A stretch of 64,000 nucleotides of DNA from a virus. Under the pieces are notes generated by a model. The model was not told the DNA's origin, searched no databases, and saw only the letters and a list, made by a program, of their open reading frames with translations. Made by a program: the position numbers and the translations under genes. The number at the start of each line of letters is the position of its first letter. Positions within the stretch are counted from its first letter, which is position 1. The DNA lies in the IMG/VR virus record IMGVR_UViG_3300045303_000182, positions 45,847-109,846 of that record; one strand, 5' to 3'. Below are positions 1-64,000 of the stretch, piece by piece.

Positions 1-434
1 TCGAGCGCCGACTGCTCCAGGTAGCTCACGTACTCCCGCGTGATGATCTCGGGGTTGTACATGAAGTAGAGACGGCACTTCGACAGGTCGTCCTTCACGT
101 CGTACTCGGCACGACGGATGTAGCCGCGCAGGATCCGCGCTGGCCCCCCGTCAGGGCCGAGCAGCAGAGGGTGCAGCCGACCTGCTGCTCCACTCACGAA
201 GGGAGGGTTGACCAGACCCTGTGCGCCTGTGAAGCCAGCGGAGCGATCGCCCGACTGGAACCACTCGTAGGCGAACTGCTGACGCAGCGCGTCGGTCGAG
301 ATGTTGGTCTGGTGGTCCACCCACTGGCTCGGCACGTCGGCCGAGGAGTACGTCTGGCCGCGCGCCCACCCGTAGGCGTGCGGGGTCAGTTGCGCTGGCT
401 TGTAGCTGTTCTTGATCCCGTATTGGTATGCCAT
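1..434 (-). CDS. Baseplate / tail-associated protein, 3' part missing
   Basis: The gene is open at the left window edge, so only its first ~144 residues are present. It begins MAYQYGIKNSYKP and ends in the window with a segment rich in FMYNPEIITREYVSYLEQ, which resembles the (F/Y)NP..I.R..Y segment of tail-tube-initiator and LysM-type baseplate proteins. The start codon overlaps the stop of the tape-measure gene (TGATG), so the two are translationally coupled. Its position right after the tape measure is where myoviruses keep baseplate hub genes. The family assignment is inference from position and one motif. Confidence 0.6.
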   Translation of the reverse strand, partial: MAYQYGIKNSYKPAQLTPHAYGWARGQTYSSADVPSQWVDHQTNISTDALRQQFAYEWFQSGDRSAGFTGAQGLVNPPFVSGAAGRLHPLLLGPDGGPARILRGYIRRAEYDVKDDLSKCRLYFMYNPEIITREYVSYLEQSAL

Positions 435-3277
435 CAGGCTGACCTCACCAGTCGTCGCTTCATCTCGTCCTCGAGGTGGTCCGCGATGAGGTTCACGGTG
501 CGCCTTACGTCGATACCGCCATTCGCACCGCCCCCGTATCCCCCTACGGAGAGCTTGAAGTCGTTCTGGAAGACGATGTTGCCACCACCCTGGCGCGACG
601 GGTAGTTGTACGCCATCGCCATCGCCTCGACATCACCGAGGCCCGCCTTCTTGAGCGCCTGGTCTGCGAGGCCCGCCGCCTCCGCTGGGATGCCACCGAA
701 GGGGTTGCCGTTGATGTTCCACGGACGCATCGTGTTGGGACCGCCAGGCCCGTTCATCGGTGACACATTGCGGTACTGGTCCCAGGCGATGAACGCTGCC
801 GCCTGCGGGTCCATGGCGTCGGCCTGGGTGAACGGCGACGGATTGCCCTTGTCCGTCCACGGCTTCTGGTTCGCCTGCAGGATGCCGCCGCTCTCATCGA
901 CGGGGCCAGAGTTCCAGGCGTTGGCTGTCCAGTGCGACTCACGGTAGGAGATCTTCAGGAAGTTCTTCAGCACGTCACCGCTGAAGCCAGCGTTGTGCAG
1001 AGCCTTGGCGACAGCAACACCACGCTCGATCGGGTCGCTCGACTGGATCCCCGCCACGATGTCGGGCGACGCCGTCTGGTTGTACTTGTCACCGCGGCCA
1101 GAGGCGCTGGTGCCCTTCCAGATCTTGCCGTTCGTGCCGCCCCAGCCAGTACCAGTGCCAGCGACCGACTCACCCTTGGCGGTCTGCGAGAAGGAGGACT
1201 GCACCTCGCCACCATTGAACACGCCACCCAGCACGCCACCGAACCCACCCACCTTGGGCGTCATGCCGAGCACGGTCTTGGATGACGAACCAGCGAGGCG
1301 CTTGTACATGTCGTCGGCGTCGGTGGCGAAGGCCGTCGTCTGCTCCGTACCGCCGATGAGCTTGCCCAGCGCGCCTGTCATCGTGGAGAGGATCTTGGTG
1401 ATGAAGCCCGCCATGCCCTCCGGGCTGGAGGCCACGTCCTTGATGCTGTCCACGAACTTGTCGAAGTCGTTGTCCCCGATGTCCGCGTCACCGACGCCAG
1501 AGATGTCACCCGGCATCCCGACGTGCCACGGCTCACCGTGGTTCTTGCCCGAGGCCAGCCCGAACTTCTTGGCGTTCTTCATGATCCAGCCGTACTGGCT
1601 GCGCGGTCCGAGGTCGGCAGCCATGCCGCGCGTGTGGGCGCTGGGCTTGCCCGAGACGTTGGAGTAGCCCTTGGCCCGGAGCCGCTCCTGAATCCCGGTG
1701 TCGCGCAGACCGGAGGTCATGCGGAGCTTCGGGTTGGCCTTCATCATCGCGCCGACCTTGGACTTCATGTCCGGGTGCAGACCGCTGAGGCCGTTGCCGC
1801 CAGTCGCTCCGTAGGCGTCCCCGATGTCGCCCATGCCGCCGAAGGCGTTGGGCACGTCGCCGCCGCCGACGAGTTCGTTCATGCCCCGTTCGGCCCCGGT
1901 CATCATGAGGTCTTCCAGCGAGTCAGGCAGGTACTGGATCCAACGGAAGATCGAGTTGGAGAGGGCCGGGATGACCTTCTCCTGGATCGACCCCATCAAC
2001 TCGTTGAACCAGCGGTTGCTGCCCTCACGCTGTGCGTACTGGCCTGACATCTTCCCGGCGAGGCTGAACTCGGTGCGGGTGAGCTCGGACCCGGCGCGCA
2101 GGCGCTGCCACGCGACGTTGTCCTTGTCCGCACCGATCTCAAAGCCCTTCTCCGTCGAGGAGGCTCCCTTGCTCGTCTTGCTGAGGGCGTACGTCCACCA
2201 GTAGTCGCGCATGTTCTGCGGCACGCCGGTCGTGTTGAACCAGGCGTCGATGTTGCTGCCAGGGAAGTACTGCGCCATCAACTCGCCGTAGCTGAACCCC
2301 TTGCCGCGGTTGGCTCCGGGCCGCAGACCTTCGAACCAACGCAGGATCGACTCGGCCCACTCGCTGAGGCTCTTCTGGCGACCGCCGGCAGCGATCATGC
2401 CCATCGTTCCGCCCGTGAACATCTGCGCCCGCTGCTGCGAGCCGGTGTCAGCGGCGTAGCCACCGATCTGGCTGACGAGGCCACCCTGCCCACCAACCTG
2501 AGCCAGGGGGTTGAGCATCTGCGCCTCGCGCACGCCCTTGAACAGACCAGCGGCGCGCACACCTTGGCCCTCAGGGTTGCCACCGAAGTTGTAGCTCGCA
2601 CCAAGGCGGGCCGAGTCACCGAACATGCTGATCATGTCCTGCGGCGTGCCGTAGATCGAGCCAGGGAACTTGGCGATCGTGGACATCATCGACGCCGTGT
2701 TGACGCCCTGCTGGTTGGCGGTCATGTTCAGCCCACCGGAGGCCATGATCGCTGTGTCACGGTTCGTGTTGATCCGCGACCGCAGGTAGCGCAACGGGGC
2801 GAGCGCCAAGTCCTTGGTCAGGTCGTCGCCGCTGGAGCCGACGAAGGCTCCGAGGCTGAGGCCACCCGGCAGCTTCTTGTCCACAACGTTCTGGATGGCT
2901 GCCGAGGCCGACGACGTTGCGCTGTACATCCAGCCGCTGTTGCCACCACCGCCACTGCTCGATGACTGCGCTGCGGCAGCGGGGACGTTGCCGCCTCCGC
3001 TACCGCCGCCGCCGCCCGCACCTGCTGCGCTGAGCGCGCTACCCATCCCAGCGAGTTGCTGGGTGACCTTGGTCGCTGTGTCACCGATGGACTTGAGGTG
3101 ACGGTTGATCTTGTCTGCGATGGCGTAGGCGTTGTTGCCGAAGTCGGAGAGAGCCTTCTCCAGGCCCTTCATGGCGGCAGCCATCTGCGAGATCGATGCT
3201 TGCGCGGCCTCAGTGTCGATCTTGAGGTTCGCGGCAGGCCCCATGTTGTAGGCCCGTGCAGCATCAGGCTCAGCCAC
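434..3277 (-). CDS. Tape measure protein with M15 peptidase and lysozyme-like domains
   Basis: This 947-residue protein probably sets tail length and digests peptidoglycan at DNA entry. Residues ~15-75 are helical and coiled-coil-like, followed by a Gly-rich linker. Around residues 500-590 is a D-Ala-D-Ala carboxypeptidase/VanY (M15) signature: SGLRD, SAHTRGMAADLG with metal ligands His ~547 and Asp ~554, and EPWHVG with His ~582. Residues ~750-850 look like a goose-lysozyme/SLT fold, with ISYRESHW supplying a candidate catalytic Glu ~778 and GGILQANQ following. The GTG start is chosen for the GGAGAAGG ribosome site and an 8-base overlap with the upstream frame. An ATG 11 codons later is the alternative. 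Confidence 0.85.
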   Translation of the reverse strand: MAEPDAARAYNMGPAANLKIDTEAAQASISQMAAAMKGLEKALSDFGNNAYAIADKINRHLKSIGDTATKVTQQLAGMGSALSAAGAGGGGGSGGGNVPAAAAQSSSSGGGGNSGWMYSATSSASAAIQNVVDKKLPGGLSLGAFVGSSGDDLTKDLALAPLRYLRSRINTNRDTAIMASGGLNMTANQQGVNTASMMSTIAKFPGSIYGTPQDMISMFGDSARLGASYNFGGNPEGQGVRAAGLFKGVREAQMLNPLAQVGGQGGLVSQIGGYAADTGSQQRAQMFTGGTMGMIAAGGRQKSLSEWAESILRWFEGLRPGANRGKGFSYGELMAQYFPGSNIDAWFNTTGVPQNMRDYWWTYALSKTSKGASSTEKGFEIGADKDNVAWQRLRAGSELTRTEFSLAGKMSGQYAQREGSNRWFNELMGSIQEKVIPALSNSIFRWIQYLPDSLEDLMMTGAERGMNELVGGGDVPNAFGGMGDIGDAYGATGGNGLSGLHPDMKSKVGAMMKANPKLRMTSGLRDTGIQERLRAKGYSNVSGKPSAHTRGMAADLGPRSQYGWIMKNAKKFGLASGKNHGEPWHVGMPGDISGVGDADIGDNDFDKFVDSIKDVASSPEGMAGFITKILSTMTGALGKLIGGTEQTTAFATDADDMYKRLAGSSSKTVLGMTPKVGGFGGVLGGVFNGGEVQSSFSQTAKGESVAGTGTGWGGTNGKIWKGTSASGRGDKYNQTASPDIVAGIQSSDPIERGVAVAKALHNAGFSGDVLKNFLKISYRESHWTANAWNSGPVDESGGILQANQKPWTDKGNPSPFTQADAMDPQAAAFIAWDQYRNVSPMNGPGGPNTMRPWNINGNPFGGIPAEAAGLADQALKKAGLGDVEAMAMAYNYPSRQGGGNIVFQNDFKLSVGGYGGGANGGIDVRRTVNLIADHLEDEMKRRLVRSA

Positions 3278-3434
3278 GCGCCTTCTCCCTCTTCCAGGTA
3301 ATCATCTTGAGCCAGTAGCTCCGCTGTCGTCCGGTCATCGCACGTATCTCACTCAGGGTCCATCCGCTGTAGTTGGAGGCGATCACGTCGTAGTTGACGT
3401 ACAGCGCCTGATCGTTAGCTACGAAAGAAGTCAC
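3270..3434 (-). CDS. Tail assembly chaperone, second frame (short ORF or +1 frameshift extension)
   Basis: A 54-residue reading frame (…NDQALYVNYDVIASNYSGWTL…) overlaps the end of the 276-residue chaperone-like gene by about 20 bases and lies immediately before the tape measure. This is the canonical position of the G/GT-type frameshifted chaperone. It lies +1 relative to the upstream frame. At the overlap the upstream gene reads GAC TTC TTT CGT, and a tRNA-Phe slip from TTT to TTC would enter this frame. It could instead be a separate gene starting at the GTG at 3434, but no good ribosome site precedes that codon. SGWTLSEIRAMTGRQRSYW resembles the C-terminal helical parts of such extensions. 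Confidence 0.6.
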   Translation of the reverse strand: MTSFVANDQALYVNYDVIASNYSGWTLSEIRAMTGRQRSYWLKMITWKREKARG

Positions 3435-4245
3435 CCCATCCCATGCCCAACGTCTGCGAGGCTCCACAGGAGGCGCAGGTCGTAGTGACGTTGAGGTCGA
3501 TCTGCGGCTGGCGCTCGACCAGAAGCTCGAGGAACTTCTGGCGGTCGCGCATCGACAGCGACCGTGCGAACCCCATCGGGTCGGTGACCAGATCGCCGTT
3601 GCGCTTGGTGACACAGCGGCTGATCATCAACGTGTTCTGCTCGGCCACGCTGAGGCCCTTCTTGTCCATCACCTCTTCCTGGTCCGAGCCGAGGGCAGCC
3701 CGGTAGGTGAGCACCTCGCCCTTGGAGGTGGTCCACTCCAAGGTCGTGGCGTCCACGTTCTCCACCTTCGTCGGCGGGAAGTCCGTGTCGAGGAGGAGAT
3801 GCACTTCCTGCGCTACCCCACACGACTGACAGGTGAAGCCGATGTCGCGCGAGTTGCCGAACGACACCTGCACCACCTTGAGGAAGATCTGCTCACGCTC
3901 CCCGATCAGCAGGTCGTTGAGGAAGTACTGACGCTCGGGGACCGAGTGCTTCGACAGGTCGAAGGAACCGATCGATGTGACACCGAGAGCCAGCACCGTG
4001 TTGAAGTACTGGTATGGGGTGGTCGCCTTGGCGAGCGCCTCCTCGTCCACCCCGGTGAGCTCGCGGCAGACAGCTTCACGCTCCCATATGCCGCTATGGA
4101 ACAGCCCTCTCGGCAGCTTAATCACGGGGTCCGGTGCGTCATCGATGAGAGGCACCGGTCCCGCGATCGCTTCCTTCGCTTCGCGCAGCGTCTGCTGCTT
4201 GTCTTGCACCGCCTGTTCAGAGGCGAACACGTCAGTCGTTGTCAC
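3415..4245 (-). CDS. Tail assembly chaperone / T4 gp26-like baseplate chaperone
   Basis: This 276-residue protein lies between tail tube and tape measure. It carries two CxxC pairs, CQSCG (~140) and CASCG (~262), which could bind one zinc ion, as in T4-type baseplate hub assembly proteins (PF12322-like). The central part (FDLSKHSVPERQYFLNDLL) is helical. The start is GTG, preceded by GGAGAA. By position it should bind and protect the tape measure during tail assembly. The zinc-binding view comes from the cysteine pairs only, and the family is inferred from position and the Cys pattern. Confidence 0.65.
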   Translation of the reverse strand: MTTTDVFASEQAVQDKQQTLREAKEAIAGPVPLIDDAPDPVIKLPRGLFHSGIWEREAVCRELTGVDEEALAKATTPYQYFNTVLALGVTSIGSFDLSKHSVPERQYFLNDLLIGEREQIFLKVVQVSFGNSRDIGFTCQSCGVAQEVHLLLDTDFPPTKVENVDATTLEWTTSKGEVLTYRAALGSDQEEVMDKKGLSVAEQNTLMISRCVTKRNGDLVTDPMGFARSLSMRDRQKFLELLVERQPQIDLNVTTTCASCGASQTLGMGWGDFFRS

Positions 4246-4271
4246 GTCTAGTTCTCCGGTCGTTGGTTGAG

Positions 4272-4877
4272 TCAGCGCAGCGCTTGTGCAGAGTGCCGCA
4301 GGTTGGCCGCGTCCTGTGCTCCGTGGAACACGTCGAAGCCTTCGTGGTGGACCTGCATCTGATGCACCAGCACGGCGTTCTCCATCGCGCTCAGGTTGTT
4401 GAAGCCGATGCTGGCGGTCCAGCAGTTGTAGAAGGCGAACGCGAGGATCGCCCCCGAGGTGTCACCGGTCGAACCGGAGGCCGGTCCGTCGGTGACAGGG
4501 TGGTCGAGAACGCGGACCGCCATGTCATAGCGGAACTCCTCCCCGAGGCCGATGGTGCCAGCGCCCCACTGGACGCTGAACATCTGCTTGGCGAGGTTCC
4601 ACATACCGGGCTTGGTGTAGAACACGCCGGCCGAGCAGGTGAGCGGAGCAAAGTCCGTCTGCCCCGGCAGCTTGTGCGGGTTGGTGTTCCAGCCGCCTTC
4701 GCGGTACTGGACCATGTCGGTGTTCATGGCGATGCCCTCGACCACCATGAACCCCATCTCAGCGATCTGCCGAGAGAGGGTGGCGTCCGAGTGGAACATC
4801 TGAACTTGGAACTTGAAGTTCCTGACGGGGTCGGCCCGAAGCCGGGTCCGATCCGCCAGGGATGGTGCGCTTGGCAT
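4272..4877 (-). CDS. Tail tube protein (T4 gp19-like)
   Basis: This 201-residue protein polymerises into the inner tube of the contractile tail. It sits directly downstream of the sheath gene. Its N terminus has the conserved DPVRNFKFQVQ strand of gp19/Hcp-fold tubes, followed by FMVVEGIAMNTDMVQYREGG, the usual position of the ...EYREGG loop. Its length matches the family (about 140-200). A 16-base gap separates it from the sheath gene. Expression is expected to be late, with sheath and tape measure. Confidence 0.85.
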   Translation of the reverse strand: MPSAPSLADRTRLRADPVRNFKFQVQMFHSDATLSRQIAEMGFMVVEGIAMNTDMVQYREGGWNTNPHKLPGQTDFAPLTCSAGVFYTKPGMWNLAKQMFSVQWGAGTIGLGEEFRYDMAVRVLDHPVTDGPASGSTGDTSGAILAFAFYNCWTASIGFNNLSAMENAVLVHQMQVHHEGFDVFHGAQDAANLRHSAQALR

Positions 4878-4893
4878 GTGTTACTCCTCTGGC

Positions 4894-6774
4894 CTATGCG
4901 ACCGGCTGGACTTCGGTCGTGAAGGAGCCACGATCGAACTGGGTGATCTTGATGACGACGAACTCAGCGGGGTACTCCAACGCCACGCCGATCTCCATGC
5001 GGACTTCGCCCGACTGGATGACGGCTGGGGTGTTGATCGTGTCGTCGCAGGTGATGTAGTACGCCTGAGCGGTGTTGGCACCGCGCAGCCCCCCTGCTTC
5101 CCACAGAGGCCGCAGGATGCGTTCTGCGGACATCCGCAGGGCACTCCACAGCCGCTGATCGTTGTTCTCGAAGACGGCGAACTGGGTCGAGCGCTTCACC
5201 ACCTCCTTGATGTAGATGAGCGTCCGACGAGCGGAGACGTAGCGGTCAGCGCCGTACGTCTTGCGGGTGCGGCCACCCATCACGCAGATCCCCGAGCCGA
5301 CCACGGAGCGGACGACGTTGATGTTCTGCGAGTTGAGATCACCGAGCTCAGTGTCGGTGAACTTCGTCTGCACGCCCACGGCGTTGCTGAGTCCTGCGAT
5401 CACACCAGCGGGCGCGCGGAACACGCCGACGGTGGCATCGACGCGCGCCATCATCCCGGCGACCGCCCCGCCCGGAGGCACGTTGATCGTGGTCCCGACC
5501 CGAGCCGGGTTGGGGATGATCAGCCAGGGGCCGTAGGAAGCCGAGTAGCTGTCGCCCGTGTTGGCCCCGAGCGACGTGACGATCTGCGTCTTGTAGACCG
5601 ACGACGACGTGCCGGGGTTCCGCGGAGGAGCCGAGTCGTTGATGATGAAGATGTCCTGCCGGTCCGAGAAGAAGGTCGAGGGGATGGTCGCACCCACCCA
5701 CGACGAGGCGAACTCGGAGGTGTCGGCCTTCGATGCGTCAGCGAGGTAGCCGCAGATGTTGAGGGCGATCGGACCCTCCACCTTGGTGATCATCTCGGCG
5801 GCGTCCTGGAGGTCACCAGCGTCAGGGATCGACGGATCGATACCACCGGCCAGGACCACAGGGTCGTCGGTCGCCATCGGCCGCGGCTGCTGCTCGTTGA
5901 TGCCCGACACCGAGAGGTACAGCGAGCCTGAGGCCGAGTCGTTGATCACCGTGTCGATGCGCCGCGTGCCTGGGATCTCGCCCTTGATCGACAGCGACGG
6001 GAACGTCTCCACGACCTCGTCGTTGCCTTCGCTGTTGCGGATCAGCACTTGCAGGGCGAACACGTCCTCGGCCGTCGCGCCGGCACCGACAGTGCTCTGC
6101 GTGGTGAGGCCGTACTTGAGGCCGTTGCCCCACACGCCGGGAGAGCGAGCCTTCAGCGTGAAGCTGGTGAGGTTGCCCGACCCAGTGTTCTGGCCGTTGA
6201 CAGCGATGGTCGAGGCGGTGCCCTTCTCAGGGGCCGCGGTCGGCGTGGCTCGGATCACCCAGCACAGCCGCCCACCGTTCTGGAAGTACGAGTAGACGCT
6301 GAACGGAAGGTACGAGAGCACCTTGGGCGTGACCGGGATGGCTGCCGGCGTGCCGGGGAAGGCACCGGCCACCCACACACCCGCAGGGGAGTGCGGCGTG
6401 AAGTGGGCCTTGGATCCATCAGCGAGCTTGACGTACTGACCCGCCGTGAAAGCAGCACCGCCGAATGGCGTCTGGTACTTGCCGTCACCGTAGGTGGCAT
6501 GGGCCTTGATGGCGGTGAGGTCAGCGGGGACCGGCGTCGTGACACGGCCGGTCACATCGTTGGGATCAGCCAGCGCAGGCTGCGAGATCGGGTTGAGGCC
6601 ACCGAAGACGGTGACATAGTCACTCCAGGACTCAACGAGGATCGGCTCGTTCACCGGCCCCTTCTCGGCAGCCCCGACGAAGGCACCCACGGTGTAGGTG
6701 CCCGCCACGTCGGACGGGTTGACGAGTAGTGACTCCTCGAGGTAGACGCCTGGACGGCGGTAGTACATGGGCAT
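4894..6774 (-). CDS. Contractile tail sheath protein
   Basis: The 626-residue protein begins MPMYYRRPGVYLEE, the hallmark RPGVYxEE N terminus of phage and contractile-injection-system sheaths. The C-terminal third carries RYVSARRTLIYIKEVVKRSTQFAVFE and later VALEYPAEFVVIKI, both typical of the conserved sheath core that wraps the tube. The middle holds an inserted, variable domain. The ATG is preceded by AGGAG at ideal spacing. It proves myovirus morphology for this genome. The tube gene follows immediately. Confidence 0.93.
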   Translation of the reverse strand: MPMYYRRPGVYLEESLLVNPSDVAGTYTVGAFVGAAEKGPVNEPILVESWSDYVTVFGGLNPISQPALADPNDVTGRVTTPVPADLTAIKAHATYGDGKYQTPFGGAAFTAGQYVKLADGSKAHFTPHSPAGVWVAGAFPGTPAAIPVTPKVLSYLPFSVYSYFQNGGRLCWVIRATPTAAPEKGTASTIAVNGQNTGSGNLTSFTLKARSPGVWGNGLKYGLTTQSTVGAGATAEDVFALQVLIRNSEGNDEVVETFPSLSIKGEIPGTRRIDTVINDSASGSLYLSVSGINEQQPRPMATDDPVVLAGGIDPSIPDAGDLQDAAEMITKVEGPIALNICGYLADASKADTSEFASSWVGATIPSTFFSDRQDIFIINDSAPPRNPGTSSSVYKTQIVTSLGANTGDSYSASYGPWLIIPNPARVGTTINVPPGGAVAGMMARVDATVGVFRAPAGVIAGLSNAVGVQTKFTDTELGDLNSQNINVVRSVVGSGICVMGGRTRKTYGADRYVSARRTLIYIKEVVKRSTQFAVFENNDQRLWSALRMSAERILRPLWEAGGLRGANTAQAYYITCDDTINTPAVIQSGEVRMEIGVALEYPAEFVVIKITQFDRGSFTTEVQPVA

Positions 6775-6849
6775 AGTCGCTCCTGACGGAAGGTTGCTAG
6801 TTGGTGGATCCGATTAGTGCGACGACTGGTTGTACGAGCCTGATGGCGG

Positions 6850-7578
6850 TCACGGTTGAGGTGTCAGAACCTCTTGCCCTTCGTGGTCAATCTCGAAGAG
6901 CTTCTCCAGGCCATCTCGCGTGTAGGCGTCGAGGTGGACCCGGAAGACCTTGTAGAAGCTGGCGTCGAGGAACCGCGTCTGCGGCACCTCGGCAAGCAGT
7001 GAGACGGTGTACACCTTGCGGAAGATCCGCTTGGTGCCCGATTCCGATGTCTCGGACTGGTCGGTGTTGGCGTAACCGATGAGCTCAGTGCGCCGCCATG
7101 TCTGATCAGCGTCGCAGGCGATCCAGAAGGGTCGCTGGGGGAACACATCAGTGGCGAAGATCGACCGGAGGTAGCGGTCGTGGAGGTTGTGCCGCGCGAA
7201 GACGCTCACCTGATACACCAGCCGGAACGGGAGGTAGTTCAGGATCTGGTAGTCCTGCAGCGCCCAGCCATGCTCAGGCGGCGGCAACGTGGGCGAGACG
7301 CTCGGCCGGTACAGGCCCTGAGTGTTCTCGAGGTGGTTGCTGTGGAACAACTCGTAGGCAGGCTCGGCCGTGATGGCGTCGATCGTGATGAAGGGGTACT
7401 TCAACTGGCGCTCGGACTGCGGCCAGCGGAACCAGACGCCCACCTTCTCCCACGTCGAGTCGGGATCACGCCCTGGTACCTCGATACCAGTGAGGTAACT
7501 CTTGAGCGCCTCGTCCTCGGCCAGCAGGAACCCGACGTGTTCGTGGATGTCAGGCTGGTCGCGCAGCGGGCGTATCAC
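6850..7578 (-). CDS. Putative tail terminator / sheath-completion protein
   Basis: A 242-residue protein of unknown family. It is rich in aromatic residues and beta-prone segments (YLPFRLVYQVSVFARHNLHDRYL, FRKVYTVSLLAEVP). It overlaps the gp10-like neck gene by GTGA and precedes the sheath gene. In myoviruses this slot usually holds the tail terminator, which caps sheath and tube. No motif confirms this, so the role is inferred from position. Confidence 0.55.
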   Translation of the reverse strand: MIRPLRDQPDIHEHVGFLLAEDEALKSYLTGIEVPGRDPDSTWEKVGVWFRWPQSERQLKYPFITIDAITAEPAYELFHSNHLENTQGLYRPSVSPTLPPPEHGWALQDYQILNYLPFRLVYQVSVFARHNLHDRYLRSIFATDVFPQRPFWIACDADQTWRRTELIGYANTDQSETSESGTKRIFRKVYTVSLLAEVPQTRFLDASFYKVFRVHLDAYTRDGLEKLFEIDHEGQEVLTPQP

Positions 7579-7964
7579 AGCGGCTTCCCGACGATCCCGG
7601 ACCCGTAGATGTAGCCGTGGGCTTCCATCTCGTCCTTCCAGCGCTTGTTCGCTTCGCGCACATCCTCTGAGAGGGAGCGGAACAGCGCCGAGGGAGGACG
7701 CACCTCGTCGCCGTACTCCAGGGCCATCGCCTCGGAGACGCGGTCCTGGTTGTTGACACCGAGGAACATGTAGCCGTCCTGCGACCAGACCGTGATGTCG
7801 TCAGCGAGGTCGGACCATTCGGGCGTCTCACGCGCACGCTCCACGACCCGGTCGTGGAGGAAGGAGACAGCAGAGGATGCGGCGGCTTCAGTGTCGGCCT
7901 GGAGCTTGTCCATGTAGCGAGACAAGCTCGCGAACCACTCCGCGCTGATGCTGATCTGCGCCAT
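7575..7964 (-). CDS. HK97 gp10-like neck / head-tail joining protein
   Basis: This 129-residue protein has a helical N terminus (WFASLSRYMDKLQADTEAAASSAVSFLHDRVVERARE) and the MALEYGDEVRPPSALFRSL element. That element matches the E(Y/F)G...PP.P.L..S pattern of HK97 gp10-family head-tail joining proteins. It lies in the neck cluster upstream of the sheath. Its GTGA overlap with the next gene indicates coupled expression. The assignment is fairly good at family level; the exact neck position is inference. Confidence 0.65.
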   Translation of the reverse strand: MAQISISAEWFASLSRYMDKLQADTEAAASSAVSFLHDRVVERARETPEWSDLADDITVWSQDGYMFLGVNNQDRVSEAMALEYGDEVRPPSALFRSLSEDVREANKRWKDEMEAHGYIYGSGIVGKPL

Positions 7965-8022
7965 GGACTCCTCGATGCTGTGCTATGGAGGTCATACCCG
8001 CTTGGTATGGCCTGGCCGGAGC

Positions 8023-8274
8023 CTAGCTCAGCACGTCGAGCGCAGCGAGTAATCGCATCACCGCGTCCACCTGATCCCCTCGCAGCGTGATCACCAGATC
8101 AGCGTGGCCCTCAGCGTCCTCACCCATCGCCCGCGTCCAGGAGTCGGGACGGACCTCGTTGGCAACTTGACGGACGAACTCGACACCCGACTGCATGAGT
8201 GCCAACTGGCCGGTGAGGTTGGCGACATCGACACTGATCCGACGTATGGCCCCAAGGGCAACTGTGCTCTCCAT
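8023..8274 (-). CDS. Small helical virion-region protein, unknown
   Basis: An 83-residue protein with no recognised motif. It is mostly helical, with a hydrophobic C terminus (VDAVMRLLAALDVLS). The ATG at 8274 is preferred over a GTG one codon upstream because TGATG couples it to the stop of the preceding fibre gene. The position between fibre and neck genes suggests a structural or assembly role, but no function can be assigned. Confidence 0.55.
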   Translation of the reverse strand: MESTVALGAIRRISVDVANLTGQLALMQSGVEFVRQVANEVRPDSWTRAMGEDAEGHADLVITLRGDQVDAVMRLLAALDVLS

Positions 8275-9167
8275 CACCAGTAACTATTGCCGGCGTAGTT
8301 GCGGTCCACGTAGTACACGCTCACGTCGTAGTACTCCGTGCCGTCACACCACATGTCCTCGCACCAGAGCATGTAGGTACCGTTGCCGGTCGTGCTCCAG
8401 CCAGAGCCTCGAGCTACGAAGCCGCAGGCTTGGCCGTTGCCCCACTCGTAGAGAGGGAAGTCCCACCAGGCATAGCTGCTGCCGCTGAGAATGGTATGGC
8501 CGATGTGGTCGTTGAGCGGACCCCGATCGACGGTCTGAGTGATCAGGTTGACCGTGCGCTGGTTGTAGGGGGTGACGACGCTCGACTGCGGCGTGGTCAT
8601 GTTGCGCCAGTGCAAGCCGGTGAGGATGACGCTGCCTGGCACGCCGACCCAGAACGGATCGTCCCTGTTGCGCGCGCTGCTGATGTGCTCCGAGCTCCAA
8701 GGACGCGACTGCTGCACGGTGCCGTAGTGCCCAAGCTCGGTATGGCCGATCTGCACACGCACCGGACCGCACCAGCCACTCTCCAGACCAGCAGCGCTGA
8801 CGGACTGCACGAAGAACTGGTAGCGCCCGTCCTGGCCGACGCCGAAGTTGCCCCACGGTGAGCCACCGACGTTGACCGAGTTGAGCCAGTTGCCGTTGGC
8901 GTCGGTCTGAACGAGCCGGTAGTACGCGACAGGAGCGCCACCGGCCGGTGGGCCAGTGAAGCCGATCGCCACGTTGTTGAAGTCCCAAGCGTGGACCCAA
9001 ATGCTCTGCGGTGCGAGGGGGAAGCCGCGGTAGCCCGAGTCCTGCCAAGCGCCGTTGACCTTCTCGTAGATGTAGCTGGCTGTCTGCCATGCCCCGCCCC
9101 ACCTGATCTTGATCTGACCGTTGTTGCCGGCGCGCCAAGCTCCACCAGACTTGATGTAGACGGTCAT
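8274..9167 (-). CDS. Tail fibre / receptor-binding protein with FnIII-like domain
   Basis: A 297-residue, Trp- and Gly-rich secreted-type beta protein. The N terminus holds two short repeats (SGGAWRAG, RWGGAWQTA, EKVNGAWQDSGY) that resemble virion-anchoring modules. Residues ~50-140 look like a fibronectin type III fold (WVHAWDFNNVAIGFTGPP ... YQFFVQSVSAAGLESGW). The rest is likely a binding domain rich in aromatic residues and with a few cysteines. It overlaps the next fibre gene by ATGA. Adhesin function is inferred from composition and position. Confidence 0.65.
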   Translation of the reverse strand: MTVYIKSGGAWRAGNNGQIKIRWGGAWQTASYIYEKVNGAWQDSGYRGFPLAPQSIWVHAWDFNNVAIGFTGPPAGGAPVAYYRLVQTDANGNWLNSVNVGGSPWGNFGVGQDGRYQFFVQSVSAAGLESGWCGPVRVQIGHTELGHYGTVQQSRPWSSEHISSARNRDDPFWVGVPGSVILTGLHWRNMTTPQSSVVTPYNQRTVNLITQTVDRGPLNDHIGHTILSGSSYAWWDFPLYEWGNGQACGFVARGSGWSTTGNGTYMLWCEDMWCDGTEYYDVSVYYVDRNYAGNSYW

Positions 9168-10096
9168 TGGATCATGATCGATCCCTCAGGACAGTTGCCC
9201 ACGCCAGGGTCGCCCCAAAAGTGCGGAGCGAAGTAGCCAGTGTGAGCACCGTCGTAGCGGATGTACTGGATGGGGTTGGTGAAGATCCGAGCCTGGGTGT
9301 TCGCCAGGATGTCGAGGACTCCACCGCCACCGATGTTGATGCCACCAGTCGTGGTCTGCACATAGGGACCAGTGCGGTTGACGTGACGCATGATGGCGCT
9401 GCCGCTGTCGCCATAGAACGAACCGCTCTGCGAGTCGAACCCGGCCGAGGCCGTGGCCTTGTTGCCAGAGTGGGCGACACCGCCGATCGTGCCGCTGGTC
9501 CCGTTGATCACACCGCCCGTGAGCGTGCCCGACATCGTGATGTTCGGAGCCGTCAGGGTGCCGCTCATCGAGATGCTGCCCGCCGAGACTGTGCCGGTGG
9601 TGACGAAGCCTGCCGCTGATATCGGGATATCGGAGACGAGGTTGGCGGCGTCGGTGGTGAGCTTGGCCGCTCTGGCACCGGTCTTGATCGAGACCCCGGT
9701 GCCGTCCACGGTGAGCACGCCGCCCATCACCAGGATCGGGTTGTCGAGCACCGTCTGCGTCGGCTGGAACGTGATGCCCTTGCCGCCAGCGTTCTTGTGC
9801 GAGATGGCGACACCGGCAGCGGTGTCCTGCAACGAGACGAGGTTCACCCACTGCGGGATCTGCACCCAGGTGTTCTGCGTCTTGGAGAACGCCTCCAGCC
9901 TGTCGCTCGCCTCGTTGTAGGTCGTCATCCCGAACTTCGGGTTCGGGTACTGCGTCTGACGCGATGCAGTCGTAGCGAAGCGCAGGACCGCGCGCTCCAT
10001 GATCCACTCGGCGTCGATCTCACGCCAGTAGTTGGAGTAGTCCACCCAGTCGGCCTTGCCATACCCACCAGCCGGAAGCGGTTCGATGATCGTCAT
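9164..10096 (-). CDS. Minor tail / fibre protein with beta-helix-like repeats
   Basis: A 310-residue protein. The first ~130 residues are mixed (DWVDYSNYWREIDAEWIMERAVLRF), probably the virion attachment part. Residues ~180-220 carry short Thr/Gly/Ser repeats (TGTVSAGSISMSGTLTAPNI, MSGTLTGGVINGTSG) typical of triple-stranded fibre shafts. The C terminus (YIRYDGAHTGYFAPHFWGDPG) could be a tip domain. It overlaps both neighbours by ATGA. There is no enzymatic motif. Confidence 0.6.
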   Translation of the reverse strand: MTIIEPLPAGGYGKADWVDYSNYWREIDAEWIMERAVLRFATTASRQTQYPNPKFGMTTYNEASDRLEAFSKTQNTWVQIPQWVNLVSLQDTAAGVAISHKNAGGKGITFQPTQTVLDNPILVMGGVLTVDGTGVSIKTGARAAKLTTDAANLVSDIPISAAGFVTTGTVSAGSISMSGTLTAPNITMSGTLTGGVINGTSGTIGGVAHSGNKATASAGFDSQSGSFYGDSGSAIMRHVNRTGPYVQTTTGGINIGGGGVLDILANTQARIFTNPIQYIRYDGAHTGYFAPHFWGDPGVGNCPEGSIMIQ

Positions 10097-10617
10097 GGTG
10101 TCACCACCTCAGGTGCGGTCCCCGGAGGGAAGTCGAAGTTCATGTCGTCGTCAGGGAAGCTCTCGATGGCGGTGATGCCGATGATCACGTCCTCGCCCTT
10201 GGCGCGGCCGCGGATCTGGTAGGCGCTGATCTCCCAGTAGCGGCCGTCGTAGTAACACATGTCGTGCAGCCGGTCCCGCCGCCAGATCTCGCTGGGGCTG
10301 GTGTCGTAGACCCGGTTGCCGTGCGTCTCGGTGACGGAGAAGCCAGCCTCGTACATGTTCTTGGCCGAGACGGCGAGGCGCAGACGCTGCGTGGGCCGAC
10401 GACCCTCAGGGGCGTAGTCCTCGGTGGCCTCCTGCTGATCGACCCACAGGATGGGGATGACCTTGCCCTTGTGGTACTGGCGGTAGCCCTCGTCGTAAAC
10501 CCGGTCGTACCTCGAGGCGTCAGCGTCGAAGCGGAAGTAGATCAGCCCCTCACCGATGGTGCCGTAGTGGCGATCGAAGTGCTTCCAGATCTGGCGAACC
10601 TCACGGCGTGTGTCCAT
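10093..10617 (-). CDS. Virion-region protein, unknown (connector or baseplate)
   Basis: A 174-residue protein with mixed alpha/beta composition, rich in Tyr, Arg and Asp (YIRFDADASRYDRVYDEGYRQYHKG type pattern near the N terminus). The motif MCYYDGRYWEISAYQIRGR recalls head-tail connector or tail-completion proteins that contain a DIYELDGVYYEV-like strand, but this is weak. It overlaps the small CxxC gene upstream by 17 bases. Its role is not known. Confidence 0.5.
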   Translation of the reverse strand: MDTRREVRQIWKHFDRHYGTIGEGLIYFRFDADASRYDRVYDEGYRQYHKGKVIPILWVDQQEATEDYAPEGRRPTQRLRLAVSAKNMYEAGFSVTETHGNRVYDTSPSEIWRRDRLHDMCYYDGRYWEISAYQIRGRAKGEDVIIGITAIESFPDDDMNFDFPPGTAPEVVTP

Positions 10618-10795
10618 CGGACACCCCTTGCCGATCGAGGAGCTCCGGGGCCATCTGCATCTTCATCTCGACCTCGCGCTCCTCGGTGAGCGCCCCGCAC
10701 TCTCCGCACCGCGTCACGTTGGTGTCCTCGTCCCACATGACGTTGGCGTCCTTGCCCTTGCACCACCCGGTGTGCTCGGTGTGCTGCTCCTTCAT
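10601..10795 (-). CDS. Small CxxC protein, possible zinc ribbon
   Basis: A 64-residue hydrophilic protein with Cys ~13 and the CGECG pair ~31-34, and His residues at the N terminus (EQHTEHTGWC). Together they could form one zinc site. The ATG at 10795 is chosen because TGATG overlaps the previous stop; a GTG lies one codon upstream. It sits inside the virion operon, so a structural, assembly or nicking-type cofactor role are all possible. No family was recognised. Confidence 0.5.
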   Translation of the reverse strand: MKEQHTEHTGWCKGKDANVMWDEDTNVTRCGECGALTEEREVEMKMQMAPELLDRQGVSDGHTP

Positions 10796-11640
10796 CACGG
10801 CACCCCGAGCCAGCCAGGACCGACGGCCGGGTAGCCAGCGCCTGTGCTGCGGCGAGCGGATGAGCGGTCGTAGATCTCAACGCCATCGATCACTTCGACC
10901 GTGCCGTCATCGACCACGCCCATCGTGTAGTCGGGGATGGGCGGGTACAGCCGCTTGGGCCAGCGCGGATCATCGATCTCACGGTTCTGGTACATCGGCA
11001 CGTAGCGACCTGTGGTGAGGGCGACGCGGCGCAGCTTGAAGACCTCCAGAGCGCCGTAGCCGAGGTTCAACGACTGAGCGCGCGTCTGGTACTCGTTCTC
11101 CCAGTACTGCATCATCTGCAGCACCTGGGCGTAGCGCTGGTGGGCCGGGATGAACATGCCCTCGGGCGTTGACACATCGATGTCGAGCGCTAGCTCGATG
11201 CACAGCGACCACAGCAGACGGACGACCGCACCCATCTGAGCAACCTCGGACACAGCAGGATCGACCTCGCTGAGGTCTTGCCCCGGCGTGGTGTAGAGCA
11301 CCTCGTCCGAGATGTTCTGGACCGCTCGAGCAACGTCGGAGTCTGAGAACCAGATGTAGTGATATCCGGCTACCAGCACCCTCTGACCGATATATGACTC
11401 ATCGGTCAGCTTGAGGATCCCGTTCCGTTCATCAAGCTGCCACTTGTCGGTGAGCGCCGGCGTAGTCGGGTCGGCGTCCGGGGTGACGTAGACCTGCAGC
11501 GAGCCAGGCGAGACGAGCGGGTGCGGGAGCCGGATCGTCAAGACCTGGACCGGCCCCTCCTCCACTTCGAAGTACTGCGGGAAGTCGCGGACCAGGGACC
11601 GGACCCCACTCGCCATCTCGACATCGACCGCTGTAGCCAT
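10795..11640 (-). CDS. Putative structural protein, unknown
   Basis: A 281-residue protein. The N-terminal ~100 residues are beta-rich (VQVLTIRLPHPLVSPGSLQVYV, RVLVAGYHYIWFSD), followed by a long helical stretch (ARAVQNISDEVLY ... QRYAQVLQMMQYWENEYQTRAQSLN). The tail end is basic and Gly-rich. It lies in the adhesin/neck block and overlaps the small CxxC gene by one base. No motif was recognised; the baseplate or neck are the best guesses. Confidence 0.5.
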   Translation of the reverse strand: MATAVDVEMASGVRSLVRDFPQYFEVEEGPVQVLTIRLPHPLVSPGSLQVYVTPDADPTTPALTDKWQLDERNGILKLTDESYIGQRVLVAGYHYIWFSDSDVARAVQNISDEVLYTTPGQDLSEVDPAVSEVAQMGAVVRLLWSLCIELALDIDVSTPEGMFIPAHQRYAQVLQMMQYWENEYQTRAQSLNLGYGALEVFKLRRVALTTGRYVPMYQNREIDDPRWPKRLYPPIPDYTMGVVDDGTVEVIDGVEIYDRSSARRSTGAGYPAVGPGWLGVP

Positions 11641-11649
11641 GCCTCAACC

Positions 11650-12078
11650 TTACGCTGGGAGCCGCATCCACACCCCGATGGTGGGCGGCTTGTCGTCGGG
11701 CGGGACCGCCGGGAGCACAGGCCGGATGATCAGGGTGCCGGTGCGCGCGATGGTGATCGGAGAGTCATCGGCGTTGGTGTCGATGAAGGCCAGCACGTTG
11801 GGGTTGCCGTTGCCCACGTCCTGGGCCACCACGACCTGATACGGAGTGGCAGCAGACACCTTCTGGAAGGCGACCGGAAGACCCATCGCCTGCCCGTCTT
11901 CGAAGTACCGACCCATGATGGGCTGGACGCCACCGCGCTCGCCACCGAGGTCGGCCACCGTCTTGGCGACGGGGTCGAATGAGACATTGGTGCAGAGCAG
12001 AGCAAGGATCGAGTCGTACTGCCAGGTGAGCTTGCCCTGAGCGAAGAGCGCTGCGACCTGTTCGTAGTTCTGGTTCAT
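11650..12078 (-). CDS. Putative structural protein, unknown
   Basis: A 142-residue protein that starts MNQNYEQVAALFAQGKLTW. The ATG at 12078 is preferred to the longer frame because GGAAGGG precedes it at good spacing. After a short helical N terminus the rest is beta-rich and ends ...PPTIGVWMRLPA. In many actinophages a protein of this size and beginning (helix, then a jelly-roll-like strand set) follows the fibre genes. The function is unknown. Confidence 0.5.
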   Translation of the reverse strand: MNQNYEQVAALFAQGKLTWQYDSILALLCTNVSFDPVAKTVADLGGERGGVQPIMGRYFEDGQAMGLPVAFQKVSAATPYQVVVAQDVGNGNPNVLAFIDTNADDSPITIARTGTLIIRPVLPAVPPDDKPPTIGVWMRLPA

Positions 12079-12098
12079 AGCTGGGTATCCCTTCCGAT

Positions 12099-15000
12099 CT
12101 ACACAAGTTCCCACACCAGTTCGTCACCGCAGTACACCCGATCGACGGCCTCGTCTCCGAGGAATAGTACGTCAGCCTCGTTGAGCGTGGTCCCACGACC
12201 GGCAGCGACAGCGAACGCCCGCGCATCCCAGGTGTCCCAGCCCCCGTAGGCGAGAGCGAAGTGCTCGACGGTTCCGGTGGCGCTGAAGGTCGCCGCGTAG
12301 ACCGTGAGGATCGACGCCTGGCGCTCGATGGTCGCCAGCGCCGTGGCGGTCCAGGTGCCCCAGTCCGCAGTGATGAGGCCGGGAACAGCGACGGAGACTT
12401 CCGCTGTAGCGATCCACCGGCCCCAGTTGGTGGTGATGGAAGCAGGGTGGTTGATGTAGACGACACCGACGGCAGTAGCGCTCCACGCCCCCCAGTTGGT
12501 GCTGATCGACGCCGAGGTGGTGATGCCGTGCGCGTCGCCAACAGCGGTCGCCGTCCACGTCCCCCAGTCCGACGTGATCGTGGCAGCGGTTGCGCGCGTC
12601 GCGCTCGCCGTTGCCGTCCAGGCCCATGTCGTCGTGATCGACGCTGGGTGCTCAACGGTGGCGCTCGACCCCAGGAACGTCGTGCCCCAGTTGGTGGTGG
12701 CAGACGCTGCTACCAGAGGGATGGCTACCGCAGTGGCGTCCCACAGCCCCCAGTTCGTCGTGATCGTGGCGTCGATCTCCTCGGCCACGACCTGCGCTGT
12801 AGCAACGGCCTGCCAGGTGCCCCACGATGTCTCGACGCTGGCGTAGACGGTGTGAATGGCCTCGGCGCTGGCCGTCCAGGTGCCCCACGACGTGGTGATG
12901 CTGGCGTTGCGCTGGATCGGCTGGGCCGTGGCTGTCGCTGTCCAGGTGCCCCAGTCGCTGACGCTCGTCGCTGGGTGCTCGACCTCGGCCGTGGCTGCCG
13001 CCGCCCACGCCCAAACCGTGTCAACGGTCCCATAGTGGGATATCGGCAAGGCGACCGCGATCGCGGTCCAGCCTCCCCAGTTGGTGGTGATGAACCCAAC
13101 CGCCTGGCCCTCTTGGGTGCCGATCGCTGTGGCGCTCCAAGCACCCCAGTTGGTGGAGATCGAGGCGATGTGCGCGATCGGGTCAGCGATCGCTGTCGCA
13201 GCCCACGTACCCCAAAGCGATGTGATAGTGGACGTGTGGCCGACGAGCGCCGTAGCGGTCGCTGCCCATCCACCCCACAGCGTGTCGATCGACGCCGAAT
13301 CCTCGACAACGGCTACCGCTGTCGCCGCCCACGTTCCCCAATCGGCCGTACTCGAGGCTGCGGTCGTTCGGACCGCCGTCGCTGTTGCTGCCCACGACCA
13401 GACCTCTGTGGCAGTGGCTGAACGCTCGACAACAGCAATCGCCGTCGTCGTCCACCCTCCCCACGGAGAATCAGAGGTAGCACTGGTCTCGCGGACAGCG
13501 ACGGCATCGGCAACCCAGCCGCCCCAGTTGCTGATGGCCGTGCCGGAAATGACCGGGAACGCTTCGGCCGTACCGAGCCACCCACCCCAGTAGCTGACGA
13601 TGGTGGCGGGATGCTCGACCTCAGCAGTCGCTGGCCCGGTCCACCCACCCCAGTTGGTGGCGACCGATGCGTTGCGCTGGATCGGATCAGCAGTCGCAGT
13701 AGCGGTCCAGGTGCCCCACGACGTGACGCTCGTCGCGATGTGCTCCGATATGGCAGCGGCAGTAGCGGTCCAGGCGTCCCATACCGATGTGACAGTGGCC
13801 GGGTGATCAGGAGCCGCGACAGCCGTTGCTGTCCAGGTGCCCCAAGAAGAAGAAATGGCACCATCGGTCGATCGAACACTGGTTGCGGTGGCCGTCCATG
13901 TGCCCCAACTCGAGGCAGCGTTGGCCGGGTGACTGACCGTGGCAGTGGCGATCCAGAAGTCACCCCCGCCTGCCGGAACTCCTGCGCCGAGGTACTTGGC
14001 CCGCAGGTGATCCTCGACGCTCTTGCGCTGGGCACCCGACAACCGACGGTCGTAAAGGCACACCTCGGCCACTTCGGCGTCGCACGTCTCCGCAGTGCTC
14101 ATGTCGTAGCCACTGATGGCGAACGTGTCCGACCAACCGGCAGAGGTCGCCGCCGTACCGAGGAGCAACCCGTCACCGAAGAAGCGGGTCAGTCCAGTGA
14201 TCCCGTCAGCCGAGTACATCTTCCATGCGCCCGTCATGGGTGTCTGTGTGTTCGGGTTGGTGAACCCGGCGTCGTAACACACATCCTCAAAGCCGTTCCA
14301 GTACCCGACGAGAAGGTTGGCTGGTGGGTAGATGCCGCTGATGACGCGGCCGATCGCACCGCCAGGGATGATCCGCCCGACGTAGACCAGCGTCCAGTCG
14401 ATGTTGACGCCCGTCCCGCTGCTCATGCGGATCCGGCCCTCGTTGATCTTGAAGCGCACGCTCGACAGGCCGTTGAGGGTGTTGCCCTGGACAACAGGCT
14501 CCGGGGTGCCGATCACCGGGATATCGACGGCACTGCCCTGGTTGGACCACGATGTGAGCGGCCCGAGTGGAAGCGCGTTGGCTTCTAGCCAGACAGTCAG
14601 GCCCGGTATGTCACTGGGAGAGAACGATGGCGCAACGGCGTTCCACACCGTGGTAACCGACGCCGGGTGCTCGACCCCGGCTGTTGCCGTCGCGACCCAG
14701 GCACCCCAGTTGGTGAGGATGACGCTGGAGAGCTCCGGCGTCGCCATCGCTGTCGCCGTCCAACCTCCCCATGACGTAGCGATCGATGCTGGTGTCGCGC
14801 GAACGGCTGTGACAGTGGATGCCCAGGTTCCCCACGACGAGACAGCAGAGGCTGGGTGCTCGACGGATGCGCTCGCTGTAGCCGACCAGCCGCCCCAGTT
14901 CGATGTGATAGTGGCAGGCCAAATGGAAGAGGCTGTCCCCGTCGCTGTTGCTACCCATGTGCCCCAGGAGGTAAGTGCTGTAGCCGGGTGCTCCAACGTC

Positions 15001-15377
15001 GCCGTCGCTGTTGCCGCCCAGGTGCCCCACGACTGAGCGGAGGTCGCTGCAGTAGCTCGGACAGCGGTCGCTGTTGCCGCCCACGTTCCCCAGGACTGAG
15101 ACGAGGTGGCAGCAGTCGCGCGAACAGCCGTGGCTGTCGCCGTCCACGACCATCTCTCGGTGATGGTGCCAGCGACCGTCGGGATGGCGGCAGCGGTCCA
15201 GGGCAGGTATGTCCAGTTGGAAGCAATCGTCGCTGCTCGACCAACCGTGGCGGTGGCTGTACCAGACCAACCACCCCAGTTGGTGGTGATCGTGGCGACT
15301 ACTTCAGGCTTCTCCAGAGTGCGCTGAGCGCCACTCTCAAGTGTCCGTTGAACTCCAGACTCTAGGAAGCGGCTCAC
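12099..15377 (-). CDS. Giant repeat tail fibre with lectin-like insert
   Basis: A 1092-residue protein with an extraordinary repetitive build: roughly forty copies of a ~18-20-residue unit close to ASITTxWGTWTATATA. About a dozen precede and about thirty follow a globular insert at residues ~250-465. The insert (FSPSDIPGLTVWLEANALPL ... VAEVCLYDRRLSGAQRKSVE) resembles concanavalin/LamG-type lectin domains of phage adhesins. The N terminus has a short direct repeat (LESGVQRTLESGAQRTLE). The last ~25 residues (DVLFLGDEAVDRVYCGDELVW) match a tail-protein element of the form lG...v.rvy.GdeLVW. The start is GTG. The repeats probably form a long rigid shaft or a Trp-rich binding surface. Confidence 0.7.
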   Translation of the reverse strand: MSRFLESGVQRTLESGAQRTLEKPEVVATITTNWGGWSGTATATVGRAATIASNWTYLPWTAAAIPTVAGTITERWSWTATATAVRATAATSSQSWGTWAATATAVRATAATSAQSWGTWAATATATLEHPATALTSWGTWVATATGTASSIWPATITSNWGGWSATASASVEHPASAVSSWGTWASTVTAVRATPASIATSWGGWTATAMATPELSSVILTNWGAWVATATAGVEHPASVTTVWNAVAPSFSPSDIPGLTVWLEANALPLGPLTSWSNQGSAVDIPVIGTPEPVVQGNTLNGLSSVRFKINEGRIRMSSGTGVNIDWTLVYVGRIIPGGAIGRVISGIYPPANLLVGYWNGFEDVCYDAGFTNPNTQTPMTGAWKMYSADGITGLTRFFGDGLLLGTAATSAGWSDTFAISGYDMSTAETCDAEVAEVCLYDRRLSGAQRKSVEDHLRAKYLGAGVPAGGGDFWIATATVSHPANAASSWGTWTATATSVRSTDGAISSSWGTWTATAVAAPDHPATVTSVWDAWTATAAAISEHIATSVTSWGTWTATATADPIQRNASVATNWGGWTGPATAEVEHPATIVSYWGGWLGTAEAFPVISGTAISNWGGWVADAVAVRETSATSDSPWGGWTTTAIAVVERSATATEVWSWAATATAVRTTAASSTADWGTWAATAVAVVEDSASIDTLWGGWAATATALVGHTSTITSLWGTWAATAIADPIAHIASISTNWGAWSATAIGTQEGQAVGFITTNWGGWTAIAVALPISHYGTVDTVWAWAAAATAEVEHPATSVSDWGTWTATATAQPIQRNASITTSWGTWTASAEAIHTVYASVETSWGTWQAVATAQVVAEEIDATITTNWGLWDATAVAIPLVAASATTNWGTTFLGSSATVEHPASITTTWAWTATASATRATAATITSDWGTWTATAVGDAHGITTSASISTNWGAWSATAVGVVYINHPASITTNWGRWIATAEVSVAVPGLITADWGTWTATALATIERQASILTVYAATFSATGTVEHFALAYGGWDTWDARAFAVAAGRGTTLNEADVLFLGDEAVDRVYCGDELVWELV

Positions 15378-15394
15378 GACACATCATCTCAGGT

Positions 15395-17308
15395 TCACGG
15401 CGCAGCGCCGGGTGCCCAGTAGCCCCTGGCCGCAGTCCAGTGCCAGTGAACGACGTTCCCAGCGATCGTGGCCGACTGCCCGGATGTCCAGTGCGCTGAG
15501 GTGCTGGAGTAGTAGCCGAACAACGAGCAGGCGGTGACCTGTTCGTTGGCCGGGAGAGCCGAAATCGCAGCGTTGGTGACGACATCACTCGGGTTCACAA
15601 GCGTGCCCCCGTTGGAGGGGGCGGCACCGCTCACCCAGGCTGTGCCGTTCCAGTAGTACTGGTGGATCACTGCCCCGTTGAGCATGTTGTAGAAGCGGAA
15701 GTCGGAGTTGCAGACGGTCGTTGTACGGTTGACCCAGGCGCTTCTGAACAGCGGCACGTAGCCGTAGCCCAGCAGGGCGGCAGCGATGGTGGAGTTGGAA
15801 GCCGTCACTCGGGAGTCGATGAAGGTTTGGCCCGGTGTCACTGCATACGTCGCCGCCTCATGGATCGTCACGGGAGCCGCAAGGATCACCCAAGATGTGC
15901 CGTTCCACTGAATGATGGCGTTCCCCATCCAGACGTGCTGATCGGCGGTCCACGGCGACGACGGGCTTCCCACGAAGTAGCTGTTCATCACGGCGACCTG
16001 ATCCGCAGCGGCGATCGCACCGCAGTTCGGGTTGGAGCTATTGGGGTTGTAGAGCGACAGGGTGGTCGGTGCCAGAGCCGTTGGGGTGCCGTACTGAATG
16101 TTGGCGCTCCAATGGGAACCATTCCAGAACTGGCTGGCACCCAGGTACTTCATCCTCTTGTAGGGGGCGGTGTTCGACCTCCAGGCCAGCTTCTCCGAAG
16201 CTGCTGCTCGATACCCAGCAGCGGTCAGCCACGTAGCGAAGGTGCCGTCCTGGTACCCAATGCCCAGGGCAGGCAGGTCAGATTGATGAATGACATACTG
16301 ATCATCAGGAAGCAGCGCCGTCTTGACCGGCGTCGGCGGGGCGGTACCGGGTGACACACCGTTCATGAAGGTGCCTGTGGTCATCCCGTACATCTGCTGC
16401 CCACCGATCGTCGTGTATGACGTTGGTGACCAGACCTCGTAGTTGCCGCTAGCGCCGACAGTCGCGTACGCCTCAGCAGCCCAGGCCCGTTGTTCCGCTG
16501 GCAGCGCTGCAATGCCTGCGTGGGCGAGCGTCTGCGTCATGTAGGCGTAGTTCGTTGTCGATGCGTACGTCCACCCTCCTGCGCCGGTCCAGAAGAAGCT
16601 GTACGTAGTGTTTGCCGTGGGACTCGGGAATCTGACGGCACCAGTGGTGTTGGTGAACCCAGGCGCTCCAATAGCGGGGTTCATCGTGTAGCCGAGGCCC
16701 GTGAGCTTGGCGGCGTTGGTGGCATCACCAGCCGTGATGTTCGGGTCCATTACCACCGCGCACCCTGGTGTGAGCGTCTTGTCCCAGGCGTTCCCCAGGT
16801 ACTCCGGGCCGGTCGAGGCGAACTCCCAGGCGGTGCCGTTCCACCTGACGACGTGACCAAGAGTGTTGGAGGCGTGACTCACCACGGCGTACTGGCCTGC
16901 CGCCCACGCTGTCAGAGGGCTGGCGACGCACAGCTTGTCTAGGTTGGTGATCCTCCGAGCAAGCGACAGTCGATTCCAGTCGAGATACCAGACGTAGCTG
17001 CTACTCGCCCCGCCCGTCGGCGTGAGCGTGGTCCTGGTGTTGCTTGGGGTGAACGGCCTCCACTCCGACCCCGACCAGAAGAACGTGCTCCCGGCGTAGG
17101 TCATCGTTGTTGTGCTACCGAACCACGCATCAACGAACTGAGGGTCGGGATAGAACCCGCAGTAGGTCAGGTAGGGGGCCTGCTGTGACGAGTTGGTGGC
17201 GTGCGTCGGCATCAGCGGATCGGCAGCGAACACGTCCTTCGGCCAGACCGCTGCCTTGCTGGCGACGCGCGACACGATCGCTGATGCTGTGACACCAGCG
17301 ATGGGCAT
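15395..17308 (-). CDS. Tail fibre / adhesin with repeated WNGTxW modules
   Basis: A 637-residue fibre. The ATG at 17308 is chosen because TGATG overlaps the previous stop; the frame extends nine codons further without a ribosome site. At least five modules of ~80-110 residues each contain a WNG(T/S)xW core: RWNGTAWEF, FWNGSHWSA, QWNGTSWVIL, YWNGTAWVSG and a degenerate last copy. Between them lie conserved stretches such as LTGLGY, LGIGYQDG and LGYGYVP. The composition (Trp, Asn, Thr, Gly) suggests a glycan-binding beta domain. Function is inferred from position and repeats. Confidence 0.6.
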   Translation of the reverse strand: MPIAGVTASAIVSRVASKAAVWPKDVFAADPLMPTHATNSSQQAPYLTYCGFYPDPQFVDAWFGSTTTMTYAGSTFFWSGSEWRPFTPSNTRTTLTPTGGASSSYVWYLDWNRLSLARRITNLDKLCVASPLTAWAAGQYAVVSHASNTLGHVVRWNGTAWEFASTGPEYLGNAWDKTLTPGCAVVMDPNITAGDATNAAKLTGLGYTMNPAIGAPGFTNTTGAVRFPSPTANTTYSFFWTGAGGWTYASTTNYAYMTQTLAHAGIAALPAEQRAWAAEAYATVGASGNYEVWSPTSYTTIGGQQMYGMTTGTFMNGVSPGTAPPTPVKTALLPDDQYVIHQSDLPALGIGYQDGTFATWLTAAGYRAAASEKLAWRSNTAPYKRMKYLGASQFWNGSHWSANIQYGTPTALAPTTLSLYNPNSSNPNCGAIAAADQVAVMNSYFVGSPSSPWTADQHVWMGNAIIQWNGTSWVILAAPVTIHEAATYAVTPGQTFIDSRVTASNSTIAAALLGYGYVPLFRSAWVNRTTTVCNSDFRFYNMLNGAVIHQYYWNGTAWVSGAAPSNGGTLVNPSDVVTNAAISALPANEQVTACSLFGYYSSTSAHWTSGQSATIAGNVVHWHWTAARGYWAPGAAP

Positions 17309-19323
17309 CAGCCAAGATCCCCGAACACAACCCAACGAGTGCTGCTGATCAGCTTCGCTGTGACAACACCGTTCTGTGCCCGAATCGCGAGCTTGCCGTC
17401 AGCCGAGACGATCGTCGCGCCCGACCCTGCTGCGAACGTCACCGTCTGAGTCGTATCACGCATGTAGTGGTACTCAGACCCGACCACGATGCTGGTGTTG
17501 GCAGCCGTGCCCAGCGTGATGGTGACCGCTGAAGCAGTGGTCAGGTAGCAGAAGTCCCCAGCACCCGATGGTAGAGGCGAGATCGAAGCGGAGACCGAGG
17601 TGGTGACGGGCGCTCCCCCACCACGCTTTGCCCACACCAAGGCGTAAGAGCCAACCGCGGCTGGCGCATTGGATGTGCAGGTCCACTCGGTATCAGCTTG
17701 CGCTGTTCCCTCGGACACGAACACCGTGGCGTTGGTAGCAGTCGATGAGGTCGCCATATCAGTAGCGCGCGTCCATGCCCCGTTGGCGACCACGTAAATG
17801 CCGTTCTGAGTCTGAGTGGTCTGATCCTTCACCAGGACACGGTTGCCAGACACCGCACTGACACCGTCAATGGTCTGCGCTCCGCTCAGCGACGCGATGT
17901 TGGCTGTGCTGGCGCACCGCACCGCCGCCTTCCACGACAGAGTGAGAGGAACAGCATCGACGTACCCCTTGTTGGCAGCGTCGGTGTCGTTGTTCGGGCT
18001 GGAGACGTTCCTGACGTAGTACCCGCCGAACGACACGTTGCCTGTCGGTACAGCCAGGGCGTTGAGCGGGATGGTCGAGTGGGCCGCAGCGTTGTGGGAG
18101 GCAGGATCGAGCGCACCTAGTTGCTGCCAGCCCGTCCACCCACTCGGTCCATCGACGTAGGTGTACGCCCGAAAGAAGACCAGGGGAAGGGCGGCTGGGA
18201 TGTAGCCGTCGGTGGGGTGCGCTGTCCACTTCTGAGCGACTTGGACGGAGTCACCGCGAACGACCTCGAGCGTCCCCGGATACGTGTTCGCCATCGCCGG
18301 CGCGTGCTGAGCCGTCGCGTTGTTCGTGTAGCTGGTCGTGTACTGCCCTCGGTTCGTGAAGGTGTCCCAGTCTTGAGTCGAACCGACGTTGCCAATGACG
18401 TTCGTTCCAAATGTGACCGTGGGGTCTTTCCAGTACCCGTCGTCACACAACACGTTGTAGCCAGAACCAGACGCGGGACCGGGAACCAGACCCTTCGTGT
18501 TCCACTGGAAGACGGGGAGCAGCGCGGCGGCTTGAGCAGCAGTCAGATCCTTCGGGTCAGCGGTCGAGCCAGTGTTGTTGCCCTTGAAGGTGTTGGCAGG
18601 CATGTTCGCCAACACACTGTTGGTGACGGAGTCAGCAGAGGACGCTGGCGTGAACTCCCAAATGGATTCGTACCACGTAGCGCCGCCACCAGCGGCAAGC
18701 CCGATAACGACGGGCACCTGAACGTAGTCACCCAACAGGCCACTCACTCCAGTGGTCGTGAACAATGACCGCTCAGTGGGGTTGCCAACGATCGAGCCGA
18801 GGATTCGTGAGCCGGGTGGCAGCGTCAACAGGAACGCCGTGAGATCGGTGCTGTTCTTGTCGTAGATCGAGAACCGCAGCCATGTCGGGGAGTTGGTGTA
18901 CGAGAAGTAGCCCGTACTGGTTGACACCTCTGACATCCCTGGCACTGCTCCAGGCGTGATGTTGCCATTCCACCTGTAGGGCAGTGGGACGTTCTGCCAG
19001 TAGGCGTCTCCATCAGAGTCGCTGTTCTTGGTCAACACCTGACTGGTTGTGCCGCCGTTGGGCGCTGGCGGGCTGTACCAGTCCCACATGTCAACGTCCG
19101 GTCCCCAACTCTTGAGCACTCGGTTGGCGCTTCCCGGCGCAGGGAGCGGTGGAGCACCGACGCCGTTGGCGTTGAGGAAGGTGACCATCTCCGACAGCGT
19201 GAGGCTCTTGTTGGTCCCCGTCGGAGCCATCGACTTGTCGGAGACATCGACCGTCTCGATCAGGTCGGCCCCGGTGGCGACATCCCCGGTCAACGCCGCC
19301 AGTTCAGTGATCTTGCCTGGCAT
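17308..19323 (-). CDS. Tail fibre protein
   Basis: A 671-residue fibre. It opens with MPGKITELAALTGDVATGAD, then LIETVDVSD and LTLSEMVTFL, an N-terminal pattern very common in phage tail fibres and likely to attach to the baseplate. The middle has SGNRVLVKDQTTQTQNGIYV, another frequent tail-fibre strand motif. The C-terminal ~100 residues are a beta-sandwich-like tip (VTITLGTAANTSIVVGSEYH). It is one of a series of adhesins, which suggests several receptors or a branched tail tip. Confidence 0.7.
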   Translation of the reverse strand: MPGKITELAALTGDVATGADLIETVDVSDKSMAPTGTNKSLTLSEMVTFLNANGVGAPPLPAPGSANRVLKSWGPDVDMWDWYSPPAPNGGTTSQVLTKNSDSDGDAYWQNVPLPYRWNGNITPGAVPGMSEVSTSTGYFSYTNSPTWLRFSIYDKNSTDLTAFLLTLPPGSRILGSIVGNPTERSLFTTTGVSGLLGDYVQVPVVIGLAAGGGATWYESIWEFTPASSADSVTNSVLANMPANTFKGNNTGSTADPKDLTAAQAAALLPVFQWNTKGLVPGPASGSGYNVLCDDGYWKDPTVTFGTNVIGNVGSTQDWDTFTNRGQYTTSYTNNATAQHAPAMANTYPGTLEVVRGDSVQVAQKWTAHPTDGYIPAALPLVFFRAYTYVDGPSGWTGWQQLGALDPASHNAAAHSTIPLNALAVPTGNVSFGGYYVRNVSSPNNDTDAANKGYVDAVPLTLSWKAAVRCASTANIASLSGAQTIDGVSAVSGNRVLVKDQTTQTQNGIYVVANGAWTRATDMATSSTATNATVFVSEGTAQADTEWTCTSNAPAAVGSYALVWAKRGGGAPVTTSVSASISPLPSGAGDFCYLTTASAVTITLGTAANTSIVVGSEYHYMRDTTQTVTFAAGSGATIVSADGKLAIRAQNGVVTAKLISSTRWVVFGDLG

Positions 19324-19334
19324 CAGCCGACCAC

Positions 19335-19730
19335 CTACGCGGCGACGTTGAGGCCGATGGAGATGGCTCCGATCGCGAACGTCAGTGTGTCACCAGCGGT
19401 GTAGGCGTTGGCGGTGATGATCCCTGAGCCGAGGAAGTTGCCCGCCGAGGTGGCGTCCCACAGGGAGTAGTGAGAGGCGTCCTGCGAACCAGCGATGCCG
19501 GTGTACTGCACCTGCGCGTCGTTGAGGATCGAAGTGACGCCAGCAGCCGTCGAGACGTTGCCCATGGAGACAGCCTTGCGGGCCGTTTCCGTCGCTGGCG
19601 CGGTCACGCCGGCAGCGCCGGGGTCAGCGATGTGGAGTTGGATGTATGTCTGGGCGACAGAGAACGACAGCGCGTTGAACGTAGCGTCGAGCCACTTGCC
19701 GACCAGATAGGAGCTTGGTCCTAGTGCCAT
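19335..19730 (-). CDS. Conserved fibre-associated structural protein
   Basis: A 131-residue protein beginning MALGPSSYLVGKWLDATFNA, followed by YIQLHIADPGAAGVTAPATE. This is a pattern I recognise from small conserved actinophage and cyanophage tail proteins (SxYLxxKWLDxxF...vqLHxgdPGaAGt). The rest is a beta-sandwich. GAAAGGT precedes the ATG. It probably decorates or trimerises with the adjacent fibres. The exact role is unknown. Confidence 0.6.
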   Translation of the reverse strand: MALGPSSYLVGKWLDATFNALSFSVAQTYIQLHIADPGAAGVTAPATETARKAVSMGNVSTAAGVTSILNDAQVQYTGIAGSQDASHYSLWDATSAGNFLGSGIITANAYTAGDTLTFAIGAISIGLNVAA

Positions 19731-19751
19731 GTCTGGTTACCTTTCGTTGAG

Positions 19752-20018
19752 TCACCCAATGATGACATAGAGCGTTTGTGAGTCTTTGACAATCAGTGCG
19801 TCGTACTGGGCCTGGGTCATGCGGACCCACTTGGCGTCAGCGCCTGGTGGGCCTGGTGGACCGGGAGGCCCTTGGTCACCCTTGGGACCGTGTTCGATGA
19901 CTCCTATCTCGATATCGGCAGGCCGTACCGGGGTAACAACGACACCACTGCTGCCATTGCCCGTCCAGACATGGATCGGAGCTTCTTGGCCGGTGCGAAC
20001 GAGAACGTCAGAACTCAT
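19752..20018 (-). CDS. Collagen-like small tail protein
   Basis: An 88-residue protein. Residues ~52-62 form a short Gly-X-Y run (GPKGDQGPPGPPGPPG) that can make a collagen triple helix, and the C terminus (WVRMTQAQYDALIVKD) is a common phage tail element. The ATG at 20018 is chosen over the longer frame because GGAAGGG precedes it. Collagen repeats in phage fibres act as trimerising rods, so this is likely a fibre hinge or connector. Confidence 0.65.
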   Translation of the reverse strand: MSSDVLVRTGQEAPIHVWTGNGSSGVVVTPVRPADIEIGVIEHGPKGDQGPPGPPGPPGADAKWVRMTQAQYDALIVKDSQTLYVIIG

Positions 20019-20755
20019 GGCACCCTTCCGTTGGGACCGACGCACCAGCCGCCCGTGGTGATCACGGTGACAGTGGGAGGCGGTCCCGGCCAGGGAACGA
20101 GCGGGTACCCAGCGCCGCCACCGATGAGCACATCGGTCTCGGTGACGCGCGGCGCGATGTTGACGATGCCGTAGAGCCATGTGCGAAGAGCGTCAGGCGG
20201 GGGCCAGATCTCGTCCTCGGGCAGGTCGATGGGCATCGGGAAGCGCGAGAGATCAACGGCCGAGAGCGAGTACAGATCCCAGCGGTACTGGCCGTAGTGG
20301 CGGTTGTCGGCGCGCGGCAGGAACAACTCCACCTTGGTGTACTCGGTGTCCTCGTCAGCCCCTGGGTGGAACTCAGCGGCCGTGACGAAGTCAGCGACGA
20401 GCGTGGACTGGTAGCGGTGGAGCACCCTGATCTGAGCGAACCACTGCTGGTCGCTCATGTCGTCGCCAGCGATCGAGGGGTCGTTGAAGTAGAGCGGGAT
20501 GACCACGTCGTCGCCCTGGTAGAAGAGCAGGTCGCAGCGCGACGGCGTGCGCTCCCACAGCTTGTGCCCGTCGGCGGTGGTTGCCGAGCTCGAGCCGTCC
20601 CCGTTCACGATGTTCGGCGGATAGAAGGGTACGACGGGCTGATACCACGGTAAGGACGGTGCGACCTCGCCAGGCTCCAGCACCAACTGGGCCGTCCCGG
20701 CGATCCGGGTGGGCATGTTCGGTCCGAAGACCTGGGCGACCTGTTGTCCTGCCAT
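20015..20755 (-). CDS. Putative baseplate / tail protein
   Basis: A 246-residue protein, beta-rich and acidic, with a Pro-rich N terminus (PWYQPVVPFYPPNIVNGDG) and a Pro/Gly-rich C terminus (LVPWPGPPPTVTVITTGG). The central LLFYQGDDVVIPLYFND matches the 'QGDD..ipl.f' strand seen in phage proteins with an immunoglobulin-like BppU-type fold, which is a weak resemblance. The ATG at 20755 overlaps the previous stop as TGATG. Confidence 0.5.
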   Translation of the reverse strand: MAGQQVAQVFGPNMPTRIAGTAQLVLEPGEVAPSLPWYQPVVPFYPPNIVNGDGSSSATTADGHKLWERTPSRCDLLFYQGDDVVIPLYFNDPSIAGDDMSDQQWFAQIRVLHRYQSTLVADFVTAAEFHPGADEDTEYTKVELFLPRADNRHYGQYRWDLYSLSAVDLSRFPMPIDLPEDEIWPPPDALRTWLYGIVNIAPRVTETDVLIGGGAGYPLVPWPGPPPTVTVITTGGWCVGPNGRVP

Positions 20756-22317
20756 CACGACCTCACGTAGCTGTAGACGGTGAGATATTCCGGGGTGATG
20801 TCGAAGGCTGTGTCACCACCGACTTGGTCCTCAGCCATGACGTGCTCATGCTCAGGGATCGGGTCGATCCAAGCCGTGTGGGTGTGCTCACCGTTGGGGT
20901 CCACGTTGTGCCAGTGCTCGGAGCGAGCGGTGCTGACGCGGACGTTCGACAGGGCAGGCGAGGTCCACTGCAGAGCCTCGACCGAGTAGGTGTGGTTGCG
21001 GTCGTTGAAGAGGGCGTCGATCTTGTTCTGCCCACCCCACACCAGCGCCACGACGGCGGTGCCACCGAGGCCCGCGTAGTCGAAGCCGTTGTGGGCGTGA
21101 CCGTCATCGTTCACATCGTGTTCGTGGGTGCCGCCGTAGACGTTGTGTCCATGGTTGCCGGCGCGGCTGACGTTGACCTTCGCGTTGACTGCGCCAGCAG
21201 GCTGCGACCGCGGCCGGTGCCCGTGGCGAGGCATGTGGGCGACCTGGAGCGTGATCAGGTTGTTGGCGTGGGTTGACACCTTCAGCCCCGGCTTGCGACC
21301 CCAGTCGCAGATCATCGCCAGCTTCTGAGCGTTGGGCAGTTGGATGTACCGCGGTGTGTCATTGACGATGAGGTGCTGCATGCCCTGGACATCGAACAGC
21401 AGCGGCGCATCCTCCTCGTAGACCTTGCGGCCGTCGATCGGGATCCAACCGAGCGGAGTCATCACGCTCGGCTGCTCCAGGCTGGTGATGATGGTGCCAG
21501 GAGGGTTGGCCGACTTGGTGGTCGCCAACTCTTCCCAGGCGTTGCCACGCCAGACGAAGATCTTGCCCCTGGTCTTGTCCTGCCAGATCGTCCCCGGCTC
21601 CAACGGTGCTACTGGCTGCACGGTGTCCCAGTGCAGGTTGGCCCCGTAGACGTTGCCGACAGCGGTGATGTCGCCCTTGGCGAAGACGTTGCCGTCAGCG
21701 GTGAGCGTCCCCTCCAGCTTGAGGTTCTTGTGGATGCTCAGCGTCTCGGGAGCGCTGCGCCACATCCAGGTGTCGTTCTCCCACACCGTACGGCCGTCGC
21801 CGTTGAGGAGGAAGTGATTGCCGGTGCCGTTGAGGTTGCGGAGCAGCGCGTCGTCGGGCGAGATCTTCGTCAGCAGGTTCTTGCTGACGAACTTGCGCTT
21901 GTCGATGACGTTGTCCGACAGGCTCTGCACGCCGGTCGGGCAGAACACCGCTGCGAGCACGGTGACGCCCAACGGCGGGTCGGGGAACACCGGGTCCACG
22001 GCCGGCGTGCCCACAATGACCGTGAGGGTGCCTCCAGCGTCGGCCACGACGAGAACGAAGCGATCCTGGGCGCTGGTGACGCCGAGGCCGACCGTACCCG
22101 GAGCAAGGGTGACGATGGCACCGTTGACGAGGAGCGTGCCTCCAGGAGTCGAAGCCGTGGTGCCAGCGACAGTGACTCCACAGCCCTCGATCACACCCCA
22201 CAGAGGGTGCGCGAGGGTGTTGAAGTCCACCCGGTCTGGCTCGGCCATCCGAGGGTTGGTGACATCGCTTGCATTCGGGATCAGGAATCCGTCGTGCAAG
22301 ACCTTCGGACGAGCCAT
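20755..22317 (-). CDS. His-rich collar-type tail fibre
   Basis: A 520-residue fibre. Residues ~1-60 (LHDGFLIPNASDVTNPRMAE ... NTLAHPLWGVIEG) probably attach to the virion. Residues ~270-300 (PPGTIITSLEQPSVMTPLGW) look like the phage tail-collar motif. The last ~180 residues hold many HxH and HxHxH clusters (HMPRHGHRP, NHGHNV, GTHEHD, DGHAHNG, HTHTAW, EHEHV). In T4 gp12 and many short fibres such clusters bind metal ions along the trimer axis. GAGAGGGAGG precedes the ATG. Confidence 0.7.
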   Translation of the reverse strand: MARPKVLHDGFLIPNASDVTNPRMAEPDRVDFNTLAHPLWGVIEGCGVTVAGTTASTPGGTLLVNGAIVTLAPGTVGLGVTSAQDRFVLVVADAGGTLTVIVGTPAVDPVFPDPPLGVTVLAAVFCPTGVQSLSDNVIDKRKFVSKNLLTKISPDDALLRNLNGTGNHFLLNGDGRTVWENDTWMWRSAPETLSIHKNLKLEGTLTADGNVFAKGDITAVGNVYGANLHWDTVQPVAPLEPGTIWQDKTRGKIFVWRGNAWEELATTKSANPPGTIITSLEQPSVMTPLGWIPIDGRKVYEEDAPLLFDVQGMQHLIVNDTPRYIQLPNAQKLAMICDWGRKPGLKVSTHANNLITLQVAHMPRHGHRPRSQPAGAVNAKVNVSRAGNHGHNVYGGTHEHDVNDDGHAHNGFDYAGLGGTAVVALVWGGQNKIDALFNDRNHTYSVEALQWTSPALSNVRVSTARSEHWHNVDPNGEHTHTAWIDPIPEHEHVMAEDQVGGDTAFDITPEYLTVYSYVRS

Positions 22318-22329
22318 GGCCTCCCTCTC

Positions 22330-22662
22330 TCAGCTTCTCACGTAGATCTTCCCCAAGTCCCAAAGGTAGGCGGCGATGTGGCGGGGAACGCGGTAGCGCT
22401 TCCCGGCCTCGAGGCGGAAGGAGACGTGCGGGTTGCCGTACGTGAACTCCTCGATCGTCTCAGCCATGCGGATCTCGACCATGCCATCGGGGTCCACCTT
22501 GGGGGGTGGATCGTTGATCTGCTCGACCTCGATCTCGCGCCTGCCCCCGAAACCGAGGTCGGATGGGCGAGTGACTTCACTGGTTGCCGGATCCATCTCT
22601 GGATCGATCTCGACTTCGGGAACTACTTCCTCATCGAGAGGCTGGGGCTGTCTGGTTGGCAC
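22330..22662 (-). CDS. Small virion protein, unknown
   Basis: A 110-residue acidic, Pro-rich protein. Its C-terminal half (FTYGNPHVSFRLEAGKRYRV, PRHIAAYLWDLGKIYV) resembles a conserved element found near capsid genes of large actinophages, with the sequence 'leaGk.y.vP..va..L...g'. The start is GTG with AGGAGAA upstream. It sits between the decoration protein and the first fibre. Role unknown, likely structural. Confidence 0.5.
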   Translation of the reverse strand: MPTRQPQPLDEEVVPEVEIDPEMDPATSEVTRPSDLGFGGRREIEVEQINDPPPKVDPDGMVEIRMAETIEEFTYGNPHVSFRLEAGKRYRVPRHIAAYLWDLGKIYVRS

Positions 22663-22702
22663 GTCTGGTTCTCCTGCTGGTATCCCGGTATGGAAGCCGA
22701 GA

Positions 22703-23299
22703 CTACTCCCCGGCTACGACGCCCTCGAGGTAGGCGACGAGCGTCGTGCGGTTCTTGCCTGCCTTCTCGCTGGCGAGCACCGCTTCGGCTTCGTCGGGGT
22801 TGTCGTTGATGAAGTCCTCGATCTCGGCCACCGTGTAGTCGGCCGGGTCGAAGCCCAACTCGACCTCGTCGTCCTCGACAGGCACGTCGGGCACGTCTTC
22901 GCCCGTGTCGGCGTCGTAGATGACCGGCTCGTCATCCTCATCGACTCGACGCGGACCAGCCGTGAGGGACTGGACGATGATCGGGTAGCTCCCACCGGCA
23001 GGCGGGCCTGCGCCGGCAGCGACGGTGAGCGTCGCCGTCTTGGCACCAGCCGAGGCGAAGGTGACCGAGATCGGCCCCTTGTTGTCGGTGGCCGTGGCGG
23101 GCACGCCATCGGGGGTGAAGGTCCAGTCGTAGTCGGCGGCGGCGCGCGACTTGTCCTTGGCTTCGAAGGTGAACTTGCGGCCGTTGGTCTGGTCGGCGGT
23201 GGCCTTGACATCAGCCGTCTCCACGACGTTGCCACTGCCTCCCCCACTTGCTCCAGTGCCGCCGTACATGTTGGGGCCGTGAACGGAAACGATGCTCAT
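22703..23299 (-). CDS. Capsid decoration protein with PKD/Ig domain
   Basis: A 198-residue protein immediately after the major capsid gene. The ATG at 23299 is preferred for its GAGGAAGAGG ribosome site. Residues ~25-100 fit a PKD/Ig-like domain (YDWTFTPDGVPA, ISVTFASAGAKTATLTV). The C terminus (GFDPADYTVAEIEDFINDNP followed by DEAEAVLASEKAGKNR) is a short helical domain I recognise from actinophage capsid-region proteins. This suggests an outer-surface capsid decoration with a capsid-docking tail. Confidence 0.65.
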   Translation of the reverse strand: MSIVSVHGPNMYGGTGASGGGSGNVVETADVKATADQTNGRKFTFEAKDKSRAAADYDWTFTPDGVPATATDNKGPISVTFASAGAKTATLTVAAGAGPPAGGSYPIIVQSLTAGPRRVDEDDEPVIYDADTGEDVPDVPVEDDEVELGFDPADYTVAEIEDFINDNPDEAEAVLASEKAGKNRTTLVAYLEGVVAGE

Positions 23300-23375
23300 G
23301 CGATACCTCTTCCTCGGGATGCGCCAGAGCGCCAAGGAGCCGCCGCGGGCGGGGACGACTCCCTGGCGCGGCTGG

Positions 23376-24737
23376 TCAGTTCGTGACGATCTTGCAGACC
23401 GAGGACTCGGTCACGACGCCCCAGCCCCAAATCGAGTACCACGCCAGCGCGTGCTCACGACCGAAGTCGAGCACCCCGCCGTCGCGAAGCTCCACCGGGA
23501 GGGAGATGGCATGACCGAAGGCGTTGTCGCCCAGGACGATGGCCTCGTACGCGCCACCCGACGGACCCCACGGCTGACCCCAGCCGGGGAGGCCAACGGA
23601 GCCGGTCGGGTTGTCGTCCAGCGCTGCCGGATCGGCAACGTCCGCGAACGGGTCGAGCGTCTCGTCGTAGTTGGTCATCGACAGGTCGCCACCGGCCTGC
23701 AGCGCGGCGCGCTGGGCCTCGGTGAGGCCGAGGGCCGTGCCACGCCAGTCCGGGTTGAACGGGTTCGCCGTGGCGACCGCCCCACCCGGCAGGTTCGGGT
23801 ACGGATCCGACTCGGTGCCGGTGACCGGCGCACCGATCTGCGTCGTCTCGATGAAGACCACGTCGTCCAGACGGCCGATCTCGCCCAGCATGAAGTTGCC
23901 GGGAGCCGCGTACTTCGTGACCTCGATCCACTCCGGGGTGTCCCGGAGCCGACGGGACTGGTGCGGGTGGACGAAGCAAACGTACGTCTCACCGAGGCGA
24001 GGCACGTTCTTGCTCGACAGCACCTCGACGGCGTCCTTCACGCTGTGCGGCGTGAGGTAGTAGCCGTTGTCCACGCCACCCGCCGTCACAGCGGCGATGT
24101 TGGCGGCGACGGTCCCCGGCTCGTAGATGCCGTAGCCAGCGTTGATGGCGGCGGGCTTCTTGTAGCCGAACACGACGCTCGACGCGCGCTGGAGCGTGCT
24201 GCGAGCCTGGCCGTCCATGTAGAGCGCCATGTTGCGGCCCAGGAGACGCGAGGCCGAGGCCATCACGTCATCGAAGGACGCGTTGAGCAGGAGCTCGGAG
24301 ACGGCGACCGCGAAGCCCTGCTCTGCGACGGTGATCGCGTACTGGTTCGCCGTGATCGCGTGCGTCTTCATGCGGACGCCTTCGATCAGTGGCCCAGCGG
24401 GCATGGGGAGGTTGTTGTAGCGCATGAAGTTCACGGTCAGACCCGGCATCGTGCCGAGTTCCGTCTTCTTCACGGCGAACTGCTCGAACCGGAGCACGGG
24501 CATGCTCTGGAAGAGGATCTCCTTGGACCAGATGGTCTGGATCGCTGGACCCATCATCGTGGTGCCGGATGCAACGGAGCCGGCGTAGCCGACCCCTGTG
24601 TTGTCCATCGTCGCGTTGCCGTAGTACCCCACAGGGGCCTCGTACTGCGAGTAGGGACCGCCCGTGGCGATACGCGTGGTACCGGTGATACCGGAAACTA
24701 CGGGAAGCTCGCCACCGAGACCAGTACCTGCGGGCAT
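23376..24737 (-). CDS. Major capsid protein (N4-gp56-like, HK97 fold)
   Basis: A 453-residue protein, adjacent to scaffold and portal. The N-terminal region AIQTIWSKEILFQSMPVLRF is the hallmark of the N4-gp56 major capsid family (iw..eile.a.p.l.f.qfa). FVHPHQSRRLRD and LGEIGRLDDVVFIE are also typical of it. AGGAG precedes the ATG. It forms the icosahedral shell. No protease gene was seen nearby, so maturation may not involve cleavage or the protease lies elsewhere. Confidence 0.85.
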   Translation of the reverse strand: MPAGTGLGGELPVVSGITGTTRIATGGPYSQYEAPVGYYGNATMDNTGVGYAGSVASGTTMMGPAIQTIWSKEILFQSMPVLRFEQFAVKKTELGTMPGLTVNFMRYNNLPMPAGPLIEGVRMKTHAITANQYAITVAEQGFAVAVSELLLNASFDDVMASASRLLGRNMALYMDGQARSTLQRASSVVFGYKKPAAINAGYGIYEPGTVAANIAAVTAGGVDNGYYLTPHSVKDAVEVLSSKNVPRLGETYVCFVHPHQSRRLRDTPEWIEVTKYAAPGNFMLGEIGRLDDVVFIETTQIGAPVTGTESDPYPNLPGGAVATANPFNPDWRGTALGLTEAQRAALQAGGDLSMTNYDETLDPFADVADPAALDDNPTGSVGLPGWGQPWGPSGGAYEAIVLGDNAFGHAISLPVELRDGGVLDFGREHALAWYSIWGWGVVTESSVCKIVTN

Positions 24738-24806
24738 GGTGGTTCTCCTTACGGATGATGGAGGGCTAGGAAGCCCCCCGGTGCGGTTGTTGTGTTACCG
24801 CTGCGC

Positions 24807-25646
24807 TCAGCGGCCTCGTCTGTTGTTCGGTGAGGTCGCCTGGAGGAGTTGTGACCGGTAGCGCTTGTAGGTCTCCATGTCCATGCCCTTGATGTCATCG
24901 GGCGTCAACGATTCGTACGACGGCAGTTGTTCCATCGGCCCGACAGGCGGTGAAGTCGGGGCCGCTCCTCTTGGGGGTGGGACGGAGTTGGCGGCTGCCA
25001 AGTTGGCGAAGATCTGCTCGCTGCGGGCCTTCATGACCTCGATCGACGCATCGATCGCGGCCGGGGTGTCCCCACTGATCAGATCCCGAAGCTCGGGCAG
25101 GATGTACTCGGACTCCTGCTCGATGCGCTGGCGCTTGTACTCCATGATCTCGTTGAACTGTCGTTCCCGGTCGAACACGGCGCGGTCGGCGTCGTAGCGC
25201 TGCTCCAACTGTGATAGCTGCGTCTGCCATTCCACTTCCTTGCGGGCGAGGAGGTCACGGACCTCAAGCTCGCCCTCTTCCTTCGCCTTCGCGATGTCGG
25301 CAGCCTCTTGGGCCAACCTCTCCCGCTCGGCCGTCTCAGCGGCTCGCGCCGCCTGCAGTTCCTCTAGCTGCGACCCCATCGTCTCGATGCGGCCGTACAG
25401 CTTGTCCTTCTCCTCGCGTCGGATCTCAGCGACCTCCTGCTCCGTGAAGAAGCGGCCCTGGACCTGTTGCGGCTGTGTGATCCCGTTGCCCAAGTTGACA
25501 ACCGGCTGACTGACCTGTTGGTCGGGTCTGCCGTTCTGTCCGTTCCAGTCCGCGGCGTTGCGCGGCTGTGCTGGTTCCACGCCGACAAGGTGACCCTGGC
25601 CGGTGTCTGTGATGTTGTTGGGCTGGTTGCCCTCTTGGACGGTCAT
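24807..25646 (-). CDS. Capsid scaffolding protein
   Basis: A 279-residue, highly charged protein. Residues ~80-200 are predicted coiled coil (VAEIRREEKDKLYGRIETMG ... RQFNEIMEYKRQRIEQESEY). The N terminus is Gln/Asn/Gly-rich, and the C terminus is basic (SPNNRRGR), as in scaffold proteins that bind the shell. It lies between portal and major capsid, the canonical position. GAGAAGG precedes the ATG. Confidence 0.75.
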   Translation of the reverse strand: MTVQEGNQPNNITDTGQGHLVGVEPAQPRNAADWNGQNGRPDQQVSQPVVNLGNGITQPQQVQGRFFTEQEVAEIRREEKDKLYGRIETMGSQLEELQAARAAETAERERLAQEAADIAKAKEEGELEVRDLLARKEVEWQTQLSQLEQRYDADRAVFDRERQFNEIMEYKRQRIEQESEYILPELRDLISGDTPAAIDASIEVMKARSEQIFANLAAANSVPPPRGAAPTSPPVGPMEQLPSYESLTPDDIKGMDMETYKRYRSQLLQATSPNNRRGR

Positions 25647-25730
25647 GTTGCGCCTTCTCGTTGTCCTGGTTGGTGAAGTTAGCAGGTGGGTGAGCGATAC
25701 CTGGATATCACACGTCCCCTAAGGGATGTA

Positions 25731-27386
25731 TCACTCGGTCTGTTCGTCAAAGTCTGACCGCTCCGGCGGGTGCGGTCCATAGGCCATCCACTGAAGCTCC
25801 TGAGCCATCGCCGGATCGACCTGCTGGAGCATCGGAACGGGGTTGCCCTCGGCGTCAGCGCCCATCATCGGCTGCCCGTCGGGTGTCATGCCCGTCGCCA
25901 TCATGGTGAAGCTGTTGATCTGGCCGCGGATGAGGTCGAGCGCACCCTGCTGCTTCGTGTCCTCCAGCACCTCTTCGAAGATCTCGCGCATCTTCTGGTC
26001 CGGGAAGGCGTAGCCGAGGTCGCGCAGCGCTCCGCGTCGGGACTCGAGGTTCATCGCCATCATCGCCTGGATCTCGTTGATCTTGATCAGCCGGTCCATC
26101 GGCATCGGGGCGGGCCAGTCCACGTAGGTGCGGTAGCTCGCCGGGTCGTTGGGGTTGAGCTCGGGGTACTGGTCGGGCTTCAACTCCGTCGAGGACAGCA
26201 TCGGGTTGTACACGACGAGGTCCGGGGCGAAGAGGAAGGCGTGCCGGATGATCAACTCGTTGATCTGCTGGAACAGCGGCGTGTACTGGGTCTTCTTGCG
26301 CTCGTACTTGAGCATCAGCGGCTGGTACTGGATCGACAGTGCGACGCCTGATGTGTTACTGATCGGCTGCATCGTGCCGAGCGCCTGAGCCGGGACGCCG
26401 GTCAGTTCGTGCATCGCCTGCTTGAGCAACTCCATGTAGCCGAGCGGACCGGTGAAGTTGGTCTGCAACTCCAACTGGCTGATCTTGGCGTCCTTGTTGT
26501 TGATGGCCCACACCTTGCGTGGACCCTTCTCCAGGTTCGACGCCTTGGCTCCGGTGATCACCGTGACGGGAGCGACGTGGTAGTTGATGATGTCGCTGAT
26601 CTCCGTGGCCTTCTCGTTGTACTCACGGTTGAGCGAGACGAGGTCGGTGATGTCGGCCAGGCCCCACGGCGACGAGGCCACAGGGATGTTGGTGCAGAAG
26701 GCGATCGGGATCGTGCCCAGCGGGTTGGGGCGCGCGTCGATCAGTTCGTCGTTGATGTACTCCTCGATCGTCTCCTCGGTCATGAGCTCGACGTATGTCA
26801 TCACCATGCGCGAGCCGTCCGAGGCCGTGCCCCAGAACTTGTACTTGAGCTTGAAGCGGATGAGGCGCGATCGATCGTGCGGGTGGAACTCCGGGAAGCA
26901 GAAGGCGGGGTTCAGCGGGAGGATGCGGATCTTGCCGTTGTGCGGCACGCCGGCCGGGTCCACGTACGGGTCTTCGAAGGCGACCTTGACGAACACGTCA
27001 CCCGAGACACCACCAAGCTGGCCGATCTCCTGGAGGATCCCCATCTTGTTGTTGTGGACCTCCCACACTTCCTTGAGCGAGTACGGCACGATGGCCGCGG
27101 TCGCCTCGGGGCTGTGGAAGTTGATGCCCTTGCCGAAGCAGAAGTTGCAGATGTAGTCCGCGAACGCGCGCACCCAGTTGAAGACCAACTGCGGCTCGCC
27201 TATCTCACGCTTGTATGCCCAGTGATGGCCGAGGTACCACGCCCAGTTGCTGGCGTACCGGTTCATCCGAGGTCCGTGGACTTCGAACTCCTCGTCGGCA
27301 AGCTCCACCAGACCCAGCGGTGAGATAGCAACGGTGAGGTCGCTGGCAGCGCCTCGGTAGCTGGGTGGGTAGAAGGTGGCTGCCAT
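25731..27386 (-). CDS. Portal protein (SPP1 gp6-like)
   Basis: The 551-residue protein forms the dodecameric DNA gate at one capsid vertex. Features: GQLGGVSGDVFVKVAFEDPY near residue 130, PNPLGTIPIAFCTNIPV (~225), LADITDLVSLNREYNEKATE (~245, the typical 'Dli.lq..lN...s' helix) and ALGTMQPISNTSGVALSIQY (~335, the common 'sg.al...' portal element). The start overlaps the stop of the preceding gene by TGATG. The C-terminal tail is Gln- and acid-rich. Confidence 0.85.
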   Translation of the reverse strand: MAATFYPPSYRGAASDLTVAISPLGLVELADEEFEVHGPRMNRYASNWAWYLGHHWAYKREIGEPQLVFNWVRAFADYICNFCFGKGINFHSPEATAAIVPYSLKEVWEVHNNKMGILQEIGQLGGVSGDVFVKVAFEDPYVDPAGVPHNGKIRILPLNPAFCFPEFHPHDRSRLIRFKLKYKFWGTASDGSRMVMTYVELMTEETIEEYINDELIDARPNPLGTIPIAFCTNIPVASSPWGLADITDLVSLNREYNEKATEISDIINYHVAPVTVITGAKASNLEKGPRKVWAINNKDAKISQLELQTNFTGPLGYMELLKQAMHELTGVPAQALGTMQPISNTSGVALSIQYQPLMLKYERKKTQYTPLFQQINELIIRHAFLFAPDLVVYNPMLSSTELKPDQYPELNPNDPASYRTYVDWPAPMPMDRLIKINEIQAMMAMNLESRRGALRDLGYAFPDQKMREIFEEVLEDTKQQGALDLIRGQINSFTMMATGMTPDGQPMMGADAEGNPVPMLQQVDPAMAQELQWMAYGPHPPERSDFDEQTE

Positions 27387-28225
27387 CAGAATCCTTCGAA
27401 CTGCATCTGGTTGGCGACCCGACGGTGCGTCGGCTCAGGCTCAGGCTGTGATACCGCAGTATGGCGCAGTTCGGACAGCAGCGGCTCATGCGCGCTCTCA
27501 GTGGAGGCTCCCCACTCGCCCAGGCCCGCCCCCTTGCCGATGCGCTCCACGTCGTTGGTGGAGAAGTCGATCGCCTCGCTGAGGCTGCCCATGCCGCCAC
27601 GGATCAGGCCCCACTTGGGCGTGTAGCCGATCGTCTGCCCGCTGCGCTCGCCCTCGTTCGCCACGACCGGATCGAACAGCGCCTGCTGGATGTGCGGCAG
27701 CTTGCCTTGCTCCTGGTGGAGGCGGTTGGCCTCGGGCGTGCCCTGCACAGCGTGGTGAGCGAGGTCCACGTAGTCGAGGCTGCCTCGAGCTTCGATCGTC
27801 GGCTCGCGACCGGTAGGGGTGTAGTCATGCACCCCTTGGGGGGCTATGGCGTGGTCCCGTACCGTGGTACCAGGACGGAGACGTACCTCGGCCTCGTTGT
27901 CGAAGCCCCACTGCGACTTGCCGGTCTTGAACTCGCCGTTGTCGGTGTAGTGCGAGCGGATGTTGCCGCCCATCCACTCGCCCTGGCTGATGATCTGGTC
28001 AGGGTCCACGACCGCTCGATGCACGGTGCGCTCCTCGTCGCTCCCGCCGAGGCCGGTGTAGTGAGCCACGTTCTGGTCGGTGGTCCAGTGGACGCCAAGT
28101 GAGTCACCAGGCCCGCCCTGCATGCGGTAGATCGTCGTGTTCGGCGTCGGGTTCTTGGCGAGCTTCTGGAACTGCTCCTTGCGGAGCTTCATGGCAGCCC
28201 ACTCTTCATCGCTCACACCCGCCAT
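27386..28225 (-). CDS. Putative ADP-ribosyltransferase-like virion protein
   Basis: A ~279-residue protein upstream of the portal. The ATG at 28225 is chosen because TGATG overlaps the previous stop; a GTG lies three codons earlier. Residues ~30-125 fit an R-S-E class ADP-ribosyltransferase pattern: TIYRMQ (Arg), VHWTTDQNVAHY (an STS-like strand with Thr-Thr), and NEAEVRLRPGT, which supplies an E-x-E pair before the typical l.pG. strand. Such enzymes are injected by T4 (Alt) and are fused to head proteins of other phages. The function is a motif-level inference. The remaining ~150 residues match nothing I recognise. Confidence 0.5.
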   Translation of the reverse strand: MAGVSDEEWAAMKLRKEQFQKLAKNPTPNTTIYRMQGGPGDSLGVHWTTDQNVAHYTGLGGSDEERTVHRAVVDPDQIISQGEWMGGNIRSHYTDNGEFKTGKSQWGFDNEAEVRLRPGTTVRDHAIAPQGVHDYTPTGREPTIEARGSLDYVDLAHHAVQGTPEANRLHQEQGKLPHIQQALFDPVVANEGERSGQTIGYTPKWGLIRGGMGSLSEAIDFSTNDVERIGKGAGLGEWGASTESAHEPLLSELRHTAVSQPEPEPTHRRVANQMQFEGF

Positions 28226-28440
28226 CAGGTCCACCGGCTCTTGGTCGGGGACTTCGCGCGCATGTAGCTGCGGTAGGCGTTCTTGATCGGGTTGCGGACG
28301 TAGAGCGCTGGGAACTGCTTGCTGCTCAGCGTCGGGAAGGGGTCACTGGGACTGCCCGTCTGGTGCGAGGCAGCGAACGTCTCGATGTGGTGCCGCGGCG
28401 GCTGCCGGCGTGGGCGTGTCTCGCCGCGGTATCCAGGCAT
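28225..28440 (-). CDS. Small basic protein, unknown
   Basis: A 71-residue Arg/Pro-rich protein starting MPGYRGETRPRRQPPRHH and ending in a basic tail (RNPIKNAYRSYMRAKSPTKS). The start is the internal ATG at 28440; sequence upstream in the frame has the Arg/Ser-rich composition of an anti-sense shadow. Coupled to the next gene by TGATG. The charge suggests DNA or capsid-interior binding. Confidence 0.5.
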   Translation of the reverse strand: MPGYRGETRPRRQPPRHHIETFAASHQTGSPSDPFPTLSSKQFPALYVRNPIKNAYRSYMRAKSPTKSRWT

Positions 28441-28444
28441 CTCG

Positions 28445-28588
28445 CTACTTCGTGTCCTTGCCGGTGTCTTGGCGCTCGCGCCCCTTGCTGGCCGCAGACG
28501 GCTTGGCCTTGGTCTGCTCCTTCTTGCCCTTCGTGAACGGCTCGGCCTTCTTGCCGCCGAAACTCGCTGGCTTCTTGTCACCAGGCAC
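28445..28588 (-). CDS. Very small Lys-rich protein
   Basis: A 47-residue, strongly basic and disordered protein (GDKKPASFGGKKAEPFTKGK ... KGRERQDTGKDTK). The GTG start at 28588 is supported by a perfect GGAGGT seven bases upstream, and it overlaps the end of the preceding gene. It may be a DNA-binding internal head peptide. No family can be named for such a low-complexity sequence. Confidence 0.5.
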   Translation of the reverse strand: MPGDKKPASFGGKKAEPFTKGKKEQTKAKPSAASKGRERQDTGKDTK

Positions 28589-29039
28589 CTGCGCTACCTC
28601 CTCCTCCACCCCCGCCAGGGGTGTCGTACATGGGTGAGCGCTCGACCTTGCGGTTCGGATCGAACGCTGTGTTATTGCCATATGAGCCGTTGATCCCTCG
28701 CGACCCGTGAGATCCGCCGGGGCCGTACTCGGCCTGGGCGAGCGCGCGTTGGCCGGGAAGCGAGGAGTGCAGCCGCCAGTCCTGGGTGAACCCGCCGCCC
28801 TGGGGATGGGGCACGACGATCTCAGGCCCCTGCTTCTGCGGCGGGGTGTAGCTGCCGGTGATGCCGATCTGCGGCCCCGGCTCCTTCTTGGGATCAGCGA
28901 AGAGCTTGTACGGGATCGTGCTCTCCAGCACGCTGTCCTTGTCGTCGGAGAAGAACGCACCGTGGATCGCGCCGATCGCACCACCGCTGACGAAGCCAGC
29001 AGCAGCCTTGAGCGGGTTGGGCCACCAGTCCTTCGGCAT
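28578..29039 (-). CDS. Gly-rich protein with hydrophobic N-terminal segment
   Basis: A 153-residue protein. Residues ~9-30 (LKAAAGFVSGGAIGAIHGAF) form a glycine-zipper-like hydrophobic stretch that could insert in a membrane. The remainder is Pro/Gly-rich and ends GGGGGGGSAGAW. It is coupled to both neighbours. Small glycine-zipper proteins injected from virions can help DNA cross the membrane, but that is only a suggestion here. Confidence 0.5.
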   Translation of the reverse strand: MPKDWWPNPLKAAAGFVSGGAIGAIHGAFFSDDKDSVLESTIPYKLFADPKKEPGPQIGITGSYTPPQKQGPEIVVPHPQGGGFTQDWRLHSSLPGQRALAQAEYGPGGSHGSRGINGSYGNNTAFDPNRKVERSPMYDTPGGGGGGGSAGAW

Positions 29040-29218
29040 CAGCTACCTCCGTGACCGAACTTCTCCGTCATCTCGCTCAAGAAGCGAGAGTCCTCGTCGT
29101 CGGGGTTGTTCATGGTGGCCTTCATCCGTGCGAAGCGATCCTCCATGGCATCGCGCGACACCTGCCGATCGGGATGCCCAGCCTTGTTGGGCTTGTCCAC
29201 TCCATGTCCACTCGCCAT
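29039..29218 (-). CDS. Small MASGHGV-family protein, copy 2
   Basis: A 59-residue protein missed by longer-ORF screens. It begins MASGHGVDKPNKAGHPDRQV, nearly the same as the N terminus of the next gene upstream, and then diverges into an acidic helical C terminus (DEDSRFLSEMTEKFGHGG). It starts at TGATG with the preceding stop and ends at TGATG with the following start. The two copies are tandem paralogues. No function is known. Confidence 0.6.
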   Translation of the reverse strand: MASGHGVDKPNKAGHPDRQVSRDAMEDRFARMKATMNNPDDEDSRFLSEMTEKFGHGGS

Positions 29219-29433
29219 CAGCGTGATCCTCCTTGCTCTTTCGGCAGTTGGTGACCCATGCCGATGCTTCTCATGTACTCGGCGTAGTCACCCGTGCCGA
29301 CGGCCTTGGCCGAAGCGTCCGAAGCCCTCCAGGCGTCAAGCTCCTGGGCGTATGGACCAACGTCCTCAGGCCCGACCTTGCGGCCGGGATGGTCTGCCTT
29401 GTTGGGCTTCGGGACGCCATGACCGCTTGCCAT
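29218..29433 (-). CDS. Small MASGHGV-family protein, copy 1
   Basis: A 71-residue protein that begins MASGHGVPKPNKADHPGRKV and continues with an acidic, Tyr-containing helix (YAQELDAWRASDAS, YAEYMRSIGMGHQL). It is a paralogue of the next gene downstream; both share the MASGHGV.KPNKA.HP.R.V head. The shared head may be a packaging or docking signal for an internal head protein, which is inference. Confidence 0.6.
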   Translation of the reverse strand: MASGHGVPKPNKADHPGRKVGPEDVGPYAQELDAWRASDASAKAVGTGDYAEYMRSIGMGHQLPKEQGGSR

Positions 29434-29435
29434 GA

Positions 29436-29654
29436 CTAGGCCGGAAGCTGCGTGGCCTCGGGCGGCGTCTCGTTGTCGCCGCGCGACGCCTGGATCTCAT
29501 CGATCGCCGCCTGGATCTCGTCCACCTTGGCGTTGATCTCCTGGCCGACCTCGGCAGCCTTGGCCGACAGCGCCTGGCGCAGTTCCTGCACCGCCGTGTG
29601 TGCCTTCTCGATGGCGGCGTCGAGGCGACCTCCGGGGGTTGCTGTGTCACTCAT
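29436..29654 (-). CDS. Small coiled-coil protein
   Basis: A 72-residue protein, almost entirely helical with heptad spacing (LDAAIEKAHTAVQELRQALS, VGQEINAKVDEIQAAIDEIQ). AAGGAG lies at good spacing before the ATG. It probably oligomerises. It sits in the portal-terminase cassette. No family recognised. Confidence 0.55.
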   Translation of the reverse strand: MSDTATPGGRLDAAIEKAHTAVQELRQALSAKAAEVGQEINAKVDEIQAAIDEIQASRGDNETPPEATQLPA

Positions 29655-29665
29655 GTCGTATCTCC

Positions 29666-29977
29666 TTATGGGGTTGGTTGACCAAGTAGATGGTCAGCGA
29701 GTTGTCGATGGAAGCCCTTGACGAGGGTCTGCGGGGGATCACCAAGCTCGTAGGGGTTCATCCCGATGAGCTCGTCAACCCCGTCCTCCGCAGGCTCGTA
29801 GAGCGGTACGCCTTCTTGGTACTCGGAGAGGTCGGACTCGGTGTCACTCGTTGACACATAGACGTAGAGCGCCTGGCGCTCCTCGTCCCACTGTGCGCCA
29901 TGGACCTTGACCTTGCCGTTGCGCGGCAGGTTGATGTCATATGCCAGCTTCCAGTACACGTCTTGCTTCTCAGCCAT
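29666..29977 (-). CDS. Hypothetical protein
   Basis: A 103-residue protein. Residues 1-50 look beta-rich (VYWKLAYDINLPRNGKVKVH, QALYVYVSTSDTESD), then acidic with a helical C terminus (TLVKGFHRQLADHLLG). Its ATG lies just behind the stop of the 446-residue gene, so translation is probably coupled. No motif seen. Confidence 0.5.
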   Translation of the reverse strand: MAEKQDVYWKLAYDINLPRNGKVKVHGAQWDEERQALYVYVSTSDTESDLSEYQEGVPLYEPAEDGVDELIGMNPYELGDPPQTLVKGFHRQLADHLLGQPTP

Positions 29978-29980
29978 GTG

Positions 29981-31321
29981 TCAGTCGGGGAGGTACAGCG
30001 CCCCGGCCCCTCTCTTGGTCCGTCTGGTGAAAGTTGTCTCGGGCATCGCTGCCGCCTGCCAACCGTAAACCTTCTCAGGTGTGTACGACAGGGTGCGAGC
30101 GCCTGGCTCCGGGTGCAGCGTGCGGTGGATCTGCTCCTCGCCCCAGGCAGCGCCCTGCTGGTAGCGAATCTTGCCGAGGCCGCGCTCGCCCAGCACCTGC
30201 CGGAAGGCGAAGTCCATCGCAGCGTGAGCGTGAGGGATGCGGGCCATCGCCAACTCCCGCTCCGACTTGGAGCCAGTGTCAGCGCCCGACGGGTTGATGT
30301 TCTGCCCCGACCCCTTGATCCCGGAGAGGTGCGGGAGGGCGATCCCGGCCATGTGGATGTCGCCCACGGTGAACGGCGCAGCCTCGTCAACGAACGAGCC
30401 AGCGAACGGAGAGGTCTTCGGGGCTGCTCCGAACAGCGGGTTGCCCTCGGGTGAGGTCTTCGACGGCAGGCCCATCCAGTCGGTGATGTCAGCGCCCTCG
30501 ATGCCCTGCTTGAGGCCCCATCCAGCCTTGCGGACGTTGGTGAACATGCCGATGCCACCACTGCCGGGACCATGGGTCCGACCGATCTCCTTGAGATCCT
30601 CCCCGGAGATCTCGCGGAACTGCTCACCCGTCGTGTAGCGCCCGCTCTGAGCGATGTGTCCCGCCACCGCAGCAGCGTTCACGTTCGACGTGTTCATCGC
30701 CCCACCAAGGGTCGGCTCAGCGAACTTGTTCTTGGCCGAGGTCATGGCGATCGCTGCTGCCTGCCACTCGCTTGGGGCACCAGGGATAGCGCGCTCCAGC
30801 GACTTGCGAGCGAACGACTCAGGCTCGTAGAAGTTGGCGGCGTACGGCGTCGCCCCCATCTGGCTGGAGCGGGTGTACGCGCGATCGAGGCCACGGCCGA
30901 GGTCAGCCGTCATGCGGCCCAGGCTGGTGCCGTGTTGCTCGAGGCCGGCGTGAGCGCGGGTTCGCTCGTCATCGGAGAGGTCTTCCCAGCGCGTCGGCAA
31001 CGGGAAGGGGTTGTTGCCGTGCTCGGCCAGTTCGTTGAACTCGTACATCGACGGAGCAGCGCGGGCGTGCGTCTTCTCGATGTCGGTCCAGCCCATCTTC
31101 TCGTAGTGGGCAGCCATGTCGCCAACGCCGCGCAGCGGCGAGTCCATCTTCGACCCGCTCTGCTCGTAGGAGCGACGACGCGTCGTCAGCGTGTTCCGCA
31201 CGGCCACGTTCTCCGGGCGAGCCATGTCCTCGGGGGTGAAGCTGCGCTTGACGCCCTCGCTGACATCGGACGCCTCGCGGAGCGTCTGGAGCGGCCGACC
31301 TCTCTGTGGTGCTGTAGGCAT
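29981..31321 (-). CDS. Polyvalent-protein-like virion protein, unknown
   Basis: A 446-residue protein. Segments FYEPESFARKSLERAIPG and EWQAAAIAMTSAKNKFAEPT resemble the 'W(Y/F)..a......i......AaiiAalSp...w' element found in phage-delivered polyvalent proteins, and FTVGDIHMAGIALPHLSG is a second conserved-looking block. The C terminus is basic (TRRTKRGAGALY). It is the first gene of the cassette that runs to the portal and is divergent from a small plus-strand gene. It may be a head-internal, injected protein. The enzymatic activity is not known. Confidence 0.5.
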   Translation of the reverse strand: MPTAPQRGRPLQTLREASDVSEGVKRSFTPEDMARPENVAVRNTLTTRRRSYEQSGSKMDSPLRGVGDMAAHYEKMGWTDIEKTHARAAPSMYEFNELAEHGNNPFPLPTRWEDLSDDERTRAHAGLEQHGTSLGRMTADLGRGLDRAYTRSSQMGATPYAANFYEPESFARKSLERAIPGAPSEWQAAAIAMTSAKNKFAEPTLGGAMNTSNVNAAAVAGHIAQSGRYTTGEQFREISGEDLKEIGRTHGPGSGGIGMFTNVRKAGWGLKQGIEGADITDWMGLPSKTSPEGNPLFGAAPKTSPFAGSFVDEAAPFTVGDIHMAGIALPHLSGIKGSGQNINPSGADTGSKSERELAMARIPHAHAAMDFAFRQVLGERGLGKIRYQQGAAWGEEQIHRTLHPEPGARTLSYTPEKVYGWQAAAMPETTFTRRTKRGAGALYLPD

Positions 31322-31342
31322 ACGAAATCAGTTTCCGTTCGC

Positions 31343-31354
31343 TAGCATAAACCC
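31343..31354 (+). promoter_or_regulatory. Leaderless promoter of the 31355 gene
   Basis: TAGCAT at 31343-31348 sits exactly six bases before a GTG start, and TTTCCG lies about 16 bases further upstream. The hexamer is part of a GCTAGC box shared with other promoters in this window. No ribosome site is present, so a leaderless transcript is the simplest reading. Confidence 0.5.
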
Positions 31355-31552
31355 GTGGCTACCAACCAACTCACCGGAACCGGCTCGCTCATCGACCTCC
31401 TTGAGGCGCTGACTGACGAGCAGCTTGAGGAGCAGATCACGTACTGGCAGGAGCGCCGTTCCGAGGCGGTGGCGCGCGGCTACGCCTCCTGGCGCTACAG
31501 CCGCTCCATCGAGACGGCCTCCGGGATCCTGTCCAGCCGTCATTCCGCCTGA
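31355..31552 (+). CDS. Small helical protein on the opposite strand
   Basis: A 65-residue protein (LIDLLEALTDEQLEEQITYWQERRSE...) that stands alone on the plus strand within the minus-strand late region. Its last 13 bases overlap the end of the convergent 31540 gene. It has its own leaderless promoter. The helical, acidic N terminus suggests a small regulator or inhibitor, but nothing specific is recognised. Confidence 0.55.
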   Translation: MATNQLTGTGSLIDLLEALTDEQLEEQITYWQERRSEAVARGYASWRYSRSIETASGILSSRHSA

Positions 31553-32151
31553 GCCGCCCTCCGAGCCTTGATCTTGGACTCCTTGGCTGCCTTGGCGTCA
31601 CGCACCGGTTGATTGGCCCAACTGGCGATCTCCGGGTACTTCTCCGGGTCGAGCGCAGTGGCCGGGTTGTTCTTGATGACGTTGGCGAACTCGGGGAACG
31701 CCGCCGACAGCCGAGCCGGGGGAGTGTGCTCCGACCCGGTGAACCATGGGTTCGGCTCCTCGGCCATGTCGTGGAGGCTGAACGACGCTTCCTGGCCGCG
31801 CAGAATCTGCGCTCGGCGTGAGTTGCTATGTCCCTGCGGCGTGGCCGGATAGACCTTCGGGATGTCGAGCACGCTGGCGTCGTCGGACTGCCAGCCGCCG
31901 ATCATCTCCTGGCCGCGACCCTTGGCCTTCTGCTGCTGCCAGAGCGGAGCCGACCCGGCAACGTAGCCAGCGAGGTGTGCCTCGTCGGCGGTCCCGCCAA
32001 CACGAAGCTCAGCAGCGGGGTGCGCTGCCACCGAATAGCCCTCGGTGACGAAGTCGCGCTTGCGGGGGTCGTACGTGAAGCCACCCTCCGTCGCGAGACG
32101 GTTCTTCATCTCACCGAACTGGTGATCGCTGGTAACTCCACTCCCACTCAT
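31540..32151 (-). CDS. Polyvalent-like conserved phage protein
   Basis: A 203-residue protein. The ATG at 32151 follows AAGGAG and overlaps the preceding stop (ATGA). GFTYDPRKRDFVTEGYSVAA, then GYVAGSAPLW, GGWQSDD, VLDIPKVYP and EASFSLHDM, together match a domain of actinophage polyvalent proteins with the plan GysV ... GgW ... LDvs.v ... nq.a.fdl. The biochemical role of that domain is unknown to me. The C terminus is a basic helix (KAAKESKIKARRAAQ). Confidence 0.55.
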   Translation of the reverse strand: MSGSGVTSDHQFGEMKNRLATEGGFTYDPRKRDFVTEGYSVAAHPAAELRVGGTADEAHLAGYVAGSAPLWQQQKAKGRGQEMIGGWQSDDASVLDIPKVYPATPQGHSNSRRAQILRGQEASFSLHDMAEEPNPWFTGSEHTPPARLSAAFPEFANVIKNNPATALDPEKYPEIASWANQPVRDAKAAKESKIKARRAAQAE

Positions 32152-32450
32152 CCCTGCGGACTCCTTGGCTTGACCCACCCCTTGCTGATCTGCTTGGCCC
32201 GCTGACGGGCCTGGATCTCGGGTTCCCGGATGTACTGCGGCTGGAGCGCCGGCGGAAGCTCATGCTTCTTGAGGTAGTTCTCCTTGGCCGCTGTGATCGC
32301 TGCTGGCGTGTTCTCCAGCATCTCAAAGCCGGTCTTCGACCGACTCGGCCCGACGGGCTTGATGAGATACTTGCCCAGGTTGGACTTGGGACGACCAGGA
32401 GCCGCCTTGGTCCAATCGACCAACACCGTGCCCTTCTTGAGGGCGGGCAC
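32148..32450 (-). CDS. Small basic protein
   Basis: A 100-residue basic protein (GTVLVDWTKAAPGRPKSNLG, AKENYLKKHELPPALQPQYI). GTG start, coupled downstream by ATGA. The N-terminal Lys/Arg/Pro richness suggests nucleic-acid or capsid-interior contact. No family recognised. Confidence 0.5.
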   Translation of the reverse strand: MPALKKGTVLVDWTKAAPGRPKSNLGKYLIKPVGPSRSKTGFEMLENTPAAITAAKENYLKKHELPPALQPQYIREPEIQARQRAKQISKGWVKPRSPQG

Positions 32451-32453
32451 GGG

Positions 32454-32816
32454 TCAGTCCTGGACGTTCGCCGGGTTGATGCGGATCAGCCGTCGCTCGG
32501 AGCCAAGCTCCATCTCGAACTGCGGCGGCAACTGGCCGACCGAAGCGCCGATGACGAAGTCCTGGAGCATGGTCGGTGCCTCGATCCAGGTTGCGCTGCC
32601 GACGTGAGCTCGCTCACGCATGGTCTGCATCGGATCCTTGACGCAGACGAAGGGACGGCCACGACCGTCACCGCCCGGATCACCGTAGGCACCCTGGCCG
32701 AAGTCGGCGGGGATGTCGGTGTCGGTGGCGACGCCCTCTTCGAAGCGAAGGGGACCACGCCGCGCGGTGTTGATCGCGATGGCGTGCTCGTAGCCCGATT
32801 CTGGACGGTATGACAT
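32454..32816 (-). CDS. Hypothetical protein
   Basis: A 120-residue protein starting MSYRPESGYEHAIAINTARR, with an acidic, Gly/Asp-rich centre (FGQGAYGDPGGDGRGRPFVC) and a beta-like C terminus (FEMELGSERRLIRINP). GGAGG lies five bases before the ATG, the strongest ribosome site in this cassette. An inverted repeat GCTATG/CATAGC lies just upstream. Function unknown. Confidence 0.5.
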   Translation of the reverse strand: MSYRPESGYEHAIAINTARRGPLRFEEGVATDTDIPADFGQGAYGDPGGDGRGRPFVCVKDPMQTMRERAHVGSATWIEAPTMLQDFVIGASVGQLPPQFEMELGSERRLIRINPANVQD

Positions 32817-32879
32817 ACGGGCCTCCTGTTAGCTGGCTATGGACGGAGCATAGCCCTATACCACGACCTGGCTGAGGTA

Positions 32880-33908
32880 TCAGGACTCGGGCTTCCGCAG
32901 CTTCCACTTCTCTTCGTCCCGACGGGGAGTCCCAAGCCGAACGTCGGCGGGTGTCTCACCTTCGAATGGCAACCCCAACTGCGTACCGACACCGCCCGGA
33001 CGCATGTCTTCCTTCACCTTGATCGACGGGTCGTAGCCAGCCTCGGCCAGATGGACCAACGCCGGATGCGGCTTGTTGCGGAACGCGTGCTCGTCGCCGG
33101 TCCAGCCGTACTTCTCGCTGGCGGGTCGCCCGTTGAGCGGGTTCCGCGCCTGCATCACATCCTCCGACCACGTCCTTGCCGTCTCGGGTAGTGCCCGATA
33201 CGAGGTAGAGCCGACAGCCTCCACGTCGTTGCGATAGGCGAGCGTCTTGCCTTGCTCAACCAGATCGGTGGCCTTCTCGGCGTAGTTGGCAGCAGAATCA
33301 GACCAACGGGTGTCCTTGGTTCGCTCACCTGTCTCCCGGTTGACAATGTCGTTGTTGGATCGGTACGGACCGCCAGCGATCGACCCACCGGGCCTCTCCG
33401 TCATGAACGTTCCTCGAGGCGGGTCTGCCAACGTCTCAGCAGGGATGCGCGCTGGGTGCATGAACGGACGCGGCGCGCGTGACGCAGCGGCCTCCAGGTC
33501 ACCGAAGTGCATGCCCACCGCCGAGCCGTAGTTGGTCATCGGGCGCTCTTGGGAGTCCACCGACCAGTCCCGGTAGTCCTCGTTCTCCTCGCCCTCGTCG
33601 TCGTAGTAGGCGTTGCCCCAGTCAGCACCTTCGAAGTCGGACGGGTCACTCGCTCGGTGCTCGTACTCGTCCGAGCGCGCAAGTTGCGAGTCCTCGGAGC
33701 CGTGCCAGGAGATCACGTCGTCGTGTGCCGGCGTGTCGCTCTGGCGCATCCAGTTCGACGGGTGGAGCCGCATCGGGTCACCCGTGTAGCCGCCAGTGGG
33801 AGCGAACAGTCGGCCCTGGGGGTGCTTCTCGGTGCCCTCGTAGGGCCGCGACTTGTCAGCAAGCCACAGGTGCCGCGTCTGTTGCGACAGGTGCTCGCCG
33901 TCAGCCAC
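32880..33908 (-). CDS. Polyvalent/ART-like protein
   Basis: A 342-residue protein. The block VISWHGS followed ~60 residues later by VGMHFGDLEAAASRAPRP resembles the 'HGt ... g.HFGt..aA..R' plan of polyvalent ADP-ribosyltransferase-like domains found in phage and conjugative elements. The middle is acidic, and the C terminus carries ADVRLGTPRRDEEKWKLRKP. A second ART-like gene lies 5 kb downstream, so two candidate virion-injected modifiers flank the cassette. This is motif resemblance only, and no full catalytic triad is assigned. Confidence 0.45.
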   Translation of the reverse strand: MADGEHLSQQTRHLWLADKSRPYEGTEKHPQGRLFAPTGGYTGDPMRLHPSNWMRQSDTPAHDDVISWHGSEDSQLARSDEYEHRASDPSDFEGADWGNAYYDDEGEENEDYRDWSVDSQERPMTNYGSAVGMHFGDLEAAASRAPRPFMHPARIPAETLADPPRGTFMTERPGGSIAGGPYRSNNDIVNRETGERTKDTRWSDSAANYAEKATDLVEQGKTLAYRNDVEAVGSTSYRALPETARTWSEDVMQARNPLNGRPASEKYGWTGDEHAFRNKPHPALVHLAEAGYDPSIKVKEDMRPGGVGTQLGLPFEGETPADVRLGTPRRDEEKWKLRKPES

Positions 33909-34167
33909 GACTACTCAGCCCACGGCCGAAGTCCTTGGCACGACCTCGCTCCGTGGCTTCGAACGCCTCATCCTCGATGCGGTCAGCGTGCTCAGCAGTG
34001 CCACCAACGGAGTGGAAGTCCTGACGAGCCTGCGTCCAGGCTTCATCCAGGTTGGCGCTCGCGTTGAGGATGTCGGGGTGCCGATAGTCAGCGTTGGGAT
34101 ACGCGGCTCGGTGAGCGGCAGCGGCAGAGACAGCCTCACGAAGCCTTTGGTCAGGCGAGAGAGCCAT
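33901..34167 (-). CDS. Small helical protein after the terminase gene
   Basis: An 88-residue, mostly helical protein (SPDQRLREAVSAAAAHRAAY, LDEAWTQARQDFHSVGGTAE) with a basic end (GRAKDFGRGLSSRG). It starts 12 bases after the terminase stop. No motif is recognised. Confidence 0.5.
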   Translation of the reverse strand: MALSPDQRLREAVSAAAAHRAAYPNADYRHPDILNASANLDEAWTQARQDFHSVGGTAEHADRIEDEAFEATERGRAKDFGRGLSSRG

Positions 34168-34179
34168 GACCGGACGCTA

Positions 34180-35781
34180 CTACCGGAAGAAGGGCGAATC
34201 GATGACTTCGACCAGCGGCACCGAGTCACCGATCGTGCAAGCGCAGGCCAGCGCAGCCGAGTCCACGTAGTCGTCGTGGGCCTCTCGCTCGCTGGGAGCC
34301 TCGATGAGGAGGTACTGGCCCTTCATCACCTTCTCAGCGTCGGACATCTGCTGGCGGAAGCGCCGCCAGACGCGCGTACGCCGCGCCTTGCTGTGGCCGG
34401 GGTAGATCAGCATCTGGCGCTGTGTCAGTTGGATGAGGTGCTTCCACCGCTCCGACTGCGTCTTGGCGTCGCTGTTCATCGGGATGACCTCGCAGCGCGA
34501 TCCCATCAGCCGCTGGATGCGATCGGCCACGGCGGAACCCATGCCCTGGGCGTCCACGGCGATGTGGGAGATGACATACGGGTCGAGGAACTCCATGATC
34601 TGGAAGTACTGCTCCTCCCACGCGGTGTTGTGGATCTCCAGCCAGTTGAGGATGCGGTGCTCGCGGTACCCGGCAGCGTCGGGGTGGTCCCAGTCCACCC
34701 AGCACACCGTCACGACGGTCGAGTCCTTCACACGGGCCGGGTCGATGCCCACGACGCACGGCGTGCGGTGCCACGCCTTCATCAGCGGCATGCTCTTGTC
34801 GGCCAGCATGTCCAACTCGTCCTCGGTGATGAGCATGCCTCGGTCGAGCATCCACTTGAGGCAGTAGCTCATCTGGAACTCTTCGGAGTCCTCCCCGAGG
34901 CGGTACTTCTCCTTCTCCACGAACTTGCGGTACGCCTCGTTGTACTTCGACACGACGCGGTAGTCGTATTCGAAGTGGTTCGTGCGCCGGCCGCGCGCCC
35001 GACGCTTGTTGAGGTTGATGGCCTTGTAGAAGTCACCCTTGTGGTAGCCGGGGGTGCCGATCTTGACCATCGAGCCACCGGTCGAGGCGAGCATGGGGTG
35101 GATCGACTTGCGGATCACCTGCTCGTCAGCGTCCTGGCACTCGTCCACGACGAGGATGTGATACGTCGAACCTTCGATCTTCGCCCGAGGGTTGGCGGTG
35201 TGCCGACGGCAGCGGGAGCCGTTGGAGAGCTTCAACTCCCGGCTCTTGGCGTCGAGCTTGGTGGCGATCTCGGGATCCTGAAGGAAGTGACCGGCGCGGT
35301 CGCTGCTGAGGCGGTCGATCAGGCGGCGGTAGACGATCTCGCTCTGCTCATCGACCGGGGCGAACAGACCCACCCACACGCCGTTCTTGAAGCGCTCCAG
35401 GATGGGATACGTCTTCGCCAGGATCGGGAAGAGGATCATCACCCCGGCCAGGGTGGTCGCCACGACCTCGCTCTTGCCTGACTGGCGGGCCAGGAGGCCG
35501 GTCATCTCCTCAGCGTCCTGGAGGACCAGGGACTCGATCATCCGGTACGACATCGCCCGCTGGTACGGGTAGAAGTCCTCGCCCCACAGTTCCTCGCAGA
35601 ACAGGATCGTGCGCTTGACGAGCTCATCCACGAACCCGGCCATCTCGGGGTCGAGCAGGACGAAGGACTCATCCTCGGCCTGGATGTTCTCGCCCTCGTC
35701 GTCCTCAGCCTCCGCAGCGAGTTGCTCCTCAAGCTCTTCGTCGCTGGGGCCGTAGCCAAGGTCTTCGATGGTGACAGCCAC
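34180..35781 (-). CDS. Terminase large subunit
   Basis: The 533-residue DNA-packaging motor. The ATPase domain has a Walker-A-like ARQSGKSE (~97), a Walker B ILVVDECQD (~207) with the catalytic Glu, and a coupling motif region (MVKIGTPGYHKG). The C-terminal RNase-H-like nuclease shows VVGIDPARV (~345), HIAVDAQGMG (~405) and DDYVDSAALA (~505), which supply the three acidic metal ligands. Start GTG at 35781, seven bases after a TAGAGT -10 element and with no ribosome site, so it is probably leaderless. No small subunit was recognised nearby. Confidence 0.9.
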   Translation of the reverse strand: MAVTIEDLGYGPSDEELEEQLAAEAEDDEGENIQAEDESFVLLDPEMAGFVDELVKRTILFCEELWGEDFYPYQRAMSYRMIESLVLQDAEEMTGLLARQSGKSEVVATTLAGVMILFPILAKTYPILERFKNGVWVGLFAPVDEQSEIVYRRLIDRLSSDRAGHFLQDPEIATKLDAKSRELKLSNGSRCRRHTANPRAKIEGSTYHILVVDECQDADEQVIRKSIHPMLASTGGSMVKIGTPGYHKGDFYKAINLNKRRARGRRTNHFEYDYRVVSKYNEAYRKFVEKEKYRLGEDSEEFQMSYCLKWMLDRGMLITEDELDMLADKSMPLMKAWHRTPCVVGIDPARVKDSTVVTVCWVDWDHPDAAGYREHRILNWLEIHNTAWEEQYFQIMEFLDPYVISHIAVDAQGMGSAVADRIQRLMGSRCEVIPMNSDAKTQSERWKHLIQLTQRQMLIYPGHSKARRTRVWRRFRQQMSDAEKVMKGQYLLIEAPSEREAHDDYVDSAALACACTIGDSVPLVEVIDSPFFR

Positions 35782-35788
35782 GCTGGGA

Positions 35789-35809
35789 ACTCTAGGCCGT
35801 ATCCCGATA
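35789..35809 (-). promoter_or_regulatory. Late-operon promoter with operator at the terminase gene
   Basis: On the minus strand TAGAGT (35789-35794) lies seven bases before the terminase GTG. A TATCCCGATA palindrome (35800-35809) falls in the spacer between -10 and -35. Because all head and tail genes follow on this strand, binding there could switch the late operon. The transcription start is inferred, not seen. Confidence 0.5.
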
Positions 35810-35964
35810 CCAGGAGAAGACGCTCGCTCGGAGCGCCTCGAGCTCGAGGCCCCCTTGGTTGTCGCGGTTGTAGGGAGGAACGAAAGCGGATCCTCGCGTG
35901 ACGTTGGTCACACTGGCGGGCACCGAGGGCAGAAGCTGCGTTCAGGCGTGTCCTGATCCGCGCT

Positions 35965-36198
35965 TCACTCCGTATCGAGGTACGAGGCGTCGCGAGGTAT
36001 CACACGCTTGCGTGGTGGCTCTGGCTCTACGACCGGCTCTTCCACGTCGAGCTTCTTCGGCTTGCCGAGGCCGCGGTGGTAACCGGGGCACGCTGCCAGA
36101 TGGTTCGCTACTGCCTGCTGCAGGGACACTCGCCTCATGTCAGGTGATGAGGTCCAGCCTCCGCAGTACTCGCAGAGGTGCCTCGCCTTGCGCGGCAC
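35965..36198 (-). CDS. Small zinc-finger protein
   Basis: A 77-residue protein with CEYCGG (~9-12), then HLAACPGYH (~33-41), giving a CxxC...H...C plan for one zinc site. The C terminus is Pro/Glu-rich and basic. GTG start, directly after the stop of the 155-residue gene. A TATCGAGGTA palindrome lies within its last codons. A DNA-binding role is possible; the family is not recognised. Confidence 0.5.
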   Translation of the reverse strand: MPRKARHLCEYCGGWTSSPDMRRVSLQQAVANHLAACPGYHRGLGKPKKLDVEEPVVEPEPPRKRVIPRDASYLDTE

Positions 36199-36666
36199 CT
36201 ATTGGTCTGTTCGGCCGTCGTCCAGCAGCCAGAGCACGCACGACGCCAGGTCGAACACGTCGCATGGGTGGCGAGTGTAGTGACACACAGCGCAGCGCTC
36301 GTAGCCGTTATCCGGCTGCTGGGAAGGGTCGTGAGCGCTCTGCAGGTCGAGGGCGAAGCGGCGCAGGTCGTCTCGACCCCAGCCGTTGACATCGTCGCGC
36401 GGCTTGGGGTGATCGTCCTTGCACTCGTCGCACGGCTTCATGATCGGTGCCGGCGCTTGGCCGGGGGCCAGGGTGAAGCCCATCGGTAGGTGGCAGGTGC
36501 AGTGGCACACGAAGACCTTGGGCGGCTTCGCGGCCACCTGGGTCATCGCATCGACCAGCACCTGGCGCTGCTGGTGCGGCTCAAGCTCTTCGATCTGAGC
36601 GAGCACAGCACCCACCACGAACCGAGGGTCGGAGAAGTCCTGGTCGTCAGTCACGGATGACGCCAT
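36199..36666 (-). CDS. Cys/His-rich protein, likely metal-binding
   Basis: A 155-residue protein with three Cys/His groups: CHCTCH (~55-60), CDECKDDH (~79-86) and CAVCHYTRHPC (~124-134). This could fold around two zinc ions. The N terminus is helical (LAQIEELEPHQQRQVLVDAM). It overlaps the upstream gene end and is followed by another CxxC gene. Role unknown. Confidence 0.5.
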   Translation of the reverse strand: MASSVTDDQDFSDPRFVVGAVLAQIEELEPHQQRQVLVDAMTQVAAKPPKVFVCHCTCHLPMGFTLAPGQAPAPIMKPCDECKDDHPKPRDDVNGWGRDDLRRFALDLQSAHDPSQQPDNGYERCAVCHYTRHPCDVFDLASCVLWLLDDGRTDQ

Positions 36667-36916
36667 TCTCGTCCATGAACATGATGTCCATGCGCTTGCC
36701 GTTGGCCCGGAAGATGGCCTTGAGGTGCATCAGCAGATCGACCATCGGCTCGGTGTCGTCCTCGTAGCCGTGGCACTCGATGCCGCCGCGCTTGCCGTCG
36801 TCCAGGAAGACGATGCACTTGTCGCCCTCTCGGTGCTCGGGGTGCGAGTCGAAGACCTCCGTCATCGCCTCGCACATCCGAGTCAGCCGGTCCGTCGGCT
36901 CTCGGTCAATCGCCAT
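36647..36916 (-). CDS. Small conserved-type hypothetical protein
   Basis: An 89-residue protein from the ATG at 36916, which has AAGGAG upstream; the longer frame is Arg/Thr-rich antisense-type sequence. Features are EHREGDKCIVFLDDGKRGGI and YEDDTEPMVDLLMHLKAIFR. It looks like a small alpha/beta protein. No function recognised. Confidence 0.5.
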   Translation of the reverse strand: MAIDREPTDRLTRMCEAMTEVFDSHPEHREGDKCIVFLDDGKRGGIECHGYEDDTEPMVDLLMHLKAIFRANGKRMDIMFMDENGVIRD

Positions 36917-37211
36917 TGGTGTTGCGCTCCTTGTAGTACTCCGATGAGGCCCGAGCGCATGCGATGCCCTGGCAGCCCTGACGCCTCCGGTAGAGCGAGG
37001 CGTCGGGGCATGTTGATGAGTCACGGTCGGGATCGACGCCACAGACGCCCTCGACGTGAACCGTGATCTTCTTGGCGGGTCGCCCGCCCTTGCGTTGGCT
37101 CTCCAGTTGGGTGACGCGGGCAGTCAGTAGTCCCACCTGGAAGATGAGATAGTCGATCTGCTCCTGGGGAGTGCGGCGACGCAGGACGACCTCGCGGTCG
37201 TCAGTGCTCAT
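36906..37211 (-). CDS. Coiled-coil protein with Cys-rich tail
   Basis: A 101-residue protein from the ATG at 37211, which overlaps the previous stop (ATGA). Residues ~12-40 form a coiled coil (QEQIDYLIFQVGLLTARVTQ). A basic KGGRPAKK follows, then four Cys residues (GVCG, STCP, QGCQGIAC). The layout resembles small DNA-binding or recruiting proteins. Unknown family. Confidence 0.45.
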   Translation of the reverse strand: MSTDDREVVLRRRTPQEQIDYLIFQVGLLTARVTQLESQRKGGRPAKKITVHVEGVCGVDPDRDSSTCPDASLYRRRQGCQGIACARASSEYYKERNTNGD

Positions 37212-37552
37212 GAGATACGCACTGCCAATCCGCAATCAGCGCACCGCACAGGCGAGGGGATCTGAGGCTCCCACACAGCCGAGCGGCCGTCCTCGGAGCG
37301 GCTGTTGTGCATCGGGATGCGAATCTCCCGCCCGTGCGGACACGGCTCGTCGTCACCCGGACCAGCACACGGTGTGAGCGGGTCCGAGGCGAGGAGCCGG
37401 AACATCTTCGAATAGAAGTCCGGTCGTCCGCGAAGCGCATCGGTCAGGGCGTCAGCCACTTGCTCACGCACGACCTGATCGATGTCGAGTCGCGCGATGG
37501 CGTCGGCCAGCGGCAGGTACTTCCTGTCGAAGCGCCGTTGGGAGGGGTTCAT
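37208..37552 (-). CDS. Small Cys-containing protein
   Basis: A 114-residue protein. The N-terminal half is helical (DAIARLDIDQVVREQVADAL). The C-terminal half holds CAGPGDDEPCPHGRE and VRCADCGLAV, a C...C.H...C..C plan for zinc. Coupled by ATGA on both sides. Confidence 0.45.
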   Translation of the reverse strand: MNPSQRRFDRKYLPLADAIARLDIDQVVREQVADALTDALRGRPDFYSKMFRLLASDPLTPCAGPGDDEPCPHGREIRIPMHNSRSEDGRSAVWEPQIPSPVRCADCGLAVRIS

Positions 37553-37863
37553 GACGCCGTGAGCGGCTCGTTCAGCGACGGCACTACGGAGATCTCAAAG
37601 ACGATGCCTCCGGGGGCCAGACCGAACAGGAGGCCACGCTCGTCCACCTCTTCGTGCTGCCACTGGACCGTGTCGCGGTTGGCGGCGGTGTCGCGCAGCC
37701 CCTCGATGAGGTTGATGGCGTCGTCGGTCGTCTTGGCGTCGAAGGTGCGGAGGACTTCCATGTCCCCGACAGCGCCCTTGGAGAGCTTGACGGTGTAGTG
37801 GTCGTAGGTGGCGAACTCGAGGTCGAGCACGCCCTGGTTGGGATCAGGTGTAGGTGAGGTCAT
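37549..37863 (-). CDS. Hypothetical protein
   Basis: A 104-residue alpha/beta protein (LEFATYDHYTVKLSKGAVGD, TTDDAINLIEGLRDTAANRD, LAPGGIVFEISVVP). It is the first gene of a five-gene overlapping run toward 35965. The 9-bp inverted repeat GCAAACGAT/ATCGTTTGC lies just upstream of its ATG and may control it. No family recognised. Confidence 0.45.
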   Translation of the reverse strand: MTSPTPDPNQGVLDLEFATYDHYTVKLSKGAVGDMEVLRTFDAKTTDDAINLIEGLRDTAANRDTVQWQHEEVDERGLLFGLAPGGIVFEISVVPSLNEPLTAS

Positions 37864-37866
37864 GCC

Positions 37867-37891
37867 GCAAACGATATCTCAAATCGTTTGC
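37867..37891. promoter_or_regulatory. Perfect inverted repeat upstream of the 37863 gene
   Basis: Arms GCAAACGAT (37867-37875) and ATCGTTTGC (37883-37891) are perfect complements with a 7-base spacer. The site covers the end of the upstream gene and the promoter region of the gene starting at 37863. An operator is the most likely reading; a weak terminator hairpin is the alternative. Confidence 0.4.
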
Positions 37892-38121
37892 AGATTCAAC
37901 TTCCGCTGCAAGGCCCGTATGGCACCCAGTTGCTGCTCGGTCAGCACCTCAAGCTGAGACAGCACCCACTCCTGGTCCAGTTCCGAGTGACTCAGCCCCC
38001 GGAACATCTCCCCGTTCCTCATCATCGCCGCTTCCAGCATGTCGATCAGGTCTGCCCTCGCGAAGCGATCGAACTTGCTCGGGGGTGGGAAACTCTTCTG
38101 CTGCTTCTTCCTCAGGGCCAT
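37879..38121 (-). CDS. Small helical protein
   Basis: An 80-residue protein (MALRKKQQKSFPPPSKFDRF, then ARADLIDMLEAAMMRNGEMF and EVLTEQQLGAIRALQRKLNL). GGAAGGAAGAG sits before the ATG, so this start is good. The gene is embedded in the 3' part of a different reading frame (37949-38368). Basic N terminus plus helices suggest a nucleic-acid-interacting or oligomerising role. Unknown family. Confidence 0.5.
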   Translation of the reverse strand: MALRKKQQKSFPPPSKFDRFARADLIDMLEAAMMRNGEMFRGLSHSELDQEWVLSQLEVLTEQQLGAIRALQRKLNLQTI

Positions 38122-38368
38122 CGCTCTTCCTTCCCCACGCTCCGATCTGATTCGGATCGACCTCCAGGCCCCATGGTGTCACAGTGCTCTTGTACCGGCA
38201 GGTGCCGATGTGCAGCCAATGCTTATGTGATACCCGGATACGGAATGCGAAGGTCGAGTAGCGATAGGGGGGTAACGCCTCCTCCATCGTCGCCTTGGTC
38301 AGGAAGGACCGGTCCTGGGCGTCGCGCTCGACACCCCAGTAGATCGGCACGCCGCGTATCAGGATCAA
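37949..38368 (-). CDS. Hypothetical protein with long overlap
   Basis: A 139-residue frame with a TTG start at 38368 that overlaps the GNAT stop (TTGA). The first ~85 residues look like a true folded protein (VPIYWGVERDAQDRSFLTKA, FAFRIRVSHKHWLHIGTCRY). The last ~55 overlap the 37879-38121 gene by 173 bases and become Gly/Glu-rich. Either two genes share this DNA, or the first protein really ends near 38100 through an undetected frameshift. Confidence 0.4.
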   Translation of the reverse strand: MILIRGVPIYWGVERDAQDRSFLTKATMEEALPPYRYSTFAFRIRVSHKHWLHIGTCRYKSTVTPWGLEVDPNQIGAWGRKSDGPEEEAAEEFPTPEQVRSLREGRPDRHAGSGDDEERGDVPGAESLGTGPGVGAVSA

Positions 38369-38781
38369 GACTGGTTCCTCTTCGGTAGGCGACCTCCGAC
38401 CGAGCGTGCCCAGGGATCACCTGAGTTGGTGCGGAAGGACGAGTGTCGTGGCAACGGTACTCCGCGCGTCTCGCCGGCAATCTCCTGAGCCTTCGCGTGC
38501 AGCGCCGAGGCGATGCCCTGCCGCTGGAACTCCGGGTCGGTGTAGACGCCCTTGATCTCGCCGGTCTTGTGGTGCCACGACATCGAGGAGATCGGCCGAG
38601 TGCCGGGATCGACACTGGATCCTGCGTACTGGTTGCGCTCGGTGGGGTGCGCCTTCGCCCACGGTGTGTCAACGTCCTCGGGTGCCCACGCTTCGACGGT
38701 GTGCGTCGAGACGCCGCCCATCTCCTTCGGGTTGGCCGGGTGGAAGACCGTGTCGAACTGGGTCTCGCCTTTGGTCTTCAT
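38365..38781 (-). CDS. GNAT-type acetyltransferase
   Basis: A 138-residue protein from the ATG at 38781, which overlaps the KTSC gene stop (ATGA). Residues ~85-112 show the acetyl-CoA-binding motif A of GNAT enzymes: GVYTDPEFQRQGIASALHAK (V.p..q.qGia..L). A C-terminal basic segment follows. The N-terminal part (STHTVEAWAPEDVDTPWAKA) is the variable substrate half. It could acetylate a small molecule or a protein; the substrate is not predictable. Phage GNATs often modify DNA bases or antibiotics. Confidence 0.6.
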   Translation of the reverse strand: MKTKGETQFDTVFHPANPKEMGGVSTHTVEAWAPEDVDTPWAKAHPTERNQYAGSSVDPGTRPISSMSWHHKTGEIKGVYTDPEFQRQGIASALHAKAQEIAGETRGVPLPRHSSFRTNSGDPWARSVGGRLPKRNQS

Positions 38782-39173
38782 CGCACCCTCGAGGTGAGCG
38801 CTCTGCGCTCGGCATTGGAGGGAGCACTCTCCTCCTCGGGCGTCATCTTGCGGTAGCCGAAGTTGTCGAGCGAGGCGTTGATGTGTCTCCCCTTGGACGC
38901 CGCGCGAGCCATCGAGCGGTAGCCCTCGTAGGGCACTTCCAGGTAGATGTACGCCGGTCCACCGTTGCGCCAGGTGACCTGGATGGCGTTGTTGAGATAG
39001 TCGTAGCGGAAGGCATCGACCCGGCTGGACTTCGGCGTCTCGACCCAGGGACCGAGGTCGTGAGCAGCTTCGTTGAAGGCTTCGTCCAACGAGTAAGCGC
39101 CGGCGTGGACCTTCTTGCGCTGCCCAGCCTGCTGGCCTGGGACTCGGGCGACCTTCGGCTTCGCAGCGGCCAT
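38778..39173 (-). CDS. KTSC-domain protein
   Basis: A 131-residue protein. Residues ~48-110 match the KTSC domain plan: SSRVDAFRYDYLNNAIQVTW, YIYLEVPYEGYRSMARAASK and GRHINASLDNFGYRKM, including the VP..y..l..A.SkG.y.n core. KTSC proteins are small and common in phages and bacteria, with suggested RNA- or protein-binding. It is leaderless: TAGCGT ends six bases before the ATG, overlapping the promoter of the divergent gene. Confidence 0.65.
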   Translation of the reverse strand: MAAAKPKVARVPGQQAGQRKKVHAGAYSLDEAFNEAAHDLGPWVETPKSSRVDAFRYDYLNNAIQVTWRNGGPAYIYLEVPYEGYRSMARAASKGRHINASLDNFGYRKMTPEEESAPSNAERRALTSRVR

Positions 39174-39178
39174 GTGCG

Positions 39179-39190
39179 TACGCTAGCCGG
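39179..39190. promoter_or_regulatory. Divergent leaderless promoter pair
   Basis: Only 17 bases separate two divergent start codons (39173 and 39191). TACGCT (39179-39184) is six bases before the plus-strand ATG, and TAGCGT (39180-39185 on the minus strand) is six bases before the minus-strand ATG. Both lie around one GCTAGC. The two transcripts therefore almost certainly exclude or co-regulate each other. Confidence 0.5.
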
Positions 39191-39457
39191 ATGGACCTGG
39201 AGCAGGGAGTCTCAGCAGCCCTCGGAATCACAGTCGATCCCGACGGCGATGCCGTGGTGCTCGTCGTCATTGGGACGGAGCGCCATCAGGTGGCTGTGCC
39301 GATGACTCCCGAGGTGGCGATCGCCTACGGGAGGGCGATGAGGGAGATGGCTCGGGAGGCGCAGACCCTCCAGGACGAGCTTGACGATCTCAGCCCGGAG
39401 GAACTGCAGGACCGGCTGATCGCCATCCAGAAGCGGTACGCCGCTCAGACGAACTGA
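39191..39457 (+). CDS. Small acidic coiled-coil protein
   Basis: An 88-residue protein with a beta-like N terminus (VVLVVIGTERHQVAVPMTPE) and an acidic helical C terminus (EAQTLQDELDDLSPEELQDR). It is convergent with the Toprim gene, leaving four bases between the stops. Leaderless. Function unknown. Confidence 0.55.
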   Translation: MDLEQGVSAALGITVDPDGDAVVLVVIGTERHQVAVPMTPEVAIAYGRAMREMAREAQTLQDELDDLSPEELQDRLIAIQKRYAAQTN

Positions 39458-39461
39458 TGTG

Positions 39462-40475
39462 TCATTTCCAGCGCTTGATCATCCGCTTGACGGCAGCGCT
39501 CATGCGAGTGCGCTCGACCTCAGCCGTCTCCTTGGTCGTCTCCAAGACCGCCATGTCGGTGTAGCGCTCGAAAGCGTCGCGGACCCAGCCGACCACGGTG
39601 GCCGGGGGAACGGCCTCCAGTTCGAACTTTCCCGCCTTGCCGGCGACAGCAGGGTTGCCGTTCTCGTCCAGCAGGCCGAGGTCCACCGCCTGGTCTGCCG
39701 TGAGGCCCAGCCACTCGCTCTGGAGCACGTAGTCCACGATGGCTGACACCGGGTAGTCCTCGCCATCCAGATCCCTGGTCGCCTCGTTGCCGCCCATGGC
39801 GTCGATGAAGAACTGGCGGATGTCGGAGTCGCTGCGATCGATGCGCGTCATGCCCGAGGGGTCGCAGTCACCGAGGAAGATGAGGATCGTGCGCTGATGG
39901 GTGGTGACGAAGCGCTCCCTGGCGTCGATGGCCGACTGGCGGATGCGCTTGACCGGGTTGAAGCCCGAGCCAGTGATGAGGACCGCCCCGAACTCACCGG
40001 CCACGCGCTCCAGGACGGGAAGGTAGCCCGCTGACTCCACCCACAGTTCGATGAACCAGTCCTGGTTCTGGCGCAGCGCACGACGGTAGGCGTGCTCGAT
40101 GTCGCTCACCGTGGAGCGCCAGTAGTCGGCCGGGTCGTCGTAGCCGCCGATGTCGATGACGACGCTGCGGCCGTCATCGATGTCGTCCCAGTCGATGTAG
40201 CCGCTGCGACGAGCCGAGGTGATGAGGTCGGTGAGACGGCTGTCGTCAGCCTTCGTCGCCAGCCGCTGGCCCATCAAGCGGTAGAGGATGGCGCGCGGTC
40301 GCAGCGGGAGATAGGCGGCGTTGGTCGTGAGGATCTTCTTGATCTCGGTCAGCGTGGTGTCCTGCCAGGAGCCGGGGTTCGGCTCCCACTGGTACTCACC
40401 CAGCCCTCGGGCGCTGGGGTACTCGCGACCTGTGAGGCGACCGACGTAGCCCCGTTCCTTCTTCTTTCTCGGCAT
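39462..40475 (-). CDS. Topo VI-A/Spo11-like Toprim protein
   Basis: A 337-residue protein. Residues ~55-90 form a winged-helix-type segment (LRPRAILYRLMGQ, LTDLITSARRSGYIDWDDID). Residues ~140-230 carry a Toprim-like core: WFIELWVESAGYLPVL supplies the conserved Glu, and TILIFLGDCDPSGM supplies the D-x-D pair. This is the plan of the Spo11/TopoVI-A fold and its phage relatives (Y..L...R..G.I.w..i.D). A catalytic Tyr in the winged-helix part (Tyr of LYRL) is possible but not certain. It may be a DNA-cleaving or DNA-binding partner. TACAAT lies six bases before the ATG. Confidence 0.55.
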   Translation of the reverse strand: MPRKKKERGYVGRLTGREYPSARGLGEYQWEPNPGSWQDTTLTEIKKILTTNAAYLPLRPRAILYRLMGQRLATKADDSRLTDLITSARRSGYIDWDDIDDGRSVVIDIGGYDDPADYWRSTVSDIEHAYRRALRQNQDWFIELWVESAGYLPVLERVAGEFGAVLITGSGFNPVKRIRQSAIDARERFVTTHQRTILIFLGDCDPSGMTRIDRSDSDIRQFFIDAMGGNEATRDLDGEDYPVSAIVDYVLQSEWLGLTADQAVDLGLLDENGNPAVAGKAGKFELEAVPPATVVGWVRDAFERYTDMAVLETTKETAEVERTRMSAAVKRMIKRWK

Positions 40476-40496
40476 GCCGAGATTGTAGCAGGAAAC

Positions 40497-40517
40497 CCGC
40501 TAGCTCTGAGCTAGCGG
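40497..40517. repeat. GCTAGC inverted repeat upstream of the Toprim gene
   Basis: CCGCTAGC and GCTAGCGG form perfect 8-bp arms around TCTGA. Both arms contain the GCTAGC word used in other promoters here. It is about 10 bases upstream of the TACAAT element of the Toprim gene, roughly at its -35, so a dimeric regulator site is likely. Confidence 0.45.
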
Positions 40518-40535
40518 CTGTGTCACGATCATCCT

Positions 40536-40593
40536 GGCCGGGAGAACCGGGTGCCTCGCTGTCATCCACGGACGAGGCAGGCTTCTCCCGGCC
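40536..40593. terminator. Long terminator hairpin after the H1-like gene
   Basis: GGCCGGGAGAA (40536-40546) pairs perfectly with TTCTCCCGGCC (40583-40593); inner GTGCCTCG/CGAGGCA also pair. The stem abuts the stop codon of the 40594 gene, so it ends the minus-strand operon. A U-run is not obvious. Confidence 0.6.
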
Positions 40594-41001
40594 CTACCGA
40601 CCGGAGGCACCACGTTTGAACGCACGAACATTCGATGTCGCAGCCTTCTTCGGCGCGGTCTTCCTGACCGGTGCTGCCTTCTTCGGAGCGGCCGTCTTGC
40701 GCGGCGCTGCTGCCTTCCGCGGCGCTGCCTTCTTCACCGGCCCCGACGCCTTGCGGGTCCGCGCCCTCTGAGCGCGGACCTGTTCGGCGCGCTGGTACGC
40801 GATCAGGGCCTGACGAAGCTGCCAGTTCTCAGCCTGTAGCCGCTGCACGAAGATCAGGTGGTTGTAGAACTTCGGCTCGGTCATGACGAGCACGACGGAG
40901 CGCGCGACAAGCTCGGTGACCACCTGCTCCAGGTTGGGTGGCACGCGGCCGTGGACGAACGCCTGGACGTGCCTCATGAGGTCGTCGCTCTCTTCGCTCA
41001 C
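40594..41001 (-). CDS. H1/HupB-tail-like basic protein
   Basis: A 135-residue protein. Residues 1-75 are a helical, rather acidic domain (LEQVVTELVARSVVLVMTEP). Residues ~85-135 form a Lys/Ala/Pro/Arg-rich tail with repeats such as KKAAPRKAAAPRK and KKAAPVRKTAPKK, like the tails of eukaryotic H1 and mycobacterial HupB and Lsr2-type proteins. Such tails bind DNA without sequence preference. A phage nucleoid or DNA-compaction protein is inferred. GTG start, GTGA-coupled to the upstream gene. Confidence 0.6.
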   Translation of the reverse strand: MSEESDDLMRHVQAFVHGRVPPNLEQVVTELVARSVVLVMTEPKFYNHLIFVQRLQAENWQLRQALIAYQRAEQVRAQRARTRKASGPVKKAAPRKAAAPRKTAAPKKAAPVRKTAPKKAATSNVRAFKRGASGR

Positions 41002-41900
41002 GGCTTGGTCACGTACTCCTGCTCCACGACACCGAACGAATCATCGCCGCGAAGGTGCTGTGGAATCCAGAAGCGGCCCTCGATCTTGCCGAACAGGAGT
41101 CCTTTGCCGTACTTCGGTCCGTACTCGGAGAAGTGCCCCCGGACTGAGCTCAGAGGACTCGAGGGCACCTGAGAGAGCGGAACGCCCATACCCCGATACG
41201 AGCGTGATACGGGCTTGATGTGGATCTCGTTCACTGTCACACCCGTGCGCGACAATCGCCGTGCGACGGGTCTGCTCCGGGTCGGCTCGGCCACCTGGAC
41301 GTTGACGCAGTTGCACATGTTGAAGGTGTCGAGCATGACCATCATCGCCGTGTCCCACAGCGTCGCGTCGAGGTCCGGGCGCACCTGGATCCAGTTGAGG
41401 TCCGCTATCTCACCGTCGGGGTAGATGGCGACACGCCACAGGTGCAGCGGCCCCTGGGTCCGCACGTACTCGCCGCCACCGCGCCCGCCCATGTACACGA
41501 CGACGTGCATCACCCAGCGCACGCGGTCCCACTCGATGACGTGGGTGTCAGCCAGCGAGTCCCAGTACTCGATGACCTTCGGGTCGATCCGGTCGTTCTC
41601 CTCCTTGCTGGTGAGGTCGATCGTGCGCGCGCTCATCACGGTGACGTTCTCGAAACCGTTGACGTAGCAGATGAGGGCGTTCTGCCACGGCGGGCAGATG
41701 CGGTGGTCCTCGTAGATCTGCCCGCCCTGCTCGCTGCTCATCCAGCGGTCCCAAATGGCCGTGGAGTCCACCACGGTGGCCCACTTCGTCAGAAGGGCTG
41801 TGTCCTTGTTCAGGGTGTCACCGGGAGCGTCGTCACGCGGGTCGTAGACGTTCCCCATCCTGAGGTCACGCACGACCTTGGCGATCGCCTCCGCGCTCAT
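40998..41900 (-). CDS. Conserved phage protein with RGHF...FGK...FW motif
   Basis: A 300-residue protein. Its C-terminal 60 residues contain VRGHFSEYGPKYGKGLLFGK followed by GRFWIPQHLRG, an arrangement I recognise from actinobacterial plasmid and phage proteins in which 'RGHw.....  ....r.W...h.RG' ends the chain. The front 200 residues are mixed and Trp-rich (TKWATVVDSTAIWDRWMSSE). Function not known. Confidence 0.45.
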   Translation of the reverse strand: MSAEAIAKVVRDLRMGNVYDPRDDAPGDTLNKDTALLTKWATVVDSTAIWDRWMSSEQGGQIYEDHRICPPWQNALICYVNGFENVTVMSARTIDLTSKEENDRIDPKVIEYWDSLADTHVIEWDRVRWVMHVVVYMGGRGGGEYVRTQGPLHLWRVAIYPDGEIADLNWIQVRPDLDATLWDTAMMVMLDTFNMCNCVNVQVAEPTRSRPVARRLSRTGVTVNEIHIKPVSRSYRGMGVPLSQVPSSPLSSVRGHFSEYGPKYGKGLLFGKIEGRFWIPQHLRGDDSFGVVEQEYVTKP

Positions 41901-42097
41901 TCCGGCTTCGGTGCAGCCCGCACCTCGAGGATCACGTCCCTGGGCTGGGTGTCACCCACGTCCAACCGCATGCGGATGACGGGGATGTAGTCACCGTTGT
42001 TGTCCACCACCGGGTAGGCCGATATCCCAGCCCTCATCAGCGTGCCGACGACGAAACCGGTCACCAGTGCGTGGTCGTTGTCTACGAAGTTGCCCAT
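41897..42097 (-). CDS. Small protein, unknown
   Basis: A 66-residue, mixed-composition protein (DHALVTGFVVGTLMRAGISA, YIPVIRMRLDVGDTQ). GGAGGAGAT precedes the ATG, and a TATCAT -10 with conserved upstream TGGAATCAGC is shared with the 45744 gene. It heads a short operon with the 300-residue protein and the H1-like protein. Confidence 0.5.
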   Translation of the reverse strand: MGNFVDNDHALVTGFVVGTLMRAGISAYPVVDNNGDYIPVIRMRLDVGDTQPRDVILEVRAAPKPE

Positions 42098-42201
42098 ATC
42101 TCCTCCATGATAGCTGATTCCAGCAAGCTAGCGGTTGACAACGTTACGGTTGTGTGACGCTAGGGTGGTGCGACCCTCCCTTACCTACCAAGGAGATAAG
42201 C

Positions 42202-42795
42202 GTGATACCTCGACTACTGCTCATTGCTTCACTGTGCCTCTGCGGAGGTGGTGGCATCCAGATCGACACCTCGGCCCCAGCGGCGCTCGCTGCACCCGCC
42301 CAGGTGGTGGTGGAGCCGCCTCCCGCGCCGCCGAGCTCAACGGTAGTGGTCGAAGCGATCAACGACCCCGCAGTGGCACCCATCGCTGAACCGTTCGTGC
42401 CTGCTGTGCGCCTTTCTCCACCGATCCAGGTCGCTCCGACGCTGCCGCCGCCGCCCTCCGGGATATGGGGCCTGCCGTTCGCTCCCGAGGGCCTGAGCAA
42501 CTGCGACGAGATGTCGTTCTACCGGCAGCAGTTCGGCCTGCCGGCGCGCTTCGACGGCATCGGCTGGCGTGAGTCAAACTGCAGGAACGAGGACGGCGTC
42601 CACACGTCGTGCTGCTGGGGCTACTGGCAGCTTCACCAGATGCACCTGGGCGGCGAGGTCTACGCGCGCAACTGCGATGTCCACTCGTACCGCGACGTGA
42701 ACAGCGACAACCCGCTGGAGAAGCAGAAGCAGGCGTGCGCCGCCAAGCAGTTGTACGACGCTGCAGGCACCTCGCCCTGGGCAGCCACGCGGTAG
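42202..42795 (+). CDS. Secreted lysozyme-like protein
   Basis: A 197-residue protein with an N-terminal export segment (MIPRLLLIASLCLCGGGG), a Pro/Val-rich linker (~30-85), and a C-terminal domain resembling SLT/lysozyme folds: FYRQQFGLPARFDGIGWRES, with Glu in WRESNCRNE as the probable acid, and CCWGYWQLH. Six further Cys residues suggest disulphides. The GTG at 42202 is preferred, with AAGGAG just upstream; the longer frame has no ribosome site. It could be a peptidoglycan hydrolase acting outside the membrane, in lysis or surface remodelling. No holin is seen. Confidence 0.6.
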   Translation: MIPRLLLIASLCLCGGGGIQIDTSAPAALAAPAQVVVEPPPAPPSSTVVVEAINDPAVAPIAEPFVPAVRLSPPIQVAPTLPPPPSGIWGLPFAPEGLSNCDEMSFYRQQFGLPARFDGIGWRESNCRNEDGVHTSCCWGYWQLHQMHLGGEVYARNCDVHSYRDVNSDNPLEKQKQACAAKQLYDAAGTSPWAATR

Positions 42796-42868
42796 TCTCT
42801 CCCGTGGTCGGCCGTTCCCGTGGAAGCCCGCAGCCATTCGATGACTCACCTATCCGAATGGAGCTTCC

Positions 42869-43105
42869 ATGGTCAGAGCAATGTTCTACGTCAACCACGT
42901 CGGCAAGAACGCCAGCGGCATCGGCGTCGTCAAGCTGAACGCGACCACCAAGGGCGACTACGCCGCCTGGTCCAAGTACACGCCCTCGGGACAGCTTGAG
43001 ATCAGCAGCCTCAATGAGAAGGCGACAGCCTGGTTTGAGGAGAGGCTGGGCAAGGACGTGGCGCTCACGTTCGATGACCCCACCGAGGCTGATCAGGCTG
43101 TCTGA
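42869..43105 (+). CDS. Small protein, unknown
   Basis: A 78-residue protein (GKNASGIGVVKLNATTKGDY, LEISSLNEKATAWFEERLGK). GGAGC lies before the ATG. It follows the lysozyme-like gene on the same strand and is followed by a TATCGGGATA site and a strong hairpin. Function not known. Confidence 0.5.
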   Translation: MVRAMFYVNHVGKNASGIGVVKLNATTKGDYAAWSKYTPSGQLEISSLNEKATAWFEERLGKDVALTFDDPTEADQAV

Positions 43106-43211
43106 CCCGTATCGGGATACCAGCAGAAGTGCGTGACTAGCGCTCGAGCTCTCTGGGGGGCCTGTGACCAGGGGCGATGCGTTAACGGCCCAGATAACGG
43201 GTTTCGCGGAA

Positions 43212-43263
43212 GAGGGCCTCGACAGCCCGTAGGGCGGTATGCCCACAAGCTGTCGAGGCCCTC
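43212..43263. terminator. Strong hairpin between converging genes
   Basis: GAGGGCCTCGACAG (43212-43225) and CTGTCGAGGCCCTC (43250-43263) are perfect 14-bp complements around a 24-base loop that itself can pair (CCCGTAGGGC). It separates the plus-strand 42869 gene from the minus-strand 43289 gene, so it is most likely a bidirectional terminator. A structured RNA cannot be excluded. Confidence 0.55.
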
Positions 43264-43288
43264 GCCTCGAGGTCCAAGTTTCCTTTCG

Positions 43289-43462
43289 TTATGAACCGAA
43301 GGGGTTGCGCTGACCGGGGGTGACGTGGTCGCGCTCCTCGGTCCAGGTGTGCCCGATCTCGTTGTCAACGAGGTGGTCGCGCATCATCGTGAGCGCGTCG
43401 CACAGCCCAGCCAGGCGCTCGTCGGCCTGGCCGATCTCGATGTCGATGTGCCAGCGGATCAT
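43289..43462 (-). CDS. Small protein, unknown
   Basis: A 57-residue protein (HIDIEIGQADERLAGLCDAL, RDHLVDNEIGHTWTEERDHV). It was found by reading the sequence and is below usual length cut-offs. Its ATG overlaps the previous stop (ATGA). No motif beyond an acidic helix. Confidence 0.55.
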   Translation of the reverse strand: MIRWHIDIEIGQADERLAGLCDALTMMRDHLVDNEIGHTWTEERDHVTPGQRNPFGS

Positions 43463-43830
43463 CGCTTCACCCCGGCTTCCTTGAGCACGGACGCCGGCAC
43501 ACCCTCTTCACGCCAGTCGGCGTAGATCAGGCCGTGGCGCTCGCTGTAGGAGGCGCAGTGCTCGATGAACGCGCGGACGAGGGACGAGTTGTCGCTCGAC
43601 TCTTCCGCCTGGGCCTCGCGAAGCAACGGACGGAGCTTGAGACGCTCGATCGGATCCGTGGCCTCAACGAGGGCCTGCTGGAGGTCTTCGGCGGTCCTGC
43701 GGCGGGGACCGCGGCGCGGGACGGGGACTGCCTGGATCGACTCCAGGTACAGACGCACTGCTCGGGACTGAACCATGGCGATCGACATCGCACTCGGTTC
43801 TTTGGGGGTGTCAGCCTTGGGTTTGGTCAT
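43459..43830 (-). CDS. HTH-like protein, putative regulator
   Basis: A 123-residue protein. The basic middle (PVPRRGPRRRTAEDLQQALV) is followed by a C terminus FIEHCASYSERHGLIYADWR and EEGVPASVLKEAGVKR, which reads as a helix-turn-helix of the kind found in small actinophage DNA-binding proteins. TAGCAT lies six bases before the ATG, next to a perfect GTTGCTAGCAAC palindrome, so it is leaderless and perhaps self-regulated. DNA-binding is inference from motif and context. Confidence 0.5.
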   Translation of the reverse strand: MTKPKADTPKEPSAMSIAMVQSRAVRLYLESIQAVPVPRRGPRRRTAEDLQQALVEATDPIERLKLRPLLREAQAEESSDNSSLVRAFIEHCASYSERHGLIYADWREEGVPASVLKEAGVKR

Positions 43831-43836
43831 GCAACT

Positions 43837-43854
43837 ATGCTAGTTGCTAGCAAC
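43837..43854 (-). promoter_or_regulatory. Leaderless promoter with GTTGCTAGCAAC operator
   Basis: On the minus strand TAGCAT (43837-43842) ends six bases before the ATG at 43830. The perfect 12-bp palindrome GTTGCTAGCAAC (43843-43854) touches its upstream side. The same palindrome occurs at 52846-52857. Confidence 0.5.
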
Positions 43855-43861
43855 CACTATG

Positions 43862-44080
43862 TCACTCTCGCTCGACGGGGCACCAGTTCTTGTCGCCGGT
43901 CGTGTGGTTGATCGATCCGCAGTTGACGCAGCCGTAGTTCGCGTTCTCCGGGAACGCCACAGCGCTCACCGACATGACGACGCGCGCTCCGAGCGGAGGG
44001 TACGACTCGGTGTCCCGGTCGATGACGATGGTGATGACGCCGCCCCCAGCATCCCGGACGTAGCCCCTGATGTCAGCCAT
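43862..44080 (-). CDS. Small zinc-ribbon-like protein
   Basis: A 72-residue protein. Beta-rich start (DIRGYVRDAGGGVITIVIDR) and a C-terminal CVNCG...HTTG...WCPVE zinc site of three Cys and one His. The ATG at 44080 overlaps the end of the neighbouring zinc protein. One of four adjacent small zinc-type genes. Confidence 0.5.
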   Translation of the reverse strand: MADIRGYVRDAGGGVITIVIDRDTESYPPLGARVVMSVSAVAFPENANYGCVNCGSINHTTGDKNWCPVERE

Positions 44081-44291
44081 GGCTCTCATTCTGCAGCGCC
44101 TCGAGTTCGCGGCGCAGACGCAGGCGAGCTTCCTCAGCGCTCTCAAAGTCGCCGTCAGGAGCGTTCGTCGCCATCCACTGGCTCTGGAAGGCGTCGCACT
44201 GGCAGCGGTGGTCGCCGTCGTGGCCTTCCAGCTTGTGGCAGACGTGCTCGGGGGACCAGCCATCGGCCCACTCGTACCCGCACGCTGTCAT
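44073..44291 (-). CDS. Small Cys/His protein
   Basis: A 72-residue protein with CGY (~4), VCHKLEGHDGDHRCQCDAF (~18-36), and an acidic helix (EEARLRLRRELEALQN). The C...C.....H...H.C.C arrangement is typical of small phage zinc proteins ('C......C....gH.g.H.c'). Coupled by ATGA. Confidence 0.5.
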   Translation of the reverse strand: MTACGYEWADGWSPEHVCHKLEGHDGDHRCQCDAFQSQWMATNAPDGDFESAEEARLRLRRELEALQNESHG

Positions 44292-44671
44292 GTCTGGAGC
44301 CTTGGGTACTTGCGGAGGAGTCGGTCCACAGTCTCAAGCGCCGCAGCGCTCGGTTCCTCGATCTCCTCTTGCCCATGGTCTGCTGCCTCGTTGCCGGAAG
44401 CGAACAACGGTACGGTCGCCTCGGGGATATCGGGATACCCCACGACGCGTAGCGAGATGAGGTCGAACTCGTTGCCGCGGGAGGTATGCACGACGGCCCA
44501 GCCGTGACAGAAGTGCTCCGGGGTCGCGTGGCAGGCGAAGTACGCGAAGGGCTGCTCGGGCGTGATGTTGTCGTACTCGCGCAGCTTCTCGTACTCATGG
44601 TGCGCCCACAGGCCGCTGGGAACGTCACAGCGGTACGGGCAGGCACTACAGGGCTGTGAGCGGACCTCCAT
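44288..44671 (-). CDS. Cys-rich protein, DUF6283-like
   Basis: A 127-residue protein. PCSACPYRCDVPSGLWAHHE, EYEKLREYDNITPEQPFAYF and ACHATPEHFCHGW match the plan of actinobacterial DUF6283-type proteins: PC..CPyR.dvp.GvW...Eye.L..Y, then CHq....C.GW. Function of the family is unknown; the Cys/His pattern indicates metal binding. The ATG at 44671 overlaps the previous stop by TGATG. The upstream extension is antisense-like. Confidence 0.5.
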   Translation of the reverse strand: MEVRSQPCSACPYRCDVPSGLWAHHEYEKLREYDNITPEQPFAYFACHATPEHFCHGWAVVHTSRGNEFDLISLRVVGYPDIPEATVPLFASGNEAADHGQEEIEEPSAAALETVDRLLRKYPRLQT

Positions 44672-44931
44672 CAGCGGTACCGGTCCTCTTCGGCCTGGCG
44701 CACCTGGCGCAGGATCTCCGTGACCGCCGGCCCGACGCACTCGGTCGAGCACGCGTTGTAGGCGTAGGCGGGGCCACAGCCGATGAGCCAGCCCTCGCCC
44801 TGGTGCCAGCCGTACGGCCCCATGACCTTCTGGCCGCGCTTCTTCGGCCCCTCGCGGCCAGGCACGAACTCAGGCTCCCCGACGCTCTTGCACTTCGGGT
44901 TGTCGCACACGATCATCAGTCGCTCAGCCAT
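44671..44931 (-). CDS. Small zinc-ribbon protein
   Basis: An 86-residue protein with CDNPKC (~9-14) and CSTEC (~61-65), a two-pair zinc ribbon, between which are GPYGWHQGEGWLIGCG. AGGAG lies before the ATG. Nearest to the DUF6283-like gene and coupled to it. Unknown. Confidence 0.5.
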   Translation of the reverse strand: MAERLMIVCDNPKCKSVGEPEFVPGREGPKKRGQKVMGPYGWHQGEGWLIGCGPAYAYNACSTECVGPAVTEILRQVRQAEEDRYR

Positions 44932-45100
44932 CGGACTCCTCCTTGTCTCCGATCCAGAAGTCGATGTCTTCCTCGGTCTCCAGGGCGTCAGCCGCCTCGG
45001 CCATCAACGTCGCCCAGGCGGTCAGCGGCGGCGGCTCCGTGAGGGGCCACTCTTCGCACGCGGTGGCCGCGCGACGCAGGCGCTCGATCAGCCCGCCCAT
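44924..45100 (-). CDS. Small helical protein
   Basis: A 58-residue acidic protein (GGLIERLRRAATACEEWPLT, LMAEAADALETEEDIDFWIG). The ATG at 45100 overlaps the previous stop by TGATG. No motif. Confidence 0.5.
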   Translation of the reverse strand: MGGLIERLRRAATACEEWPLTEPPPLTAWATLMAEAADALETEEDIDFWIGDKEESDG

Positions 45101-45744
45101 CAGATATGCACGTCCACGACAGCGACGAATGCATCGTCGTTCAGGCCGGTCCAGAACTGATCGAACCACTTGGAGAAGGCGTCCTGCTCGGTCTCGCCCT
45201 CGGTGCTCATGCCGAACCAGCCCATGCGGCCGGGAGCCTTCCAGACGCCCTCAGCGAGCACGGCGTAGGTCTGCACGCGCTCGTCCTCGGTGACGATGTC
45301 GCCCTTGCGAGCCACGTTGGCCTTGAAGCCGTCGGTCTTGGTGTAGAAGCCGTCCCAGCGGCCACCGATGACCCACCAGTCCCACTTGCTCTGCGGGTTG
45401 TAGTTGCTCATCTGATAGAGGCCCTTCTCGTCAACGAAGTACTTCTCGTCGTCGCCCCACTTGGCGTTGGCGAGGGCAGCTACGGCCGCGGGGTCACCGA
45501 GGTCAACCTCGGGATCCTCCTCACGGAGAGAGGAGTAGGGCCAGCCAAGCTCGCGCGTCGGCATGGAGCGCCAGTTCTCGGGGACCGGGTCTGTGTAGCT
45601 CTTGTACGGCTCGACCTCGATGTTCTCATCGAACGGCTCAAGGGCCGCGCTGACCATCTCTTCGATATGAGCCATGTCGAGGTTCCCACCTGGGTGGGTG
45701 CGGGGCGTCTCGGCCAGCACGACGGTGACGGTGTAGTGACTCAC
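45100..45744 (-). CDS. Conserved hypothetical (WDWW.IGGRW protein)
   Basis: A 214-residue protein with NPQSKWDWWVIGGRWDGFYT, a motif I know from conserved bacterial and phage hypothetical proteins ('skWDwy.iGGRw.g'). The N terminus MSHYTVTVVLA and the region KANVARKGDI fit as well. The GTG at 45744 with AGGAG is preferred over the TTG at 45780. A TGGAATCAGCTAGCAT promoter lies upstream. Confidence 0.55.
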   Translation of the reverse strand: MSHYTVTVVLAETPRTHPGGNLDMAHIEEMVSAALEPFDENIEVEPYKSYTDPVPENWRSMPTRELGWPYSSLREEDPEVDLGDPAAVAALANAKWGDDEKYFVDEKGLYQMSNYNPQSKWDWWVIGGRWDGFYTKTDGFKANVARKGDIVTEDERVQTYAVLAEGVWKAPGRMGWFGMSTEGETEQDAFSKWFDQFWTGLNDDAFVAVVDVHI

Positions 45745-45798
45745 TGGGGTACTCCTGGGGTAGGTGGTTACTGCTAGCAACTATGCTAGCTGATTCCA

Positions 45799-46275
45799 TC
45801 AGGAATCCTCCTCAGCCTGAGCCTCTTCCAGCGCGCGTCGCAGAGCGAGCCGCTCCTCCTCCTCTTCGTGCTCGGCCATCCAGTCCTTGAGCCTCTGGAG
45901 GTTCGCCGGGGTCAGCGGGCCTGCTGGGAAAGCGAGATCAAGCTGATCGAAGGCGAGCACAGGGAACCACGCCCAATCTCTCCCTTCCCATACCCCGATA
46001 CGGTGCGCGGCCTGGTCGTACTTGAGCGTGCCCACCTCGAGGAGCTCAAAGATCCGCAGTGCCTCCTGGATCTCGCGCGACCGATGAGGCTTCATCTCGA
46101 TGTAGTACTTGCCGTCCACGAAGTGGACCGGGAAGCCCTCGGGTTGGCCGAGGGCACCACCGAACTGCTGGGGACTCAGGTGGGGGCTGCGGTGGAGCGC
46201 GGCGCGGTCGCCGCGCTCCCGTAGCTCATCCATCGTCGCCTTGGGGATCTCAACCCAGGACGGATCAACGGTCAT
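45799..46275 (-). CDS. Hypothetical protein
   Basis: A 158-residue protein (PKATMDELRERGDRAALHRS, FVDGKYYIEMKPHRSREIQE) with an acidic coiled-coil C terminus (EHEEEEERLALRRALEEAQA). ATGA overlap with the LPxTG gene. A TACCCCGATA palindrome lies inside the gene. Unknown family. Confidence 0.45.
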   Translation of the reverse strand: MTVDPSWVEIPKATMDELRERGDRAALHRSPHLSPQQFGGALGQPEGFPVHFVDGKYYIEMKPHRSREIQEALRIFELLEVGTLKYDQAAHRIGVWEGRDWAWFPVLAFDQLDLAFPAGPLTPANLQRLKDWMAEHEEEEERLALRRALEEAQAEEDS

Positions 46276-47744
46276 GCCCGCCGGCGCTTCCTCCCTACCG
46301 AGAAGAGGGCGAGGCCCGAGCCGAGGGCGAGGGCAGCAATAGCGAGGTAGGTGCCGCTGTTGCTTCCGGTGGGTGGCAGTCCCTCGGGCGGGGGCGTGAC
46401 CCCTGGCGGGAACGGCCCGTTCGGATTAGCGCAAGTTGCGCTCTCCGGTGGGTAGGTGACGAAGGCCGTAGCCGTCGGGTTGACCGTGTAGGTCAGGTTG
46501 ATGCCGGCGCGGAGGAACTCGTCGCTGGGGTCGCGGATCCAGAAACCATCGCTGGTGAGGATCCAGCCAGGCACGTCAGCGATGGTTCCATCGCTGTTCA
46601 CGGTGGTACCTGGGTACAGCAAGTCCACGGTCGTGCCGGGGGCGTAGACCAGCGGTTGGGTCGAGACGACGTTGCCGTTGATGTCCGACATCGTCAGCGT
46701 CCCAGTGCGACCGGCCAACTCGGGGAACGTGTTCTGGAAGACGATCCTGATCGTCGGAACCTCAGCCACGCAGACTGTCGCCGCGGCTCCGAACGTGAAC
46801 GGTGGGGCTGGCACCGTCGTGGTAGTGGTCCCAGGGATCGTAGGCCCAGTCGTGGTGGTCCCAGGGATGGTGGTGGTGGTCGTTGTGGATGGCGAGGTCG
46901 TCGTCGTCGGCCCAGTCGTAGACGTGGGTGGCACCGTCGTCGTCGTCGGCGGGAGCGTCGTGGTCGTCGGCGGGAGCGTGGTCGTCGTCGTCGTTGATGT
47001 CGTCACCGCCGTGGTCGTAGTGGTAGGTGGGCAGTTCGGTGGGAAGGTCACGGAGGCCGTTGCTGTCTCCGGGCCGAGCGAGTAGATCAGGTTCACGTTC
47101 TGCGTCGTGTTGGGGTAGGCGATCGTCACCGTCTGGTTCGACTGGAAGGTCAGGAACACCGACCCGCCCGTGCTGAACGACAGCACTCCGACCTGACCGT
47201 TGAGGTCAGGCCGATCACCGAAGGTGATCGAGATCTCGGGCAGGAAGTCGGGACCGCAGAAGGCGAACACGTTGACCGCGAACAGGCTCGGCTTCGGAGG
47301 CTGGGTCGTGCTCGTCGTGCTTGTGGATGACGTTGTGGAAGTTGTGGATGACGTACTGGTCGAGGTTGTGGAACTCGAGGTCGTCGTCGTCGGCTTCATC
47401 GTGGTCGTCGTGGTCGGGTACGGCTTGTGGGTCGTCGTGGTCGCTGGCAACGTCGTCGTCGGAGCAACGGTCGTGGTCGTCGTCGGGTAGGTGTGCGGCG
47501 GCTTCTCCGTCGTGGTCGTGTCGTGCTTGTACGTCGTCGTCGTCTCGTACGGCTTGTGGGTGGTGGTCGTCACCTCCCGCGGCTCCGTCGTGGCAGTGGT
47601 CGTCGTGTAGTTCTGCGTCTCGACCTGCACGACTTGCTCGACCGGGGCTTCATCGGGCGGCTGCGGCGACTCTTCGGCCATCACTGCAGGCACTCCACAT
47701 GCCGCTAACACCAGGAGGCCCAGTAGCCCCAGTCGCCTGATCAT
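46272..47744 (-). CDS. Thr-rich LPxTG surface protein
   Basis: A 490-residue exported protein. N terminus: signal peptide MIRRLGLLGLLVLAACG with an apparent lipobox LAAC (Cys16). Residues ~45-150 and ~230-305 are mucin-like Thr/Pro runs (TTTTTVAPTTTLP). Between and after them are two similar beta domains (FAFCGPDFLPEISITF; CVAEVPTIRIVFQN). C terminus: LPPTGS (456-461), a hydrophobic segment, and RKRRRA, a classic sortase anchor. GGGGAG precedes the ATG. It would be displayed on the infected host, possibly glycosylated; superinfection exclusion or surface masking are possible roles (inference). Confidence 0.75.
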   Translation of the reverse strand: MIRRLGLLGLLVLAACGVPAVMAEESPQPPDEAPVEQVVQVETQNYTTTTATTEPREVTTTTHKPYETTTTYKHDTTTTEKPPHTYPTTTTTVAPTTTLPATTTTHKPYPTTTTTMKPTTTTSSSTTSTSTSSTTSTTSSTSTTSTTQPPKPSLFAVNVFAFCGPDFLPEISITFGDRPDLNGQVGVLSFSTGGSVFLTFQSNQTVTIAYPNTTQNVNLIYSLGPETATASVTFPPNCPPTTTTTAVTTSTTTTTTLPPTTTTLPPTTTTVPPTSTTGPTTTTSPSTTTTTTIPGTTTTGPTIPGTTTTTVPAPPFTFGAAATVCVAEVPTIRIVFQNTFPELAGRTGTLTMSDINGNVVSTQPLVYAPGTTVDLLYPGTTVNSDGTIADVPGWILTSDGFWIRDPSDEFLRAGINLTYTVNPTATAFVTYPPESATCANPNGPFPPGVTPPPEGLPPTGSNSGTYLAIAALALGSGLALFSVGRKRRRA

Positions 47745-47747
47745 GTG

Positions 47748-48077
47748 CTACTCCCCTACGTGGACCGTCACCTTGCGAACTGTGTCAGTGAGAGCCTGGA
47801 ACGCTTCCACACTCCGCGCTGGCACTTCGGGGCCGACTGTAGCCGTAAGAGACACACCGGACTGATTCTTGATCTCGACGGTGTCACCCTCGTAGAAGGC
47901 GTCAGCCTCAAGTAGCTCGTTGAGGACGTGGGCCATGAAGTCAGCCCCCATCCGGCTGCCGTCATCGCAGAGCGCTCCGACCCACAAGTTGATAGGAGCG
48001 TCCACGGAGTAGACCCACGCCTCCTGCTTGCCCTCGGGGTCGAACACGCCAATCAGCACTACCTCGTTGTGGTTCAT
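47748..48077 (-). CDS. Hypothetical protein
   Basis: A 109-residue protein (EVVLIGVFDPEGKQEAWVYS, VGALCDDGSRMGADFMAHVL, TVEIKNQSGVSLTATVGPEV). The ATG at 48077 overlaps the deaminase stop (ATGA). Alpha/beta fold likely. Unknown. Confidence 0.5.
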   Translation of the reverse strand: MNHNEVVLIGVFDPEGKQEAWVYSVDAPINLWVGALCDDGSRMGADFMAHVLNELLEADAFYEGDTVEIKNQSGVSLTATVGPEVPARSVEAFQALTDTVRKVTVHVGE

Positions 48078-48478
48078 CGGTACACCACCCGCGTGATCCC
48101 TGCGCCCTGGATCAGCACCGAGCAACCGTGGCACGGCTCCCCGGTCACGTAGATCGTCTTGCCACGCGTCTCACGGCCCGCTCGCATGATCGCGTTGGCC
48201 TCGGCGTGGACAGCGTCACAGCGGCCCGGACCATGGCTGTAGGGAGCCAGCGACGGCACCTCCTCCTTGGAGAGCAGGCCGCGCGAGCAGTCACCGGCCA
48301 GGCACGACCCGGCGTTGGACGCCAACCCGTTGTAGCCGAGGGAGACGATGTCCTTCGTCTCCTCATCGAAGATGATCGCAGCGTGCCTCGCACGACGGCA
48401 GTCGGACCGTGAGTCAGCCAACAGCCGCGCCATCGCCAGCAGCGTCTCGTCCCAGGAAGCGCGAACGTGCTCAGTCAC
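48074..48478 (-). CDS. dCMP deaminase (deoxycytidylate deaminase-like)
   Basis: The 134-residue enzyme should convert dCMP to dUMP for thymidylate synthesis. It has the zinc site of the cytidine/dCMP deaminase family: CDAVHAEANAIM (His and catalytic Glu, ~92) and GEPCHGCSVLI (two Cys, ~114-117), and VSLGYNGLASN, typical of dCMP deaminases. GTG start, coupled by GTGA to the 85-residue gene. It lies in a short operon with LPxTG and other genes rather than with other nucleotide genes. Confidence 0.8.
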   Translation of the reverse strand: MTEHVRASWDETLLAMARLLADSRSDCRRARHAAIIFDEETKDIVSLGYNGLASNAGSCLAGDCSRGLLSKEEVPSLAPYSHGPGRCDAVHAEANAIMRAGRETRGKTIYVTGEPCHGCSVLIQGAGITRVVYR

Positions 48479-48732
48479 TCGATGCCTTCCAGGACAGCGA
48501 CGCGCTCGATCAGGTTCTCGCTGTGGGCCACGTACAGCGTCACCGTGGGGTCGATGCGCTCCATGAAGTCAGCCAGCAGGCCAGCGATGAGCGCGATGTC
48601 GGCTCGTAGCTGCCCCTGCTGACCGATGTCACCGTGGGAGATGTCCTCGTCCAGGACTTCCATCTCCAGTTCGGACGCTTTGGCACGCAACAGGCGCACC
48701 GCGCGCTCGGGATCCAGCTTCTCAGTTGTCAT
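48475..48732 (-). CDS. Small helical protein
   Basis: An 85-residue helical protein (VRLLRAKASELEMEVLDEDI, ADIALIAGLLADFMERID). Leaderless: TAGCTT (48740-48745) lies seven bases before the ATG. First gene of the operon with the deaminase. Unknown. Confidence 0.5.
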   Translation of the reverse strand: MTTEKLDPERAVRLLRAKASELEMEVLDEDISHGDIGQQGQLRADIALIAGLLADFMERIDPTVTLYVAHSENLIERVAVLEGIE

Positions 48733-48742
48733 GTGATAGAAG

Positions 48743-49336
48743 CTAGCAGGAGCAGGAGAAGTAGGACGGCCTCCGTCCGCGTGGAAACGAGGCCCCTGCG
48801 TAGATCTCCATGTGGTCCCACATCAGGTCGGGGATCGAGCCGCTGGCGTCCTCGCCGTGGATGACGACGTACTCGTCGCCATCGTTGCCCTGGCTGACAC
48901 AGTCGCGAACCAACTGTTCGAACTCGATGTCCATGTCGCGGGCGAAGTTCCGCAGCCAATCCTCGCTGGCCCGCACGTTGGGGCCGATCAGGAGGTCGGT
49001 CGTCTCTCCCGAGGGCGGGAAGGCCGGGTGCTCCCACACATGGCGCAGGCTGGTGATCTCGCGGGGGTAGACGATCAGCCAGAAGCGCGCGTCGGGCTGC
49101 ACCGGCTGCCGCAGGAACGGATCCACGATGCCCACGCTGTTGACCCCGACAGCGCCGCGGTAGGCCAGACCGTCATCAGGGTCCAACTGGACGTGCTGAC
49201 CGGGCTGCAGGAGCTCACCAGCCTCGATCGGGTACACGGCGAGGTGGATTGCGTCCCGCTTCTCCTCCGGGCCGATGATCGAGCCGAGGGTGTCGAGGGC
49301 GTCTGTGTGGACAGTTGGTCGGGCGTCTTGCGTCAT
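48743..49336 (-). CDS. Conserved phage protein
   Basis: A 197-residue protein. RDAIHLAVYPIEAGELLQPG, GIVDPFLRQPVQPDARFWLI and VYPREITSLRHVWEHPAF follow a widely conserved phage protein of unknown function ('RDAiH.Av..v.a...L.PG ... GIVDPFL ... fWl..yPr.it.LrH.W.HPaF'). The C terminus has three Cys. Leaderless: TAGCTT (49344-49349) seven bases before the ATG. Confidence 0.65.
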   Translation of the reverse strand: MTQDARPTVHTDALDTLGSIIGPEEKRDAIHLAVYPIEAGELLQPGQHVQLDPDDGLAYRGAVGVNSVGIVDPFLRQPVQPDARFWLIVYPREITSLRHVWEHPAFPPSGETTDLLIGPNVRASEDWLRNFARDMDIEFEQLVRDCVSQGNDGDEYVVIHGEDASGSIPDLMWDHMEIYAGASFPRGRRPSYFSCSC

Positions 49337-49512
49337 GACTCAGAAGCTAGCGAAATCCCTAAGCGATCCGAGCAGCATTTGCCGGCGCTCGAGGGATCCG
49401 CCGGCGTGGGATCCCCCTTCTGCCCATATCGCCATATCAGCCGCACCTCCAACACGGCTCCCCCGCCTACATGCCGCCTCAACTACCCGCGTTGGGGTGG
49501 TGACGCGAAGAA

Positions 49513-49532
49513 GCCCCCGCCGTAGCGGGGGC
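49513..49532 (-). terminator. Intrinsic terminator
   Basis: GCCCCCG/CGGGGGC arms with a 6-base loop; on the minus strand the stem is followed by TTCTTCGCGT. It ends the 49550 gene. Two related terminators with the same tail lie at 52907-52926 and near 58816-58833. Confidence 0.65.
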
Positions 49533-49549
49533 CTCTCGCCTGAGGACGG

Positions 49550-49993
49550 TCAGGCCGGTGTGGCGACGTGGCGCGTCGGCGCTGTCCGCGTCGCCCGATG
49601 AAGAGCCGTCTTGCCCTTCCCCGAGCGCTTGTTCGAACCCGGCTTCACGCCCGCACGCGCTCCCAGCTTGCGCGAGGCCGGTGGCGGCGTCAACTTCACC
49701 TTGTACCCGCACGGGAACGCCCCCTGCACGTCGAACTCCTTGATCAGCGCACGGTCGTTCTTGCTCAGGTCGTAACGCACCACCGTGTCGGGATCGTTGG
49801 AGAAGGTGACGTACACCTTCGACGCTCCGACCGACACCGTGGCGACGCCCTTGCTGCGCCGCATCGACTCAGCAATGGCGCAGTGCGCCGGATCCGTGGG
49901 GATCGCCCTGCTCACGTCGGCCGCCGTGATCTCCGTGGACAGGTTGCGGGTGGCGTCCTTGACGGTCACCCCGTTCATCTTGATGGCTGGCAT
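49550..49993 (-). CDS. Protein with basic tail, unknown
   Basis: A 147-residue protein. The N-terminal ~100 residues are alpha/beta (MPAIKMNGVTVKDATRNLST, KVYVTFSNDPDTVVRYDLSK), and the last ~45 are Lys/Arg-rich (GSNKRSGKGKTALHRATRTA). AGGAG precedes the ATG. DNA or RNA binding by the tail is plausible. Unknown family. Confidence 0.5.
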   Translation of the reverse strand: MPAIKMNGVTVKDATRNLSTEITAADVSRAIPTDPAHCAIAESMRRSKGVATVSVGASKVYVTFSNDPDTVVRYDLSKNDRALIKEFDVQGAFPCGYKVKLTPPPASRKLGARAGVKPGSNKRSGKGKTALHRATRTAPTRHVATPA

Positions 49994-50166
49994 GCTTGCT
50001 CCTACTCGTTGTAGTGGACTCCGAGAGCGCACCCTACATGATGTGTCACGTCGAGCGCAACGCCTGCTCAGAGGAGCCATCCATGGCCTCCACGCACGGA
50101 TACGCGGATACCCGCTTATCACTGCTTCATAGGTCCGTATGGGACTCGCTACTACTCTCTGGCGCG

Positions 50167-50601
50167 ATGAGACGCCCCCTGCTGCTCGCCGTTGCGGCCC
50201 TGCTCCTGGCCGGTTGCGACCTCGACTACCCCGCCCTCGGCCTCTACCGCGATGTCACCCCCGGAGGCCAGGAGCAGATCGACCAAGGCTTCGTTGTCGA
50301 TGTCATCACCCCCGTCGATCTCCCCGGCATCTGGCTCGCCGCCCATCGCTCCAGCCACGGCTCGAGTTTCGCCAACCTCGTCAATGCCCGCGTCGGTGAC
50401 CAACTGACCTACGGCGGTGTCAACTACGTCGTCGTCCGCACCGCCATCGTCAACGATGCCTGGACCCCGCGTTACCTCGGCCCTCTCGTCCTGCAGACCT
50501 CCTTGCCGGGAGACGACAACCTCCTCGTCATCTGCGAACCGGCCGGCGCACCACCCCCCGGCACCGCAACCGCCTCCCTCCGCGCCGTCCGACTCCCGTG
50601 A
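50167..50601 (+). CDS. Sortase-like lipoprotein with Ser at the Cys position
   Basis: A 144-residue protein. N terminus: lipoprotein signal with LLAGC (Cys17). Residues ~38-125 follow the sortase fold plan: IDQGFVVDV, GIWLAAHRSSHGSSF (His60 in the catalytic AAHR position, like GHR), GDQLTYGGVNYVVV, then LVLQTSLPGDDN where sortases have TLxTC. Here the catalytic Cys position is Ser112, and the downstream Arg position is Asn118. It may be inactive, redirected to another chemistry, or a binding decoy. An LPxTG protein lies 2.4 kb away. Sortase fold is inference from motifs; only one domain is present. Confidence 0.55.
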   Translation: MRRPLLLAVAALLLAGCDLDYPALGLYRDVTPGGQEQIDQGFVVDVITPVDLPGIWLAAHRSSHGSSFANLVNARVGDQLTYGGVNYVVVRTAIVNDAWTPRYLGPLVLQTSLPGDDNLLVICEPAGAPPPGTATASLRAVRLP

Positions 50602-50693
50602 GGCCCGAAGAGCGCCACGACCTCTACGTCCTGATCATCGGCCTGGTGCTGACGATCGCCCTCGGAGCCGCCGCAGCCCGCTGGATCCCTTAG
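50598..50693 (+). CDS. Very small membrane protein
   Basis: A 31-residue protein (ERHDLYVLIIGLVLTIALGA) with a single transmembrane helix. GTG start overlaps the sortase-like stop (GTGA). Probably a partner of the sortase-like lipoprotein. Confidence limited by length. Confidence 0.4.
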   Translation: MRPEERHDLYVLIIGLVLTIALGAAAARWIP

Positions 50694-50751
50694 CGATACC
50701 GCACTACCCAACCCGCACTACGGCCCTATAGGGATGCGGAGTTGCTAATCG

Positions 50752-50832
50752 CTACCCAACGAGCGCAACCACCAACACGCACAGCAAGCCGGTGACGGCT
50801 GCGAAGATCAACGCCTTCGACTCGTCGCTCAT
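50752..50832 (-). CDS. Very small membrane protein
   Basis: A 26-residue peptide (MSDESKALIFAAVTGLLCVL + VVALVG) with one transmembrane helix. Its ATG overlaps the RHH stop as ATGA, which argues for real translation. Role unknown. Confidence 0.4.
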   Translation of the reverse strand: MSDESKALIFAAVTGLLCVLVVALVG

Positions 50833-51029
50833 CGTCGGTTCGGCCAGTTGTCGGAGACGCCCTGATCCTTGCGGTAGCGCTGTGGCCCCCGCATCATGCT
50901 GTCCGGTTGGACGCCCTGGCGTCCCAACTCTTGCCGGATCGCTGCCTGGAGTAGTGGGCTGAGGCTCAGCCCGTACGCCTCAACGAGGTCATCGAGCTCA
51001 GCCGGTAGGTAAACGGTGCGTTGTGCCAT
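50829..51029 (-). CDS. Ribbon-helix-helix DNA-binding protein
   Basis: A 66-residue protein. The N terminus QRTVYLPAELDDLVEAYGLS and the helix that follows (PLLQAAIRQELG) give a ribbon-helix-helix (CopG/Arc-like) fold: a beta strand RTVYLP, then two helices. Leaderless: TAATGT lies six bases before the ATG. A perfect palindrome covers that element, so it probably represses itself. It may act as an antitoxin-like or operon repressor; no toxin is adjacent. Confidence 0.65.
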   Translation of the reverse strand: MAQRTVYLPAELDDLVEAYGLSLSPLLQAAIRQELGRQGVQPDSMMRGPQRYRKDQGVSDNWPNRR

Positions 51030-51049
51030 ATACGTACATTAGTACGTAT
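51030..51049 (-). promoter_or_regulatory. RHH operator and leaderless promoter
   Basis: ATACGTAC (51030-51037) and GTACGTAT (51042-51049) are perfect arms around ATTA. The -10 element TAATGT (51036-51041, minus strand) lies in its centre. The palindrome spans the promoter of the RHH gene, so autorepression is likely. Confidence 0.6.
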
Positions 51050-51234
51050 ACCCCCGGCATCGTCAAGCCCTTAGAGACTATGACAGTTTGCAGCGATAAC
51101 CGGTGTTCACCAGGCACGATGGCGACACCTCGAGCAGATAATGCCTGGTCAGAGCGTTCTGCACTACGGCCGAAACTCCCACGGTCCAACACCCACCGCC
51201 GTTCCCTCGGCCGGCCGGAGGCCGGTCCGTAACT

Positions 51235-51261
51235 TAATAGGCGGCTATCGCCGGCCTATTA
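51235..51261. repeat. Hairpin A with GGC-TATC-GCC core
   Basis: TAATAGGC and GCCTATTA enclose CGGC-TATC-GCCG, one base bulged. It is the most 5' of four related hairpins. Confidence 0.5.
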
Positions 51262-51281
51262 GTTACTAATGCGGGCATGCC

Positions 51282-51303
51282 ATAGCCGCCTATAGGCGGC
51301 TAT
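51282..51303. repeat. Perfect 22-bp palindrome (hairpin B)
   Basis: Arms ATAGCCGCCTA and TAGGCGGCTAT are perfect complements with no spacer. Second of the four inverted repeats. Confidence 0.6.
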
Positions 51304-51346
51304 TGTTGCTAGCAAGTCGTGCTCATAGTTGAGCTCGACCAGGGCA

Positions 51347-51370
51347 TATGCACGGCTATTGCCGTGCATA
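51347..51370. repeat. Perfect hairpin C, TATT loop
   Basis: TATGCACGGC and GCCGTGCATA form a 10-bp stem around TATT. Third of the four, with outer arm bases different from its neighbours. Confidence 0.6.
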
Positions 51371-51391
51371 AGCACGACCAGTTGCCAACGA

Positions 51392-51411
51392 TAGACGGCT
51401 ATTGCCGTCTA
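51392..51411. repeat. Perfect hairpin D, TATT loop
   Basis: TAGACGGC and GCCGTCTA form an 8-bp stem around TATT. Last of the four; only the GGC-TATT-GCC core is shared with hairpin C. Confidence 0.6.
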
Positions 51412-51585
51412 CGTGCCGAGGGATACAGGTGCTCGAGGCGTTCGCTAGTAGCTACGAGCTATCAACTCGGAGCGTTATCGATGAGTCATTGTCTGCATTC
51501 ACTCATGAGCTCGGTGACTGATATGGGCATGGGTGGCTCTCACCGGCCGCAATAGGGCGCGCCGTTGGTATCGGCATATGGGGTG

Positions 51586-51678
51586 ATGAGCACTCAGTAC
51601 GCATGGGACACGGCGCTAACGCCATGGGCCGAGCATGGGCTGACCATGGGCCGAACGAGTACGGTCGTGGGATGTTGA
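51586..51678 (+). CDS. Possible leader peptide of the methyltransferase
   Basis: A 30-residue frame (MSTQYAWDTALTPWAEHGLT...). Its stop TGA overlaps the methyltransferase ATG at 51672 closely (ATGTTGA), so it could couple translation to the enzyme. It has no ribosome site. Evidence is weak. Confidence 0.25.
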   Translation: MSTQYAWDTALTPWAEHGLTMGRTSTVVGC

Positions 51679-52814
51679 CGGTGGACCTCTTCGGAGGCGC
51701 AGGTGGTGCAGCCCTTGGGCTGGAGAGGCTTGGACTCAGGCCGTGGTCGTACGAGATCGTGGGGGACTGTGTTCAGACTCTGCGCCGAGCCGGTCACCGC
51801 GCCGTGCAGTGCGACCTGAGCACGTACGCATGGGACGAGGGGTGGCGTGGTGAGGTTGGGGTGCTGCATGGGTCGCCGCCTTGCCAGCCGTGGAGCGCGA
51901 GCGGATCGGGCCGTGGTGCTGCTGACCCACGCGATGGCATGCCGCACATGCTGCGAGCGGTGGAGGCGTTGGAGCCGTGGCTGGTGACCGTGGAGAACGT
52001 GGAGGGGCTGACGTACGCCAAGCACCGGCCGTACCTCGACTGGTTCGTGGAGTCGCTGCGAGCGCTGCGCTACATCGTGGAGTGGCGGGTGCTCAACACG
52101 GCCAACTACGGGGTGCCGCAGACGCGCAAGCGGCTCATCATCGTGGGGCGCATCGGTGGCAGTGTGCGATGGCCCGCACCGACGCACGCCAAGCAGAACG
52201 CCGGCAACGCGCGGACGTGGAAGCCAGGCGACCCCGACGTGCTGCCGCCCGTACTGCTGCCGTGGGTGAGCATGGCCGAGGCGCTCGGTTGGGGGATGAC
52301 CACGAAGCCGATGCTGACGATCGCCTCGGCGCGGACGACCGGTGGCCCTGATGCCCAGGGCGTCGGCGGTAGCCGTGCTCGGGCGGTCCTCGAGGCCGAG
52401 CTAGTCGCCGGTCGGTGGGTGCTGAACACGGGCAACGATTGGAAGCCGGGACAGGATCGGCGCACCGCGCAGAAGCGCTCGCTGCTACGACCGGCACCGA
52501 GTCTCACTGGCAAGTCGGGCGGGCACTGGGTGCTCGACCGACCAGCGACCACGGTGCAGAACGACACACGCGTGCACCCGCCTGGACACCGAGCGAACGC
52601 CGACTACGACGGCCACCCACGGCGCGGCCCGGACGCGTACCGGCTGAGCGTGGCCGAGCTAGCGCGGCTGCAGGACTTCCCCGACGGCTACCCGTTCGTT
52701 GGCACGAAGACGAGCCAGGTGAGGCAGATCGGCAACGCCCTCCCGGCCACCCTGCTGCAGGCGGTAGTGGGAGCGAACCTGTGGCCCCCGCATTGGCCCG
52801 TAGAAGAGCCGTAG
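51672..52814 (+). CDS. Orphan C5 cytosine DNA methyltransferase
   Basis: A ~380-residue enzyme that methylates cytosine C5 in DNA using S-adenosylmethionine. Motif I VDLFGGAGGAALGLERLG, motif IV GSPPCQPW with catalytic Cys71, motif VI VENVEG, motif VIII RKRLIIVGR, and IX/X RLQDFPDGYPF and IGNALP are all present in order. The start is set at the ATG nearest to motif I (51672); the frame extends 23 codons upstream. No restriction enzyme lies nearby, so an anti-restriction role is likely. It sits between the hairpin block and a TATCGGCATA site. Confidence 0.85.
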   Translation: MLTVDLFGGAGGAALGLERLGLRPWSYEIVGDCVQTLRRAGHRAVQCDLSTYAWDEGWRGEVGVLHGSPPCQPWSASGSGRGAADPRDGMPHMLRAVEALEPWLVTVENVEGLTYAKHRPYLDWFVESLRALRYIVEWRVLNTANYGVPQTRKRLIIVGRIGGSVRWPAPTHAKQNAGNARTWKPGDPDVLPPVLLPWVSMAEALGWGMTTKPMLTIASARTTGGPDAQGVGGSRARAVLEAELVAGRWVLNTGNDWKPGQDRRTAQKRSLLRPAPSLTGKSGGHWVLDRPATTVQNDTRVHPPGHRANADYDGHPRRGPDAYRLSVAELARLQDFPDGYPFVGTKTSQVRQIGNALPATLLQAVVGANLWPPHWPVEEP

Positions 52815-52845
52815 AGGCCCGTATCGGCATACGGGCAGCACTTGC

Positions 52846-52857
52846 GTTGCTAGCAAC
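52846..52857. promoter_or_regulatory. GTTGCTAGCAAC palindrome
   Basis: A perfect 12-bp palindrome 31 bases after the methyltransferase stop. Identical to the site at 43843-43854. It lies 14 bases after the TATCGGCATA copy at 52822. It may bind the same factor. Confidence 0.4.
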
Positions 52858-52906
52858 TGCGAGGCGCTTAGAACGCCACACAGCGCCTGGGCCGAGACGC
52901 GAAGAA

Positions 52907-52926
52907 GCCCGCCCCGAAGGGCGGGC
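52907..52926 (-). terminator. Intrinsic terminator after the helicase gene
   Basis: GCCCGCCC-CGAA-GGGCGGGC is a perfect 8-bp stem with a CGAA loop. On the minus strand it is followed by TTCTTCGCGT, as at 49513-49532. It ends the helicase transcript. Confidence 0.7.
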
Positions 52927-52980
52927 CTCATCACTGCGGAAGGTGAGTCTCGACGGGGCGCTACCACACGCCCCGGAGCC

Positions 52981-54687
52981 TCACCACCCGCCGACGTGGT
53001 GGCGCTTGCTGGGCACCCACTCCATCAGTGCCTCGTACTGCACCGACTCTTCGCTCATCGTCACCGGGCGACCGGCGTTCACCGCGTCGCACACGGCAGC
53101 CTTGCGCTCTAGGACGACCCAGCCAGCCGCGTCGAACGTCGCGTCGCCGTCGCTGTAGTGGGCCTGCAGGACGTGCCACGTCACGCGCTCACCGGCAGCG
53201 GCGCGGGCCTTGGTGATGTCATCGACGCGCAGGTTGCGACCGGCCGTCTGAGCAAGGTCGCCCGCCGACCACGGCACCTGCACGTACACCGCGTCCGAGG
53301 CTGCGGTGAGCGTGACGGCCATGCCCGCCGCCTTGACCTGCGCGAGGCACACCTGCGCGTCACCGGCCTGGAACTCTGCGATGGCGTCGGTGCGATCGTC
53401 GCCGGTCACCGAGCCGTTGATCGACACGATGCTGATGCCACGGCCGAGCAGGGCCAGGCTCAGCTTCGTCCACACCGACTTGTGGTCGTAGAACGCGATG
53501 ACCTGCTTGCCCTCAGCGACGAGGTCAGCGATGTAGTCGGCGGCGTACTCGGCCTTGGCGACGCCCGCCTCTTCGCGGAGCATGCCCATCTGGACGACGG
53601 CCTGCGCGCGGCTGACCTTGTCGGCCCACACCGCGCCGCGCTCTTCGGCGCACAGGTTGTAGAAGTCCTTCTCGACCCGCTGGTACCGGCGCATGATGCT
53701 GTCGGGCAGCGTGGCCGGGACGATCGTCCAGCCGCTGTGGGGCAGCACGCCCTCGCCCAGGTCGGCCTTCTCGCGGCGCACGTAGGCCGTGCGGCGCAGG
53801 CAGTCGTGCAGCACCAGCGCGGTGGCCGTGTCGATGCCGGTGAACTTCGTGAACGTGCGCCCGCCCTTGGCACGGCCCTGGACCGGGGCGCAGTAGCGCC
53901 ACTTGTAGCTCGCCAGGCTCGACGCGCCAGGCGTGACGGCCTTGACGAGCGCCTCGCCGCCGACGATCTGCAGCGGGATGAACGCCTCGATCGGGCGGTT
54001 GGTGAGCAGGGTGCCGGTGGCACCGACGATCGGCGTGCCGACCGAGCGGCACCATGCGCCGACGGCGAGCATGACCTTGCTGCGGCCGGTCGGCTTGTCG
54101 CCGTTGCCCTTGTCGCGGTGAATCTCGTCGCGAGCGATCAGCGACGCGGTCTGCACCCAGGCGCTGGCGACGTGGTGCTTCTTGCCGTTGGCACCGACGA
54201 CCTCGTCGGTCAGCCAGGTGCTCATCGTGCGGCTGTCGTCGCTGATGAAGAACACGTCGGCGTCGGGCAGCGGGAGACGCTTGTGGCCCTTGACGATGCA
54301 CAGGCGCAGGTTGGGGAAGCACGCCGCCAACTCGGTGATGTAGCCACCCTCGGCCACCGGAGGGGCGACGATGATGGCGGGGCGACCGGTGGCCGCGATG
54401 CGCTCGGCGGCGAGCGCGAGCAGCACGGCCGTCTTGCCGAGGCCCATGTCGTCACCGACGAGGCAGCCGCCCCAGCGGGCGATCGACGCCTGGGCGTACA
54501 GGTAGGCGCTCGCCTGCCAGGGGTGGAAGGGGCGAGCGAGGCCGGGGATGACGACCGGCGCAGCCGGGGCGAGCGCCTTGCTGGCGGCGAGCCAGGCATC
54601 GTCACCGAGGCCGTGGAACGCCACGACGGGCGTAACGGGCGCAGCGGCCGCAGCGGCTGCGAGTGTGGGGTCAAACAGGTTGGTCAT
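52981..54687 (-). CDS. SNF2-type helicase / DNA translocase
   Basis: A 568-residue SF2 ATPase. Motif I DDMGLGKTAVLLAL (~80), DEIH in RDEIHR (~186), motif III GTPIVGATGTLLTN (~222), motif V/VI TLTAASDAVYVQVPW and QTAGRNLRVDD (~482), with an N-terminal HPWQASAYLYAQ Q-like motif. The layout is that of single-polypeptide Snf2/SMARCAL1-like phage proteins. It may remodel DNA or strip proteins during replication or repair. Minus-strand operon with the shared TTGGTT...GCTAGC promoter and a TATCCT -10. Confidence 0.8.
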   Translation of the reverse strand: MTNLFDPTLAAAAAAAPVTPVVAFHGLGDDAWLAASKALAPAAPVVIPGLARPFHPWQASAYLYAQASIARWGGCLVGDDMGLGKTAVLLALAAERIAATGRPAIIVAPPVAEGGYITELAACFPNLRLCIVKGHKRLPLPDADVFFISDDSRTMSTWLTDEVVGANGKKHHVASAWVQTASLIARDEIHRDKGNGDKPTGRSKVMLAVGAWCRSVGTPIVGATGTLLTNRPIEAFIPLQIVGGEALVKAVTPGASSLASYKWRYCAPVQGRAKGGRTFTKFTGIDTATALVLHDCLRRTAYVRREKADLGEGVLPHSGWTIVPATLPDSIMRRYQRVEKDFYNLCAEERGAVWADKVSRAQAVVQMGMLREEAGVAKAEYAADYIADLVAEGKQVIAFYDHKSVWTKLSLALLGRGISIVSINGSVTGDDRTDAIAEFQAGDAQVCLAQVKAAGMAVTLTAASDAVYVQVPWSAGDLAQTAGRNLRVDDITKARAAAGERVTWHVLQAHYSDGDATFDAAGWVVLERKAAVCDAVNAGRPVTMSEESVQYEALMEWVPSKRHHVGGW

Positions 54688-54727
54688 GGGATTCTCCGTC
54701 GAGTGGTAGGTGAACGGGTGAGAGGTC

Positions 54728-54760
54728 AGGATACAGGCGTGCTAGCAGAAACCAACACGC
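54728..54760 (-). promoter_or_regulatory. Shared-type promoter of the helicase gene
   Basis: Minus strand: TTGGTT (54750-54755), 16-base spacer containing TGCTAGCA, then TATCCT (54728-54733). One of six copies of a GCGTGTTGGTTTCTGCTAGC promoter in the right third. Confidence 0.6.
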
Positions 54761-54767
54761 CCGGCGA

Positions 54768-54800
54768 TACCGGGGTATGAGATTGGCCCATACCCCGGTA
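54768..54800. promoter_or_regulatory. Two TAYCNNGRTA palindromes
   Basis: TACCGGGGTA (54768-54777) and TACCCCGGTA (54791-54800), 23 bases apart, just upstream of the helicase promoter. Likely paired operator sites for one factor. Confidence 0.5.
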
Positions 54801-54815
54801 CCGGGCGTTGATGAC

Positions 54816-55682
54816 TCACCAAGCCTTGGTGCTGCAGACCGGGCCGATGCCCTGCTTGCGCCACTCGCTGGTGAGGGTGATGCCGCACCGGCCGCACACG
54901 CCCAACTCCTTGCCGTACAGCACGGTGGCTGCCTGCGGGTCGAGGGCGATGGCGGCGAGGATGGCCTCGCGGCTCGCACGGTTGCGGATGGGGAACAGGT
55001 CGTCGGACGCCTGCGCCGAGACGAACACGAAGCCCTCCCACTTGCCGCCCTTCGCGCCGTGCTCGACGCGGTAGAACTTGACGATGCCGTCGTCGTCGGT
55101 GAGCGCGTAGCGGCCCTCGGCCACGGTGGGCGCAGCGACCGGCGCAGCCGCCGTCGGGGCGGGGCACTGGCCGTCGAGGTGGAACGTGTCCCAGCCCTTG
55201 CCACACGCCTTCTGAGCGATGCGACCGAGGCCCTCGGCCACCTTGCCGCCGCAGGTGACGCACTTGGCGGCGAACTTGTTCGGACGTACCGCGGCAGCCG
55301 TGGCGGGACGGTGGCGGCGAACGACGCTCAGCGCGTCGGTCAGCTTGATCGCGCAGGCGACGTTGTCATACTCGTCGGCCGTCCCGGCGAGCACGTCACC
55401 GACGTTGGCCGGGGCGTGCTGGTTGACGGCAGCGAGGTCGTCGGCCGTGAGGCCGTACGTGACCGCCTCGGCCTGGATCAGCTTGATCAGGGCCTTGGAC
55501 TGCTCGACCGTGCTCGACGCGTGCAGGGCGCACACTGTGAGCCACTGGCCGTTGTCGAGGGCGGCGAAGTCAACACCGGCCTGGGTGGCGGTGCCGCAGA
55601 AGAAGCACAGCTTGCCGCTGTACTTGGACGGGATCGCCTTCTGGAACCGGGCGAGTCCTGCGGGGGAAGTCTGAGTGGTCAT
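54816..55682 (-). CDS. Zinc protein with DUF6011-like C terminus
   Basis: A 288-residue protein. Two or three zinc-type sites: LCFFCG (~26-29), CVTCGGKVAEG (~140), and a C-terminal CGRCGITLTSEWRKQGIGPV followed by Cys, which matches the DUF6011 plan (C..Cg..Lt...s...GiGp.C). The middle is an Ala/Asp-rich domain. Likely binds DNA near the helicase and is transcribed by its own shared-type promoter (55721-55749). Function of DUF6011 is not established. Confidence 0.55.
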   Translation of the reverse strand: MTTQTSPAGLARFQKAIPSKYSGKLCFFCGTATQAGVDFAALDNGQWLTVCALHASSTVEQSKALIKLIQAEAVTYGLTADDLAAVNQHAPANVGDVLAGTADEYDNVACAIKLTDALSVVRRHRPATAAAVRPNKFAAKCVTCGGKVAEGLGRIAQKACGKGWDTFHLDGQCPAPTAAAPVAAPTVAEGRYALTDDDGIVKFYRVEHGAKGGKWEGFVFVSAQASDDLFPIRNRASREAILAAIALDPQAATVLYGKELGVCGRCGITLTSEWRKQGIGPVCSTKAW

Positions 55683-55720
55683 GGGGTGCTCACTTTCGTG
55701 GTAGGTGACGAGCAGTTACT

Positions 55721-55753
55721 AGGATGCCGCGGGTGCTAGCAGAAACCAACGCG
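55721..55753 (-). promoter_or_regulatory. Shared-type promoter of the zinc protein
   Basis: TTGGTT (55744-55749), 17-base spacer with TGCTAGCA, -10 CATCCT (55721-55726). The leader then carries CACCTACCA before the start codon. Confidence 0.55.
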
Positions 55754-55831
55754 GCGCTCGGATTTCCCTGAGCTCGAGCTCATAAGCCCTGGTCACAGCC
55801 TCGAGATTGCCGGCGGCGTAGGCCCTCGGAG

Positions 55832-55963
55832 TTACCAGTCGGTGCGGTACATGAAGTTGAACAGGATCCAGATCGCGATGCCGAGCGCCACGAACGCGAG
55901 CACGATCGGGATCACGTCGTGGTACCACGCGTGGTCACCCTGGCGCGGTGGTCGTCGTCTCAT
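55832..55963 (-). CDS. Small membrane protein
   Basis: A 43-residue protein (MRRRPPRQGDHAWYHDVIPI) with a single transmembrane helix (VLAFVALGIAIWILFNF). Its first bases overlap the end of the next membrane gene. Found by reading the sequence. Confidence 0.5.
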   Translation of the reverse strand: MRRRPPRQGDHAWYHDVIPIVLAFVALGIAIWILFNFMYRTDW

Positions 55964-56102
55964 CGATCGTGGGCGCGTGGGCGGGTGAGTCATCGTTCAG
56001 CAGCATCATCACCATGAGCGCGACGAGCAGGACCACGAAGCCACCGACGACGAGCACGAAGAACGATCGCAGCGTGTCGTCGTCAGCCTCGGCCGGGTCC
56101 AT
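55935..56102 (-). CDS. Small membrane protein
   Basis: A 55-residue protein from the ATG at 56102. Acidic N terminus, transmembrane helix (FFVLVVGGFVVLLVALMVMM), and acidic Thr-rich end. The upstream frame is antisense-like. Co-transcribed with the next 43-residue membrane protein; a two-part membrane complex is possible. Confidence 0.5.
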   Translation of the reverse strand: MDPAEADDDTLRSFFVLVVGGFVVLLVALMVMMLLNDDSPAHAPTIDETTTTAPG

Positions 56103-56460
56103 ATGGGCGACCGTATCCCGGTATCGGACGATGATGCCTCGGATCGCCGGCAGACCTCGAGGCGCTCCGCACGAATCGAAACGGCCCACGCGTGTGCGGA
56201 TCGCGGGTGCCCGTTTCCCCCTCGGAGGCGTGGCTGTGTGCCCCGTAGCGAGGCGCTAGCGGCGCGGACGCATCAGCACAGCACGCGCTCACAGCGAGGC
56301 TCACAGGGCCACACAGCGCCTCGGACTTGACCCCGGACGCGGCTCAGCCCCCGCTCACCGCGGGCACCCATGGGGACCGGGGAGGGGGGCTGAGTCTGAT
56401 CGTCGTGGGCCACCTACCAAGCAGCCACGACGACTGCCTGCAGCATGCCACGCGCAGGGG
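56103..56460. other. Gap without gene
   Basis: Holds a TATCCCGGTA palindrome (56114-56123), a GCTAGC (56255-56260), and a 10-bp stem (56343-56352 with 56385-56394) that probably ends the minus-strand 56461 gene. No convincing gene seen. Confidence 0.5.
56343..56394 (-). terminator. Terminator hairpin
   Basis: CTCAGCCCCC (56343-56352) pairs with GGGGGCTGAG (56385-56394). It lies downstream of the last gene of the Ku operon on the minus strand. Confidence 0.5.
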
Positions 56461-56634
56461 CTAGTCGAAGAACGAGCGAATCGCCTTCGCCACGATGAAG
56501 CCGGTGAGGAAGTTCTCGCCGTACCGCTTGGCACGCGGCCACAGCGGGCCACGATCGACCGCTGGCGCGGGGCGCACCGTCTCGGCGTAGAAGTCAGCGA
56601 CCTCACGCTCGGCGCGCCGATCCTGCGCGCTCAC
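56461..56634 (-). CDS. Small protein, last gene of the Ku operon
   Basis: A 57-residue protein (SAQDRRAEREVADFYAETVR, LWPRAKRYGENFLTGFIVAK). GTG start overlaps the previous stop (GTGA). No motif. Confidence 0.5.
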   Translation of the reverse strand: MSAQDRRAEREVADFYAETVRPAPAVDRGPLWPRAKRYGENFLTGFIVAKAIRSFFD

Positions 56635-56756
56635 GACAGCTTCGCGATCAGGCTGGCGAGCAGCGGCTGCTCGTCGGCGCACAGCAGGCCGGGGATCGTG
56701 AACGCACTCAGCAGGCGGCGCAGTAGCTCACGCTCGGCGGGTGTCAGGTCAGGCAT
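56631..56756 (-). CDS. Very small helical protein
   Basis: A 41-residue protein (MPDLTPAERELLRRLLSAFT). Coupled by TGATG at 56756. Unknown. Confidence 0.45.
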   Translation of the reverse strand: MPDLTPAERELLRRLLSAFTIPGLLCADEQPLLASLIAKLS

Positions 56757-56917
56757 CACGCCACCACCGCGGGCAGCGGGAACGACCACCCGGTGGTCGT
56801 CGCGTGGATGTCCTTGCACGCCTCGCACGTCGGCGGGCGATCGTTCATGATCACGGCCTCCCACGGCCCACCGCAGAGGGTGAGCCGTGGGGTGGCCTCG
56901 TCGTAGAAGTGAGTCAT
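56756..56917 (-). CDS. Small CxxC protein
   Basis: A 53-residue protein with Cys ~15 and CEACKDIH (~33-40), possible zinc site. Coupled by TGATG on both sides. Unknown. Confidence 0.5.
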   Translation of the reverse strand: MTHFYDEATPRLTLCGGPWEAVIMNDRPPTCEACKDIHATTTGWSFPLPAVVA

Positions 56918-57261
56918 CACGCCACGTCCGCGTACGAGCGGCGGCGAACGATCTTGTAGATCGAAGGCTGCGCCAGGCCAAACCGGCGACCGAGCGCCGA
57001 CTGGCTGTGCCCCTCGGCGTGCAGGCGGCGAATCTCGCGGACCTGATCGTCGGTGAGCACGCGGCCGGTGGCGACCACGTTGTTGGCGTGCGTCAGCGCA
57101 CGAATCTCGTCGGCAACGTCGGCGCGCTGCGCCTCGCCGTCGGCAATGAGGGTGGCGAGCAGGACGCGGCGCTCGGTGAGCTTCGCGTCGAGCCGCGCCC
57201 GGAGCGACGCGATGTCCGCGTCGATCCGGGCCACCCGGTCGAGGGGTGCGAGGCGGCTCAT
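56917..57261 (-). CDS. HTH protein with coiled coil
   Basis: A 114-residue protein. Residues ~10-50 form a coiled coil (RIDADIASLRARLDAKLTER). The C terminus DQVREIRRLHAEGHSQSALG + RRFGLAQPSIYKIVRR is a helix-turn-helix of the resolvase/Hin type. DNA-binding regulator is inferred. In the operon between Ku-like and small genes. Confidence 0.6.
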   Translation of the reverse strand: MSRLAPLDRVARIDADIASLRARLDAKLTERRVLLATLIADGEAQRADVADEIRALTHANNVVATGRVLTDDQVREIRRLHAEGHSQSALGRRFGLAQPSIYKIVRRRSYADVA

Positions 57262-57467
57262 GACTGCGCCGCCGTGAACGCGGCCAGCGCGAGCGCCTCG
57301 ACGCGCTTGGTCAGCTTGCCGTCGCCGCTGTAGGTGAACGTCGGCTCGCCGCCGTCCTCGCCGGGGCGCACGGTGATCGTGCCGAACCAGCCGTGGAACT
57401 GCCCGGACAGGCGCACCACGCCACCGTTCAGGTGGCGGGTGCTGTAGTCGTACTGCAGGCCGCTCAT
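57258..57467 (-). CDS. Small protein, unknown
   Basis: A 69-residue beta-rich protein (SGLQYDYSTRHLNGGVVRLS, GKLTKRVEALALAAFTAAQ). The ATG at 57467 overlaps the Ku-like stop by TGATG. No motif. Confidence 0.5.
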   Translation of the reverse strand: MSGLQYDYSTRHLNGGVVRLSGQFHGWFGTITVRPGEDGGEPTFTYSGDGKLTKRVEALALAAFTAAQS

Positions 57468-58276
57468 CACGCCACCTTGCCCTTCGCAGCCTTGGCCGCA
57501 TCGATGCTCGCCTGCAGGTCGGCCATCAGGTCACCGATGACGGGGACCGCGGGCTTCGCCGGGGCGGGGACGCCCTTGGCCTTGTTGTCCACGAACGCAC
57601 GCACCGCGGGCGCTGTGTCATCGGTGAGCACCGGGGTGCTGGTGCCGACCGCGTCGAGCAGGGCCTCGGCCAGCGCCAACTCGGCGGCGCTGAACTTGAA
57701 GCCGTCGTTCAGGTCACGCGCCTCGCGGACCTGATCGGCCGTGCGGACGTAGGTGAACGAGCCGTCGGCGGCGAGCAGGGCGTAGCGGGCGGGGCCGCGC
57801 AGGGCGACCCGGACGAGGGCGACGACCTTCTTCTTCCGCAGCACGGTGAGCAGCAGCGCGAACGCCTTCTCACCGGCAGCGTCGGCCTTGCCCTTGACGG
57901 CCTTCGGCCGAACCTGCGCCACGTCCTGCGCGGCGTAGTTGCCCACGTCCTTGACGGGGATGAAGGTGACGATGTCACCGACGCCCTTCGGGCAGGTGCA
58001 GTCGGCAATCTCGTCGTCGGTCAGGACGACCCACGCGCCGTTGCTGGCCTCGGCCATGCGGACGACGCGGTCCGACGGGATGACCTCGCCAGTGTCCTTG
58101 CGGATGGGCGAGCGGCCGACGGGGATCGATGCGTCGCCGTCGAGGAACTCGTTGCGGGAGACGCGTGTCTCTTCGGTGCCGGTGTAGACACCGAGCGGGA
58201 TGTTCAGCACGCCGAAGGCGAGCGTGAACGAGTTTGATGCCCGTTGCGGGGCGGGGGCGAGTGCGGTGGTGCTCAT
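57467..58276 (-). CDS. Ku-like DNA-end-binding protein
   Basis: A 269-residue protein. Residues ~15-150 fit the Ku core: FTLAFGVLNIPLGVYTGTEE (is.GL..ip.....at), GRSPIRKDTGEVIPSDRVVR, and SNGAWVVLTDDEI, as in bacterial Ku (yy.v..dG..ev...d.v....... g..vvltdeE). Phage Ku proteins (for example in Omega and Corndog) cooperate with host LigD to circularise genome ends. The remaining part (RKKKVVALVRVALRGPARYA) is also Ku-like. Leads a five-gene operon; shared-type promoter at 58317-58345. Assignment by motif; no ligase seen here. Confidence 0.65.
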   Translation of the reverse strand: MSTTALAPAPQRASNSFTLAFGVLNIPLGVYTGTEETRVSRNEFLDGDASIPVGRSPIRKDTGEVIPSDRVVRMAEASNGAWVVLTDDEIADCTCPKGVGDIVTFIPVKDVGNYAAQDVAQVRPKAVKGKADAAGEKAFALLLTVLRKKKVVALVRVALRGPARYALLAADGSFTYVRTADQVREARDLNDGFKFSAAELALAEALLDAVGTSTPVLTDDTAPAVRAFVDNKAKGVPAPAKPAVPVIGDLMADLQASIDAAKAAKGKVA

Positions 58277-58316
58277 GGGATTCTCCGATTGGTAGGTGTG
58301 GAGTGGAACGGGGATC

Positions 58317-58350
58317 AGGGTATCGAGCGTGCTAGCAGAAACCAACACGC
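58317..58350 (-). promoter_or_regulatory. Shared-type promoter of the Ku operon
   Basis: TTGGTT (58340-58345), 17-base spacer with TGCTAGCA, -10 TACCCT (58317-58322). Leader with CACCTACCA before GGAGA and the ATG. Confidence 0.55.
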
Positions 58351-58364
58351 CGATACGTGAGATA

Positions 58365-58544
58365 TCAGACGGTCGTGACGACCCAGCCGTCGCGCTCGAC
58401 GACCACGTCGTACTCCCGGAGGATGTACAGGGTGGCCCAGGCGATGAGCGCCCGGTCGGTGCGCTCGACGTGCGAGTCGATTTCGAGCGGCTCGCTCAGT
58501 TGCGGGTGGCTCAGGCGGTAGGTGATTTCGTGGGTGGTAGGCAT
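58365..58544 (-). CDS. Small protein, unknown
   Basis: A 59-residue protein (MPTTHEITYRLSHPQLSEPL, TDRALIAWATLYILREYDVV). Its start codon follows a shared-type promoter with only six bases to the -10 (CATCCT), so it is leaderless. First codons overlap the CCTACCA leader word. Unknown. Confidence 0.5.
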   Translation of the reverse strand: MPTTHEITYRLSHPQLSEPLEIDSHVERTDRALIAWATLYILREYDVVVERDGWVVTTV

Positions 58545-58856
58545 GCGATCAGGATGGGGTTTCTGCTAGCTGAAACCAACACGCGGCCCGGATTGCCGGC
58601 GGTGACATCCGTCACCTCGAGGTCCGCAACGCATACGGGCCGAGCATGCGCCCACGGCCCTCGTACGACCGGCTGTGTGGCCGCGTGAGCGGCGATCGGC
58701 ATCGGGCGCGGTGCTTGCCGCTCACGGCCGCAGCGAGGCTCACAGAGCCTTGTAGGCCGTGCGCGCCACCTTCGCCCCATACCCGGATATGGCACGCCGA
58801 ACCGGGAACGCGAAGCAGCCCCCCGTTGCCGGGGGGCGTGCTCGGAGCGGGGCGGC
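58545..58856. other. Gap with promoter, palindrome and terminator
   Basis: Contains the shared-type promoter of the 59-residue gene (58551-58579), a TACCCGGATA palindrome (58780-58789) and a CCCCCC/GGGGGG stem near 58816-58833 whose minus-strand tail resembles the other terminators and ends the AAA+ gene. No gene seen in this 312-base gap. Confidence 0.5.
58816..58838 (-). terminator. Intrinsic terminator after the AAA+ gene
   Basis: GCCCCCCG/CGGGGGGC type arms with a short loop; the minus-strand tail reads TGCTTCGCGTTC, similar to TTCTTCGCGT of two other terminators. Confidence 0.6.
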
Positions 58857-60131
58857 TCAGGCTCGGTGGGCAGCCTCGGCCGCAGCCTGCCGCAACTCTT
58901 CGTTGAGCAGGATGATGATCGACCGATCCTCAATGATCGACTCCACGATCGGCCGCTCGTTCGGGCCGAACATGCTCGTCAGCACGTTGAGGCCGACGAC
59001 CGGGCCGAACGTCGCCACGTTGCGCTCGCAGCGCTGCAGGGCGGCGGTGCCGACCGGGGTGCGGACGCTGTTGCGCTCGCGGGCCGTGCGGAGCGCGTCG
59101 CCCAGCAGGCGGATCGCCGCCGACTTGATCAGCTTCGTCTCCACGTCGCCGTTGTAGCCCCAGCAGACGTGCTCAAAGCGGTTGACGAACGCCTCGTTCT
59201 GCTTGCCCATGCCGACGTAGCCCTCGTTCAGCGTGCCGATGACCCACAGGTCGAGCGACGCCTGAGTGACCTCGGCCATGAACTGGCCCTTGTTGAACAC
59301 GGCCTTGTTGCGGTTGACGAACAGGTGCCGGTGGTCGATCAGCGGGTGCAGCGACGACGTGACGCGCGGGTCGAGCGCGTTGACCTCGTCCAGGTACAGG
59401 ATGCCGCCGACCTGCGCCGCCAACTCGACCATGCCGGGGAGCCAGACGAGCGACTCGACGCCCGTCGCCGGGTCGGTGTAGCTCGTCGTCTGGCCGAACA
59501 GGTCGAAGTCGGTGACGCCCGACGAGCCGCTGATCGTGAAGATCGGCATCGGCTTCGGCAGGCCGAGGCGCTCGGCCCACACGATGGCGAGCACTTCGAC
59601 CAGCATGGTCTTGCCCGACTGTGTGTCACCCTTCAACAGGACCGAGGCGGGGCGACCGGCGTTGTTGCTGTCGGCCCGGTACGGGTCGCTGGTGAAGGCG
59701 AGCAGGAAGTCGATGTCGGTCAGACCGGGGGCGACCTCGCGGCCGATGTACTGGCGGAACTTCCGCTTGCTCGGACGCAGGTGGTCGAGCCGCTGGTCCA
59801 TCGGATCGGTGATCGGGTCGAGGATGCGGGCGACCTGCGCCACGGTGGCGACGGCGACCTGCTCGGTGGCGACCAGCGTGGCGACGGGAGCCGTCAGCAC
59901 CGGAGCCGGTGCGGGAGTGGCGACCCCGGCGATGCCGACGGGAACGTCCTTCAACTGACGGGGGAGGATGTAGTAGTGCGTGCCCTCAGGCGTCTCGACC
60001 AGCACCTTGCGCTGGTTCGGCTCGCCGTCGGCGACGGGCTTGCTGTCGAGGATGGTGACGACCTCTCCGGCGAAGTCGCCGTCCTTGATTTCGTACTGCC
60101 ATCCGGTGAGGAGTGCTGCTGCTGTTGCCAT
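58857..60131 (-). CDS. MoxR/CobS-like AAA+ ATPase
   Basis: A 424-residue AAA+ protein. An N-terminal beta domain (residues 1-65, KDGDFAGEVVTILDSKPVAD) is followed by the AAA+ core: Walker A LKGDTQSGKTMLVEVLA (~166), TISGSSGVTDFDLFGQ, Walker B GILYLDEVNALDP (~242), sensor-1 region WVIGTLNEGYVGMG, and an arginine-finger-like FVNRFEHV. This is the CobS/MoxR pattern. It pairs with the divergent CobT-like VWA protein. Family members act as chelatases or as chaperones that assemble or disassemble protein complexes; here the target is unknown. Shared-type promoter at 60175-60202. Confidence 0.8.
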   Translation of the reverse strand: MATAAALLTGWQYEIKDGDFAGEVVTILDSKPVADGEPNQRKVLVETPEGTHYYILPRQLKDVPVGIAGVATPAPAPVLTAPVATLVATEQVAVATVAQVARILDPITDPMDQRLDHLRPSKRKFRQYIGREVAPGLTDIDFLLAFTSDPYRADSNNAGRPASVLLKGDTQSGKTMLVEVLAIVWAERLGLPKPMPIFTISGSSGVTDFDLFGQTTSYTDPATGVESLVWLPGMVELAAQVGGILYLDEVNALDPRVTSSLHPLIDHRHLFVNRNKAVFNKGQFMAEVTQASLDLWVIGTLNEGYVGMGKQNEAFVNRFEHVCWGYNGDVETKLIKSAAIRLLGDALRTARERNSVRTPVGTAALQRCERNVATFGPVVGLNVLTSMFGPNERPIVESIIEDRSIIILLNEELRQAAAEAAHRA

Positions 60132-60174
60132 GGGTATCGGTCCGTTCGGTGAGTGGTAGGTGGGAACGAGTACG

Positions 60175-60207
60175 ACTCTAGGCCGGTGCTAGCAGAAACC
60201 AACACGC
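60175..60207 (-). promoter_or_regulatory. Shared-type promoter of the AAA+ gene
   Basis: TTGGTT (60197-60202), 16-base spacer with TGCTAGCA, -10 TAGAGT (60175-60180). Leader with CACCTACCA at 60154-60163. Confidence 0.6.
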
Positions 60208-60420
60208 GTATCGCGATATCGGCAGAAACCTCGAGTTTCCCCTGGTCAGAGGGGGTGAGCTCCCCGAGCTCATATCTCGGTACCACACGCGAGACCCTTG
60301 CCAGCAACTCGACGTGCGAAGAATCTGCGATGCCGGCGGCGGGCGAAAACAGCCTCTGACCTGGACCTCGAGGCTCGCGCCGGCCGCCTCGACGGCATGT
60401 TCGCCCGATACCTCGGTACC

Positions 60421-60453
60421 GCGTGTTGGTTTCTGCTAGCAGGGGAGTAGAGT
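60421..60453 (+). promoter_or_regulatory. Shared-type promoter of the VWA gene
   Basis: TTGGTT (60426-60431), 16-base spacer with TGCTAGCA, -10 TAGAGT (60448-60453), seven bases before the ATG. The only copy on the plus strand, and apparently leaderless. Confidence 0.6.
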
Positions 60454-60460
60454 CATCCCC

Positions 60461-62794
60461 ATGACCACGCCACCTACCACCGTCGGGGGAAAGCCTCCGA
60501 AGAAGGCGCGGAAGAAAGTCACGACCGACCTCGGTCGTCAACTTCTCACCCGCGAACGTCAGCGCCTCAGCCGTGAGCAGGCTGCTCTTGCCGAGCAGCA
60601 GCTTCTGGAAGCCGAGCGCGCCCGGACCCAGCAGAAGCGCAACGTCAAGTCGGCCAAGCCGCTCGACATCGCTGTCAGCCGGTCGATCGTCAAGCGCTTC
60701 GCAGGCGTCCTCGCCTCCGAGGGTGTCAGCGTCCGCATCAGCGCCACGCCGAGCACCACGACCAGCGCCTGGACCGACTTCGAACAGATCGTCATCAACT
60801 ACGTGCAGCAGGACGACGACCGCGTGCTCGCCGCCACCATGCGCGGCCTGGCGTACCACGAAGGTGGTCACTGCCGGTTCACCCTCCCGTTCATCCAGCT
60901 TGCCGAGGCCGCGGGCCAGCCCGCCGACACGAAGCTGCACCGGGCGTGGAACTGCCTGGAAGATCAGCGGATGGAGACGGCCGTCGTGTCGGACTCGCCG
61001 CGCAAGGCTGCGTATCTCACGCCGATGATCATGCTCGACTTCGTTCCTACGGTGAACCACGCCGCCGCCAACTGGCCGCTGCTGGTCTGGCGTCGGTACC
61101 TCCCGACGCACATCCGCAAGGGCGCTCGCAAGCTGTTCGTCCACCAGCACAACCTGATGGGCCTCGACGGCGAGGCGCTCGCCAAGTCGATCGAAGCCGT
61201 CACCACGAAGTACGTGCTGGCCGACAACGCCGTGACCATGTGGGAAGCGGTTGTCGAGTACGCCGCGCTGCTCCAACAGACCGCTCCGTTCGCTGCGAAC
61301 GTCGATGACAACGCCATGGGCCACCAGCGCCAGTACAAGCGCTCCGAGCGCAACCTGGACGACTTCCTGGTCATCCCGGTCGAGGGCGGCATGGTTGACG
61401 AGGGTGCCGACGAGGCAGCCGACGAGGCCGACGAGTCCGACACGATCGACACGGTCGAGGGGTTCCAGCACTTCCTCGACATCCTGTTCGCGCTGCTCAA
61501 CGGCCAGGACATCCTGCCCCCGGTCATCTACGCCTCCAAGGGCGAGGGTGAGCAGGGCGAGGGCGCTGGCTCCCCGTCCGACGAGGCGCAGCCGCACGGC
61601 GACGCTGCCGACGAGGGCGACGACGAGGGCGACGAGTCCGACGACGATGCCGAGGCCGAGGGCGACGAGTCCGAGGGCGGCAAGGGCAAGGGCAAGGCTT
61701 CCGACGACGACACCGAGGGTGCCGACGACGACGAGGCCGAGGCTGGCTCCAACGGCTCCAACGACGACGACGACGACGACGACGAGGCTGACGCCACGGC
61801 GACGGGCGGCGACGACGACGGCCTGGACTTCGCCAACGAGCCTGCCGACGACGAGCAGGACGAGCAGGGCGGCGCGAGCGGCGAGCACAAGAACACTGGC
61901 GTGCGCGACGACCTCGACTACAAGAACGACGACGACCTGACCGACGAGGCGCTCCAAGAGGCGATCGATGAGGCTGCTGCCGCTCGCGACAGCGACCCGA
62001 CGCTCGACGGCGACGTGCAGTCGCTCCACGATGCGATCAACAACCGCACCAGCGACCTGCTGCCGTACAACGCAGGCGTCAGCCAGGACATCGCCGCCGA
62101 GGCGACGGGCCGCAACCTGGCCGACGACATCGAGCAGGCGTTCCGCGAGAACACGATCGACAAGGCTCCGGGCTGGGTCGAGGGTCAGCGTCGTGGCATC
62201 GTCAACGTGCTGCGCTACGAGACGCGTCGCCCCGGCGACGTGGAGTTCTTCCGCCAGTACACCGAGACGGACGCCCCCGGCCAGAACATCGCCGTGTCGG
62301 TCCTGCTCGACTACAGCGGTTCCATGGGCGGCGCGACGCTGGAACTGGCTCAGGCCGGTTACGCCACGAAGCTGGCTTGCCAGGCGCTCGACATCCCCTG
62401 CACCGTGACCCTGTGGGACACGCAGGCGACGGTGCTCTACGACGCCACCGAAGAGGCCGACCGCCTCCCGGTGATCGTCTCGGCCGGTGGCACCGACATC
62501 ACGGTGGCGGTGGCCGACCTCGACAAGCAGCGCTACGAGAAGGACATCCACATCGTCATCATCATGACCGACGGTGCGTGGTCCGGGGCGTGCGGCCAGA
62601 ACGGCTTCCTCGCTTCCTACAAGGGCGACGAGGGCCGGTACTTCATCGGCCTCGGCTACAACAGCGGCTGGGGCGACTCCGGTCCGGGGATGGCCGAGAA
62701 CCTGCGCCGCTACGGGTGCGACGAGGCCCACGGCATCGCCTCCCTGATGGAGATTCCCCGCTACTTGGAGCAGGCGCTGGTCGCCTTCTCCTGA
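60461..62794 (+). CDS. CobT-like VWA protein with HExxH motif
   Basis: A 777-residue protein. Residues ~1-60 are basic and helical. HEGGH (133-137) with NCLEDQRMETAVV after it is the CobT/VWA-associated HExxH plus LEDxR element. Residues ~320-510 are strongly acidic Asp/Glu/Gly repeats. The C-terminal VWA domain has MIDAS DYSGSMGG (Asp617), a Thr in GGTDITVAV and TDGAW (Asp704). With the divergent AAA+ ATPase it makes a CobS-CobT-like pair. In the cobaltochelatase the acidic part and MIDAS touch the ATPase; a metal-loading or remodelling complex is the likely form. No CobN partner is seen. Terminator at 62811-62841. Confidence 0.8.
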   Translation: MTTPPTTVGGKPPKKARKKVTTDLGRQLLTRERQRLSREQAALAEQQLLEAERARTQQKRNVKSAKPLDIAVSRSIVKRFAGVLASEGVSVRISATPSTTTSAWTDFEQIVINYVQQDDDRVLAATMRGLAYHEGGHCRFTLPFIQLAEAAGQPADTKLHRAWNCLEDQRMETAVVSDSPRKAAYLTPMIMLDFVPTVNHAAANWPLLVWRRYLPTHIRKGARKLFVHQHNLMGLDGEALAKSIEAVTTKYVLADNAVTMWEAVVEYAALLQQTAPFAANVDDNAMGHQRQYKRSERNLDDFLVIPVEGGMVDEGADEAADEADESDTIDTVEGFQHFLDILFALLNGQDILPPVIYASKGEGEQGEGAGSPSDEAQPHGDAADEGDDEGDESDDDAEAEGDESEGGKGKGKASDDDTEGADDDEAEAGSNGSNDDDDDDDEADATATGGDDDGLDFANEPADDEQDEQGGASGEHKNTGVRDDLDYKNDDDLTDEALQEAIDEAAAARDSDPTLDGDVQSLHDAINNRTSDLLPYNAGVSQDIAAEATGRNLADDIEQAFRENTIDKAPGWVEGQRRGIVNVLRYETRRPGDVEFFRQYTETDAPGQNIAVSVLLDYSGSMGGATLELAQAGYATKLACQALDIPCTVTLWDTQATVLYDATEEADRLPVIVSAGGTDITVAVADLDKQRYEKDIHIVIIMTDGAWSGACGQNGFLASYKGDEGRYFIGLGYNSGWGDSGPGMAENLRRYGCDEAHGIASLMEIPRYLEQALVAFS

Positions 62795-62810
62795 CCAATC
62801 CCACGGCCCA

Positions 62811-62841
62811 GGCCCGGAGTGCTCCAAAGGCGCTCCGGGCC
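62811..62841 (+). terminator. Terminator after the VWA gene
   Basis: GGCCCGGAG (62811-62819) pairs with CTCCGGGCC (62833-62841), followed by TTCGG. A CACCTACCAAGAGG leader then precedes the next gene. Confidence 0.65.
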
Positions 62842-62870
62842 TTCGGCCATCACCTACCAAGAGGTACCCC

Positions 62871-63041
62871 ATGAACCGATACGAGAAGGCGTTCCACGAA
62901 ACGCACAGCGTCCTGTCCGAGTGGCTGCCCGACGCGGAGCCGTGGAAGGTGGACACGATCACGCGCAAGGTGGTCGAGAGACTCATCGCCAAGGGCGTCG
63001 TGCAGAGCACCGACCCGGACGAACTGAGCGTGCCGTCGTGA
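62871..63041 (+). CDS. Small protein, unknown
   Basis: A 56-residue helical protein (NRYEKAFHETHSVLSEWLPD, WKVDTITRKVVERLIAKGVV). Preceded by a CACCTACCAAGAGG leader with AAGAGG as ribosome site. Starts a row of overlapping small plus-strand genes. Confidence 0.5.
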   Translation: MNRYEKAFHETHSVLSEWLPDAEPWKVDTITRKVVERLIAKGVVQSTDPDELSVPS

Positions 63042-63277
63042 GGGCGCACATGGCGCGCTTCCCACTGACCGATCACGCTCAGCAGAGGCGCAAGCAGATG
63101 GGCGTGAGCGAGGACAGAATCCTCGACGCGCTCAACCACCCCGAGGCCGTCTACCCCGGCTCACAGGGCCACCCAGGGGGTCGTACGTGCCGCCAGAAGG
63201 GTGACATCGTCGTGATCACCGACGATGCGACCGGCGAGGTTGTCACAGTCCTGTGGCACGGCAAGGAGGGCCGATGA
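63038..63277 (+). CDS. DUF4258-like protein
   Basis: A 79-residue protein. PLTDHAQQRRKQMGVSEDRI, NHPEAVYPG and IVVITDDATGEVVTVLWH match the DUF4258 plan (fs.HA..Rm.ergis...i..ai..p.......g....  .v.vivd...g.ivTv). The GTG at 63038 overlaps the previous stop (GTGA); an ATG lies four codons later. DUF4258 proteins resemble RelE/BrnT-type toxins, but a toxic function is not shown here. Confidence 0.55.
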   Translation: MRAHMARFPLTDHAQQRRKQMGVSEDRILDALNHPEAVYPGSQGHPGGRTCRQKGDIVVITDDATGEVVTVLWHGKEGR

Positions 63278-63525
63278 CGCGCAGCTACAAGCCGAAGCCG
63301 ACGCCGCCTGATGGGCCGCGTCCGAAGCGCACAGCGGGCGTCCTGTCGTGCTCGGCGTGCAAGAGGACCATCCCATATCAGGGTTACGCCGATCCTGATA
63401 TCGAGCCATGGCCCAAACACAAGTGCCCGACGCCTCGAGGTCCGATGGAGGTCCGCGACTTCGACCTGTTCAGCGACGACGACCCGTACCGACCGGCGCT
63501 GCCGGCGGGATTGAAGTTCCCATGA
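63274..63525 (+). CDS. Small zinc-ribbon-type protein
   Basis: An 83-residue protein with CSACKRTIP (~25) and HKC (~50), a zinc site of three Cys and one His. AAGGAGG precedes the ATG, which overlaps the previous stop (ATGA). Unknown. Confidence 0.5.
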   Translation: MTRSYKPKPTPPDGPRPKRTAGVLSCSACKRTIPYQGYADPDIEPWPKHKCPTPRGPMEVRDFDLFSDDDPYRPALPAGLKFP

Positions 63526-63692
63526 CCTACACCTACACACCGCGCCAGGACGACGTGATCGTCTGGCCGAACGGCCTCACCATGCGCTGCGAGATGAACG
63601 GCATCATCGTGGTCGAGGGCGTGCCCGCTGATGACACACTCACCGTCGAGCCAACGATCGACGGCACCTACCTGATTGGAGTCGTGCAATGA
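63522..63692 (+). CDS. Small protein, unknown
   Basis: A 56-residue beta-rich protein (VIVWPNGLTMRCEMNGIIVV, DTLTVEPTIDGTYLIG). ATGA overlaps on both sides. Unknown. Confidence 0.5.
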   Translation: MTYTYTPRQDDVIVWPNGLTMRCEMNGIIVVEGVPADDTLTVEPTIDGTYLIGVVQ

Positions 63693-64000
63693 GCACGCTG
63701 CCCCCCGTAAACGGTCCTACGGACCTGCCTGGCCTCCGGGACTGGCTCCTGAGTCGCTTCCGCCCCGGTGGTGACCTGCACAGCGTCGATGGTCGGTTCG
63801 TCCACGACAGCCTCAAAGCGGCGCACCTGTGGTGGGTCGAGGAAGAGACGTGCCACCTGCTGGCCGAGTCCGCACCGACGTGGCCCGACGACTACACGTT
63901 CAGCTTCCAAGACCTTCCAACGCCCGCGGGCCTGGCGATCTTCGCCCACGACATCGAAGGCACTGACTCATCACCGGAGGCGAACGGCGAGCCGGTACGC
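63689..64000 (+). CDS. Hypothetical protein, 3' end outside the window
   Basis: The first 104 residues of a protein that continues past the right edge (LRDWLLSRFRPGGDLHSVDG, AAHLWWVEEETCHLLAESAP). It is coupled to the previous gene by ATGA. The partial sequence has no recognised motif. Confidence 0.5.
   Translation, partial: MSTLPPVNGPTDLPGLRDWLLSRFRPGGDLHSVDGRFVHDSLKAAHLWWVEEETCHLLAESAPTWPDDYTFSFQDLPTPAGLAIFAHDIEGTDSSPEANGEPVR

Follow-up and report, generated by a model that had tools for sequence, protein, structure and literature searches.

The locus studied here raises the question of why a phage would carry a gene for a protein laid out like a bacterial surface protein, with one anchor predicted at each end. 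The window, by which we mean the whole stretch of 64,000 nt that was analysed, spans bases 45847-109846 of a virus record of 109,846 bases. Its source is a contractile-tailed soil bacteriophage, whose portal protein shares 56.8% identity with the portal of Streptomyces phage BRock and whose tail sheath shares about 34% with the BRock sheath. An ORF check of the window returned, at 46272-47744 on the minus strand, a Thr-rich ORF of 490 aa with an ATG start, six bases 5' of which a GGGGAG can be read in the sequence (Table 1). According to the original prediction this chain combines an LAAC lipobox with LPPTG, a helix and RKRRR, which is confirmed, the ORF being exactly the one described. The window gave no tRNA or Rfam matches. 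Between 52000 and 64000 its GC content rises from about 0.64 to 0.66-0.70, in a region that codes for a helicase at 52981-54687 and for a Ku-like protein at 57467-58348 and is bordered by a DNA methyltransferase gene (51603-52814).

Table 1. Coordinates of the target gene, its parts and its neighbours in the window, and of related or similarly ending genes in other records.
Feature	Position	Strand	Evidence
Whole gene: phage-encoded lipobox and LPxTG protein, 490 aa	46272..47744	-	sequence; 27 other distinct relatives
Signal peptide and predicted lipobox MIRRLGLLGLLVLAAC, residues 1-16	47697..47744	-	sequence; lipobox regular expression
Thr/Pro-rich stretch 1, about residues 46-150	47295..47609	-	sequence
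Beta domain D1, residues 152-242	47019..47291	-	25.9 bits to CTD profile
Thr/Pro-rich stretch 2, residues 243-317	46794..47018	-	sequence
C-terminal Ig-like beta domain (CTD, predicted), residues 318-441; conserved Cys325 and Cys438	46422..46793	-	alignment; AlphaFold2; fold comparisons
LPPTG pentapeptide, residues 456-460	46365..46379	-	sequence; PF00746 and TIGR01167 matches under cut-off
Membrane helix, about residues 465-483	46296..46352	-	hydropathy; helix in AlphaFold2 model
Basic tail RKRRRA, residues 485-490	46275..46292	-	sequence
Next gene; start overlaps target stop (ATGA)	45799..46275	-	ORF list; Pfam and PHROG scans
dCMP deaminase, adjoins target	48074-48478		
Tail sheath	4894-6768		
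Portal	25731-27386		
Sortase-like lipoprotein; His present, LQTS for LxTC, Asn at Arg position	50167..50601	+	
Related sortase-like ORFs	L003 8522-8905; L041 1366-1773 (record of L007, G006; more distant)		
Second secreted family	L008 8117-10156; L010 11428-13455; L029 1978-3966; L014 4430-6580; L064 964-3063; L067 16877-18964		
Transglycosylase-like protein ending SLPVTR, beside target relative in G003	L056 7900-8277	-	PF06737, E 6.1e-29

The signal peptidase II motif of bacterial lipoproteins consists of a basic n-region, a hydrophobic stretch and [LVI][AST][AGS]C, and the N terminus of the target protein, MIRRLGLLGLLVLAAC, fits such a predicted lipobox (LAAC), both by eye and by this regular expression; PF08139, the lipoprotein-site model, gave no report for the protein at E <= 0.1 in the Pfam scan. 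At the other end LPPTG, a hydrophobic helix (17-residue hydropathy 2.18) and RKRRRA follow one another as in LPXTG substrates, and from this layout the protein is predicted to work like a substrate of an LPXTG sortase. Its tail scores narrowly below the cut-offs of both curated models, PF00746 (18.0 bits, cut-off 20) and TIGR01167 (15.7 bits, cut-off 15.9), and we therefore do not claim membership in either of them; no PHROG matched the protein. D1 scores 25.9 bits against a profile of the CTD, the best of 500 shuffles reaching 9.2 bits, which indicates that the two domains are truly related by homology. The prediction that two Thr/Pro stretches separate two related beta domains thus holds for the parts themselves but not for their order, as only stretch 2 lies between the domains, and stretch 1 precedes D1.

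AlphaFold2, run on 28 sequences, modelled the CTD with a pLDDT of about 87-98 per ten-residue block, and the domain is predicted to be an Ig-like beta sandwich. Foldseek comparisons of this model gave a best E of 4.4e-3 with low TM-scores, VIA-align gave a best Z of 7.6, which is within the ordinary range for this tool, and searching solved structures with the CTD sequence returned nothing under E 0.89. Since no PDB match stands out, we limit the claim to an Ig-like beta sandwich.

The layout of the target protein is that of LPXTG surface proteins of Actinomycetota, which likewise have a signal peptide, a Pro/Thr-rich stalk and a related Ig-like domain soon followed by an LPxTG-like motif, a helix and a basic tail; it departs from them (as described by PF00746 and TIGR01167) in being phage-encoded, in its added N-terminal lipobox and in those scores just short of the cut-offs. 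A first scan of bacterial genomes with the CTD yielded 128 candidate stretches and no relatives, which we attribute to limited sensitivity because the CTD profile later matched bacterial proteins, with hits at E <= 1e-6 in 6 of the 396 Actinomycetota genomes sampled and at E <= 1e-4 in three of eight chosen ones. Nine of the 12 bacterial CTD loci that we read carry an LPxTG-like motif, a helix and a basic end, two (L123 and L125, of Demequina type) end at YTG without a helix, and one (L124) has no sorting tail. A further domain (KVFVCK...) found in many members of the phage family is represented at 27 bacterial loci, which going by their record titles belong mostly to Actinomycetota and Saccharibacteria. 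Judged by these sequences, both the CTD and its association with sorting tails are of a bacterial kind, and its occurrence with LPxTG-like tails in actinobacterial surface proteins makes the modules look host-derived. The likeness to surface proteins of Acidimicrobiia that had been proposed is therefore borne out at the level of the phylum, the CTD occurring mostly with LPxTG-like tails in the six of 396 Actinomycetota genomes. This match to actinobacterial surface proteins also speaks for cargo that serves the host, namely a captured bacterial adhesin that would aid infected or pseudolysogenic cells rather than act against other phages; against it, no lysogeny gene turned up among the proteins scanned, in what was an unsystematic search for integrases, and we consider this explanation unlikely.

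Two scans of viral contigs yielded 13 and 30 loci, one of which was common to both (L004 in the first scan, L019 in the second), giving 31 proteins with that of the window; without the near-copies L023, L028 and L035, 28 distinct members remain, the window included. The 27 further members all come from viral contigs, most of them fragments. Among 50,697 records of cultured phages, whole proteins gave no tblastn match with the low-complexity filter on; in BRock itself (bases 1-50000 and 60000-112523) two of 599 scanned ORFs, of 66 and 76 aa, pass a loose test for LPxT near the end, and none of the 599 has a helix-type tail. The architecture of the target is not a matter of chance, because relatives keep it, and the proposal of a phage-encoded protein predicted to be exported and anchored at the surface is well supported at the sequence level, by a virus record with portal and tail sheath genes and by anchor parts that are conserved in relatives. 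The N terminus is by inspection signal-like, which speaks against a protein without a signal peptide, and the position of the gene outside the structural block speaks against a role confined to the capsid.

The gene lies on the same strand as the portal gene, about 19 kb upstream of it and outside the structural and tail block. Ig-like domains are common on phage virions, as a fibre or decoration protein of the virion would have them, but the signal peptide, the lipobox, the sorting tail and the distance from the portal gene and the tail block make such a protein very improbable here. Gene neighbourhoods of the family members vary widely, and three large records with a target relative (G014, 93.8 kb; G023, 96.0 kb; G026, 96.6 kb) have no match to the window portal, which suggests that the gene moves between phages, even though these records may be incomplete. 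Both this variability and the occurrence in phages that lack a related portal suit the reading as an accessory gene. We therefore propose, with a probability of about one half, that the target is an accessory (moron-like) gene for a host-imitating surface protein that remodels the surface of the infected cell and most plausibly hinders adsorption or DNA entry of other phages. After Sec export the N terminus would be lipid-anchored and the C terminus either attached by a sortase of the host or retained through its own helix, so that the Thr/Pro stalk and the two Ig-like domains would stand in the cell envelope; the surface thus remodelled would then impede the attachment or DNA injection of competitors. 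Export, anchoring, timing and the exclusion function are all things that we infer. The suggestions made earlier, of a glycosylated protein that could mask receptors or block superinfection, are likewise conjectural.

That the remodelling is directed against other phages is our best guess, by analogy with two known systems. Ltp-type phage lipoproteins, known from Streptococcus thermophilus phage TP-J34 (PMC3952083) and, as the Ltp-like gp41, from Cutibacterium phages (PMC11480721), resemble the target in being phage-encoded surface lipoproteins with a possible role in superinfection exclusion. Ltp is described as having two helix-turn-helix repeats (PMC11480721), whereas the target combines beta domains with a Thr stalk and an LPxTG tail; its CTD is modelled as a beta sandwich, and no PHROG or Pfam match pointed to helix-turn-helix repeats. 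In CwpV of Clostridioides difficile, a cell-wall protein, the C-terminal domain contains repeats and stops phages at a step that follows adsorption (PMC4737114); its gene is a bacterial one of another kind. Both systems are likened to the target by role, with no claim of relation in sequence. In the open-licence literature searched, the exact phrase 'phage-encoded sortase' was absent and no relevant title on phage proteins with an LPxT-type tail was found; passages of PMC12617251 contained nothing on phage proteins. Phage-encoded surface lipoproteins are known, but one that copies the wall-anchored plan of its host with both anchors is unusual.

Within the family, the C terminus comes in two kinds. 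Ten of the 28 members (the window, L002, L003, L007, L009, L018, L020, L025, L031 and L034) have a full tail, in which LPxTG or a close variant of it (LPPAG, IPVTG) is followed by a helix of 17-residue hydropathy 1.81-2.58 and, mostly, by a basic end. The other 18 differ from LPXTG surface proteins in lacking helix and basic tail: their maximum hydropathy over the last 60 residues is 0.07-1.36, and they stop exactly one residue after LPxT, strictly as LPxTx in 17 cases and as LVPTE in L026. A lipobox is present in seven of ten full-tail against two of 18 tail-less members (the window and eight others in all), so that lipobox and full tail occur together in seven of the 28, and most members do without the double anchor. 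This co-occurrence cannot be separated from common descent, the tree containing only two supported independent pairs. The tree, built from the domain without the tail, places 11 of the 18 tail-less members in one supported clade and requires six changes of tail state (5-7 in bootstraps), only two of which are forced by well-supported branches; it shows that the tail type has been exchanged repeatedly within the family. Portals 75-82% identical to that of the window likewise go with both kinds, full in G001 and G006 and tail-less in G003, G004, G005, G018, G024 and G028.

A frameshift or readthrough as the source of the missing helix was rejected, because in the three forward frames over 150-240 bases past the stop we saw nothing that would restore helix and basic tail to tail-less members, whether of phages or of bacteria. 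Two of the 18 (L021 and L026) have a separate small helix-bearing ORF that overlaps or abuts the stop and might be a split-off sorting tail, and a small ORF at the stop of L013 is acidic and weakly hydrophobic. In the tail-less motif itself all 18 members keep Leu, written with five different codons, and all 18 keep Thr, for which each of the four possible codons occurs; Pro is present in 17 of 18 and uses four codons, and the final position varies (R in seven, A in four, E in three, L in two, V and G in one each). So many synonymous codons mean that it is the peptide and not the DNA that is under conservation, and selection on the LPxT of the tail-less members can be shown from this pattern. 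It is hard to reconcile with functionless leftovers of truncated genes. All these ends do occur in proteins with tailed relatives, and one old truncation could have been inherited by much of the set, as the clade of 11 illustrates; given the conserved residues, the diverse codons and the free last position, and given the same end on an unrelated secreted family and a transglycosylase, leftovers are nevertheless the least credible of the explanations considered here.

These further cases emerged from 1845 distinct genes predicted over all phage stretches read, with a gene caller of our own that was trained on the window, missed the members L011 and L021 and may misplace starts. In 19 of them the stop comes exactly one residue after LPxT, against about 0.7 expected from the overall LPxT rate; one gene each has zero or two residues in that place. 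A simple hydropathy rule calls the N terminus signal-like in 18 of the 19, the exception beginning MILLTLILGLAPFGD. Fifteen belong to the target family (of its other tail-less members, two escaped the gene caller and one ends LVPTE), three to an unrelated secreted family and one is the transglycosylase-like protein. The second secreted family consists of Thr-rich proteins of about 700 aa with N-x-G repeats. Three of its members end LPLTC, LPLTC and LPATC, and the other three carry LPATG, LAVSG or LAFTG with a helix. In five of six records its tail type equals that of the target family, L014 being mixed. Helix-less ends may exist in bacteria too: the Demequina-type surface proteins L112, L114, L116, L117, L120, L123 and L125 end at YTG without a helix, a possible bacterial parallel.

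Some of these phages also carry a sortase-like ORF. That of the window scores 23.7 bits against PF08139, above the cut-off of 20, but only 13.5 bits against PF04203 (cut-off 26.6), and E 0.042 against a class E sortase profile; a profile of the window and L003 pair found weak matches among solved structures (4d70, E 0.005; SrtE1, 5cuw, E 0.058). With class E sortases it shares the HRxxHG region, and in profile searches it matches SrtE1 and a clostridial sortase weakly. It differs from them in having Ser for Cys and Asn at the Arg position, in being very short and a lipoprotein, and in staying under all sortase cut-offs. The catalytic His is kept (AHRSSHG aligns with bacterial GHRTTxG), the catalytic Cys is replaced in both the window and L003 ORFs (LQTS), and the Arg is kept in L003 (GGRLLV), with Asn in the window (DDNLLV); the third ORF, in G006, aligns ambiguously. 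An active phage sortase was rejected because the window and L003 ORFs have Ser in place of the Cys and the third is ambiguous. The AlphaFold2 model of the window ORF is poor (mean pLDDT 47). A 31-aa single-helix ORF at 50598-50693 (+) overlaps the stop of this gene, and the L003 ORF starts within the last codon of the LPPAG-tailed target relative. Across the 31 records, the Pfam sortase profile matched two at E <= 0.01, none above the cut-off, and a two-row profile matched four at E <= 1, of which the match in G005 was judged spurious from its ORFs. No close relatives were found in other viral contigs, one search returning only the L003 record, and none in cultured phages.

Together with the LPxT kept in the absence of a membrane tail, the Ser-for-Cys ORFs of the window and L003, and the ambiguous one in G006, would fit a decoy that ties up host sorting and leaves surface proteins, phage receptors among them, undisplayed. 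Yet the three ORFs occur only in full-tail records, none being found in tail-less ones, and Ser variants exist in bacteria as well: the sortase-like L172 and L175 also have Ser at the catalytic Cys, and L175 has Arg for the His of GHR. Such a decoy is in our view distinctly unlikely, and we retain the accessory surface protein as the preferred reading of the target.

Ordinary sorting by a sortase does not account for the tail-less members. We suppose that their C-terminal LPxT is still read by an LPxT-recognising partner, either a host sortase or a sortase-like protein, as a substrate or as a decoy. More broadly, and tentatively, since we hold it to be possible but not probable, a helix-less LPxT with one free residue may act in phages of soil actinobacteria as a C-terminal signal on several unrelated exported proteins, one that has repeatedly replaced the LPxTG tail and would be a new minimal sortase substrate or a decoy, full-tail relatives sometimes bringing their own Ser-for-Cys sortase-like lipoprotein. 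The tail-less end is a more surprising result than the two-anchor target itself. If true, it would provide a simple end motif for annotating exported phage proteins, and should host sortases read it, it would act as a signal for sorting or inhibition without membrane retention.

Follow-up and report, generated by a model that had tools for sequence, protein, structure and literature searches.

A phage lipoprotein from a family with a predicted sortase fold and serine at the catalytic cysteine position

A soil-type bacteriophage encodes a small lipoprotein, P0001, that belongs to a viral family with a predicted sortase β-barrel and with serine fixed at the position at which sortases carry their catalytic cysteine. 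Sortases are bacterial enzymes that fasten proteins to the cell wall; they are defined by this cysteine and have become drug targets and tools for protein ligation. To our knowledge, every sortase carries a reactive cysteine at the nucleophile position. Our computations establish the fold, the family, the fixed Ser, His and Gln residues, the lipobox and, in relatives, the coupling of the gene to that of an LPxAG surface protein, whereas the binding of a sorting signal, the absence of transpeptidation and the benefit to the phage are inferred. We read P0001 as a phage-encoded, membrane-anchored pseudosortase that binds a sorting signal, a functional inference to which we assign a probability of roughly one-half.

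The window, that is, the whole stretch of DNA analysed, comprises 64,000 nt (positions 45,847–109,846 of the roughly 110-kb record IMGVR_UViG_3300045303_000182). The terminase of this record shares 46–47% identity with those of the Streptomyces Borockvirus-type phages BRock, LuckySocke and GiJojo, and is also close to many IMG/VR contigs. Because of the resemblance to the Streptomyces phage terminases, the host is probably an actinobacterium, an inference drawn from sequence; kinship by terminase could not be demonstrated for the contigs that carry other members of the family. The P0001 gene (50167–50601, + strand) encodes 144 residues and begins with a lipoprotein signal peptide (50167–50217, +) whose lipobox, LLAGC, includes Cys17. 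P0001 scores above the cut-off of the Pfam model LPAM_1 (PF08139, E = 5.8e-5), so a feature of bacterial lipoproteins is present. A first-pass annotation of the sequence had described just such a reading frame and signal, and had located His60 in LAAHRSSHG, Ser112 in LVLQTS and Asn118; all of these proved correct. PF04203 matches the 110-kb record at the P0001 locus only, with no second sortase. Overlapping the P0001 stop codon, a GTG within a GTGA could start a possible 31-residue transmembrane peptide (50598–50693, +), visible in the sequence only; a short transmembrane protein (L225) also lies about 0.2 kb downstream of the corresponding gene of the family member L213.

Elsewhere in the window, the reading frame at 51603–52814 (+) encodes a DNA cytosine methyltransferase with the motifs DLFGGAGG and PCQPWS, and that at 42154–42795 (+) a secreted protein that carries a signal peptide and, in the stretch WRESNCR...CCWGYWQLH, resembles lytic transglycosylases; it has no Pfam or PHROG match. 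A MoxR-like AAA ATPase (58857–60131, −) and a von Willebrand-type/CobT-like protein (60461–62794, +) are encoded divergently, a pair kept in two other viral contigs (L128 and L129).

Taken alone, P0001 gives only a borderline sortase signal. Its E-values were 0.06 for PF04203, 0.042 for the class E model and 0.094 for TIGR01076; the PF04203 score of 13.9 bits lies under the curated cut-off of 26.6, and the class E model, NF033747, gives 13.7 bits where its cut-off is 160. Single-query searches returned no homologue from viral contigs, phages, plasmids, 48 related virus records or the open reading frames of related phages. The sole match among the genome contigs (L125) runs antisense to a long open reading frame and was dismissed as an artefact rather than a gene match, and a match to CBM_5_12 (E = 0.015) covers 26 residues of P0001 and is shared by no other family member. 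The single-sequence AF2 model was poor (pLDDT 42) and the fold search made with it meaningless; both were discarded.

The family was found by a degenerate DNA scan of IMG/VR viral contigs for A[AG]HRxxHGxxF, the region around the catalytic histidine, with the catalytic site left unconstrained. The scan gave 56 matches, several of them clear relatives of P0001 (phmmer, 3e-31 to 1e-6) that also match a hidden Markov model of 12 real sortases from plasmids and phage contigs. It was unbiased towards serine, because the C-terminal half was unconstrained and a true Cys sortase (L221, TLTTCWPKYGSAKR) was recovered as well. A second scan, using the family alignment, added one member (L226); two sequences from a scan for QT[S/C]xPG (L233 and L234) were judged not to be relatives. 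The resulting family is small, with eight distinct viral members (P0001, L213, L184, L226, L222, L178, L193 and L176) that are 28–50% identical to P0001, and a lipobox is present in four of them (P0001, L213, L184 and L226). In a phylogenetic tree, all the Ser-bearing members form one clade (support 98/97) in which L176 branches deepest, which makes a single origin the simplest reading; the class of this clade within the sortases is unresolved, and the viral Cys sortases fall outside it. The dN/dS values are about 0.16 for L184/L226, about 0.43 for P0001/L213 and 0.5–0.6 for other pairs. These figures are rough, with dS near saturation for the two named pairs; they suggest that the proteins are maintained by purifying selection and are not decaying.

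At the level of the family, the kinship with sortases is clear. PF04203 is matched by all eight members (best 2.1e-12), and the family profile, compared with solved structures, gave 39 matches at E ≤ 1, nearly all of them sortases, the best being SrtE1 of Streptomyces coelicolor (5cuw, class E; E = 1.2e-10). Alignment of the family with 13 true sortases by hhalign yielded a probability of 98.7% (E = 3.7e-16), and the best match among the local sortases that we had collected was a Streptomyces class E enzyme. An AF2 model based on the family-only alignment (pLDDT 76.9, pTM 0.72) has its strands ordered as in sortases. Foldseek returned 67 PDB matches to this model at E ≤ 0.001 (best E = 1.6e-6, probability 1.00; TM 0.57–0.71), and sortases accounted for 50 of 50 among the matches listed. 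A fold search had been set beforehand as the check that could refute a sortase-like identity, and it returned sortases. The borderline single-sequence scores and the useless single-sequence model might have been taken to mean a chance resemblance in a short lipoprotein without a sortase fold; the profile, structure and fold-search results for the family contradict this, and we regard it as scarcely tenable. By prediction, then, the P0001 family has a sortase β-barrel fold. The name sortase is nevertheless unsuitable for P0001 because it lacks both the Cys and the Arg, two defining features, and we refer to it as a sortase-fold variant.

The substitutions centre on the catalytic site. In the hhalign register, Ser112 (codon TCC, 50500–50502, +) lies over the catalytic Cys and Asn118 (50518–50520, +) over the catalytic Arg; in the AF2 model, the former is at the end of β7 and the latter at the start of β8. 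The nucleophile position is occupied by Ser in 8/8 family members and by Cys in 13/13 true sortases, which confirms the expectation that homologues would keep the serine, and the corresponding codon is TCN throughout. The serine stands in an LxxQTS context, except in L176, which has QCS, with a Cys preceding the Ser. His60 (50344–50346, +) aligns with the catalytic His that follows β4 in sortases and is invariant both in the family and in the 13 true sortases. Further residues invariant across the family include Arg61, His64, Gly65, Phe68 and Gln110. The last of these (50494–50496, +) lies two residues before Ser112 in β7, a position at which none of the 13 true sortases used has Gln; their residues there are T, S, V, L or I. 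The Arg site in β8 reads N, E, R, R, F, F, F and S/R across the eight members: Arg is absent from P0001, L213, L178, L222 and L193; L184 and L226 retain it, and the assignment in L176 is ambiguous. The first-pass annotation was therefore right that Asn replaces Arg in P0001, but the replacement is not a fixed feature of the family. In SrtE1, this Arg contacts the substrate (PMC5148588). Separately, a Cys-bearing sortase from a Thermomicrobium roseum plasmid (L168), with the C terminus YSDNLLVF, has Asn where the catalytic Arg would be expected; loss of the Arg may thus occur beyond the viral clade.

If the register had been misread, P0001 could be an ordinary sortase with Cys123, in LLVICEP, as the true catalytic Cys of a TLxTCxP motif. 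The TIGR01076 match reached residue 125, one BLAST alignment used this same register, and the spacing from His to Cys would be typical. Yet L213, L178, L222 and L193 lack this Cys, and by both hhalign and the strand order of the AF2 model the nucleophile site falls on Ser112, with Cys123 lying within β8. We reject Cys123 as the catalytic residue on these grounds, and an ordinary sortase is accordingly very improbable.

A candidate partner is encoded in the same window. The 490-residue protein at 46272–47744 (−), a putative partner or substrate, has an N-terminal lipobox, TTTT-rich linkers and two conserved domains, and ends in a C-terminal sorting signal (46275–46379, −) composed of LPPTG, a transmembrane segment and the positively charged tail RKRRRA. 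All three elements are present on inspection of the sequence, and the matches to Gram_pos_anchor (PF00746; E = 0.0029, score 18 against a cut-off of 20) and TIGR01167 (15.7 against 15.9) fall slightly below threshold. The lipobox of this protein reads LAACG, and that of its homologue in L100 reads LTACG; because it precedes a C-terminal LPPTG signal, the protein may be anchored at both ends. Homologues of the partner are present in seven other records.

In two of the related phages (L226 and L184/L227), the Ser-sortase gene directly follows the partner homologue, which ends in LPPAG, a transmembrane segment and RR, and the GTG start of the former lies within a GTGA overlap at the stop codon of the latter. 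Computed from sequence, the genes for the Ser-sortase and the LPxAG surface protein are thus translationally coupled in these phages, which strengthens the link that the first-pass annotation had drawn to an LPxTG protein 2.4 kb away. In the window itself, the two genes are 2.4 kb apart on opposite strands and are not adjacent; in L230, they are 6 kb apart and the motif is IPATG. Three related phages, G012 (118 kb), G010 and G017, have partner homologues that stop one residue after LPPT, ending in LPPTA, LPPTR and LPPTL (L087:8443–10269, −; L093:13193–15277, +; L099:3747–5804, −). No membrane segment follows the stop in any frame, and no Ser-sortase was found in these three phages by profile search. 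That LPPTx recurs as the C terminus of this protein in three phages seems to be more than chance. A 24.5-kb record (G018) has LPHTG with a transmembrane segment and no Ser-sortase in that piece. The partner is thus anchored in 4/4 records with a Ser-sortase, and the anchor is missing from 3/4 of those without; the numbers are small, and most of the records may be fragments. No partner homologue was detected in the contigs of L213, L176 and L193, which are possibly fragments as well.

These observations can be assembled into a proposed function. P0001 would be a sortase β-barrel, nearest to class E and trimmed to about 110 residues, anchored to the outer surface of the host membrane through lipidated Cys17. 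The peptide-binding groove would be retained and the catalytic site rebuilt, with Ser for Cys, Gln for a groove residue and the Arg lost in most members. Most likely, although this is inferred, the groove would bind the LPxTG/LPxAG sorting signal of the surface protein co-encoded by the phage, at the membrane. The pseudosortase might then hold, protect or present the bound signal, and any covalent anchoring would be left to host sortases. We favour a non-catalytic binder because the Arg is lost and because the C184S substitution lowers the activity of Staphylococcus aureus SrtA, as cited in PMC4827206. Several findings weigh against this reading. A plain binder need not keep the exact Ser and His in every member, a pattern that fits catalysis better; the β8 Arg persists in L184 and L226 and perhaps in L176; the pair in the window is not adjacent, and three members lack a partner homologue in their contigs; and eight sequences are few.

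Since Ser is strictly conserved together with His, an active serine enzyme stays possible, although we hold this only tentatively. Ser112 and His60, aided by Gln110 or by Arg where present, would attack the LPxTG/LPxAG signal of the partner, with an ester in place of the thioester intermediate, followed by hydrolysis or transfer; by way of this acyl-ester on Ser112, the phage could anchor or release its own co-translated surface protein. The two residues are fixed in 8/8 members, the invariable TCN codon is a single base from the TGN of Cys, and the two members that retain Arg are both coupled to an LPPAG-bearing, substrate-like protein. Ser/Cys exchanges are also known among other protease folds. 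We know, however, of no acyl-ester serine chemistry in the sortase superfamily and found no natural example in the open literature searched; the lack of Arg in five members, P0001 included, and the impairment of SrtA by C184S speak against it too. Less likely again is a decoy or inhibitor directed at the host, which would bind host LPxTG/LAxTG proteins or compete with the class E sortase and so alter the surface of the infected cell, for instance as a barrier to superinfection. The lipid anchor would locate P0001 where host sortases act, its closest solved relative is an actinobacterial housekeeping class E enzyme, and for several members the contig shows no homologue of the partner. On the other hand, the fact that two genomes couple its translation to that of a phage LPxAG gene indicates a partner of the phage's own, as does the unanchored state of the partner in the three relatives without a Ser-sortase. 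The sorting-signal-binding pseudosortase remains our preferred reading.

Because the Ser is fixed and the gene is coupled to that of a surface protein with a sorting signal in two phages, phages seem, as judged from their sequences, to have repurposed the sortase. A viral clade with a fixed, selected Ser and a sorting-signal partner would mean either that the sortase fold supports a second chemistry or that phages use a disarmed sortase to control display on the infected cell; it also suggests surface-display systems encoded by the phages themselves. In the open literature that we searched, with subscription papers outside its scope, there was no natural Ser sortase, no 'pseudosortase', no comparable phage family and no relevant paper on a phage sortase. 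A generic sortase query, limited in sensitivity, matched only 3 of 50,697 phage records, all of them unverified contigs.

Among known systems, class E sortases (SrtE1, 5cuw; PF04203, NF033747) share with the Ser family the barrel, the AGHRxxHGxPF motif around the catalytic His, a membrane tether and a link to LPxTG-type proteins, and they provide its best match among solved structures. The Ser family differs from them in having Ser for Cys, Gln at position −2, an unconserved Arg, shorter β6/β7 and β7/β8 regions and, in four members, a lipid anchor instead of a transmembrane helix, and in being viral. Viral Cys sortases (L221; MT836272, MT836627 and MT835683) likewise place a sortase domain on a viral contig; unlike the Ser family, they keep TLxTC and Arg, and they lie outside its clade. 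The first of these (L221:562–1875, +), on a 39-kb viral contig, directly follows a gene for an LPETG surface protein, the two forming an intact sortase–substrate pair. The other three, together with MT836157, come from unannotated phage records from human faeces and are ordinary Cys sortases, which may belong to phages or to contaminating host DNA. Serine chemistry is paired with a C-terminal sorting signal in the rhombosortase/GlyGly-CTERM system, which has a rhomboid fold unrelated to that of sortase. A likeness of role only, the fold being that of a signal peptidase and not of a sortase, links P0001 to SipA of Streptococcus pyogenes, a pseudoenzyme with a peptide-binding groove that is encoded with sortase-substrate surface proteins, is required non-catalytically for assembly and has been proposed to hold, protect or present the pilin (PMC4049620).

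Follow-up and report, generated by a model that had tools for sequence, protein, structure and literature searches.

A conserved hairpin array beside a helicase gene is a candidate replication origin in a group of actinophage-like soil myoviruses

Results

Genes around the intergenic block

The window, the stretch of 64,000 nucleotides analyzed here, is part of a virus contig of 109,846 b (G000:C1), and for some counts the whole contig was searched. The contig is that of a myovirus, with recognizable tail sheath, portal, head and terminase genes, and its distant kin are Streptomyces phage BRock and relatives (TerL about 46% identical). The carriers of the block described below are a group of actinophage-like myoviruses. 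An earlier note on this DNA had placed the block between an RHH gene and a methyltransferase gene, and both were found there: to the left, a gene for a small RHH/HicB-like protein (50829–51029, minus strand), for which the match is weak (phrog_497, E 0.006), and to the right, a gene for a C5-cytosine DNA methyltransferase (PF00145; 51603–52814, plus strand), which was undetected in the relatives searched. A perfect palindrome and possible operator, TATACGTAC-ATTA-GTACGTATA (51029–51050), lies where the RHH-like gene starts. The methyltransferase gene separates the block from its conserved neighbor, a gene for a SNF2/DEAD-type helicase (52981–54687, minus strand). The 3' end of the helicase gene is 1.5 kb from the block in this phage, and in relatives about 0.5–0.9 kb separates the same gene from the block, which lies downstream of it. 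This phage has another SNF2-type helicase (G000:C1:28673-30367), of which the helicase beside the block is a diverged paralogue; the one beside the block was undetected in BRock and in the more distant relatives G025 and G027. That the block is gene-free was borne out in the sense that matters, because the sole ORF called across it (51319–51555, 78 aa) has a weak codon pattern.

Several other genes of this phage can be described. At 46272–47744 the window encodes a Thr/Pro-rich protein of 490 aa with a sortase-type sorting signal at its end, made up of LPPTG followed by a hydrophobic stretch and KRRRA, and residues 316–443 of this protein (C-terminal stretch) are 76–86% identical in several relatives. 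The major head protein (23376–24737) carries an extra stretch at about residues 305–393, which is common to the block-bearing clade and missing from BRock, G025 and G027. A Ku-like DNA-end-binding protein is encoded at 57467–58348 and is kept in relatives, and G000:C1:3248-4654 matches the queuine tRNA-ribosyltransferase family (phrog_887).

Anatomy of the element

Four hairpins had been noticed before in the block, and all were confirmed far beyond chance; they are part of a larger element at about 51161–51411, whose features are given here on the plus strand. The leftmost is a conserved GCACTAC box (51161–51167), about 70 nt left of the core. It is followed by a hairpin absent from the earlier list, P1 (51211–51225; CCGGCC-GGA-GGCCGG), with a C(GGA)G loop, and by the AT-rich core GTAACTTAATAGG (51229–51241; clade consensus GATCTTAATGG). 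P2 (51235–51261), the first of the hairpins listed before, is near perfect, with one bulged G. The array hairpins ATAGCCGCC-TATA-GGCGGCTAT (51282–51303), TATGCACGGC-TATT-GCCGTGCATA (51347–51370) and TAGACGGC-TATT-GCCGTCTA (51392–51411) are each perfect. At 51305–51316 lies GTTGCTAGCAAG, one mismatch off the palindrome GTTGCTAGCAAC, for which the window has seven matches with at most two mismatches against 1.1 expected. Two further copies of the GCACTAC box are present at 50701–50707 and 50715–50721 (plus strand), at a distance that is not conserved, and the clade-specific intergenic repeat AGTTGCTAA is found at 50740–50748 (plus strand; four in the window against 0.15 expected). Around the cores of 12 genomes the AGTTGCTAR repeat occurs 21 times against 0.36 expected, and none of the copies of AGTTGCTAA in this genome lies inside the block.

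Chance can be excluded for the hairpins by several measures. Within 600 b there are four perfect hairpins of at least 8 bp, counting the palindrome at 51029–51050 just to the left of the array; shuffles have 0.07 on average and 1 at most. RNA folding of 51110–51460 gives a z-score of -8.0, with none of 100 dinucleotide shuffles as low. In a folding scan of the 64 kb, no other 250-b window is as structured as the block, which is also the densest cluster of perfect hairpins (at least 8 bp, loop of 3–8) in the 109,846-b contig.

Conservation of pairing in relatives

The clade was found by means of TerL and helicase profiles, and a DnaB profile also retrieved relatives; all block-bearing relatives are metagenomic contigs, with genes called as simple ORFs. 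With the methyltransferase or the single helicase sequence as the query, no relatives were found in viral contigs. Similarly, no homologous block was returned when phages were searched by blastn with the block, or plasmids with the block and the methyltransferase together; in 42 relatives, a blastn search with the block had chance matches only, some of them inside TerL. An equally structured block is nevertheless present beside the same helicase gene in related contigs, without similarity that BLAST detects. In folding scans, the syntenic stretch is strongly structured in G004 (L096), G010 (L100), L104, L105 (G044), L108 and L110, and weaker in L102, L107 and L109 (G047). Since L106 (G005) and L113 have the core with the array reduced or missing, members of the clade can do without the array; a search for the core in L115 found none.

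As MAFFT gave no structural alignment of the hairpins, pairing was compared within and across genomes. P1 is perfect (at least 5 bp) in 9 of 11 genomes, with a background at random places of 0.13, and P2 is perfect (at least 7 bp) in 8 of 11, though not in this phage, where it has the bulge, with a background of 0.026. Arms pair at 1.00 within each genome, a value that is descriptive because the hairpins were preselected as perfect, and at 0.64 (P1) and 0.35 (P2) across genomes. P1 and P2 were defined after the sequences had been seen, and the informative quantities are the genome counts, the low pairing across genomes and the background rates. The proposal in the earlier note that selection acts on pairing rather than on sequence is thus supported: hairpins occur at the same place in relatives, and pairing, whose loss there had been named as the result that would speak against it, is kept while the arms change. 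The GGC-TATN-GCC core that the note had described as shared is present in the hairpins of this phage and is private to it, as the TATN loop core was not found in relatives. It is the architecture, not this loop core, that is the conserved feature.

A conserved distance between box and core

The shared order is a GCACKAC box, P1 (loop often C(GGA)G), the AT-rich core (CTTAATGG; CTTAATAGG in this phage) and then the hairpin array. All 12 genomes compared have a CACKAC box about 70 nt to the left of the core. Within 400 b leftward of the cores, 12 copies of GCACTAC were counted, where 0.15 would be expected. As an exact pattern, CACKAC-N58-72-TTAATG was found in 7 of the 27 records searched, always at the block, and its reversed control had no match in virus contigs; the window itself escapes this pattern because it has TTAATA. 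The probability of the spacing is not to be taken at face value, because the core was chosen by eye before the spacing was tested, but with a genome-wide rate close to zero, its presence in 12 of 12 genomes is not easily set aside. A collection-wide scan with narrow patterns returned the known loci and four chance matches. A shorter pattern was discarded, since among the matches listed there were so many that chance must dominate.

A GC-skew switch at the core

GC skew had been suggested as a check on the block, and the strongest minus-to-plus switch of the contig sits at its core. It spans 50300–52100, with its center at about 51200, and its difference of 0.34 exceeds any other in the 110-kb contig, where the second largest is 0.22. 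The switch at the core is the strongest one of each of four near-complete genomes (0.34, 0.36, 0.37 and 0.28; next best 0.18–0.22). Over about 1.5 kb to the left of the core the skew is minus, and to the right it is plus. With the core as the point of alignment, each of 11 genomes has negative skew in the bins between -1250 and -500 and positive skew in those at +250 and +500, and the averaged profiles flip at the core. At fourfold sites of minus-strand genes the skew is -0.29 (-1500 to -300) and +0.24 (+300 to +1500), with a baseline of about 0.11 far to the left, and that of plus-strand genes shifts in the same direction. Because fourfold sites agree in both gene orientations, gene direction and protein sequence are not the cause of the switch. 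The effect is local, extending mainly 1.5–3 kb leftward and more weakly to about 10 kb rightward, and there is no genome-wide pattern of two halves.

A strong skew switch in the relative G021 was set aside as unrelated to the block, because it lies inside an RHS/YD-repeat gene (G021:C1:72054-79799, an ORF of 2,581 aa with a strong internal skew change). The more distant relatives G025 and G027 each have a single dominant switch in a gene-poor region, at about 37400 of G025:C1 and about 83875 of G027:C1. These two sites share the same two neighbor genes and contain short direct repeats, not hairpin arrays; the repeats are suggestive of iterons.

Replication genes and a second hairpin array

The contig codes for a PolA-type polymerase, a DnaG-like primase, a DnaB-like helicase, a RecA-like protein and an O-like initiator, the last assigned by a weak PHROG match (6e-6). 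The O-like initiator has counterparts of about 30% identity in G004, G047 and G044, whereas G050 has a very weak match only. Its gene contains a second hairpin array, located outside the window at G000:C1:34318-34430 (L198:14318-14430), and on the linear contig map the intergenic block is about 63 kb from this gene. In relatives, too, O-like genes carry hairpins, with two to six perfect ones each in 11 of 11 loci examined, a set that includes the near-duplicates L258 and L259. Their density is 3.4 perfect hairpins per kb inside the O-like genes against 0.85 outside, and the arrays sit mainly in the linker-coding part, between the winged-helix and C-terminal parts of the protein. On the coding strand, 11 of 18 loops of the O-gene arrays are TNC, and one more is GNA. 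In most genomes the O-like gene is without a skew switch; a faint one is seen in this phage and in L256.

Stems and loops of the hairpins

Wobble pairs were counted symmetrically and compared with shuffles, with the tRNA acceptor stems of a related phage as the control. The blocks have 32 G-T pairs (shuffles 15) and 19 A-C pairs (shuffles 7.5), a similar excess, whereas the control stems have 23 G-T and no A-C pairs. The stems thus appear duplex-symmetric, without the strand-specific G-T wobble of RNA. They do contain compensatory changes, which DNA palindromes would show as well. Among three-base loops, 17 of 24 in the blocks belong to the class formed by GNA and its complement TNC, compared with 14 of 85 outside the blocks in four genomes; in this phage the array loops are TATN, and a GNA-type loop (GGA) is found in P1 only. 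Rfam and tRNA searches on the block gave no match. Folding also showed a better minimum free energy for the plus strand than for the minus strand in all four genomes folded, and 51125–51136 is complementary over a long range to 51430–51441.

Discussion

Taken together, the sequence comparisons suggest that the block is a cis-acting DNA element and not an RNA gene, and that it is probably a palindrome-array replication origin, a reading in which we have moderate confidence. Among the three functions offered in the earlier note, an origin fits best, DNA hairpins or protein-binding cruciforms are compatible with the data, and a small RNA is disfavored. The bipartite core, consisting of the GCACKAC box, about 70 nt and the AT-rich CTTAATGG, would combine an initiator-binding site with a site of strand opening. 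The initiator may bind the box and/or the palindromes, upon which the AT-rich core would open. The array and P1, as palindromic binding sites or as extruded one-strand hairpins, could help to load helicase and primase, so that a replisome of the lambda-O-like initiator, the DnaB-like helicase, the DnaG-like primase and PolA would be assembled. Forks departing from this site would account for the skew.

The location of the O-like gene array has to be weighed against this reading. The lambdoid origin is an iteron array bound by dimers of O and lies in the middle of gene O (PMC7466680; PMC5043065). An array within the O-like gene, considered with the lambda origin inside O, thus ties the palindrome arrays of these phages to replication, and it also provides a rival site for the origin. 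By the lambda paradigm the origin would be expected in the O-like gene, which counts against the block. The working origin could then be the array in the linker region of that gene, with the block as a partition or packaging site, or as a secondary or late origin. RHH proteins can bind centromeres, and the RHH-like gene next to the block in this phage would be in line with a partition site. Two origins appear to be used by phage ICP1 (PMC7145576). The skew switch, however, is at the block and is absent or faint at the O-like gene, and it is not expected of a partition or packaging site. We consider an origin in the O-like gene, with another role for the block, unlikely.

The proposed intergenic origin resembles ori-lambda in its array of dyad-symmetric sites and in the presence of an O-like initiator with a DnaB-like helicase and a primase, in addition to the second array inside the O-like gene. 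In contrast to the iterons within gene O, the block sits between genes and at a great distance from the initiator gene, and its palindromes vary in sequence within and between genomes. To our knowledge, lambda has no 12-bp perfect stems bearing GNA loops. The telomere palindromes of Streptomyces have GCA loops closed by G-A sheared pairing (PMC4513846), and like those of the block they are packed tightly together, with loops that are very small and in part of the GNA type. Unlike a telomere, the block does not lie at a DNA end but within the contigs examined, flanked by genes on either side, and in an unsystematic look no terminal protein or Tap was recognized.

The very strong folding of a conserved non-coding stretch also brings to mind a large structured non-coding RNA of about 300–700 nt, transcribed rightwards to the terminator of the helicase gene; the long-range complementarity and the better plus-strand folding would agree with it. 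The ornate phage-associated RNAs GOLLD and ROOL are likewise large multi-hairpin stretches of phage genomes with strong predicted folding, but the block, of about 200–350 b, has neither an Rfam match nor the wobble signature of RNA: G-T pairs are not in excess over A-C pairs, unlike in tRNA stems. Furthermore, the loops are of a DNA type, the array is dispensable in L106 and L113, a constant distance between box and core with free intervening sequence suits DNA better, and an RNA would leave the skew on both sides unexplained. We therefore regard such an RNA as improbable.

It is more doubtful still that the hairpins are transcription signals, as hairpin promoters of the N4 type or antitermination or operator sites: N4 promoters share with the blocks short hairpins with stem letters that are free but paired and C(GNA)G loops (PMC4496689; enriched across the clade, in this genome in P1 only), AGTTGCTAR repeats occur in other intergenic regions and leftward operons start nearby, but the block has longer stems and a whole series of hairpins side by side, a virion RNA polymerase of the N4 type was not recognized among the subset of proteins searched, hairpin number, spacing and loops differ between genomes, and no conserved start-site context was found.

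A palindrome-array origin thus stays our preferred interpretation of the block. In phage N4 the C(GNA)G loop is needed for extrusion of the promoter hairpins (PMC4496689). A wider model, which we put forward tentatively and hold to be possible at most, is that in this lineage of dsDNA phages arrays of one-strand hairpins of the C(GNA)G type, extruded by supercoiling, are the recognized origin element, with two arrays per genome, one intergenic and one in the initiator gene, and with letters free to change as long as the arms pair.

For most large actinobacterial phages the origin seems not to have been mapped; our literature search found no paper on such origins. The element described here provides a precise candidate that can be recognized without sequence identity, through a syntenic hairpin array, the spacing of box and core, and a skew switch. 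If the hairpins rather than their letters are what is recognized, the recognition of DNA hairpin structure known from N4 promoters and Streptomyces telomeres would extend to a theta-type phage origin; the arrays in the O-like genes offer a second test of the same rule.
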